Part shown: piece after piece, positions 1 to 32,889 of the stretch
How positions within the stretch are numbered: position 1 is the stretch's first letter
Layout of the letters: every line of letters begins with the position of its first letter
Source: Propionibacteriaceae bacterium
Lineage (GTDB): Bacteria > Actinomycetota > Actinomycetes > Propionibacteriales > Propionibacteriaceae
NCBI GenBank assembly: GCA_030537675.1
Contig: JAUNVL010000018.1
Coordinates: forward strand, 1 to 32,889
Direction of reading: 5' to 3'
Length of the DNA: 32,889 nt
Notes under the pieces: generated by a model
The model's input: the letters and a program-made list of their open reading frames with translations, nothing else
Databases searched by the model: none
What the model was told of the DNA's origin: nothing
Made by a program: the position numbers and the translations under genes

Positions 1-41
1 GCCAGCGCGGCGATGGCGACGATGGAAAGAGATCTGCGCAT
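1..41 (-). CDS. Start of a secreted or membrane protein (truncated by window edge)
   Basis: Only the first 13 codons are inside the window. They read MRRSLSIVAIAAL, a short positively charged start followed by a hydrophobic run, which is how a signal peptide or membrane anchor begins. An AAGGG ribosome binding site lies about 6 bases upstream of the ATG (read on the minus strand). Nothing can be said about function. The gene would be transcribed away from the tRNA unit to its right. Confidence 0.55.
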   Translation of the reverse strand, partial: MRRSLSIVAIAAL

Positions 42-156
42 GGGCGACCCTTTCTGATCAGGGGACCATGCGTCGCACCGATTGCAACGCTGCATCCAGT
101 GCCGCATACCGTACGGAGGCGCCGGTTGCGCTGTCAAGGGTTGGCGCATGCGAACA

Positions 157-194
157 AAACTGGCCTCCACCCCGCGAGGGGTGAAGGCCAGTTG
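157..194 (-). terminator. Strong hairpin terminator behind tRNA-His/tRNA-Lys
   Basis: Bases 158-173 pair with 178-193: nine pairs, one C/A mismatch, then six more pairs, closed by a GCGA (GNRA-type) tetraloop. Read on the minus strand the stem is followed by TTTTG. It sits 14 bases downstream of tRNA-Lys and is the obvious end of the tRNA transcript. The plus side is also T-rich (TTGTTCTTTCTTG), so it could work in both directions. Confidence 0.75.
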
Positions 195-207
195 TTCTTT
201 CTTGTTG

Positions 208-280
208 TACACCGCCAGGGACTCGAACCCTGAACCCATTGATTAAGAGTCAATTGCTCTACCACTTGAGCTAGCGGTGC
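208..280 (-). tRNA. tRNA-Lys (anticodon CTT)
   Basis: Read on the minus strand this folds as a standard 73-base tRNA. The acceptor stem GCACCGC pairs with GCGGTGT, the anticodon stem ATTGA pairs with TCAAT around the loop CTCTTAA (anticodon CTT, lysine), and the T-arm carries GGTTCGAGTCC. The discriminator is A. The CCA end is not encoded (the next bases read CAA). It follows tRNA-His by about 50 bases in the same direction and probably shares its transcript. Confidence 0.95.
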
Positions 281-332
281 GTGCCGGTCAAATGTAATGG
301 GCCAAAACCCAGAACGCCAAACTGACGTGGTG

Positions 333-409
333 TGGGGTGAGTAACGGGGCTCGAACCCGCGACATCCTGGACCACAACCAGGTGCTCTACCAGCTGAGCT
401 ATACCCACC
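333..409 (-). tRNA. tRNA-His (anticodon GTG), CCA encoded
   Basis: The acceptor stem GTGGGTA pairs with TACTCAC (one G-U pair). The anticodon stem CCTGG/CCAGG encloses TTGTGGT, giving anticodon GTG for histidine. The extra 5' G (G-1, complement of base 409) faces discriminator C73, the identity element of bacterial tRNA-His. Unlike the two other tRNAs in the window, bases 335-333 encode CCA. Confidence 0.95.
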
Positions 410-453
410 ATGCCACCACTGCAACTGCGCCGACCGGGATCAACGCGTGAGCA

Positions 454-483
454 ACGATAGCGCATGGCCGCCGCTTCGTCGAA
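454..483 (-). promoter_or_regulatory. Candidate promoter of tRNA-His/tRNA-Lys
   Basis: On the minus strand a -35 like TTCGAC (483-478) is separated by 18 bases from a -10 like TATCGT (459-454). Transcription would start near 446, about 37 bases before tRNA-His. It lies between tRNA-His and the end of the neighbouring hypothetical gene. The call rests on motif resemblance and position only. Confidence 0.35.
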
Positions 484-525
484 ATCTATGGGGACTCACC
501 CCAGCAGGGCCAAGTTTTTCCGGGA

Positions 526-1281
526 TCAGCTCCCCACGTCGATTGCCGCGAGGTCCCGCCGGCACTCGCCGATGACCCAAGCAGTGAAGGCCGCCCGGTC
601 CTCAGCGCGCACGCGTTCCACCTGGAGGTTGGCGCTGCAGCCCACCACAGCAACACCGTCGTACAGGCCACGGAAAAATCCGCGCGGGGGTCCCGTGTCC
701 CGGAAACGTGCTGTGCGGGCGGACAGTGGAATGATCGTGGCGAGCGCTTCGCACACGGTTCTGCCGTTGAGGTACACCGCGTCCAGGCTGTCGTGGGACA
801 GCTGCGGGCGCACGAACTCCACACCCCCAGCGACGAGTTGGCTCCGGACGCTCGGGTCCAGGTTCCCCCAGAGTGGACGCGTGGCCCATTGCACGACGTC
901 GAGATGGCAGCACGTGGATCCGAAATAACTGGCTCCGAAGAGCTCGTTCACGAGTGACTCCATCGGATCGAACCACACGCGGTAGGGGTTGCTGACGAAG
1001 TAGTCGAGGCAGCGCTGCACAACCTGATCGACCATGTCGTCGGTGGCCTCGCTCAGTGAGGCGATGCCGAGGGAGGACAACGTCTCGAACCGACGTTGAG
1101 GGCCAGCAAGCTCTTCGTCCCCGCGCGTGAGGAATTCCCGGATGCTTGGGTTGATCCCGATAGTGGCGACGCGGGCATGGGGTTGGTCACCCCTGAACAC
1201 GACAGGGGTACAGCCGGGCAGGACAGCGAGATGACCGGGCGCAGGGCGCCGCACCAGATCTGCGACGCCCTGGGAGATCAC
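526..1281 (-). CDS. Hypothetical protein, possibly uracil-DNA-glycosylase-like fold
   Basis: 251 residues, soluble, with no signal peptide. Near the N-terminus (about residues 38-50) is the segment VATIGINPSIREF. A hydrophobic strand followed by G-x-NPS is reminiscent of the N-terminal active-site loop of the uracil-DNA glycosylase superfamily; later stretches CCHLDVVQWATRP and VYLNGRTV could be the following core strands. This is resemblance only and I do not recognise the family with certainty. The GTG start at 1281 overlaps the stop codon of the oligoribonuclease gene (GTGA), so the two are almost certainly translated together. The coupling to a nucleotide-chain-degrading enzyme would suit a nucleic-acid role, but that is inference. 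Confidence 0.6.
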   Translation of the reverse strand: MISQGVADLVRRPAPGHLAVLPGCTPVVFRGDQPHARVATIGINPSIREFLTRGDEELAGPQRRFETLSSLGIASLSEATDDMVDQVVQRCLDYFVSNPYRVWFDPMESLVNELFGASYFGSTCCHLDVVQWATRPLWGNLDPSVRSQLVAGGVEFVRPQLSHDSLDAVYLNGRTVCEALATIIPLSARTARFRDTGPPRGFFRGLYDGVAVVGCSANLQVERVRAEDRAAFTAWVIGECRRDLAAIDVGS

Positions 1282-1898
1282 GAGGGGTCTGTGAGGCCTG
1301 TCAGGGACCCGCGGTGCCGCGCTGCTACTTGGCGGGCCTCAGCAGAGGTGGGCCCGGGGGAGGGGACGAAGAGAGTCTCGCGGTAGTAGCGCAACTCCTC
1401 GATGGACTCCTGGATGTCGGCCAGCGCACGGTGATTGCCGCCCTTGGCAGGCGCCTGGTAGAAGGTCTTGGGGTACCAGCGCCGAGCCAACTCCTTGATG
1501 GAAGAGACGTCGAGGTTGCGGTAGTGAACCCAGGATTCCAGTTCCGCCATGTCCCGTGCCAGGAACGCACGGTCCGTGCCGATGGTGTTGCCCGCCAGCG
1601 GTGCCTTGCGCTGCGCGGGGACGAACTCCTTCACGTGGGAGAGGATGCGCTGCGTGGCCTCAGCCATCGTGACGCCTGCGGCCAGCCTGTCCAGCAGTCC
1701 GGACTTGGTGTGCATGTCGCGGACGAAGTCGCCCATGTTCTCCAGTTGCTCATCGCTGGGCTTGATGATGACATCGACGCCCTCGCTCAGAACATTCAGC
1801 TCGCCGTCGGTGACCAACACCGCCACTTCGATGAGGGCATCGTTCTCCAGGTCGAGCCCGGTCATTTCACAGTCGATCCACACCAGTTTGTCGTTCAC
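1278..1898 (-). CDS. orn: Oligoribonuclease
   Basis: 3'-to-5' exoribonuclease that degrades 2- to 5-base RNA remnants (and linear di-nucleotides such as pGpG) to mononucleotides in the cytoplasm. The 206-residue protein has the DEDDh signatures: WIDCEMTGLD near residue 10 (D and E metal ligands), TDRAFLARDM in the middle, and HRALADIQESI near residue 160 with the catalytic His and last Asp. Length matches the usual 180-210. I chose the GTG start at 1898 (VNDKLVWIDCEMTG) because family members begin there and an AGGGTGGGG purine run lies just upstream; a longer reading to 1967 would run into the tRNA-Arg promoter. The downstream hypothetical gene overlaps by four bases. Confidence 0.93.
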   Translation of the reverse strand: MNDKLVWIDCEMTGLDLENDALIEVAVLVTDGELNVLSEGVDVIIKPSDEQLENMGDFVRDMHTKSGLLDRLAAGVTMAEATQRILSHVKEFVPAQRKAPLAGNTIGTDRAFLARDMAELESWVHYRNLDVSSIKELARRWYPKTFYQAPAKGGNHRALADIQESIEELRYYRETLFVPSPGPTSAEARQVAARHRGSLTGLTDPS

Positions 1899-1935
1899 AC
1901 ACCCCACCCTACGACCCAAGCCCGACAGGCTGGAC

Positions 1936-1964
1936 GTGACCGGTGGGGCGATGATCACTAGAAT
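1936..1964 (+). promoter_or_regulatory. Promoter of tRNA-Arg
   Basis: -35 GTGACC (1936-1941, four of six consensus bases), a 17-base spacer and -10 TAGAAT (1959-1964). The predicted start near 1971 is about five bases before the tRNA, as expected for a tRNA gene. The site lies in the gap between divergently read orn and tRNA-Arg. Confidence 0.6.
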
Positions 1965-1975
1965 CATGTGCCAGA

Positions 1976-2048
1976 GCCCCAGTAGCTCAGCGGATAGAGC
2001 AACAGCCTTCTAATCTGTCGCGCGCAGGTTCGATTCCTGCCTGGGGCG
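1976..2048 (+). tRNA. tRNA-Arg (anticodon TCT)
   Basis: The acceptor stem GCCCCAG pairs with CTGGGGC and the discriminator is G. The D-arm is AGCTCAGCGGATAGAGC. The anticodon loop CTTCTAA gives TCT (arginine, AGA/AGG codons), with a C/T mismatch closing the anticodon stem. The T-arm GCAGG-TTCGATT-CCTGC is perfect. CCA is not encoded. Confidence 0.95.
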
Positions 2049-2068
2049 CTCGGCTCGGCAACGAGCCC

Positions 2069-2103
2069 GCCAGGGGCCCGGGATCACATCCTGGGTCCCT
2101 GGC
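2069..2103 (+). terminator. Hairpin terminator behind tRNA-Arg
   Basis: Bases 2069-2084 pair continuously with 2088-2103 (16 pairs, two of them G-U) around a three-base loop. A smaller hairpin, GCTCG-gcaa-CGAGC, precedes it at about 2053-2066. There is no T-tract, which is common for GC-rich actinobacteria. The position 20 bases after the tRNA supports a terminator or 3'-processing role. Confidence 0.6.
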
Positions 2104-2212
2104 ATCTTGCATGGGCCATCGTTGAGGCTCCCGCCACCTCTTGTCAGCCGTCGATCCCGGATTTACTGTGGACATTTGAGGCGTTGAGTGCCCCGTGCCC
2201 ATAGGAGTCGCG

Positions 2213-2557
2213 ATGACGGATCCAATCACCAACAATCCGCAGTTCTACCGGGTGATGTTCGAGAACGATCGTGTCCGCGTCCTGGAATACCTCGATGGTC
2301 CGGGGGATGCGACCCTCCCCCACAGGCACCCGGACAGCGTCATGGTCACGCTCAGCGCCTTCACGCGTCGGCTCCGCAGCAAGGATCATGAGGTGGACGT
2401 CGAGATGCCCGCTTTTCAGGCGCGGTGGCTGGACGCTCAGGAGCACTCCGGGGAGAACACGGGCATCACGCCCACGCACGCCATCTTCGTGGAGCTGAAG
2501 GAACCTCACGGCATGGGCGACGGCAGCCCCGCACGGCTGGGGCCAAGCGAGTCGTAG
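2213..2557 (+). CDS. Small cupin-domain protein
   Basis: 114 residues forming a single cupin barrel: FENDRVRVLEYLDGPGD leads into LPHRHPDSVMV, a shortened cupin motif 1 with two histidines, and THAIFVELKEP at the C-terminal end is the last strand. Small single-cupin proteins of this kind often bind a metal, but no reaction can be assigned. I chose the ATG at 2213 because AGGAG (2203-2207) is correctly spaced; the GTG at 2195 has no ribosome binding site. The gene is read towards the 2H-phosphoesterase-like gene on the other strand, with 19 bases between stops. Confidence 0.75.
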   Translation: MTDPITNNPQFYRVMFENDRVRVLEYLDGPGDATLPHRHPDSVMVTLSAFTRRLRSKDHEVDVEMPAFQARWLDAQEHSGENTGITPTHAIFVELKEPHGMGDGSPARLGPSES

Positions 2558-2576
2558 CCGCCCGGTCGTGGTCGGG

Positions 2577-3182
2577 TCAGGACGTGGGGGCCAGATCCCA
2601 GTTGGCGAGCGAGGTGAAATCGAACGTCCCCCGCTCGGGGCGAACCGTTACTGACACCAGATGGAGCCGGGACACATGGACCGTGCCGAGAGGTGTCACG
2701 TCGGCCACCCGGGACTCGACGAGATCATGCGGGACGGCGCCCTTGGCGTAGGCGAGGCTCAGGTGCGGGGACGCGGGGGGCGCGGGTGGGGCCACGCCCC
2801 ACGTGTCGGTGACGACGTCACGGCAGCCGCTCACCAACGCGTCCCAAGCGGGGGAGTCGGCAGCCCAGCACGCGACGGCGACGTCGTCGGCCTGCGGGGA
2901 CCTGAACTGCAGATCGAAGGCAGGCATTCCGGAGCAGAAGGCCTCCAGCGCTTCCCCGAGGCGGGTGTACTGGCTCTGGGACACCTCGTCGTCGAACTGC
3001 GCAAGGCGCTGCACAGTGCAGTGCAGGTACGCCTCCGGCATCAGGGGCAAGTGCTCAATATCTGTGAGGGTGCTCTGGGCAGCGGTGAAGCGTTCCGTCT
3101 CGTCCTCACCCGGCAGCACGTACAGGTGCAGCGAGCCCTCCGGCTTGCGCCACGGTTCCATGCGTGCAAAGAAGCTCTCCAT
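2577..3182 (-). CDS. 2'-5' RNA ligase / 2H phosphoesterase family protein
   Basis: 201 residues. The protein carries two H-x-T/S motifs, HCTV (near residue 64) and PHLSLAY (near residue 150), the paired catalytic signatures of 2H phosphoesterases. The family cleaves or seals 2',5'- and cyclic phosphodiesters in RNA or nucleotides; the substrate here is unknown. The start MESFFARMEPW at 3182 has a purine-rich GAAAGAGAGA upstream. An in-frame longer reading to 3254 has no better ribosome site and would run into the control region of the divergent protease gene. Confidence 0.75.
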   Translation of the reverse strand: MESFFARMEPWRKPEGSLHLYVLPGEDETERFTAAQSTLTDIEHLPLMPEAYLHCTVQRLAQFDDEVSQSQYTRLGEALEAFCSGMPAFDLQFRSPQADDVAVACWAADSPAWDALVSGCRDVVTDTWGVAPPAPPASPHLSLAYAKGAVPHDLVESRVADVTPLGTVHVSRLHLVSVTVRPERGTFDFTSLANWDLAPTS

Positions 3183-3279
3183 GCCGGTCTCTCTTTCATC
3201 TGCAGGATCGTGGGCGATCACCCAAACCCCGAGAGTATGGTCATCGCACAACAACGTGAGCGCTGCGTGCGCTGCCCGG

Positions 3280-3285
3280 TACTCT
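3280..3285 (+). promoter_or_regulatory. Candidate -10 for near-leaderless prsW transcript
   Basis: TACTCT (TAnnnT type) lies ten bases before the ATG at 3296 and no ribosome binding site is visible between them. This is the arrangement of near-leaderless actinobacterial promoters. No clear -35 is seen. Confidence 0.3.
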
Positions 3286-3295
3286 TGCTCGCATC

Positions 3296-4639
3296 ATGAC
3301 CAGCCCGCAACTCCTCGACCGGCAACGGCGGCTCTCCGGCCTGCCGCCCGCAACCCGTCCGCCCACGTGGTGGCGGCGGATGATGCGTGCACCGTTGTTC
3401 TGGCTGACCGCGGTCCTGCTGCCGTTCTATGTCTACTGCATCGTCTCGCAGTTCAACATGCTGCACCCCGACACGGAGTACCCCGACGGCACGGTCGCCC
3501 TGGGACTGAACATGGAGTCGCTGCGGATGGGCGCCTACTACGCCATGTGGACGGCGCTGGTGTGGGTCCTGCTGTTCATCTGGCTCGACAGGTTCAGGCC
3601 GCAACGCCCACTGGTGTGGCTGTTGACCTTCCTGTGGGGGGCGTGCGCCTCGACGTGGATCTCCATCCACGTGAACAGCTGGGCCGGCGAGGCCATGAAC
3701 ACCACGAGCGCGAACGCCGACACCGGCACCCGCGCCGCCATCTTCATCGCGCCGTTCGCGGAGGAGGCCAGCAAGGCCACCGTCCTGTTCCTGCTCATCA
3801 TCCTGTTCCGCACCGGCATCGTGTCGCGGCTGTCCATCGTGACGCTGGCAGGCCTCTCCGCCATCGGGTTCGCGTTCGTCGAGAACATCATCTACTACGC
3901 CCGCGCCTTCGTGTACGCCACCAACACCATCGACATCGAGGACCCCGTCGCCGAGATGGTCCAACTGGTCAAGCTGCGGGGCATCTACACCTCCTTCGGC
4001 CATCCGCTCTTCACGATGATGACGGCGCTGGGGTTGGCCATCGCCTTGGGCGCGCGCAGCAAGATCGTGCGCGTCGTGGCACCCCTGGCCGGATTCGTCG
4101 TGGGCGCCGGCGGCCACATGCTTTTCAACGGAGTGGCCTCATCCGGCGGAGCTGCCGACCTCAGGCCGCAGTGGTTCATGTCCCTCGGCCTCGTGGCAAT
4201 GCTGGTGATCATGCTGGTGTTCACCGTGGTGGCCCAGGCCCGGTTGATCCGTCGGCGGCTGGGTGACTATCGGCGCGTGGGCTGGCTCACCGACCGCGAT
4301 CCGATCATCTTCTCCTCACCCTTCAAGCGCACCAAGCTGCACGTCGCGTCGCTCTTGCGGGGGCCCCGGAGGACGTGGTGGCCGACGGCGAAGTTCATGC
4401 GACGCATCACCGAGCTCGCCTACGTCCGGGAGGGCATGACGCGCGGGACCATCGGCGACGGCGGCGACGATCGCGCCAAGGAAATCCTCCTGGAGTTGGA
4501 GGAACTGCGTCCATCCGCGCTCACCGAGACCGTGGGGTTGAAACTGCTCCCGCCCCGGCGTCGCAAGCGGCTTGCCTCGGCCCCGCCACCTCAGTCTCCG
4601 GGACCCTCGGGCCTCGGCGGGAACTGGCCCGCGCCATGA
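3296..4639 (+). CDS. PrsW-family intramembrane metalloprotease
   Basis: 447 residues with about eight membrane segments between residues 32 and 312, then a cytoplasmic basic/proline-rich tail of about 130 residues. The four PrsW signatures are in order: EEASK (156-160), FAFVENIIY (192-200), GHPLF with H236, and HMLFN with H274. PrsW in Bacillus subtilis makes the site-1 cut in anti-sigma factor RsiW; family members belong to the CPBP-like glutamic/metallo membrane proteases. No sigma/anti-sigma pair is adjacent, so the substrate is unknown. The stop overlaps the start of the next gene (ATGA), so it is translationally coupled to a dynamin-like GTPase, an unusual partner. The long C-terminal tail has no counterpart in short PrsW proteins. 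Confidence 0.88.
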   Translation: MTSPQLLDRQRRLSGLPPATRPPTWWRRMMRAPLFWLTAVLLPFYVYCIVSQFNMLHPDTEYPDGTVALGLNMESLRMGAYYAMWTALVWVLLFIWLDRFRPQRPLVWLLTFLWGACASTWISIHVNSWAGEAMNTTSANADTGTRAAIFIAPFAEEASKATVLFLLIILFRTGIVSRLSIVTLAGLSAIGFAFVENIIYYARAFVYATNTIDIEDPVAEMVQLVKLRGIYTSFGHPLFTMMTALGLAIALGARSKIVRVVAPLAGFVVGAGGHMLFNGVASSGGAADLRPQWFMSLGLVAMLVIMLVFTVVAQARLIRRRLGDYRRVGWLTDRDPIIFSSPFKRTKLHVASLLRGPRRTWWPTAKFMRRITELAYVREGMTRGTIGDGGDDRAKEILLELEELRPSALTETVGLKLLPPRRRKRLASAPPPQSPGPSGLGGNWPAP

Positions 4640-6363
4640 CCGCCGGAGAACAGCCACTGGCCGCTGCGTTGCGAAGGCTCGACGCCCTCCTGCCGGAGGC
4701 GCAGTACCCGCTTCCCCTCGACGAGGCCGACGGCATGCGCCGCACCGCGGCAGCCGTGGCGAACCAGGTGCGCGACCACCTTCTGCCACGCGCCATGCGG
4801 CTGGACGCGCCACTGCTGGTGGTGGTGGGTGGATCCACCGGATCCGGCAAGTCCACGCTGGTGAACAGCCTGATCCGTGCCCGGCTCACCAGACCCGGCG
4901 TCCTGCGGCCCACCACGACGTCCCCGGTTCTCGTCGCCCATCCCGATGACCTCGCGTGGTTCGATTCCGGCAACGTGCTGCCCAACCTCGTGCGCAGTTC
5001 CACGCCGGTGCACGACTCCAGGGCGCTGCACGTGGTGGCCCACGACGCCCTCCCGCCCGGACTGGCATTGCTGGATGCTCCGGACATCGACTCCATCGAC
5101 GACGCCAACCGCCGCCTTTCACGCCAACTCCTCGCCGCTGCCGACCTGTGGGTTTTCGTCACCTCTGCGGCACGCTACGCCGATGCCGTCGGATGGGAAC
5201 TGCTGGAGCAGGCGGCTGCCCGCGACGCCGTCGTGTCGGTGGTACTGAACCGGTGCCCACCCGAATCGGTGGTGGATCTCCGCTCACACCTGGCCGAGAT
5301 GTTGAGCCAGCGGGGGCTCCCGGCTGCCCGGCTGTTCGCCGTCGCGGAACGGCACCTTGATGCTGAAGGGATGCTGCCGCTCGAGGACGTACAACCGATT
5401 CGCGCGTGGCTGGCAGGCCTTGCTGCGGAATCCGGGGCGCGCGCCGACGTCGCGCTCCAGACCCTGGCCGGGGCGGTGCGCGGACTCGACGTCCAGCTCC
5501 AACAACTGGCTGATGGGATGCGCCGCCAGAACGACGCCGTGGAGGAACTCAGCAGGCAGGCCGCCAACCAGTTCCGCCTCGCCGCCGACGAAGTGGCACT
5601 GGCCACCAGCGATGGGACCATGCTGCGTGGTGAGGTGCTCAGCAGGTGGCAGGACTTCGTCGGCACGGGCGAATTCATGCGGGGCGTGGAGGAGCAGATC
5701 TCCCGCTTCCGTGACCGCATCACCGGCTGGTTCACGGGCAGGCAGGAAGCCGAAGGGGTCCGCGGCGCCATCAACGACGGCCTCGCCGCGCTGATCGTGG
5801 AGCATGGACAGGCTGCCTGTGAGTCGGCCGTCAACCAGTGGATGATCACGTCATGGGGGCGGGAAATCATCGACATCAACCCCGGCCTGGCCCACACCAC
5901 CAAGGACTTCGACGCCGAAGCCACCCGCGCCGTGAGGGAATGGCAGGCCGACGTGCTGCGCCTCGTCGAGGAACAGGGGCGTGGTAAACGCACCAAGGCA
6001 CGCGTCCTGGCGCTCGGCACCAACGCGGTGGGCGCAGCCCTCATCATCGTCGTCTTCGCCACCACAGGCGGACTCACCACCGCAGAGGTGGGCATCGCGG
6101 GCGGCACCTCACTGCTCGCCCAGCGACTGCTGGAAGGTGTGTTCGGGGAGGACGCGGTACGGCGGCTGGCCCAGCGCGCCAAGGGTGACCTCGACGCTCG
6201 CGTCCAGGCCTTGTTCGCCACCCAGCTGTCACGCTTCTTCCACATCACTGAGCAGCTCGAGGTGGACACGACCGTGGCTGAGCGTCTCGACGCGGTCGCC
6301 GCGGAACTGCGACTCGCGGGCAGCGAGGCGTTCAACGACCTGACCCGGCCAGAGGGCTTCTGA
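4636..6363 (+). CDS. Dynamin-like/YfjP-type GTPase 1, membrane anchored
   Basis: 575 residues. The G domain near the N-terminus has the P-loop GGSTGSGKS (65-73), a switch-I threonine run RPTTTSP (91-97), the G3 motif DAPD (147-150) and a degenerate G4, NRCP (205-208), in place of NKxD. The central region is helical, and a strongly hydrophobic stretch at about 457-492 (VGAALIIVVFATTGG region) should dip into or cross the membrane, followed by a short helical tail. This architecture is that of bacterial dynamin-like/GTPase-domain membrane proteins, which shape or protect membranes; the cellular role here is unknown. The ATG at 4636 overlaps the PrsW stop, and a second, different GTPase follows two bases downstream. 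Confidence 0.82.
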   Translation: MTAGEQPLAAALRRLDALLPEAQYPLPLDEADGMRRTAAAVANQVRDHLLPRAMRLDAPLLVVVGGSTGSGKSTLVNSLIRARLTRPGVLRPTTTSPVLVAHPDDLAWFDSGNVLPNLVRSSTPVHDSRALHVVAHDALPPGLALLDAPDIDSIDDANRRLSRQLLAAADLWVFVTSAARYADAVGWELLEQAAARDAVVSVVLNRCPPESVVDLRSHLAEMLSQRGLPAARLFAVAERHLDAEGMLPLEDVQPIRAWLAGLAAESGARADVALQTLAGAVRGLDVQLQQLADGMRRQNDAVEELSRQAANQFRLAADEVALATSDGTMLRGEVLSRWQDFVGTGEFMRGVEEQISRFRDRITGWFTGRQEAEGVRGAINDGLAALIVEHGQAACESAVNQWMITSWGREIIDINPGLAHTTKDFDAEATRAVREWQADVLRLVEEQGRGKRTKARVLALGTNAVGAALIIVVFATTGGLTTAEVGIAGGTSLLAQRLLEGVFGEDAVRRLAQRAKGDLDARVQALFATQLSRFFHITEQLEVDTTVAERLDAVAAELRLAGSEAFNDLTRPEGF

Positions 6364-6364
6364 C

Positions 6365-7960
6365 GTGCGAACCCTGGCGGAGCGCCTGAAGCTCGTGGAG
6401 GAAGTGCTGGTGCTGGCCGAGGGCCGGCTGCCCGAGGCCGTCGAGGCGCGTGGACGACGGGTGCTGGAGCACGCAGGGCAGCGCATGTCGTTCGGGACCC
6501 AGACCGTCGTCGCGCTGGCCGGGGCCACAGGATCGGGCAAGTCGTCGCTGTTCAATGCGTTGGCGGGGCAGCAGCTTGCAGAAGTGGCGGCACGTCGCCC
6601 CACCACGTCCCAGACCCGCGCAGTCGCCTTCGCGCCCAGCGACGTGCAACTGCTCGACTGGCTCGGCATCCAGCGACGCAACGAGGTGCCGCCCCCGCTG
6701 GAGGGGTTCAAGGATCTGGTGCTGCTGGACCTGCCGGACCATGACTCCACGGCTGCCGCCCACCGGCAGGAGGTGGACAAGATGGTGCCCGTGGTGGACC
6801 AGTTCATCTGGGTGCTGGACCCGCAGAAATACGCCGACGCCGCCGTCCACGAGCGCTACCTGCGGCCGTTGGCGAAACACCGCGACGTCATCACCGTGGT
6901 GCTGAACCAGGCAGACCGGCTCTCACCCGACGAACTGCGCAGCTGTCTCGCTGACCTCCGCCGCCTGCTCGACGACGACGGCCTGCACGGCGTGAAGGTG
7001 CTGACCACCAGCGCCACCACCGGCACGGGGCTCGACGAACTCCGCGGACAGCTCGCGACTCTGGCATCCGGAAAGACCGCCGCCGCGGCGCGGCTGTCAG
7101 CCGATGTCGACGTCCTCGCCGCTGAACTGGCGCTCGCTGTCGAGGGCCCACCGGTGGGTTCACCATCGAGGCAATCCGTGGCTGCCCTTGAGCGCAGCCT
7201 GGCCGACTCGGCCGGTGTGCCGTACGTGGTGGACGCCGTCCGCATCTCCATGCTGCACCGCGGCTCGCTGGCCACCGGGTGGCCGCTCGTGAAGTGGTTG
7301 GGCCGATTCAAGCCCGACCCCTTGCGTCGACTGCGGATCGGCTCCGGTGCCAGGCATGCTCAGTTGGAGCCCGACGTCGCGCCCCGCAGTTCGCTCCCCA
7401 ACCGGGGCAGCATCGCCGAGGCTCGGCTGAAAACCGGCCTGCGCACGCTGGCCACCGAACTCTCCGACGGGCTCCCCACACCGTGGCAGCAGTCGATCCA
7501 CGAGAGAGTCCATGCCTGCGTCCCCGTGCTGCCCGATATTCTGGACCGGGCAGTGGTCACCGCCAACCTGCGCACCGAAGCGCCCCCGCTGTGGTGGCAG
7601 GTGCTGAAAATCCTGCAGTGGTTGCTCATAGCTGCCGTGGTGGTGGGTTTGGGTTGGCTCACCATCGACGTAGCGCTGGCGTACTTCCAGCTTCCGCAAC
7701 TGCCGCGCGTCATGATCAGAGACATCCCGTTCCCGCTGCCCACCCTGCTGGTGGGCGGGGGCTTGTTGCTCGGGCTGGTGCTCTCACTGGTCTCGCGTGT
7801 CTTCGTGGGGCTGGGCGCCAGGTCCAAGGCCAGGCGTGCACGCTCCGTCCTCCACAAGCGGGTGGCGGAGGTGGCGCAACGCCAGGTGGTGGAGCCTGCG
7901 CGCGCCGAACTCGACCGGCTCACAGAGTCCCGACGCCTCGTCGCGCGGCTCACCGGTTGA
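6365..7960 (+). CDS. Dynamin-like/YfjP-type GTPase 2, membrane anchored
   Basis: 531 residues. It has P-loop GATGSGKS (53-60), switch-I RPTTSQT (78-84), G3 DLPD (122-125), a recognisable G4 NQAD (181-184) and a G5-like TTSATTG near 216. Two membrane segments lie at about 414-440 and 457-480, separated by a short loop, with a basic helical tail. The GTG start follows the upstream TGA by one base and AGAGGG (6351-6356) is well spaced. The two GTPases share layout but little sequence, resembling the paired bacterial dynamin-like proteins that work as hetero-oligomers (for example the Streptomyces DynA/DynB pair); orthology to those is not claimed. Confidence 0.82.
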   Translation: MRTLAERLKLVEEVLVLAEGRLPEAVEARGRRVLEHAGQRMSFGTQTVVALAGATGSGKSSLFNALAGQQLAEVAARRPTTSQTRAVAFAPSDVQLLDWLGIQRRNEVPPPLEGFKDLVLLDLPDHDSTAAAHRQEVDKMVPVVDQFIWVLDPQKYADAAVHERYLRPLAKHRDVITVVLNQADRLSPDELRSCLADLRRLLDDDGLHGVKVLTTSATTGTGLDELRGQLATLASGKTAAAARLSADVDVLAAELALAVEGPPVGSPSRQSVAALERSLADSAGVPYVVDAVRISMLHRGSLATGWPLVKWLGRFKPDPLRRLRIGSGARHAQLEPDVAPRSSLPNRGSIAEARLKTGLRTLATELSDGLPTPWQQSIHERVHACVPVLPDILDRAVVTANLRTEAPPLWWQVLKILQWLLIAAVVVGLGWLTIDVALAYFQLPQLPRVMIRDIPFPLPTLLVGGGLLLGLVLSLVSRVFVGLGARSKARRARSVLHKRVAEVAQRQVVEPARAELDRLTESRRLVARLTG

Positions 7961-8016
7961 CGCCGCTGGATCCGCTGCTGAGGCAGCGTCGTGATCGAGG
8001 GAGACGAGGTGAGACG

Positions 8017-9204
8017 ATGGCAGCCCCTGCCGACAATGTTGATCAGCCGCGGCCTGCGGATCTGTCATGGCAGGCGCTCAACACACGCGGCATCCGGGGA
8101 GACCGGGATCGCCGACCACACGCCCGTCGAGCCGTAATCCTGCTGATCGCCGTTGCGCTCCTCGTGGGTGCATGGCAACTGCCATCCCCCACCTGGGCCT
8201 GCGGATGGGCCGACAACGCCAGCACGTGCGTGGACACCGTCGCACTCCGACCGGTCGACCTCGCTTTTGATCCAAAGACGTCCGCCGTCGACGATATCGC
8301 CCTGTCGCCGGATGGCGCTCAAGTGCTCGTGGCGTTTCGCAGCAACGAACCAGGCACGTCAGGCAGACGCTCCGGTGCGCTGCTCGTCTTCGACGTCGAG
8401 TCCGGCACGCAGGTCAACACCATCGTTCAGGGCGAGGGAATCCTTCCCACCGGTCCGCACTACTCCACCGACGCCGGGATGATCGCGGTCTGGATCTCGA
8501 CGGTTGACCCCGCCGAGTTGCGAGTGGTCGCACCCTCAGAGGTGCATGTCTTCGACGCCCACAACGGGAGTCTCCTGTACGCGGTCGAGCCGGAAGCGTT
8601 TGCGTGCCCTCTTGGAGCAGACCTCAGCTTCTCGTTGGATGGCGAGGCCATCTCCTGCGGCGCCACCGCGTACGTCCGCGACGAGGGCGCATCGTCAGCC
8701 TCCCGTGTTGGTGAAAGTGCACGTTACGGAGACTTCAACGACCTGGACGTCGGTCGGCACTCGGTGTTCGGACGGGCTGCCTGGACACCATCGCCAGATG
8801 ATCCGGTCTGGCCACTGATGGTGGAATACAACGTGGACTCCAGGTTCGACGGGGCCATCAACTTCAGGCGGGAATCGTGGGACCGGAAAACCACGCTGAG
8901 CTACCCGCACAGGGCTGTGTGGGAGCCGACGCTGATGGGACTGAACGGTGAAGCGGATCGCCTGGTCCTGGCCCGCACCGCGGCCCATCCGTGGTGGTTC
9001 GCCGTACTTCCCCGGATGCTGAAGCCGCCTGGCGACATGGCGGTCATCGACGTGGACGAGGAGGCCTTTCTTGAAACCATCGACCTCGCCATGGCACCCG
9101 AAGCGGGGGCATGGTCAGCCGACGGCTCGACGTTTGCCCTCCTCGACAAAGACCTCCGACTGTCAGTCTTCGCGATGCCCAATGAGGGCCCCGACCAAGG
9201 GTGA
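8017..9204 (+). CDS. Membrane-anchored beta-propeller-like protein
   Basis: 395 residues. A single membrane anchor at about 37-58 follows a basic cytoplasmic stretch, placing the rest outside the cell. The outer part has repeated motifs typical of WD40/quinoprotein-like propellers: IALSPDGAQVLVAF, GALLVFDVESGTQV, EVHVFDAHNGSLLYAV, LSFSLDGEAISC and GAWSADGSTFALLDKD. It is probably a protein-interaction or sensing module; no enzyme motif is seen. The ATG at 8017 has GAGGTGA (8006-8012) upstream. It is 56 bases behind the second GTPase and likely in the same operon. An in-frame extension back to 7279 overlaps that gene and is not credible. Confidence 0.7.
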   Translation: MAAPADNVDQPRPADLSWQALNTRGIRGDRDRRPHARRAVILLIAVALLVGAWQLPSPTWACGWADNASTCVDTVALRPVDLAFDPKTSAVDDIALSPDGAQVLVAFRSNEPGTSGRRSGALLVFDVESGTQVNTIVQGEGILPTGPHYSTDAGMIAVWISTVDPAELRVVAPSEVHVFDAHNGSLLYAVEPEAFACPLGADLSFSLDGEAISCGATAYVRDEGASSASRVGESARYGDFNDLDVGRHSVFGRAAWTPSPDDPVWPLMVEYNVDSRFDGAINFRRESWDRKTTLSYPHRAVWEPTLMGLNGEADRLVLARTAAHPWWFAVLPRMLKPPGDMAVIDVDEEAFLETIDLAMAPEAGAWSADGSTFALLDKDLRLSVFAMPNEGPDQG

Positions 9205-9381
9205 GCCGGTCATCTCCATGACGTCATGCTCCAGAACGGCGTGGCGCGGGTCGCTGGCGTGTTCCTGACGTGGCTCCCCACCCGTGTGTCTCAGAACCGC
9301 CTGACGCACGGGCCACCCCGAGGGGTTTCGCGGATGACTGGCATACTGGCACGCGGTCAGAAACGTTTGAAAGGCATCCCC

Positions 9382-11061
<1,680 letters not shown>

Positions 11062-11076
11062 CGCTTTCCCACATCG

Positions 11077-11114
11077 ACGGCCCGGTCACCCCAGCGATGG
11101 GGCGGCCGGGCCGT
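11077..11114 (+). terminator. Hairpin terminator behind ettA
   Basis: ACGGCCCGG (11077-11085) pairs with CCGGGCCGT (11106-11114), and an inner CCCC-agcgat-GGGG stem lies in the loop. It starts 15 bases after the ettA stop. There is no T-tract. Confidence 0.6.
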
Positions 11115-11125
11115 TGCCGTGCCTC

Positions 11126-11204
11126 GTGACGGATAAGTGCTGTCAGATTCGACATCCGCCCCGAAAGGCCCCGATTTTGGGATCTGGGATGACTTCTACG
11201 TCAC
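11126..11204. repeat. 79-bp element, copy 1 (GTGACGGATAAGT ends)
   Basis: It begins GTGACGGATAAGTGCTG (11126-11142) and ends ACTTCTACGTCAC (11192-11204), which matches the inverse of the start at 11 of 13 positions. It has exactly the length of copy 2 (12118-12196) and aligns with it without gaps at both ends and at an internal CGATTyTGGGATsT block. Its right end contains the stop codon of the AbiEi/DUF559 gene. It could be a duplicated binding site, a REP-like or MITE-like repeat, or a transcript-end hairpin. Confidence 0.6.
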
Positions 11205-12052
11205 GATGAGCGACGCCTCGTCGTCAGGTGTTGGCGGAGTTGCGGCACCAGTTCTTCCATCGAGTCGGCCGTGAAGCGCAGCACGGTCCAACCCTTGAGG
11301 TGCAGGGCCACGTCACGACGCCGGTCAGCCACGAAGCTCGTTCGGGCCTGGTGGAACTCCCACCCGTCGAGTTCCACCACCACCTTCTCCGCCGGGAAGG
11401 CAATGTCCGCGTAGACCCATCCCCAGGGGACCCGGATCTGGAGGTTCGTCCGCCAGCCCCTGATCCCAGCAGTTCGAAGCATGGTGTGTGCCCTGCGTTC
11501 CAGCGCGGACCACGGTTCGTCCCGGGATTCATGGATCAGTTGTGCAATCTGCGGGTTGTCGGCGCGGCCGGGCATGAGTCTGAGTGCCCATAGCATCGCT
11601 GCGACGCTGGTCGCGCGTCGGCGCAGTGCTTCGTCGATGGCATCGGCGCCCAGGATCCGGACCAGATCGACGGTGCTTGCAGCTGGATGCTGGATCCTCA
11701 ACGACCCCACATCCATGACCAGATCCGCATCAAGGGGCGTCTGGGACAGCTGGGCGCCGGCTACCTTCCTCCGAGGGCATCGGTGGGTCAGGGCGTGGAC
11801 GGCGTCGAACCGGATGTCGGGCCACCACGTCAGCCGGGCGGCGGTCCCGGACGCGAACACCGCGTGGGGATCCCAGTCCGCCACGGACAGGACGAGGGAC
11901 TCGAAGGTGTTCTCCGGCGCGTACGTACCGGGCATCAGCGGTACGAGGGTGCCCTTCTTGACCGCAGCATCGATGCGGCCGATGAGGGTGGGGTGCCGGC
12001 GGCGGCTGAGCACACCGTGCTGGTGGAATTCCGTCGCGAGAATCTGGTGCAT
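11201..12052 (-). CDS. AbiEi-type regulator domain fused to DUF559/Vsr-like nuclease domain
   Basis: 283 residues. The N-terminal 40 residues (LATEFHQHGVLSRRRHPTLIGRIDAAVKKG) form the winged-helix start of AbiEi antitoxin-like proteins, followed by the AbiEi middle domain (SVADWDPHAVFASGTAARLTWW region). The C-terminal 100 residues are a DUF559 fold of the very-short-patch-repair endonuclease group: ADIAFPAEKVVVELDG with D and E in the catalytic positions, FVADRRRD, GWTVLRFT. AbiEi regulates AbiE type IV toxin-antitoxin systems by binding inverted repeats at its promoter. No AbiEii nucleotidyltransferase toxin is adjacent, so this is an orphan; its role is unknown. The ATG at 12052 has no clear ribosome binding site. 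Flanked on both sides by the GTGACGGATAAGT elements. Confidence 0.78.
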   Translation of the reverse strand: MHQILATEFHQHGVLSRRRHPTLIGRIDAAVKKGTLVPLMPGTYAPENTFESLVLSVADWDPHAVFASGTAARLTWWPDIRFDAVHALTHRCPRRKVAGAQLSQTPLDADLVMDVGSLRIQHPAASTVDLVRILGADAIDEALRRRATSVAAMLWALRLMPGRADNPQIAQLIHESRDEPWSALERRAHTMLRTAGIRGWRTNLQIRVPWGWVYADIAFPAEKVVVELDGWEFHQARTSFVADRRRDVALHLKGWTVLRFTADSMEELVPQLRQHLTTRRRSS

Positions 12053-12117
12053 GTTCTGGACTGTGGGCGCACAGCGGGCAAGGGCACAGTATTCGGCAGA
12101 GTCTGTGGACAACCATC

Positions 12118-12196
12118 GTGACGGATAAGTGCTGCTGGAACGGTCACAGCGGTGGTGGGCGAGCGATTCTGGGATGTGACAGTACTTATCCGTCAC
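12118..12196. repeat. 79-bp element, copy 2 (perfect 13-bp terminal inverted repeats)
   Basis: GTGACGGATAAGT (12118-12130) and its exact inverse ACTTATCCGTCAC (12184-12196) bound 53 bases. A second nested pair, GTCACA (12143-12148) and TGTGAC (12175-12180), sits inside. It lies 65 bases upstream of the AbiEi/DUF559 start and about 45 bases behind the end of the D-LDH gene. It may act as an operator for the AbiEi-like gene, as a terminator hairpin for the D-LDH transcript, or be a dispersed repeat. Confidence 0.65.
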
Positions 12197-12219
12197 ACCG
12201 GACTTATCCGTCACACCGG
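12184..12219 (+). repeat. Perfect 18-bp tandem duplication ACTTATCCGTCACACCGG
   Basis: ACTTATCCGTCACACCGG occurs twice head to tail (12184-12201 and 12202-12219). The first copy contains the right arm of the 79-bp element. A third, partial trace (GCGTCACCC) follows at 12220-12228. Confidence 0.9.
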
Positions 12220-12240
12220 GCGTCACCCAAGTTCTATGCC

Positions 12241-15099
12241 TCAGTGGGTGGCGAGCAGTTCCGCGAGCGACATCGAATCCCGGTCCGCGAGCGACGTGAG
12301 CTGGGTCTGGCAGGAGAACCCGTCGGCCAGGACAATGGCGTCCGCACCCGCCTCTTGGATGGCAGGCAGCAGGTCGTGTTCGAAGACGGCCACCGATACC
12401 TCGTGGTGGCCGATCTCGACGCCGAAGTTGCCGGCCAGACCACAGCAGCCGCCGACGCGCACGACGTCGGCACCCGTGGCTGCCAGCAGCGCAGCGTCCA
12501 CCTGCCAACCGATGACGGAGGCGTGGTGGCAGTGGGGCTGCGCGACGATCGTGTGACCGCTGAGGTCGGGGGCCACGAAGTCGGCGTCCCGCGACAGGAA
12601 CTCCGCCAGGGTCAGCACAGTGCCGTTGAGCGCCGCGACGTTGGGGTCCTCCGGCAGCAGCTCGGGGGCATCGCTGCGCCAGACGGCCGTGCACGACGGC
12701 TCGAGCCCGACGATGGGGATCCCCGCAGCCACCACCGGCGCCAGTTCAGCGGCGGCCTTGCGCAGTTGGCGCTTGGCGCCATCGAGCTGTCCCGTCGAGA
12801 TCCACGTCAGGCCGCAACAGGCCGTGCGCTCCAGCACCTGGGGTTCCCAGCCCAGCCTCACGAGCACCTGAACGGTGGCGGCGAAGGTGGTGGATTCGAA
12901 GCAGTCAGAGAACGAGTCCACCCAGATCAACACCGGGCCCTTGGACGGGGCGGAGGCAGCCGCGCTCACCATGTCGGGGATCGGGGCTACGGACCCACTG
13001 GCGGCGAGTTCCTTCGTGGCCGCCTCCGTGAGTGCACCCAGCTGGCCCCGGGCATTGGTCCGGGCGAAACGGGGGATGTCGCGCCTGGCGTCGACGCCAG
13101 CGCCCCAGCGCAGCAGCCGACCCAGGCCGGGCGCCTGCCCCACCACGTTGACGAGTGACCCCATCCCGGGAATGGTCGTGATCATCCGGCCCCAGCGGGG
13201 GAGCCATCCGAGCGCGTAGTGGTTGCGGGGACGCAGCCGGCCCTTCCAGGTCTCGTGGGTGACGCGCGCCTTGTAAGCGGCCATGTCGATGCCGGTGGGG
13301 CAGTCGCGGGCACAGCCCTTGCAGGACAGGCAGAGGTCGAGGGCCTCGTGCACCTCAGGGCTGCGCCATCCGCCGATGAGGGTGCCGTTGACCATTTCCT
13401 GCAGCACGCGGGAGCGGCCGCGGGTGGAGTCCTTCTCATTGCGCGTCGCCTGGAAGCTGGGGCACATCACGCCACCTGAGGGAGCATTGTCGGCAATGCA
13501 CTTGCCCACCCCGCTGCACTTGTGGACTTCCTTCACGAAGTGGGGATGCGTCAGGTTCAGCGGCGACGACGTCATCGCCACCACCCGGACGTCCGCGTCC
13601 ACGGGTGCCGGATCGACGAGCACGCCGGGATTCAGCAGGTTCTGGGGGTCGAAGACGTTTTTGACGGCGCCGAAGAGGTCCAGCGCCTCGGGGGTGTACA
13701 TGTACTGCAGGAGTTCGGAGCGCGCCCGGCCGTCGCCGTGCTCGCCGGACATGGAGCCGCCGTGGCGCGCCACGAGTTGGGCAGCCTCCACGACGAACGC
13801 GCGGTACTTCGCGGCGCCGCCCTCGCTGGTCAGTGGGAAGTCGATGCGGGCATGGACGCAGCCGTCGCCGAAGTGTCCGTAGGGGAGCGCGTGCAGGCCG
13901 TGCTCCTCGAGCAGTGCGTCGAAGTCGCGGAGGTAGTCACCCAGATGTGCCGGGGGCACGGCCGCATCCTCCCAGCCGGGGTAGGCCGGATCAGCCAGGC
14001 TCACGCCGGCGAGGCCCGCGCCGTCGGCGCGCACCTGCCACAGCGCGGCGGCGTGCGCAGCATCTTCGACCACCCAGCCCTCGACGGTGTCGGCTGCGGC
14101 GAGCAGCGCATCGGCGCGACCCCTGACCTCGGCCGGGTCGTCGCCGACGAGTTCGATGAACATCCAGCCATCGCCCGCCGGGAGCTTCCCGACGGCGTCG
14201 GCCCCACGCTTGGCGATGACCACGTCGACGATCCGACGGTCAAGTCCCTCGCAGGCCGTGGGCCTGAACGGCAGCAGCCGGGAGATGTCGTCGCCCGCAT
14301 CGGCCATGGTGGTGTAGCCGAGCGCCACCATCACGCGTTCCGGGGCATCGTGGACGAGTTGGACCGTCGCGGACAGGATGATGCCGAGCGTGCCCTCGGT
14401 GCCGGCGAAGAACTTCGGCAGGTCGAAGCCCTTCTCCGGGAGCAGGTGCTCCAGGGAGTACCCCGAGACCTGGCGGCCAAAGCGGCCGAACTGTGTGCGG
14501 ATGATGCCCAGGTTGCCGGCGACGAGGTCACGGAGCGCTGGCATGTCGTCGGCGCCCAGATGGAGAATCTCCCCCGTGCCGGTGATCACCTCGAGCGCCA
14601 CCACGTTGTCCGACATCCGCCCATAGCCGAGCGCACGGGGGCCGCAGGCGTTGTTGCCGATCATGCCGCCGACGGTGCAGCGGTTGGAGGTGGAAGGGTC
14701 CGGGCCGAGCCGCAGTCCATGCGGTCTCGCCGCCTGCTGCAATGACTCCTGCACCACACCGGGATCCACGACGGCCGTTCGCGTCACCGGATCGACGGAG
14801 TGGATCGCGGTGAGATGACGCGAGACGTCGATGACGAGGCCCGGTCCCACGGCGTTGCCGGCGCAGGAAGTGCCTGCACCACGAGCCGTGATGGGCATCC
14901 CGACGGCCAGCGCGGCACGCACCAGGGCGACGAGTTCCTCCCGTGTCCGGGGGTGCGCCACGACAGCCGGTGGGATGCGGTAGATCGAGGCGTCGCTGGA
15001 GTACATCGCCCGTACGAGGTTGGAATCGTCGAGGACGTCCGCGGTTGATCCCAGCTCGACGCGAAGTTGGTGCAGGAGGTCAGTGGGCGCAGCGGACAT
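12241..15099 (-). CDS. FAD- and Fe-S-containing D-lactate (D-2-hydroxyacid) dehydrogenase
   Basis: 952 residues; a fusion of a GlcD/Dld-type flavoprotein and a GlpC/LutA-type Fe-S/CCG protein. Residues 40-180 are the FAD-binding PCMH domain (GAGTSCAGNAVG at 74-85, GGMIGNNACGPRALGYG near 143), about 210-500 the FAD-oxidase C domain, about 524-605 a ferredoxin-like part (CSGVGKCIADN...CPS, then CLSCKGCARDCPTG), and two CCG motifs follow (CCGLTW near 758, GGCCGLAG near 880). Such enzymes oxidise D-lactate or glycolate-like acids to the keto acid and pass electrons to the membrane quinone pool. The substrate is inferred from family and context. The start at 15099 is four bases behind the marR stop, so the two form an operon. 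A reading extended to 15240 overlaps marR and was rejected. Confidence 0.85.
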   Translation of the reverse strand: MSAAPTDLLHQLRVELGSTADVLDDSNLVRAMYSSDASIYRIPPAVVAHPRTREELVALVRAALAVGMPITARGAGTSCAGNAVGPGLVIDVSRHLTAIHSVDPVTRTAVVDPGVVQESLQQAARPHGLRLGPDPSTSNRCTVGGMIGNNACGPRALGYGRMSDNVVALEVITGTGEILHLGADDMPALRDLVAGNLGIIRTQFGRFGRQVSGYSLEHLLPEKGFDLPKFFAGTEGTLGIILSATVQLVHDAPERVMVALGYTTMADAGDDISRLLPFRPTACEGLDRRIVDVVIAKRGADAVGKLPAGDGWMFIELVGDDPAEVRGRADALLAAADTVEGWVVEDAAHAAALWQVRADGAGLAGVSLADPAYPGWEDAAVPPAHLGDYLRDFDALLEEHGLHALPYGHFGDGCVHARIDFPLTSEGGAAKYRAFVVEAAQLVARHGGSMSGEHGDGRARSELLQYMYTPEALDLFGAVKNVFDPQNLLNPGVLVDPAPVDADVRVVAMTSSPLNLTHPHFVKEVHKCSGVGKCIADNAPSGGVMCPSFQATRNEKDSTRGRSRVLQEMVNGTLIGGWRSPEVHEALDLCLSCKGCARDCPTGIDMAAYKARVTHETWKGRLRPRNHYALGWLPRWGRMITTIPGMGSLVNVVGQAPGLGRLLRWGAGVDARRDIPRFARTNARGQLGALTEAATKELAASGSVAPIPDMVSAAASAPSKGPVLIWVDSFSDCFESTTFAATVQVLVRLGWEPQVLERTACCGLTWISTGQLDGAKRQLRKAAAELAPVVAAGIPIVGLEPSCTAVWRSDAPELLPEDPNVAALNGTVLTLAEFLSRDADFVAPDLSGHTIVAQPHCHHASVIGWQVDAALLAATGADVVRVGGCCGLAGNFGVEIGHHEVSVAVFEHDLLPAIQEAGADAIVLADGFSCQTQLTSLADRDSMSLAELLATH

Positions 15100-15103
15100 G
15101 GGG

Positions 15104-15559
15104 CTAGTCTGCCACCGCCACCACACTCGCCATCGCCCGGCCGAGCGCCGTGAAGTCCTCGGGGTCGATCGCGTCGACAAAGATGTGTCGCACCGCCGCC
15201 ACATGGTGGGGCGCAACCTGCTCCAGCAGTTCGTAACCACCCTCGGTGAGGGTCGCCCACACGCCGCGGCCGTCGGCGCTGCACGTCTCGCGTGTGACCA
15301 GCCCCTGCTTCTCCATCCGCGAGATGGTGTGGGTCAGGCGGGAGCGTGAGTGGCGCGCTGCGCCAGCGAGTTCACTCATCCGCATACGCCGCCCGGGAGA
15401 CTCCGAGAGAGTGACAAAGATCTCGTATTCGGCGAGGTCCAGGCCGAACTCGCGCAACCCCGCGTCGAGGTGGGAGTGGATGCGCTCGGTGGCACGCAGC
15501 CAGTCGCGCCAGATGCCCTGCTCCGTCTGGTTCAGCCATGGTGTCTCGTCTTCTCCCAT
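15104..15559 (-). CDS. MarR-family transcriptional regulator
   Basis: 151 residues. The winged helix-turn-helix spans about residues 45-110: LAEYEIFVTLSES, MRMSELAGAARHSRSRLTHTISRMEKQGLV (recognition helix), and the wing TRETCSADGRGVWATLTEGG. MarR proteins usually repress their own operon and are released by a small aromatic or acidic ligand. It is the first gene of the marR-D-LDH operon, so it probably controls lactate oxidation, and it may also act on the divergent TRAP operon. The ATG at 15559 lies seven bases after a TAGGAT -10, suggesting a leaderless mRNA. Confidence 0.88.
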   Translation of the reverse strand: MGEDETPWLNQTEQGIWRDWLRATERIHSHLDAGLREFGLDLAEYEIFVTLSESPGRRMRMSELAGAARHSRSRLTHTISRMEKQGLVTRETCSADGRGVWATLTEGGYELLEQVAPHHVAAVRHIFVDAIDPEDFTALGRAMASVVAVAD

Positions 15560-15565
15560 GGGGTC

Positions 15566-15592
15566 ATCCTAGACCTTTGGTTGAATGATCAA
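15566..15592 (-). promoter_or_regulatory. marR promoter (leaderless) with MarR-type operator
   Basis: Read on the minus strand: -10 TAGGAT (15571-15566) ends six bases before the ATG, so the mRNA would start at or next to the start codon. The inverted repeat TTGA-atga-TCAA (15581-15592) lies where the -35/spacer should be and has the half-site spacing typical of MarR operators. A repressor there would block the promoter, consistent with autoregulation. Confidence 0.5.
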
Positions 15593-15599
15593 ATACCGG

Positions 15600-15939
15600 G
15601 ATGGGCTGGGCCCGATCGGCGGACCGGTGCTGACCAGGAGCGCAATCGGTCGAACCGCCGGAGACCAACGCCCCACCGGAGCATGATCCCTCGGCAACTG
15701 TTGGCAATTACTGCGCGTCAACGGCCCACATCTGGCCTAATCAGCGTTAGGGTCAGGACACACTAGACGACCAGTCAACGTCGACTGTCTGACCTCGGTT
15801 TCACAGGGGCGACCGGGTCAGGTACCCCCTACCTACTATCCGCTTTCACCCAGCAGCACAGCTGGGGACGTGGCGCCCAGGCAACCACCCGACGCACTGC
15901 GCAACGTCAGTGCTCTTCGACAAAGATTGGAAATGGTTC
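15600..15939. promoter_or_regulatory. Divergent control region between marR and TRAP operon
   Basis: 340 bases without a credible gene. It holds an inverted repeat CAGTC-aacgtc-GACTG (15772-15787), a short palindrome CAACTGTTG (15695-15703), and a -10 candidate TACTAT (15834-15839) for the TRAP operon without a clear -35. The implied leader of dctP would be about 95 bases. No tRNA, riboswitch or repeat family was recognised. Confidence 0.4.
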
Positions 15940-16962
15940 ATGAGGATCAGCAAGAAGACGATGGCCATCGCGGGATTCGCAGCGGCGGCGCTGATGCTGT
16001 CTGCCTGCGGCGGCGGAGACTCGGGCAGCGGTGATGGCAGCCCCTCCACGGGGAAGAAGATGCGACTGGCGCTCAACCAGACGGAGGAACACCCCTCCTA
16101 CGTTGCGCTGGACCACTTCAACGACTACCTCAAGGAGAACACCGAGGGTTGGGAGATCGATGTGTTCCCGAACGAGACCCTCGGCGCCCAGGCAGAAGCG
16201 CTCCAGCTCGTCTCCGACGGCAGCGTCGACATGGCGATCGTCTCCGGCCCGCAGCTCGAGAACCTGAACGCCGATTTCACCGTGTTCAACCTCCCCAAGG
16301 TGTTCGACGGCGTCGAGCACCAGATGAGCGTCATCAACAACCCCGAAATCACTTCAGAGCTGTACGCCTCCCTCGAGGACAGCAACAAGATCACCGTCCT
16401 CGGTGGCTTCACCCAGGGCGCACGGAGCGTCTACACATCCTTCGGCCCCATCACCACCCCGGCCGACCTCAACGGCAAGAAGCTCCGTGTCCAGGAGTCC
16501 AAACTGAACATCTCCATGGCTGAGGCGCTGGGTGCTGCCGCAACACCGATGGCCTACGGCGAGTTGTACACGGGTCTCCAGTCGGGCGTCGTGGATGCCG
16601 CCGAGAACAACGAAGTGTCCTACTTCACCCAGAAGCACTTCGAGGTGGCGCCCTACTGGTCCTCCACGAAGCACCTGGTGGGCCTGGACTACCTGATCAT
16701 CAACAGCAAGGTCCTCAGCGGCATGTCGGAGCAGGATCGCGCTGCCTTCGACAAGGGCTGGACCGCCGCCTACGAGGAGCACACCACGCTCTGGGCAGAA
16801 GCGACCCAGGAAGCCATCGACGGTGCCAAGGCGGGAGGGGCAAAGTTCAGCGAGGTTGACGATGCCGCCTTCACCGAAGCGTTGACTGCTCTGGCCGCGG
16901 AGTACATCACGAACGACACCCAGCAGGGCCTCTACGACGCCGCTCGCGCAGCCGCGAAGTGA
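15940..16962 (+). CDS. dctP: TRAP transporter substrate-binding lipoprotein (DctP family)
   Basis: 340 residues. The N-terminus MRISKKTMAIAGFAAAALMLSACGG is a lipoprotein signal with lipobox LSAC, so the mature protein is anchored by a lipid on its cysteine at the outer face of the membrane. The DctP core shows GKKLRVQESKLN (the Arg that grips the carboxylate of the ligand), ALGAAATPMAYGELYTGLQSG and VVDAAENN. It captures an organic acid and delivers it to the DctQ/M permease. The ligand cannot be read from sequence; proximity to D-LDH suggests lactate or a related acid. The ATG at 15940 was chosen because the signal peptide starts there; a start at 15910 would put a charged stretch in front. 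The ribosome site is weak (GGAAATGG). Confidence 0.9.
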   Translation: MRISKKTMAIAGFAAAALMLSACGGGDSGSGDGSPSTGKKMRLALNQTEEHPSYVALDHFNDYLKENTEGWEIDVFPNETLGAQAEALQLVSDGSVDMAIVSGPQLENLNADFTVFNLPKVFDGVEHQMSVINNPEITSELYASLEDSNKITVLGGFTQGARSVYTSFGPITTPADLNGKKLRVQESKLNISMAEALGAAATPMAYGELYTGLQSGVVDAAENNEVSYFTQKHFEVAPYWSSTKHLVGLDYLIINSKVLSGMSEQDRAAFDKGWTAAYEEHTTLWAEATQEAIDGAKAGGAKFSEVDDAAFTEALTALAAEYITNDTQQGLYDAARAAAK

Positions 16963-17002
16963 GCCCACGGGCCATGCCGGACAACAGGAAGGGAGGAACG
17001 CG

Positions 17003-17632
17003 GTGAACGCAGTCAAGAATGTTCTTGACAAGGTCCTGTACTGGATCACCGTGGCACTGTTCGCAGTCCTCGTGGTCATCGTCGTGTGGCAGATCGTCAG
17101 CCGACAGGTGTTGCAGGCTCCTGCCACGTGGACCGACGAGGGGGCACGGGTGACCTTCGTGTGGCTCGGTCTGTTTGCCTCCGCGTTCGTCTTCGGGGAG
17201 CGGGGGCATGTCGCGGTCGAGTTCGTGGTCCGCAAGTTCTCCGCCAGCAAGGAGAAGGTGATCGCGATCGTCGTCCAGGTGATCGTGCTGCTCTTCGCCC
17301 TGGTGGTCCTCGTGTGGGGCGGCTGGCGCGCGTCGCAGAACGCCTGGACACAGGGCCTGAGCGCACTGCCGTTCACCTTCGGCCAGATGTATCTGGCGCT
17401 GCCAGTATCCGGTGTGCTGATGGCCTTCTACTCGGTCTACTACATCCTCGGTATCGCGCGCGGCGAGATTTCGCCGTACCCGGAGATGGCGGATGACCCC
17501 GAGCTCCAGATGGACAAGTACGCCGCCGACACACTCGTGCTGCCTGATGCCGACGAGGCTTCGACGCAGGACGGTGGCTCCACCGCTACCCGCCCGGATG
17601 TCTCCGGACGCGAGAACGACAAGGAGGCATGA
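17003..17632 (+). CDS. dctQ: TRAP transporter small permease subunit (DctQ family)
   Basis: 209 residues with four membrane segments in the first 155 residues, starting with VLYWITVALFAVLVVIVVWQIVSRQVL, the classic DctQ opening, followed by TWTDEGARVTFVWLGLFASAFVFGERGHVAVE. The small subunit binds the large permease and completes the elevator-type Na+-coupled transporter. The C-terminal 45 residues are hydrophilic and acidic, longer than in most DctQ proteins. The GTG at 17003 follows GGGAGG (16991-16996). The stop overlaps the start of dctM. Confidence 0.9.
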   Translation: MNAVKNVLDKVLYWITVALFAVLVVIVVWQIVSRQVLQAPATWTDEGARVTFVWLGLFASAFVFGERGHVAVEFVVRKFSASKEKVIAIVVQVIVLLFALVVLVWGGWRASQNAWTQGLSALPFTFGQMYLALPVSGVLMAFYSVYYILGIARGEISPYPEMADDPELQMDKYAADTLVLPDADEASTQDGGSTATRPDVSGRENDKEA

Positions 17633-18945
17633 TGGATCCCTCAACGCTCGCTGGGCTCATCCTGCTGTTCGGGATCATCATCGGCATCGTCTTCTCGGTG
17701 CCCATTGCCGTCGTCATCGGCAGCGTGTCACTGCTCGCGGCGGTGACGCTGCTCGGCCTCGAAGAAGCTGTCCTGGCCACCGCGCAGCGCATGTTCACGG
17801 GCATCAACTCCTTCCCGCTGCTCGCCATCCCGCTCTTCGTGCTGGCTGGCGTCATCATGAACAACGGCGGTATCGCCGGCAGGCTCGTGGATGCCGCCAA
17901 GGTCATGACGGGCAGGATGCCCGCCTCCCTGGCCCAGACCAACATCGTGGCCAACTCGCTGTTCGGTGCGGTCTCGGGTGCGGCCGTTGCGGCAGCCGCC
18001 GCCGTCGGCACTGTCATGAACCCGCGCATGGTCAAGGAGAAGTACGACAGACGCTTCGCGGCTGCCGTCAACGTCGCCTCGGCACCCTCCGGCATGCTCA
18101 TTCCCCCGTCGAACACGTTCATCGTCTACTCGCTGGTCTCCAGCACGTCGATTGCCGCGCTGTTCATGGCGGGCCTGATCCCGGGAATCCTGTGGGCCCT
18201 CGCCTGCATGATCGTGACGTACCTGTACGCCCGCCGGCAGCCCGGCAAACTGAAGTCTGACGATCATGTCTCGTTCACCCAGGGGCTGCTCGTCATCTGG
18301 CGCGCGGTGCCGTCGCTCCTGATGATCATCATCGTCGTGGGTGGCATCCTGGCCGGATTCTTCACGGCGACGGAGTCAGCGTCGATCGCCGTGGTCTACT
18401 GCCTCATCCTCTCGGCGATCTACCGGTCGATCAAGGTCAGCGAACTGCCGGACATCCTCATCGACGCAGGCCGCACCACGGCCATCGTCATGCTGCTGGT
18501 GGCGGTCTCCACGGCGCTCTCGTTCGTGATGTCGTTCGCGCGCATCCCGGACCTGATCTCCGACACCATCCTGGGCGTCACGGACAGCAAGGTGGTGGTC
18601 CTGCTCATCATGATGGTGGTGCTGCTGGTCATCGGAACCTTCATGGACCCGACGCCCGCCATCCTGATCTTCGTTCCGATCTTCCTGCCGATCGCGCTGG
18701 AACTCGGCGTGGATCCCGTGCACTTCGGCGCGATGGTGGTGATGAACCTCTCGCTGGGTGTCATCACTCCGCCGGTGGGCAACGTCCTGTTCGTGGGAGC
18801 ACGAGTTGCACGGCTCCGCATCGAGCCGGTCATCGGGAAGCTCTGGCCCTTCCTCATCGCCATCCTCGTGGCGCTGTTCATGGTGGTCTTCATCCCGCAA
18901 CTATCACTGTGGCTACCGAAGGCGATGGGCCTCATCGCTGGATGA
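17632..18945 (+). CDS. dctM: TRAP transporter large permease subunit (DctM family)
   Basis: 437 residues, about twelve hydrophobic segments. Family landmarks include INSFPLLAIPLFVLAGVIMNNGGIA, NSLFGAVSGAAVAAAAAVG, ASAPSGMLIPPSNTFIVYS and LSLGVITPPVGNVLFVG. It forms the Na+-driven translocation path of the TRAP system. AGGAGG (17622-17627) is one base from an ATG at 17629 but four bases from the ATG at 17632, so the second start is preferred (TGATG overlap with dctQ). Confidence 0.92.
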   Translation: MDPSTLAGLILLFGIIIGIVFSVPIAVVIGSVSLLAAVTLLGLEEAVLATAQRMFTGINSFPLLAIPLFVLAGVIMNNGGIAGRLVDAAKVMTGRMPASLAQTNIVANSLFGAVSGAAVAAAAAVGTVMNPRMVKEKYDRRFAAAVNVASAPSGMLIPPSNTFIVYSLVSSTSIAALFMAGLIPGILWALACMIVTYLYARRQPGKLKSDDHVSFTQGLLVIWRAVPSLLMIIIVVGGILAGFFTATESASIAVVYCLILSAIYRSIKVSELPDILIDAGRTTAIVMLLVAVSTALSFVMSFARIPDLISDTILGVTDSKVVVLLIMMVVLLVIGTFMDPTPAILIFVPIFLPIALELGVDPVHFGAMVVMNLSLGVITPPVGNVLFVGARVARLRIEPVIGKLWPFLIAILVALFMVVFIPQLSLWLPKAMGLIAG

Positions 18946-18956
18946 CCCGTGGTACG

Positions 18957-19000
18957 AAAAGGGGCGCGCTGGCCGATGTGATCGGTCGCGCGCCCTTTTT
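18957..19000 (+). terminator. Rho-independent terminator of the TRAP operon
   Basis: GGGCGCGC (18962-18969) pairs with GCGCGCCC (18988-18995); the stem extends outward as AAAAG against TTTTT and inward as GGCCGAT/ATCGGTC around a short loop. It is followed by TTTTT. It starts 11 bases after dctM and is the clearest terminator in the window. Confidence 0.92.
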
Positions 19001-19108
19001 CCTGCCCACGGCACCGGACGCCAACATTTTCCTCAACGCGTCCTGCGCCTTGCCCCCCGAAGACCCACCGTTGGATAGGCTGCGACAAAACTAGGGGGAT
19101 TGTTCACC

Positions 19109-20935
19109 ATGGGTCTGCAGAATGAACTGCTCGGCTTCGCCACCTCTGTTGGCGACATGTTCCGAAATCGCGTGGCGGAGACGCCCGACGTCCTTGCCTT
19201 CATGGAGCCCGACAGGGCGGAGGGGCCCAACACCTGGACGAAGTACACGTGGGCGGAGACTCGCGAGCACGTCGACCTCGTGGCCGCCGGGCTGCTGGCC
19301 CGCGGGCTGAAGCACGAGGAACGTGTTGGCATCATCTCCAACACCCGTCTCGAGTGGATCATCGTCGACCTCGCCATCGCGTGCGCCGCCGGTGCCACCA
19401 CCACCGTGTACCCCAACACTCACGCGGGTGACGTCAGCTACATCCTGGGGGACTCCGAATCCGTCGTTGTCGTCGCCGAGAACGCGGAACAGTTGGCCAA
19501 GGTCAGCGGGAACGAGGAACTCGAGGGCACGGTCCACACCATCGTGGTGCTGGATGCCGACGGCGTGGAGGAGACAGACCGCATCATCACCTACGCCACG
19601 CTCAAGCGGCTCGGACGCGAGGCACTGGAGGGCAACCCCACGCTGGTGGATGATGCCATCGCCAGCACCCACCACGACAGCCTCAGCACCCTGATCTACA
19701 CCTCCGGCACCACGGGACAACCCAAGGGCGTGCGGCTCAACCATGCATCGTGGGTGTACGAGGGCGCAGCGACGAAGCACTGGGACCTGCTCTCAACCGA
19801 GGATCTGCAGTACCTCTGGTTGCCGCTCAGTCACGTCTTCGGCAAAGCACTGCTGGCGGTCCAGTTGGCGTACGGCTTCGGTTCGGCCGTCGATGGACGG
19901 ATCGAACGGATCGTTGCCGGTCTCGGCGAGGTCAAGCCCACCTTCATGTGCGGTGCGCCGCGGATCTTCGAGAAGGTGCGCGCCGCGGTGCTGACGGGCA
20001 GCACCGGGCTGAAGGGCCGCATCGCCCGCTGGGCCTTCAGCGTTGGTGCCAGGAGCCGCCCCTACCGCCTCGAGGGCAGGGACATGCCCAAGCTCCTCAG
20101 CGCCCAGTACGCCGTGGCCGACAAGCTGGTGTTCAGCAAGCTGAAGGAGAAGCTGGGAGGACGGATCCGGTTCCTCATCTCGGGCTCCGCCAAGCTGTCG
20201 TCCCAGGTCCAGGCGTGGTTCTACTCCGCAGGCATCCTGATCGTCGAGGGCTATGGCACCACCGAGACGAGCGCCATCGCCTTCCTGAACGTCCCCACCG
20301 ATCCGCAGTTCGGCACTGTCGGCAAGGCGTTGCCCGGCACGGAGGCCAAACTGGCCGAGGACCACGAGGTCCTGATCCGCGGCCCCATCATCACGCCCGG
20401 CTACCACAACCTGCAGGAACTGACCGACGAGGTGCTGGTCGACGGCTGGTACCACACCGGCGACATCGGGCAGTTCGACGCGAACGGCAACCTCACCATC
20501 ACGGACCGCAAGAAGGACCTCTTCAAGACCTCCGGCGGCAAGTACGTGGCCCCGCAGAAGGTGGAGGGGGCCATCACGGCCAACATCCCCTACATCTCAC
20601 AGGCGGTGGCCGTGGGTGACGGACGCAAGTACTGCGCAGCCCTGCTGGTGCTGGATCCGGTGCTGCTGGAGAAGTGGGCACAGAAGCGCTCCCTGACACA
20701 TCTCACCTACGCCGAACTGACGCAGTTGCCGGAGATCCGGGAGTCCATCGGACGCCAGATCGAGCGGGCCAACGCACGTCTGGAGCGTTGGGAGACCGTG
20801 AAGCGGTTCGCCATCCTGGACGACGAACTGACCGTCGACAACGACGGGGTCACGCCCAACATGAAGATCCGACGCTCCGTGGTGTCCAAGCAGTACGCCG
20901 ACCTCGTCGAGTCGCTGTACGACCAAGAGGACTGA
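19109..20935 (+). CDS. Long-chain acyl-CoA synthetase (AMP-forming)
   Basis: 608 residues, ANL superfamily (FadD15-like). Motifs: YTSGTTGQPKG (near 200; phosphate-binding loop), LWLPLSHVFGK, GYGTTETS (near 381), WYHTGDIGQFD, and TDRKKDLFKTSGGKYVAP (near 465; hinge and Lys region). It activates long-chain fatty acids with ATP and CoA for lipid synthesis or beta-oxidation, at the cytoplasmic face of the membrane. AGGGGG (19093-19098) is ten bases before the ATG at 19109; a TTG at 19100 touches the ribosome site and is unlikely. A possible -10 TAGGCT lies at 19076-19081. The stop codon directly abuts the next gene. Confidence 0.9.
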   Translation: MGLQNELLGFATSVGDMFRNRVAETPDVLAFMEPDRAEGPNTWTKYTWAETREHVDLVAAGLLARGLKHEERVGIISNTRLEWIIVDLAIACAAGATTTVYPNTHAGDVSYILGDSESVVVVAENAEQLAKVSGNEELEGTVHTIVVLDADGVEETDRIITYATLKRLGREALEGNPTLVDDAIASTHHDSLSTLIYTSGTTGQPKGVRLNHASWVYEGAATKHWDLLSTEDLQYLWLPLSHVFGKALLAVQLAYGFGSAVDGRIERIVAGLGEVKPTFMCGAPRIFEKVRAAVLTGSTGLKGRIARWAFSVGARSRPYRLEGRDMPKLLSAQYAVADKLVFSKLKEKLGGRIRFLISGSAKLSSQVQAWFYSAGILIVEGYGTTETSAIAFLNVPTDPQFGTVGKALPGTEAKLAEDHEVLIRGPIITPGYHNLQELTDEVLVDGWYHTGDIGQFDANGNLTITDRKKDLFKTSGGKYVAPQKVEGAITANIPYISQAVAVGDGRKYCAALLVLDPVLLEKWAQKRSLTHLTYAELTQLPEIRESIGRQIERANARLERWETVKRFAILDDELTVDNDGVTPNMKIRRSVVSKQYADLVESLYDQED

Positions 20936-21784
20936 GTGTTCAGGTTCTCCTGCCCTCTGCGCTGGTCCGACCTGGACGCACAGGGCCACGTCAACAATGC
21001 CCACATCGTGGACTACATGCAGGAGGCACGCGTCGCCTTCTTCCGCAGCGGGTCCACCTCGGGCCTGCTGGACTCCGGAATAGTGGTGGTGGGGCACCAG
21101 GTGGAGTACCTCTCCGCCGTTGAGTACAGCACTGACGGCGTGGACATTGACCTGAGCGTCGTCTCACTGGGTGGTTCCCGTTTCGAGGTGGCCTACGACG
21201 TCAGGCAGGACTCCCGGCCTGTGGCGCGGGCTCGCACCGTGCTGTGTCCCTTTGACTTCGAACGGGGGCGGCCCGCACGACTGGGCGACGCCGACCGCCA
21301 GTTCCTGGCGTCCGTGCAGGCGGAGACCCCGCCGATGCGCGCCATCCCCGAGGTGCCGCTGGGCGGGCAGGGGACCGTTACCGACCTGTTCGTCCGGTGG
21401 TCCGACCACGACTCCTACGCTCACGTCAACAACGCGAAGATGTACGACTACTTCCAGCAGGCCCGCATCGAGGTCACCTCGCAATGGGATCCGACGATGG
21501 CGCGGGCCGGCGCGGGGGACTCCCAGTACATGTGGCTCGTGGCACGCCAGGACGTCGACTACGTCGCCCAGTTGTCCCACCGCCTGGCCCCGTATGCGGT
21601 CCGCACGGCGCCAGTGGCTTTGGGAACCTCCTCGATGACCCTGTCCGTCGAGGTGTTCGACCCGCAGGCCGACACCGTGTTCGCCCGCGGTCGCACCGTG
21701 CTGGTGTGTGCGGACCGCGAGCTGCGCCCCGTCCCGCTGCCGGACTCCATCAGGGAGCGGCTGGCGCCACATCTGGCCGGTTGA
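20936..21784 (+). CDS. Double-hotdog acyl-CoA thioesterase (4HBT type)
   Basis: 282 residues made of two 4HBT-type hotdog domains. Domain 1 has RWSDLDAQGHVNNAHIVDYM and domain 2 RWSDHDSYAHVNNAKMYDYF; in each the Asp-x-x-x-HVNN motif provides the active site. It would hydrolyse acyl-CoA to acid and CoA. The GTG start follows the acyl-CoA synthetase stop with no gap and AAGAGG (20925-20930) is five bases upstream, so it is coupled to the enzyme that makes its substrate. The 3' end overlaps the convergent membrane-protein gene by 35 bases. Confidence 0.85.
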   Translation: MFRFSCPLRWSDLDAQGHVNNAHIVDYMQEARVAFFRSGSTSGLLDSGIVVVGHQVEYLSAVEYSTDGVDIDLSVVSLGGSRFEVAYDVRQDSRPVARARTVLCPFDFERGRPARLGDADRQFLASVQAETPPMRAIPEVPLGGQGTVTDLFVRWSDHDSYAHVNNAKMYDYFQQARIEVTSQWDPTMARAGAGDSQYMWLVARQDVDYVAQLSHRLAPYAVRTAPVALGTSSMTLSVEVFDPQADTVFARGRTVLVCADRELRPVPLPDSIRERLAPHLAG

Positions 21785-22625
21785 GCCGCGGTGTGCCCTG
21801 GGCCGGCTGATTCATCGTGAAACTGTCGTTGATCGCATTTTCGAGGGCCAGCCCGCGCACGATCCAGGCCGTGGAGAAAGCCCAAATTGCCAGACTCTCC
21901 AACCAGAAGATGGGGCGGTAGCGGCCCAGGCTGAAGATGACCTCGATGGGCAGGAACTTCCAGACGACGATGACCACCAGGGCCGTCACGATCACCACGC
22001 CACACATGCGATAGAGGACGACCCGGCGCCGGTAACCATCACTGTTCACCACGCTGCGGGGGAGCAGGACCAGGCAGAAGGCCACCAGGCACAGGAAAAA
22101 CACCGTGGCCCCGCCGGCGTGGATCAGGTCGGAGACCCTGCCTCCGACGATGCACTGGGCCAGGGTGCACCTGTCGTCGTTGCGCGGGGTGATGGGGAAG
22201 AAGGCAATGCACAGGGCGGCGATGGCGGCAATCTTGCCCACGCGACGGTCGGCGCGGAGGTCGGCGTCGCGGTCGCTGAATCCCCGGTAGCTCCACAGGA
22301 ACACCGCCATCGTGGTGAGGGTCCCCACCATCAGGTCGCGCATCGGTGTGAAGTAGTACTCCGACAGGCTGCCGCGGATCGACGCGCCCGTCATGACGCT
22401 CCAGGCCAGCATGGATGCGGGCAGGAAGAAGCCCAGGATGGCGATGACTCGCCCCGAGGTGAGGAACGAGACGACGAGTTGGTGGCTCGCCCGGCCAGTG
22501 GTGGGAGAGGGACCTCCCGCGGGTTCTACTGGCTGCGCCATGGCCGCGCCCTGCGCAGAGATGGTGTCCTGCGCTGAAGCGACGGCGCCTCCGCGCAGCC
22601 GGAGGAAGATGTTGCTCGTGGTCAT
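21750..22625 (-). CDS. Six-TM integral membrane protein, function unknown
   Basis: 291 residues. A hydrophilic N-terminus of about 48 residues precedes six hydrophobic segments at about 52-75, 93-115, 130-146, 165-188, 205-226 and 240-262. The segment SLSEYYFTPMRDLMVGTLTTMAVFLWSYRGF recurs in hypothetical membrane proteins, but I cannot assign a named family or function. GGGAGGGG stands just before the ATG at 22625. Its last 35 bases run antisense to the end of the thioesterase gene, so the 3' ends of the two transcripts are complementary. Confidence 0.7.
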   Translation of the reverse strand: MTTSNIFLRLRGGAVASAQDTISAQGAAMAQPVEPAGGPSPTTGRASHQLVVSFLTSGRVIAILGFFLPASMLAWSVMTGASIRGSLSEYYFTPMRDLMVGTLTTMAVFLWSYRGFSDRDADLRADRRVGKIAAIAALCIAFFPITPRNDDRCTLAQCIVGGRVSDLIHAGGATVFFLCLVAFCLVLLPRSVVNSDGYRRRVVLYRMCGVVIVTALVVIVVWKFLPIEVIFSLGRYRPIFWLESLAIWAFSTAWIVRGLALENAINDSFTMNQPAQGTPRLNRPDVAPAAP

Positions 22626-22693
22626 GGTCCCCTCCCGACGGTGTCACGGCGACGTTCATCCTGTCACACGTCTCGAGGCAGTTCCGTGACGTG

Positions 22694-23647
22694 TCAGTAG
22701 GCGCGGGGTTGGGGAAATTCCATGGGGGTGAGCTTGGCCCGCCTGCTGATCAGATCCCGTGCGTGGGCATCCAGGCGGAAGTCCTCATCGCTGCGCAGAA
22801 CTGCCTGGGGTACCGGGGCGGCTCGCCCGCTGGCATCCCGGGTCACGAAGACGCTCATGCAGCGCGTGGTCTCGCGCCACTGCGTGCCCCGTGGGTCCCG
22901 CGCTCGCACGTGCACCGCGATGTGCATGCTGTGCTCTCCCGTGTGGATCAGGCGGGACTGGAGTTCCACGACGTCCCCGATGTGGATGGGTGCCATGAAG
23001 TGGATTCCTCCGGAGTAGACGGCCACGGCCTCGGCGCCGCACCACCCCATGGCGCAGGTGCGAGCCACATCCTCGATCCATCGCATCACGGTGCCGCCGT
23101 GGGCGTTGCCGGCCCAGTTCGCGTCCGTGGGGGCGGCCAGGAACTGGAAGGTCTCCCTCTGCAGGGTTCCCGCTTCCGTGTACTCCTGGGCCTGCATCGC
23201 ATCGCGGATCTCCTTGCGTGCGGCGATGCGCTCGACGGCTCCGGCGGACAGTTGCGCCGCCTCGTCATCTGCAGGTGTGAACTGTGGAACCGGCGTTGCA
23301 CGCCCGTGTTCATCCATCGCCACGAACACCAGGATGCAGTCCATGGCAGGACGGAAGATGCGCTCGTGCACATGGGCTGCGTCCACCGTGACCACCACCT
23401 GCATGCTGGTGCGTCCCGTCTGCACCACGCGGGCATGCACCTCGATGAGATCCCCGCTCTCGATGGGCCTCTTGAAGTGCACGTTGCCGACGTATGCCGT
23501 GACGCAGTAGAGGCCGCTGTAGCCCACGGCGCACGCGTATCCGGCCTTGTCTATCCACTCGAGCACGCTGCCCGCCTGGACTGTCTTCCCGTCGTCGGAC
23601 ACATCGTTGGGTGCAGCCAGGAAACGCAACGTCATGACGTCATTCAT
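22694..23647 (-). CDS. Acyl-CoA thioesterase, tandem hotdog (BFIT/ACOT-like)
   Basis: 317 residues with two hotdog domains (about 1-150 and 170-317). Each has the family pattern: GSVLEWIDKAGYACAVGYSG and GGTVMRWIEDVARTCAMGWCG for the long helix, and YVGNVHFKRPIESGDLIEVHARV and YSGGIHFMAPIHIGDVVELQSRL for the central strands. These enzymes hydrolyse short- or medium-chain acyl-CoA. It is a different hotdog subfamily from the thioesterase at 20936. The start at 23647 (MNDVMTLRFLAAP) matches where the first domain begins; a GAGG lies three bases upstream. A longer reading to 23779 would cover the arabinose operator. Confidence 0.85.
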   Translation of the reverse strand: MNDVMTLRFLAAPNDVSDDGKTVQAGSVLEWIDKAGYACAVGYSGLYCVTAYVGNVHFKRPIESGDLIEVHARVVQTGRTSMQVVVTVDAAHVHERIFRPAMDCILVFVAMDEHGRATPVPQFTPADDEAAQLSAGAVERIAARKEIRDAMQAQEYTEAGTLQRETFQFLAAPTDANWAGNAHGGTVMRWIEDVARTCAMGWCGAEAVAVYSGGIHFMAPIHIGDVVELQSRLIHTGEHSMHIAVHVRARDPRGTQWRETTRCMSVFVTRDASGRAAPVPQAVLRSDEDFRLDAHARDLISRRAKLTPMEFPQPRAY

Positions 23648-23739
23648 GGCCTCATGGTAGTCACACAGGCGACGGGGGGCAGACCCGCCACCCGGGGACA
23701 TCACGGATGGGTCACAGTCCTTCTCGCCACGAGGGGCAG

Positions 23740-23779
23740 TTCGTCCGAGAAGTTGTCGGGTGATAATGTGAACGTTCAC
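23740..23779 (+). promoter_or_regulatory. ara promoter and LacI-type operator GTGAACGTTCAC
   Basis: Candidate -35 TTCGTC (23740-23745), a 16-base spacer, and -10 GATAAT (23762-23767). Immediately behind is the perfect 12-base palindrome GTGAACGTTCAC (23768-23779), covering the transcription start. CG-centred palindromes of this kind are the normal target of LacI-family regulators, and one is encoded at the end of this operon. Binding there would block initiation in the absence of the sugar signal. Confidence 0.7.
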
Positions 23780-23808
23780 GCATCACAGCTTGTATCTGGA
23801 GGAAAGTC

Positions 23809-25500
23809 ATGGCGGAGCGCGACCAATCCCTGCTGATCGGTATCGACTTCGGCACCCTCTCGGGACGTGCGGTGGTGGTGCGGGCCAGTGACGGCGAGGA
23901 GCTCGGCTCCGCCGTCCACGAATACGGCCATGCCGTCATGGAGTCGCGCCTGAGCGCTGGTGACGGGCGAAGGCTGGGCCCCGACTGGGCGCTCCAGAAC
24001 GCCAATGACTACCGCGACGTGCTCCGCTCCGCGGTGCCCGCCGCGTTGGCCGATGCCGGTGTGGATGCTGGCGACGTGGTGGGTATCGGCACGGACTTCA
24101 CCGCCTGCACCATGATCCCCGTCACCGACGATGGGACGCCTCTCAGTGAACTGGACGAATTCGCCAACGACCCGCACGCGTACGTGAAGCTCTGGAAACA
24201 CCACGCGGCGCAGCCCCACGCGGACCGCATCACGGCGCTGGCACACGAGCGTGACGAGCCGTGGATCGCCCGCTACGGGGGACTCATCTCGTCCGAGTGG
24301 GAACTCGCGAAGGGCCTGCAACTCTTTGAGGAGGCGCCCCACGTCTACGACGCCATGGACCGTTGGGTGGAGGCGGCCGACTGGATCGTCTGGCAGCTCT
24401 GCGGTGCCTATGTGCGCAACGCCTGCACCGCCGGCTACAAGGGCAACTACCAGGACGGGCAGTACCCGAGCGTCGAATACCTGGAGGCGCTCTCACCGGG
24501 CTTCGGAGGGTTCATCGCGGAGAAGGTGGAGCACCCCATCGGGCAGTTGGGTTCCAGGGCTGGCGGGCTCACGGCAGAGGCCGCTGCCTGGACCGGTCTG
24601 CGCGAAGGCATCGCGGTGGCCGTCGGGAACGTCGACGCGCACGTCACGGCGCCCGCGGCCCAGGCCACTGCACCGGGCCAGATGGTGGCCATCATGGGCA
24701 CATCCACGTGCCACGTCGTGAACGGGGCACAACTGCGGGAAGTCCCCGGCATGTGTGGGGTTGTCGATGGCGGCATCATCGCGGGCCAGTGGGGCTACGA
24801 GGCGGGGCAGTCCGGCGTGGGCGACATTCTTGGCTGGTTCGTGGACAACTGCGTGCCCGGCGCCTACGAGGATGCCGCCCGCGCCGCTGGGCAGAGTGTC
24901 CACGAGTACCTGACGTCGCTCGCTGAGCAGCAGGACGTGGGCGCGCATGGGCTGGTGGCGCTGGACTGGCACTCCGGCAATCGCTCCGTGCTGGTGGACC
25001 ACGAGCTGTCCGGCGTCATGGTGGGTCAGACGCTCGCGACGACGCCGGAAGACCAGTACCGCGCGCTGGTGGAGTCCACCGCTTTCGGTACCCGCACAAT
25101 CGTGGAGGCGTTCAACACCGCAGGGGTGGCCATCACCGAGTTCATCGCCGCTGGCGGCCTGCTCCGGAACCCGTTCCTGATGCAGGTGTACTGCGACGTG
25201 CTGGGCATGCCGATCTCCGTCATCACCTCTTCGCAGGGCCCGGCACTCGGCTCGGCGATCCATGCCGCAGCCGCCGCGGGCCTCTACCCGGACGTCGACG
25301 CCGCGGGTAAGGCCATGGGCAGGCGGCAGGAGGGGGCCTACACCCCCAACCCTGCGTCCGTGGCGGCCTATGACCGCCTCTACGCGCTCTACGTGGCGGT
25401 CCACGACCACTTCGGCCGCGACCACCGCGACATCATGCACACCCTGCGCGCCCTGCGCCGGGAGGCGCACGACACAACGACATCGAAGGAGAAGGCGTGA
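23809..25500 (+). CDS. araB: Ribulokinase
   Basis: 563 residues, FGGY carbohydrate kinase family. It phosphorylates L-ribulose to L-ribulose 5-phosphate with ATP. Landmarks: GIDFGTLSGRAVVV (phosphate 1 region), KLWKHHAAQPHADRI, ARYGGLISSEWELAKGLQ, MGTSTCHVV (adenosine region), and AAGGLLRNPFLMQVYCDVL. TGGAGGAAAG is well spaced before the ATG at 23809. First gene of the ara operon; its stop overlaps araD (GTGA). Confidence 0.95.
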   Translation: MAERDQSLLIGIDFGTLSGRAVVVRASDGEELGSAVHEYGHAVMESRLSAGDGRRLGPDWALQNANDYRDVLRSAVPAALADAGVDAGDVVGIGTDFTACTMIPVTDDGTPLSELDEFANDPHAYVKLWKHHAAQPHADRITALAHERDEPWIARYGGLISSEWELAKGLQLFEEAPHVYDAMDRWVEAADWIVWQLCGAYVRNACTAGYKGNYQDGQYPSVEYLEALSPGFGGFIAEKVEHPIGQLGSRAGGLTAEAAAWTGLREGIAVAVGNVDAHVTAPAAQATAPGQMVAIMGTSTCHVVNGAQLREVPGMCGVVDGGIIAGQWGYEAGQSGVGDILGWFVDNCVPGAYEDAARAAGQSVHEYLTSLAEQQDVGAHGLVALDWHSGNRSVLVDHELSGVMVGQTLATTPEDQYRALVESTAFGTRTIVEAFNTAGVAITEFIAAGGLLRNPFLMQVYCDVLGMPISVITSSQGPALGSAIHAAAAAGLYPDVDAAGKAMGRRQEGAYTPNPASVAAYDRLYALYVAVHDHFGRDHRDIMHTLRALRREAHDTTTSKEKA

Positions 25501-26231
25501 GCATCGTCCTGGCGGAACTGCCCGTCGACCAACAACAGGCGGTGGCCCACACCCGGGAGAGGGTGGCGCGGCTGCACGCGGAACTGCCACGCAACGGCCT
25601 GGTGGTGTGGACTGCCGGCAACGTGTCGGAGCGGGTGCCGGGTCTGGACCTGTTCGTCATCAAGCCCTCGGGAGTGTCCTACGACGAGCTGGCCGCCGAC
25701 GTGATGGTGGTGTGCACGCTCGATGGCAACAAGATCGACGACGGCACCGCGGAATTGCTCGCACCGTCGTCGGACACCGCCGCGCACGCCTACGTGTACC
25801 GGCACATGGCGCACGTGGGAGGCGTCGTGCACACGCACTCCACGTATGCGACGGCGTGGGCTGCCCGCCGTGAACCCATCCCGTGCGTACTGACCATGAT
25901 GGCGGACGAGTTCGGCGGCGACATACCGATCGGGCCGTTCGCACTCATCGGTGATGATTCCATCGGGGCGGGGATCGTGGAGACACTCCGCGACTCGCGC
26001 AGCCCCGCCGTGCTCATGGCCAACCATGGCCCGTTCACCATCGGGAAGGATGGCCTTGCCGCGGTGAAGGCCGCCGTCATGGTGGAAGAAGTGGCCAGGA
26101 CCGTCCACATCTCACTCCAGTTGGGTGAGCCCCACCCCATCGACGACTCCGACGTGACCTCGCTGTTCAACCGCTACCAGAAGGCCTACGGTCAGCCGAC
26201 CGGGCCCAGCGCACCAGGAGAGACCCGATGA
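25497..26231 (+). CDS. araD: L-ribulose-5-phosphate 4-epimerase
   Basis: 244 residues, class II aldolase/epimerase family. It converts L-ribulose 5-phosphate to D-xylulose 5-phosphate, feeding the pentose phosphate pathway. Motifs: [11 protein letters not shown] and [11 protein letters not shown] (phosphate pocket), [13 protein letters not shown] with the zinc-binding H-x-H, and [11 protein letters not shown] with the third zinc histidine. GTG 25497 follows AAGGAG (25486-25491) and overlaps the araB stop. Its own stop overlaps the araA start. Confidence 0.93.
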
Positions 26232-27736
26232 AGAATCCGTTCGAGGGCAAGCAGATCTGGTTCCTCACCGGCTCCCAGGACCTGTACGGTCCGGAGACGC
26301 TGGAGCAGGTGGCCACCCAGGCGAAAGAGGTCGCGGGGCTCCTCGACAGCGCCGACGCCATCCCCGTCCCCATCGTTTGGCGCCCCACCCTGAAAGATCG
26401 TGACGCCATCCGTGCGGAGATGTTGGCGGCCAATGCAGACCCGGACTGCATCGGCGTCATCTGCTGGATGCACACCTTCTCGCCGGCCAAGATGTGGATC
26501 CTGGGCCTGGCTGCGCTGGACAAGCCGATGCTGCACCTGCACACCCAGGCGTCCATCTCCCTGCCGTGGGACACCATCGACATGGACTACATGAACCTCA
26601 ACCAGTCCGCCCACGGTGACCGGGAGTTCGGCTACATCGCCTCCCGGCTGGGCAAGGCCCGCCGCACCGTGGTGGGGCACGCGTCGGTGCCTGCGGTGCA
26701 GGAAAAGGTGGGGACTTGGGCGCGCGCGGCCGCCGGCTGGGACTGCCTGCACAACCTGAAGCTGGCCCGCTTCGGTGACAACATGCGCAACGTCGCCGTC
26801 ACGGAGGGGGACAAAACCGAGGCGGAGATCCGACTGGGTGTCTCGGTCAACACGTGGGGGGTCAACGACCTCGTGGAGATCGTTGACGCGGTCCCCGAGG
26901 ATGAGATCGACCGCCTCGTGGCCACCTACGAGGACCTCTACGACGTGGTCCCCGAGTTGCGGAAGGACGGTGGGCGGCACGAATCGCTGCGCTACGCGGC
27001 GCGCCAGGAACTGGGGATGCTCAGCTTCCTGGAGGCCGGTGACTTCGGAGCGTTCACGACCAACTTCGAGGACCTGGGGGGGCTGCGTCAGCTCCCCGGT
27101 CTCGCCGTGCAGCGCCTGATGGGCCGCGGCTACGGATTCGGGGCCGAGGGCGACTGGAAGACCGCCATCCTCGTGCGCGCAGCGAAGGTGATGGGCCACG
27201 GCCTGCCGGGTGGGGCGTCCCTCATGGAGGACTACTGCTACGAGATGACCCCCGGCAAGGAGAAGATCCTCGGCGCACACATGCTGGAGATCTGCCCCTC
27301 CCTGACCACGACCAGACCGAGGCTCGAGATTCATCCGCTGGGCATCGGCGGCCGGGAGGACCCGGTGCGCATGGTGTTCGACGCCGACCCGGGACCTGCG
27401 CTCGTCATCGCCCTCTCCGACATGCGGGAGCGCTTCCGTCTGGTGATGAACGTCGTCTCGAACGTGGCCCCTGACGCGCCGCTGCCGAAGCTGCCCGTCG
27501 CACGCGCGGTGTGGGTGCCCGAGCCGGACTTTGCCACCTCCGCCGAGTGCTGGCTGACGGCAGGTGCTGCGCACCACACGGTGATGACCACATCGACGAC
27601 CCGCGAGATGTGGGACGATGTCGCAGCCATGGCAGGGATGGAAATGGCGGTCATTGATGACCGCACCAACGCGCGGGCCTTCCAGCGGGATCTGCGTCTT
27701 GAAGCCGTCTGGCACCGCATGACGCAAGGAATCTGA
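26228..27736 (+). CDS. araA: L-arabinose isomerase
   Basis: 502 residues, the usual length. It interconverts L-arabinose and L-ribulose with Mn2+. Metal and catalytic residues are in the expected segments: [10 protein letters not shown] (Glu), HMLEICPS (Glu), [15 protein letters not shown] (His) and AAHHTVMT (His). The N-terminal [16 protein letters not shown] and [14 protein letters not shown] are strongly conserved family sequences. The start codon overlaps the araD stop (ATGA) and AGGAG lies upstream. Confidence 0.96.
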
Positions 27737-27761
27737 GAAGTCGGAAGAGAAGGACTGATCC

Positions 27762-28766
27762 ATGAGGGCCAACGCAGAACGACCGCCGGGGATGATGGCC
27801 GTGGCCAAGCACGCCGGGGTCTCCCACCAGACGGTGTCGCGTGTGCTGAACTCACCTGACAGCGTGCGGCCGCAGACGCGCGAGCGCGTGCAGGCATCGA
27901 TGGCGGAACTGGGATTCAGACGCAACCTCGCGGCTCGTGCACTCGTCACGCAATTGAGTGGGCTGGTGGGCATCGTCTGGACAGGCTCCGGGTACTTCGG
28001 ACCGGGCAGCACGGTGGCGGCCATCGAGGTCGCGGCCCGCGCCGCGGGGTACTCGGCGCTCGTGACGGCTGTGAGTGACAGCGACGAGGAGGAGTTGGCG
28101 GCCGTATTCTCCGCGTTCAGGGACCGTGGGGTGGAAGGCATTGCAGTCGTCGCGCCACACCAGCACATGGCCGAGCACATCCGTGGCGCCGCCAGTGGGG
28201 TGCCCACCGTCATCGTCGCTGACATGGAGCCGGATCCGGAGTTCCACGTGGTCTCCGTGGACCAGCGTCACGGTGCTGAAGTGGCCACCAGACACCTGTT
28301 GGACAGTGGCGTGAGTACCGTCGTACACGTCTCCGGACCCCTCGACTGGTTCGATGCGTTGGCCCGGATCCGAGGCCATGGCGACGCGCTTGCTGCGGCC
28401 GGGATCGACCCCCCTCAGGCGTGGGTGGGGGACTGGACCGCGGAGCGGGGCTACGACATCGCACGGGAGATGGTGGATCGCGGCCAGGTGCCGCCAGCGA
28501 TACTGTGCGCCAACGACATGACGGCGCTCGGCATGCTGGCCGGGTTCCGGGAGGCAGGCCTCGAGGCCCCCGATGACCTTTCCGTCATCGGCTTCGACGA
28601 CGTGGACGGCTCCGGGTACTTCGCGCCACCGCTGACCACCATGCGGCAGCCGTTCGAAGCACTGGGGACGCTGTGCCTGGAGGTCCTGCTGAGGGCGATC
28701 GCGGGCGAGGCGCCGGCCGTCCACAAGCTGGAGCCCGAGTTGGTGGTGCGCGGCTCGGTTCGCTGA
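27762..28766 (+). CDS. LacI-family repressor of the arabinose operon
   Basis: 334 residues. The DNA-binding part MMAVAKHAGVSHQTVSRVLNSPDSVRPQTRERV (about 11-44) is a canonical LacI helix-turn-helix, followed by hinge and a periplasmic-binding-protein-like ligand domain (GVEGIAVVAPH, DPEFHVVSVDQRHGA, AILCANDMTALGM, DDLSVIGFDDVDGSGYFAPPLTTM). It follows araA by 25 bases with AGAAGGA upstream and is probably co-transcribed. It most likely binds GTGAACGTTCAC at the araB promoter and senses arabinose or a pathway intermediate; thus it replaces the GntR-type AraR of Bacillus and the AraC of enterobacteria. Confidence 0.88.
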   Translation: MRANAERPPGMMAVAKHAGVSHQTVSRVLNSPDSVRPQTRERVQASMAELGFRRNLAARALVTQLSGLVGIVWTGSGYFGPGSTVAAIEVAARAAGYSALVTAVSDSDEEELAAVFSAFRDRGVEGIAVVAPHQHMAEHIRGAASGVPTVIVADMEPDPEFHVVSVDQRHGAEVATRHLLDSGVSTVVHVSGPLDWFDALARIRGHGDALAAAGIDPPQAWVGDWTAERGYDIAREMVDRGQVPPAILCANDMTALGMLAGFREAGLEAPDDLSVIGFDDVDGSGYFAPPLTTMRQPFEALGTLCLEVLLRAIAGEAPAVHKLEPELVVRGSVR

Positions 28767-28768
28767 GC

Positions 28769-29419
28769 TCAGGCCTGTGCCAACTCGGCCAGGACGCGTG
28801 TCATCTCGTCCCGCGTGAGGATTCCCACGTGGACGGAATGGATGGTGCCGTCGCGGTTGATGAGCACGTGGCTGGGGACAGCCGCCACACGGTACTGCCG
28901 GGAGATGTTGCCCTCGGGGTCCAGTACCTGGGGATAGGTGGTGCCCAGGCGTTGCGCCCATGGGGCGACCGTCGCTGCGGATTCTCGCAGGTAGATGGAG
29001 GCGACCGCGACGTCGCCCGCGGAGTCTTCCCAGGCGGCCTGGATGTCGGGCGCCTCGGTGCGGCACGAGGAACACCACGTCGCGACGAATGACAGCCACA
29101 CCGGCTTGCCGAGCTGCTCGGACAGACTGAAGGTGCCCCCGTCCGCCGTGGCGGCCGTGAAATCGGTGGCCGGCTGTCCCACCACGGGAGGCTCTCCACT
29201 CCCGGCGGCGAGGTCGACCTCGGAGAAGTCGTCGCCTCCCCGGTTCATCCACCAGGAACCGGTCAGCACGAGACCCACCACCACCAGGAGCACGAGGAAC
29301 TTTCCCCATGGGCGACCCGCGGGGCGAACCGCGGCCCCCGCATTCCCGGTCGCTCTGGCGTCGCCGGGATCAGGGGACCCCGGATGCTCATGCTGACGAG
29401 TCGTCGTGGCCTCACGCAT
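28769..29419 (-). CDS. Membrane-anchored thioredoxin-like protein (TlpA/ResA type)
   Basis: 216 residues. One membrane anchor (about 40-58) is followed by an extracytoplasmic thioredoxin fold with TWCSSC (Cys116, Cys119) and the cis-Pro region AAVPSHVLINRDG. ResA-type proteins reduce the disulfide in CxxCH motifs of apocytochrome c so that haem can be attached. It is last in the nrf/ccs cluster and its start overlaps the end of ccsB by eight bases, which fits that job. Reductant normally comes from CcdA, which is not in this window. Confidence 0.88.
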   Translation of the reverse strand: MREATTTRQHEHPGSPDPGDARATGNAGAAVRPAGRPWGKFLVLLVVVGLVLTGSWWMNRGGDDFSEVDLAAGSGEPPVVGQPATDFTAATADGGTFSLSEQLGKPVWLSFVATWCSSCRTEAPDIQAAWEDSAGDVAVASIYLRESAATVAPWAQRLGTTYPQVLDPEGNISRQYRVAAVPSHVLINRDGTIHSVHVGILTRDEMTRVLAELAQA

Positions 29420-30317
29420 AGGAGTGCAGGCCACCGAACCAGTGATTGCCGAGGAAGGTGAACACCACGGCGACGAAGCCCAGGATGAGGAGCCACGCGG
29501 CACGGTTCCCACGCCAGCCAGCGATGACGCGCGCGTGCAGGTAGGCGCCGTAGATGAGCCAGGTCACCAAGGCAGCAGTTTCCTTGGGGTCCCAGCTCCA
29601 GTACCGACCCCATGCCGTGTCGGCCCACAGGGCGCCGAGCACGATCATGAGCGTGAGCATGGGGAAGGCGAGCACGACGGCGCGGTAGCCAATCTCCTCG
29701 AGCACCTCCTCGCTGGGGAGGACCTTCCAGTGGATGTGGGGTCGCGCCAGGAACAGCACCGCCGCGGCGAAGGAGACGGCGGCAGCGCCGTTGCCGATCA
29801 CCGCCGTGAAGACATGGAGCGTGAGCAGGAGGCTGTTCTGCAGGGCGGGGATGAGCGGTGAGACGTCCTTGTCGAGGTTGGACGCGTAGAACAGCAGGGC
29901 CACTGCGATGGGCAGCACGAGCAGCGCCAGGCCACGGATCTTGTAGCGCCACTCGAAGTAGGCGAAGCAGCCCAGCACCGCCCAGGCGAAGGCCGTGGAG
30001 AACTCGAACTGGTTGGCAAACGGTGCGTGCCCCGTGACGAGGGAGCGCAGCACCAGCGAGATGGTCAGGGTCACGAAGGACAGCTCGATCAGTCTGTCGG
30101 AATACCATCCGAGCCCGCGCCCCTCATCGACGTCCGGCTCCATCGCGTCGTCCAGGACGGCGTCTGCGCCACCCGCACCCACGGCCACTCGTTGTCTGGA
30201 CGGGGTCTGGACGGAACGCAGCCGGGCGCGCGTGGCAACAGCGATGACGTTGCCGATCAGTGCCAGGACCGTCATCAGCAGGGCCGCATTGTGCAGGAGG
30301 TTGGAGATGTCGAGCAT
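29412..30317 (-). CDS. ccsB: System II cytochrome c synthase subunit CcsB (CcsA/ResC-like)
   Basis: 301 residues with about eight membrane segments. The haem-handling WWD-like motif WGRYWSWDPKE (236-246) is followed by TAALVTWLIYGAYLH. Candidate haem-ligand histidines are H168 (TLHVF), H261 and H298 (GLHSY), placed as in the family. With ResB it exports haem and attaches it to apocytochromes on the outer face of the membrane. GGAAGG lies nine bases before the ATG, and the gap to resB is three bases. Confidence 0.92.
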   Translation of the reverse strand: MLDISNLLHNAALLMTVLALIGNVIAVATRARLRSVQTPSRQRVAVGAGGADAVLDDAMEPDVDEGRGLGWYSDRLIELSFVTLTISLVLRSLVTGHAPFANQFEFSTAFAWAVLGCFAYFEWRYKIRGLALLVLPIAVALLFYASNLDKDVSPLIPALQNSLLLTLHVFTAVIGNGAAAVSFAAAVLFLARPHIHWKVLPSEEVLEEIGYRAVVLAFPMLTLMIVLGALWADTAWGRYWSWDPKETAALVTWLIYGAYLHARVIAGWRGNRAAWLLILGFVAVVFTFLGNHWFGGLHSYA

Positions 30318-30320
30318 GGC

Positions 30321-31766
30321 TCAGCCTTCCGTTTCGGGGGGACGGGGTTGTGCCAGCTCTTTTTCGAGCTGACGGAAGCGGGGTTCGAAAGCCAGGTCGA
30401 TGCGATCAGGACAGCCGATCCGCACGATGCTGGTGTCGCCGTGCGGTGTGACGCGCACCCACACCCGGTGGTAGCGCAGCCCCATCGTCAGGTAGGTACC
30501 CACCAGGAGCAGTATGGAGCCCACCCACACCCAGGGGGCGCCCGGATCGCGCGAGACCATGAGGCCCGTGAACTTCTGCTCGCGTTCGAAGGTGAATGTC
30601 AGTCCCTCGATCTCCATGGGTTGGCCCTGCGTGAGCACCTCGGTGGCCGCGGGTACGTCCTCTTCGCCGGGGTACACCTCGACGCGGACCTGTCCGGGGG
30701 CGATGCTGTCGACCACCTGCCCGGAGGACGGCGCGACGACGTAGATGAGCACGTCCGGCTGGTCGAGGCGGAAGCTCGAGTAACTGAGCCGCTCATCCTC
30801 TGAGGTCCACTCCAGCGGCAGACCGCGGTCAAACAGGACGTCGCCGTCGGCGGACTCGATGCGCATGTCGGCGGCCACACCGAAGAATGCCTGATTGATC
30901 TTGACGCCGTCGTGGCGCAGCGGTTCGTTGACGCGCACCTCCTGGCGGGCGACCTGTTGCCCGTCCTGGCGCAGGATCACCTCGCTCACGTAGTCCTTGG
31001 GGCGACCGTCGGCCTGGTAGGTGTCGGCGAAGGAGAGGACTTCGACGTTCATCCCCGTTCCGTGCCCGATGTCCCGGTCGGAGCCCACCGCGACGGTGAA
31101 CTGCCCCTCACGGAAACCCGAGCTGCCCGAGACGAGGACCCCCAACAGGATGAGGACGAACGCGAGGTGTGCTGCGACGGTGCCAAAGGGTGCGAACCTG
31201 TTGCGGTCCGCGAACAGGTTGGCGCCGGGGCCACGTGGATCATCGAGCACCCGGAAGCGCATCCGGGACAGCAGCTGACGCGCCCGCTGGGTGGCCTCCT
31301 CCGGAGGGAGTGGCACTTCGAGCGTGGCGCGCAGGCGTGACCGGTCGAAGAGTCGCTCGGACGCATGCAAGCGGGGATGCACGGCCTGTCGCCACAGCAG
31401 CGGCAGCCGGTGGACGGTGCAGGCGATGATGCTGATCGCCAGCAGCGTCACCACGATGGTGAAGGCTGGGGAGCTGAACATCGAGAATGCCCGGATGAAG
31501 CTCAGTACGGCCGTCCAGCCGCCGTAGCGCACCCGCTGGTCGAGGACCCATGACTGGTATGCCTCGGGGTCGGCGCGAAGTGCGGGGGAGACCTGCGGGA
31601 ACAGCACGCCGATGAGGGCCAGGATGCTGAGCGCGAGGATGAGGAGGAGTCCCACCTTCTTCATGTGGAAGAAGCGGTAGACGCCAAGTGCTGCCGCCAC
31701 TACCGGGCCGTTCCGCCGCGCTCTGCGCGTGGGGGGTGTGGGGCTCTTCGTCTCTGTGATGGTCAT
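30321..31766 (-). CDS. resB: System II cytochrome c biogenesis protein ResB (Ccs1)
   Basis: 481 residues. Three membrane segments in the first 215 residues (about 37-57, 92-118, 190-212), a long extracytoplasmic beta-rich domain, and a fourth segment near 410-430 followed by a short cytoplasmic tail: the standard ResB layout. Conserved pieces include FHMKKVGLLLILALSILALIG, NRFAPFGTVAAHLAFVLILLG and NEPLRHDGVKINQAFFG. It presents apocytochrome to the CcsB haem channel. Two starts are possible: 31766 (MTITETK, ten bases behind the upstream stop) and 31787 (MNRELSS, overlapping it). Neither has a strong ribosome site; I use the shorter. Confidence 0.9.
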   Translation of the reverse strand: MTITETKSPTPPTRRARRNGPVVAAALGVYRFFHMKKVGLLLILALSILALIGVLFPQVSPALRADPEAYQSWVLDQRVRYGGWTAVLSFIRAFSMFSSPAFTIVVTLLAISIIACTVHRLPLLWRQAVHPRLHASERLFDRSRLRATLEVPLPPEEATQRARQLLSRMRFRVLDDPRGPGANLFADRNRFAPFGTVAAHLAFVLILLGVLVSGSSGFREGQFTVAVGSDRDIGHGTGMNVEVLSFADTYQADGRPKDYVSEVILRQDGQQVARQEVRVNEPLRHDGVKINQAFFGVAADMRIESADGDVLFDRGLPLEWTSEDERLSYSSFRLDQPDVLIYVVAPSSGQVVDSIAPGQVRVEVYPGEEDVPAATEVLTQGQPMEIEGLTFTFEREQKFTGLMVSRDPGAPWVWVGSILLLVGTYLTMGLRYHRVWVRVTPHGDTSIVRIGCPDRIDLAFEPRFRQLEKELAQPRPPETEG

Positions 31767-31776
31767 GCTGGACAGC

Positions 31777-32604
31777 TCACGGTTCATCCTTGGGCGTTGG
31801 CTCCAGGCCCTCCAGTCCACCCATGTGGGTGGAGATGGTCTTGGCCATGCTCGACTCGGGATCCAGCTCGAGGACCTTCTCCCAGTGCACGCGGACCTGG
31901 TCCATGTCCGGCGGATCCGCCGACAGGTGCAGGAACCCGAGGTTGTAGTGGGGTTCGGCCTTGGCGGGATCGAGTTCGGAGGCACGCTCCCATTGCACCT
32001 GGGCAAGATCGAGCTCGCCCTGGTCGAACAGCGCCACGCCCAGAGCCAGCCGTGCGTCGACGTCGTCGGGATGCTCAGCCAGGATGCGCTGCTGCCACTG
32101 TGCAGCCTGCTTGAAATCGCCGGACACCAGGTGCAGCCTGCCGAGTTCGCTCATGGCTTCCGTGTCAGCCGGGTCGGCCTCGACGCGCGCTTCCATTTCC
32201 GCCACGGCATCGGTGTCCAGGGGTGGGGCGCTGTGTTCGGCGGGCATCGACGGCATCGCGGCCACCTGCTCGCTCTCGGGTGGCACCCCGATCCTCCAGA
32301 CGCCCCAGATCACCAGCGGCACCACCAGCAGCACGATCAGCGCGGTGGGCACCCGTCGGCGTGGACGCGCCGGCAACGGTGCCTTCGGCGATGTGTCGCC
32401 CAGTTGGGCGGCGGTGGCGCTGGCCCACTGCGTGAGATCGGGCGGGGCGGTGTCCAGGAACTCCCGGACGCGGGCGTGCAGATCATCGCCCTGCAGATCC
32501 TCGCCGGGGTCAGGGGTGGCGTCGGCGGAGAACTCGGCGCTGTTCCCGCCGAGTGGTGTGCTCTCGGCGGGAACGGCGTCGGACTCGTTGTGTCGGTGTG
32601 ACAT
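31777..32604 (-). CDS. Membrane-anchored TPR protein (CcmH/NrfG-like role)
   Basis: 275 residues. The N-terminal 80 residues are acidic then basic and cytoplasmic; one membrane segment (87-105) follows; then three to four tetratricopeptide repeats (about 130-270), for example EAMSELGRLHLVSGDFKQAAQWQQRIL and VDARLALGVALFDQGELDLAQVQWERA. In System I, the TPR domains of CcmI/NrfG hold the apocytochrome C-terminus for haem attachment. Position between nrfA and resB suggests a similar chaperone role in a System II setting; this is inference. The ATG at 32604 is four bases behind the nrfA stop. Confidence 0.75.
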   Translation of the reverse strand: MSHRHNESDAVPAESTPLGGNSAEFSADATPDPGEDLQGDDLHARVREFLDTAPPDLTQWASATAAQLGDTSPKAPLPARPRRRVPTALIVLLVVPLVIWGVWRIGVPPESEQVAAMPSMPAEHSAPPLDTDAVAEMEARVEADPADTEAMSELGRLHLVSGDFKQAAQWQQRILAEHPDDVDARLALGVALFDQGELDLAQVQWERASELDPAKAEPHYNLGFLHLSADPPDMDQVRVHWEKVLELDPESSMAKTISTHMGGLEGLEPTPKDEP

Positions 32605-32608
32605 CAGC

Positions 32609-32889
32609 TCAGCTGTCCCTGAGGACGAGCTGTCCCTTGCGGGCCGCGTCGGTGGCGTCGCCCAGGATGCGCAGCGACTCGCCGGGGGCGTGGAATCCGA
32701 GCGAGTTCTCGGAAACAACCCAGTCGATGTAGAAGCTGGCCTTGCGCTGGTATTCCCACGCCTCCTCAAGGTCGGCGTCGGTGGCGCCACCCTCCCTGGC
32801 CGCCTTGAGGTCGGCAATGAGGTCCGTCAGGGCGTCCTGTGCCATGTCGCGGGTCCGCAGGTGTCGTTCCTGAATGGTCTCCACGCGCC
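32609..32889 (-). CDS. nrfA: Cytochrome c552 ammonia-forming nitrite reductase NrfA, C-terminal part
   Basis: The last 93 residues of a protein whose beginning is outside the window. The stretch RKASFYIDWVVSENSLGFHAPGESLRILGDA is the family's conserved C-terminal helix bundle: the ENS-GFHAPxE(S/G)xRxL pattern seen at the end of pentahaem NrfA enzymes (compare the MHAPEE segment of the enterobacterial protein). NrfA reduces nitrite by six electrons to ammonium on the outer face of the membrane. No CxxCH motif falls in this part, as expected. A GTG at 32884 could be taken for a start, but the frame stays open to the window edge. Followed at four bases by the TPR gene and then resB-ccsB-tlpA. 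Confidence 0.8.
   Translation of the reverse strand, partial: RVETIQERHLRTRDMAQDALTDLIADLKAAREGGATDADLEEAWEYQRKASFYIDWVVSENSLGFHAPGESLRILGDATDAARKGQLVLRDS

What the first reader, a model, noticed from the sequence alone, without database searches (positions are those of the whole stretch)
11126..12219. Two 79-bp elements with identical ends bracket an orphan AbiEi/DUF559 gene
Copy 1 (11126-11204) and copy 2 (12118-12196) are the same length to the base. They share the first 17 bases, the last four, most of the right arm and an internal CGATTyTGGGATsT block, while the rest has diverged. In copy 2 the 13-base ends are perfect inverted repeats. One copy sits at the gene's 5' side and the other contains its stop codon. 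The arrangement suggests either a mobile or repeat-bounded cassette, or paired operator sites for the AbiEi-like DNA-binding domain. The AbiE precedent (AbiEi binding inverted repeats at its promoter) is known; sites at both ends are not something I know of.
Basis: partly seen in the sequence, partly recalled or inferred. Interest (0 to 1): 0.75.

Follow-up and report, generated by a model that had tools for sequence, protein, structure and literature searches.

The report
Nuclease genes bracketed by dispersed palindromes
The two 79-base palindromes around this nuclease gene belong to a recurring pattern in actinomycete bacteria, in which such nucleases are bracketed by a palindrome of their own that, in several genomes, is also scattered in a dozen or more further copies, as if the nuclease spreads or maintains it.

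Summary
Copy 1 (11126-11204) and copy 2 (12118-12196) are both 79 bp, share their ends and bracket a 283-aa DUF559 nuclease gene (11201-12052, minus strand); all four exact 13-mers in the held genome lie here. It is one case of a pattern. Of 84 homologous genes, 61 have a long inverted repeat alongside, against 2 of 84 in control windows, and 36 have matching repeats on both sides, against 0 of 84. The repeat differs from nuclease to nuclease, and several genomes hold further copies: one genome has 24 complete copies for one nuclease and 26 for another, bracketing pairs included; the 38 other genus genomes have 0-2 stray hits. A group in another family behaves alike. Where examined, arms are near-invariant, the middle variable, length almost fixed. 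This is the architecture of REPIN palindromes and RAYT transposases, but the enzyme is an unrelated Vsr/DUF559-fold nuclease; no Y1 transposase was found in 39 of 39 genomes. Best reading: a RAYT-like system in which the nuclease spreads or maintains its palindromes. The association is shown; cutting and mobility are inferred.

The parts
11126..11204 (-). Downstream palindromic element (copy 1), 79 bp, on the gene strand GTGAC...GTCAC; contains the stop codon of the nuclease gene
   Evidence: (model E=2.7e-10; it is a training sequence)
11201..12052 (-). Nuclease gene, 283 aa (P0001): weakly AbiEi-like N-terminal region plus a C-terminal DUF559/Vsr-fold nuclease domain
11255..11506 (-). DUF559 domain (aa 183-266). 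Invariant columns in it over 40 homologues: E185, H189, N203, D216, E227, D229, H234, D243, W255
   Evidence: for the extent, for the invariants
12118..12196 (-). Upstream palindromic element (copy 2), 79 bp, perfect 13-bp terminal inverted repeats (17 bp with one mismatch), 65 bp upstream of the ATG
   Evidence: (training sequence)
12202..12214 (-). Extra arm (half element), second unit of an 18-bp tandem duplication of the outer end of copy 2
11070..11121 (.). G+C-rich inverted repeat between the ABC-F gene and copy 1 (terminator-like stem without a T run)
   Evidence: pair I2; one search finds no terminator-like site

Best explanation
The locus is one unit of a REPIN/RAYT-like system built on a different enzyme. 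A DUF559 (Vsr/PD-(D/E)XK-fold) nuclease gene is bracketed by two copies of the palindrome that it recognises. Its N-terminal region, possibly AbiEi-like, reads the near-invariant outer arms. The catalytic domain then nicks the palindrome or its extruded hairpin. The broken or single-stranded hairpin is copied into new intergenic sites, mostly near gene ends, by host repair or replication. Palindromes without the gene are the non-autonomous copies. Shown: gene-specific paired palindromes; dispersed cognate copies in genomes that carry the cognate nuclease; near-fixed length with near-invariant arms and a variable, still symmetric middle; arms that track protein relatedness; at one site, absence of the element in other species; no Y1 (RAYT-type) transposase found in the genus. 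Inferred: protein-palindrome binding, nicking, the catalytic role of the invariant residues, and that the nuclease causes the dispersal.
For: (1) 61 of 84 homologues have an adjacent inverted repeat with arms of 13 bp or more, against 2 of 84 in outer windows; 36 of 84 have matching up and down flanks, against 0 of 84 outer windows and at most 1% of swapped pairs. (2) In genome G001 nuclease 1's palindrome occurs as 24 complete copies and nuclease 2's as 26, the bracketing pairs included; the other 38 genus genomes have 0-2 hits, about as the reversed controls (0-1). (3) GTTGAGCAAATGGCA with up to 2 mismatches gives 18-37 hits in 5 of 39 genomes (reversed control 0-2 there) and 0-6 in the other 34 (control 0-12); all five carry a nuclease with this or a related palindrome beside it (G022 the related GAGCAATTGG type; most G018 and all G022 hit sequences were not listed). 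(4) In another family a different palindrome gives 29-41 hits in 6 of 14 genomes and 0-3 in 8 (14 of the 19 genomes of that family with a homologue); it brackets the nuclease in 5 of the 6, the sixth not checked. (5) G001 family 1: arms 96% and middle 59% identical (190 pairs of the 20 copies of 81 bp; 4 more are 80 bp); family 2: 26 of 26 pairs at one spacing; middle more symmetric than shuffles, 0 of 1000. (6) Mantel test of arms against protein, r=0.18, 0 of 2000 permutations, 58 loci. (7) E185, D216, E227, D229, H234, D243 invariant in 40 homologues. (8) Orthologous solo copies in two species: arms 160/167, middle 131/162, 60-bp flanks 337/436 identical (4 loci). (9) No Y1_Tnp in 39 of 39 genomes; the control rings in 5 of 14.
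Against: No biochemical evidence. A PD-(D/E)XK nuclease has no strand-transfer chemistry known to me, so host repair must be invoked. No target-site duplication was seen by eye. Five of 5 solo copies of G030 tested (of 12) are at the same place in G018 (4 by sequence, 1 by gap size), so movement is slow or has ceased there. 23 of 84 homologues show no adjacent palindrome at this threshold, and 48 of 84 show no matching pair. G011 has about 11 copies of the window's type, but its two homologues have other palindromes. Dispersed copies in the window's own genome are few (6) and diverged. Pair covariation in the first 10 copies does not beat shuffles. The Mantel effect is small and lies mostly in pairs above 50% protein identity.
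Confidence: 0.62

Rival explanations
1. The palindromes are functional host sites (chromosome organisation, mRNA ends or gene regulation) that the protein binds; the nuclease fold is used rarely or for structure-specific repair, and the copies are kept by selection rather than spread as mobile DNA.
For: Solo arms are conserved between two species while the middle and near flanks diverge; length is nearly fixed; 5 of 5 tested copies are at the same place in both species.
Against: At one site 10 of 10 aligned genomes of the genus lack the element (not all genomes were aligned, and G019 and G022 have a longer, unread gap there). The G001 palindromes are nearly private to the genome that holds the cognate nuclease. 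Positions favour gene ends, with divergent promoter regions rare (3 of 43 classified). Similar constraints are described for REPINs themselves (PMC3116915, passages).
Confidence: 0.2
2. The palindromes spread by another route and the nuclease gene is a homing-type passenger that cuts and inserts into them, leaving one palindrome on each side.
For: The two palindromes around G001 nuclease 1 are identical to each other while the middles of copies differ; a solved relative is named 'Mobile intron protein' (3r3p, E=0.0014).
Against: Each nuclease has its own palindrome even within one genome and the arms track protein relatedness; no Y1 transposase was found as another candidate (other transposase types were not searched).
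Confidence: 0.12
3. AbiE-like regulation: an orphan AbiEi-type DNA-binding protein with two operator copies, no mobility.
For: Weak AbiEi resemblance of residues 45-146; copy 2 lies 65 bp upstream of the start codon.
Against: No toxin partner among five neighbouring ORFs; invariant nuclease residues; the second element lies over the stop codon; in G001 22 and 24 copies lie away from the gene.
Confidence: 0.04
4. A chance pair, or an ordinary insertion sequence or composite transposon remnant.
For: Terminal inverted repeats at both ends of a gene.
Against: No transposase domain in the bracketed protein; the same architecture around other homologues with different repeats; no target-site duplication seen; on plasmids only partial DUF559 matches (10 records) and on phages none.
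Confidence: 0.02

Closest known systems
REP-associated tyrosine transposases (RAYTs) with REP/REPIN palindromes
   Same: Gene bracketed by two palindromes; correlation between a given enzyme and abundance of its cognate palindrome; co-variation of enzyme and palindrome; REPIN anatomy of invariant ends, less conserved spacer of set length, hairpin potential (PMC2817692 abstract; PMC3116915 passages).
   Different: The enzyme is a DUF559/Vsr-fold nuclease, not a Y1 HUH transposase; complete copies counted here are 24 and 26 (G001) and 14 (G030, from the hits), not over 100; bracketing is frequent, not universal; found here in actinomycetes.
Vsr / DUF559 / MTES_1575-type nucleases
   Same: Same nuclease domain.
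   Different: Vsr is a mismatch-repair nickase (recalled). MTES_1575_REase was described as a Vsr-fold domain in giant multidomain proteins (PMC3710099, passages). Bracketing palindromes are not mentioned in the passages seen.
AbiE type IV toxin-antitoxin (AbiEi)
   Same: Possible distant resemblance of the N-terminal region and inverted repeats upstream (AbiEi operators recalled).
   Different: No AbiEii toxin among five neighbouring ORFs; nuclease domain; palindromes on both sides, and dispersed.
Free-standing homing endonucleases of the Vsr-like fold (I-Bth0305I type, recalled)
   Same: Related nuclease fold (3r3p 'Mobile intron protein', E=0.0014).
   Different: The bracketing DNA is a palindrome that in some genomes is present in many copies; no intron or intein was looked for.

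Membership tests
REPIN-RAYT | Y1 HUH tyrosine transposase | tested here: not met
   The enzyme is DUF559; Y1_Tnp PF01797 in 0 of 39 genus genomes, control found in 5 of 14
REPIN-RAYT | Enzyme gene bracketed by two cognate palindromes | tested here: met
   36 of 84 with matching flanks vs 0 of 84 outer windows; 15 of 27 vs 1 of 27 in the class-wide sample. Not universal, whereas the RAYT abstract says always
REPIN-RAYT | Cognate palindromes abundant where the enzyme is present | tested here: met
   exception: G011 has the window's type without a nuclease flanked by it
REPIN-RAYT | Invariant ends, variable set-length spacer, hairpin potential | tested here: met
REPIN-RAYT | Co-evolution of enzyme and palindrome | tested here: met
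   Mantel r=0.18, 0 of 2000; same-locus comparison. Small effect
REPIN-RAYT | High copy number (over 100 per genome usual for REPs) | tested here: not met
   24 and 26 complete copies in G001
REPIN-RAYT | Enzyme binds and cleaves the palindrome | not testable with these tools
   needs purified protein
AbiE type IV toxin-antitoxin | AbiEii nucleotidyltransferase toxin next to AbiEi | tested here: not met
   Five neighbouring ORFs: ABC-F, FAD/Fe-S oxidoreductase, MarR, GTPase, DctP. The AAA_21 hit ('putative AbiEii toxin') on the ABC-F protein overlaps its ATPase domain
AbiE type IV toxin-antitoxin | AbiEi domain | tested here: inconclusive
   PADLOC AbiEi E=0.013; Pfam AbiEi_1 and AbiEi_4 in 1 of 40 members each
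DUF559 / Vsr-fold nuclease | Domain match and conserved acidic residues | tested here: met
   PF04480 35.3 bits vs cut-off 20.6; 38 of 40 homologues match; D216, E227, D229, H234, D243 invariant; 3hrl E=1.2e-6. No structure could be predicted
Insertion sequence / composite transposon | Transposase and target-site duplication | tested here: not met
   No transposase domain in P0001; no duplication seen by eye at 24 copies in G001

The most novel reading that the evidence does not exclude
Actinomycetes carry a large, undescribed class of mobile palindromes ('nuclease-associated palindromes') driven by a Vsr/DUF559-fold hydrolytic nuclease instead of a transposase. Each nuclease lineage has its own palindrome of roughly 40-110 bp; enzyme and palindrome change together; and the elements multiply through host repair of nicked hairpins. 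It would be a convergent counterpart of REPIN/RAYT with a different chemistry.
Probability: 0.55. Interest if true: 0.92.

Novelty: new variant of a known kind. Interest (0 to 1): 0.85.

Why it matters
Pfam calls DUF559 'unknown function'. If true, this gives a whole subfamily a specific, testable substrate for each member. It would explain families of dispersed intergenic palindromes in actinomycete genomes, and it suggests that the REPIN/RAYT way of life arose a second time with an enzyme that only hydrolyses DNA. How short palindromes spread in bacterial genomes, and why they persist, becomes testable with an independent system. Two nucleases with different palindromes in one genome are natural specificity controls.

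Tried and rejected
Searching relatives for the window's own motif: it is not next to other DUF559 genes. That looked like a refutation until each gene's own flanks were searched for any inverted repeat. RNA-structure reading: pair covariation in the first alignment of 10 copies does not beat shuffles, and Rfam has no match at the palindromes (two tRNAs elsewhere in L097). Sigma-70 promoter and terminator scans of 11000-12350: none. Plasmid or phage carriage: partial DUF559 hits on 10 plasmids, none on phages. Integron attC cassette: thought of, not tested. First flank test on 42 loci gave 18 above the 99% level, superseded. Print search: ten full-text searches of the open PMC library (one search listed 20 of 22 and 12 of 15 papers) show in titles and abstract starts nothing that links DUF559 or AbiEi-like nucleases to bracketing or dispersed palindromes; the 14 papers naming DUF559, including the one with 'repeat' and 'flank' (PMC12907096), were not opened; subscription papers and preprints were not covered. 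Papers: PMC2817692 outline and abstract; PMC3116915 and PMC3710099 passages; PMC3733652 one passage; all others search listing only. Rows dropped: one search used 84 of 91 unique loci (from 116; 7 with short flanks or under 250 aa); one search used 58 of the 61 with a palindrome (length 50-116 bp) and left out pairs of 70% identity or more; one search used 27 of 28, 26 of them outside the family; one search used 5 of 12 solo copies; the empty-site count covers 10 of 11 aligned rows (L267, a different locus, left out), judged by eye; one search took 14 of 19 genomes. In one search the Fisher test for one search counted 6 genomes with the bracketed nuclease, but only 5 were verified (G352, whose homologue has an in-frame stop, was not checked); with 5 against 8 the value by hand is about 0.0008.

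Full report
Observation. Both elements are present at the stated coordinates and are exactly 79 bp. They share 17 leading bases (19 with two flanking bases) and the last six, and 49 of 79 ungapped positions agree. Copy 2's ends form a 17-bp inverted repeat with one mismatch. The gene between the elements runs 12052 to 11201 on the minus strand. Its C-terminal part is DUF559, related by sequence to nucleases of known structure (3hrl, 3r3p), and acidic residues of the kind expected in such a nuclease are invariant in 40 homologues. The AbiEi resemblance of the N-terminal part is weak.

The 79-bp element is a dispersed family. A 20-mer search found related palindromes in one other genome of the genus, G011. 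A covariance model from 10 copies then found copies in G000 (the two in the window and 6 elsewhere), G011 (11 distinct places), G012 (1) and G024 (3), most of them 76-80 bp long and the shortest 68. The two window copies and eight of the G011 copies trained the model and match by construction. G011's two homologues of the nuclease have other palindromes. A fifth genome, G022, had one weak match of a different sequence.

The general rule. Homologues of the nuclease occur in 51 of 96 genomes searched, own genome included, with up to seven matches per genome. Their flanks do not hold the window motif, but most have an inverted repeat of their own. Among 84 unique loci, 61 have an inverted repeat with arms of at least 13 bp within 300 bp upstream of the start or from 40 bp before to 260 bp after the stop, against 2 of 84 in windows further out (340-640 bp upstream, 300-600 bp downstream). 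The upstream and downstream flanks of the same gene match above the 99th percentile of swapped pairs in 36 of 84, against 0 of 84 for the outer windows. In a class-wide sample of 27 loci, 26 of them outside the family, 15 have matching flanks against 1 of 27 in outer windows, and 16 have an adjacent inverted repeat against 5 of 27.

Cognate copies are dispersed. G001 carries four matches to the nuclease. The palindrome of the one at 543171-543998 is found as 24 complete elements, 20 of 81 bp and 4 of 80 bp. The palindrome of the one at 1856364-1857176 is found as 26 elements, all with the same spacing. Two of each number bracket the gene. In the other 38 genus genomes the first pattern has hits in 3 genomes (1, 2 and 1) and the second in 2 (1 each), much as the reversed controls. 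The GTTGAGCAAATGGCA pattern has 18-37 hits in G003, G018, G021, G022 and G030, where the reversed control has 0-2, and 0-6 in the other 34 genomes, where the control has 0-12; the list was cut, so G022's and most of G018's hits were not seen. These five hold nucleases with palindromes of that or a related type beside them. In another family (f7) the pattern GATTTCGGTGTAGTTNGT has 29-41 hits in 6 of 14 genomes and 0-3 in 8. The 14 are part of the 19 genomes of that family with a homologue, and the pattern was taken from palindromes seen. The palindrome lies directly on both sides of the nuclease in five of the six; the sixth was not checked.

Anatomy. In G001 family 1 the two 21-bp arms are 96% identical between copies while the middle, in the better of two orientations, is 59% identical, yet length hardly varies. 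The middle is more self-complementary than shuffles (0.43 against 0.26, 0 of 1000), and likewise in G030/G018 (0.50 against 0.29, 0 of 1000). In solo copies at the same place in G030 and G018, the arms agree at 160 of 167 positions, the middle at 131 of 162, the 60-bp flanks at 337 of 436 and the outer flanks at 3031 of 3482 (four loci). At one site the element is present in G030, by gap size also in G018, and absent from 10 of 10 other genomes aligned. The surrounding intergenic sequence is too divergent to give a base-exact junction, and G019 and G022, not aligned, have a longer gap there that was not read. In G030/G018 several elements sit between G-rich and C-rich flanks that are partly complementary (by eye). 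With rough ORF calls on 56 elements, 43 could be classified and 3 of these lie between divergent genes; 6 of 56 overlap a predicted ORF.

Co-variation. Arm similarity rises with protein identity (Mantel r=0.18, 0 of 2000 permutations, 58 loci), mainly above 50% identity. The window's locus, between the oxidoreductase and the ABC-F genes, holds a nuclease in three other genomes. Those nucleases are 44-47% identical to P0001, while the neighbours are 74-86% identical. Among the three, nucleases are 65-69%, ABC-F 94-95% and oxidoreductases 73-87% identical, so faster evolution is clear against ABC-F but modest against the oxidoreductase. In all four genomes the upstream and downstream elements have exactly equal length (79/79, 75/75, 76/76, 75/75), start GTGAC, end GTCAC, and the downstream one begins over the stop codon, while the arms inside have become different.

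Mechanism. The closest analogue is REPIN/RAYT (PMC2817692 abstract; PMC3116915 passages). The parallels are bracketing, dispersed copies where the enzyme is, co-variation, and invariant ends with a set-length spacer that can form a hairpin. The defining enzyme is absent: no Y1 transposase in 39 of 39 genus genomes, with the control found in 5 of 14. I therefore do not file it as a RAYT; it works like one. A hydrolytic nuclease that nicks its palindrome, with host repair or replication spreading it, is the most likely mechanism. Binding, cutting and the causal role in dispersal are inferred. Against it: no target duplication seen, slow or no movement between two species, loci without palindromes, and an orphan family in G011.

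Novelty. Ten full-text searches of the open PMC library show nothing describing this link in the titles and abstract starts listed. The architecture is of a known kind; the enzyme class, the host group and, if the mechanism holds, the chemistry appear new.

Noticed in passing
G000:C127:10744-11559 (L091): A second homologue in the window's own genome has an in-frame TGA in the match and a GTTCCGCAACCC-type inverted repeat upstream; it looks like a decayed unit.
   Followed up: no
L045-L056, L061, L064, L067, L068, L070, L072 (G011): G011 carries about 11 palindromes of the window's type but no nuclease flanked by them was found: an orphan family, as if the nuclease was lost.
   Followed up: partly
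L242-L259 (G030, G018): Several dispersed palindromes sit between G-rich and C-rich, partly complementary flanks (by eye), suggesting insertion into terminator-like hairpins.
   Followed up: partly
L099 (Ruaniaceae bacterium KH17): One of the nucleases most similar to the window's in that scan (51%) is in a record named as another family and also has palindromes on both sides; possible horizontal transfer or contamination.
   Followed up: no
L080 (G001:C1:1855564-1857976): G001 nuclease 2 lies beside the same ABC-F gene as in the window (87% identity) but in the other relative orientation, suggesting repeated use of this intergenic site.
   Followed up: no
window 12179-12214: 18-bp tandem duplication (89% alike) of the outer end of copy 2, giving an extra arm upstream.
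   Followed up: no
L174 (G001:C1:543061-544168): The two palindromes around G001 nuclease 1 are identical over 81 bp although the middles of copies in this family differ; like long terminal repeats, this hints at recent joint copying or gene conversion.
   Followed up: no
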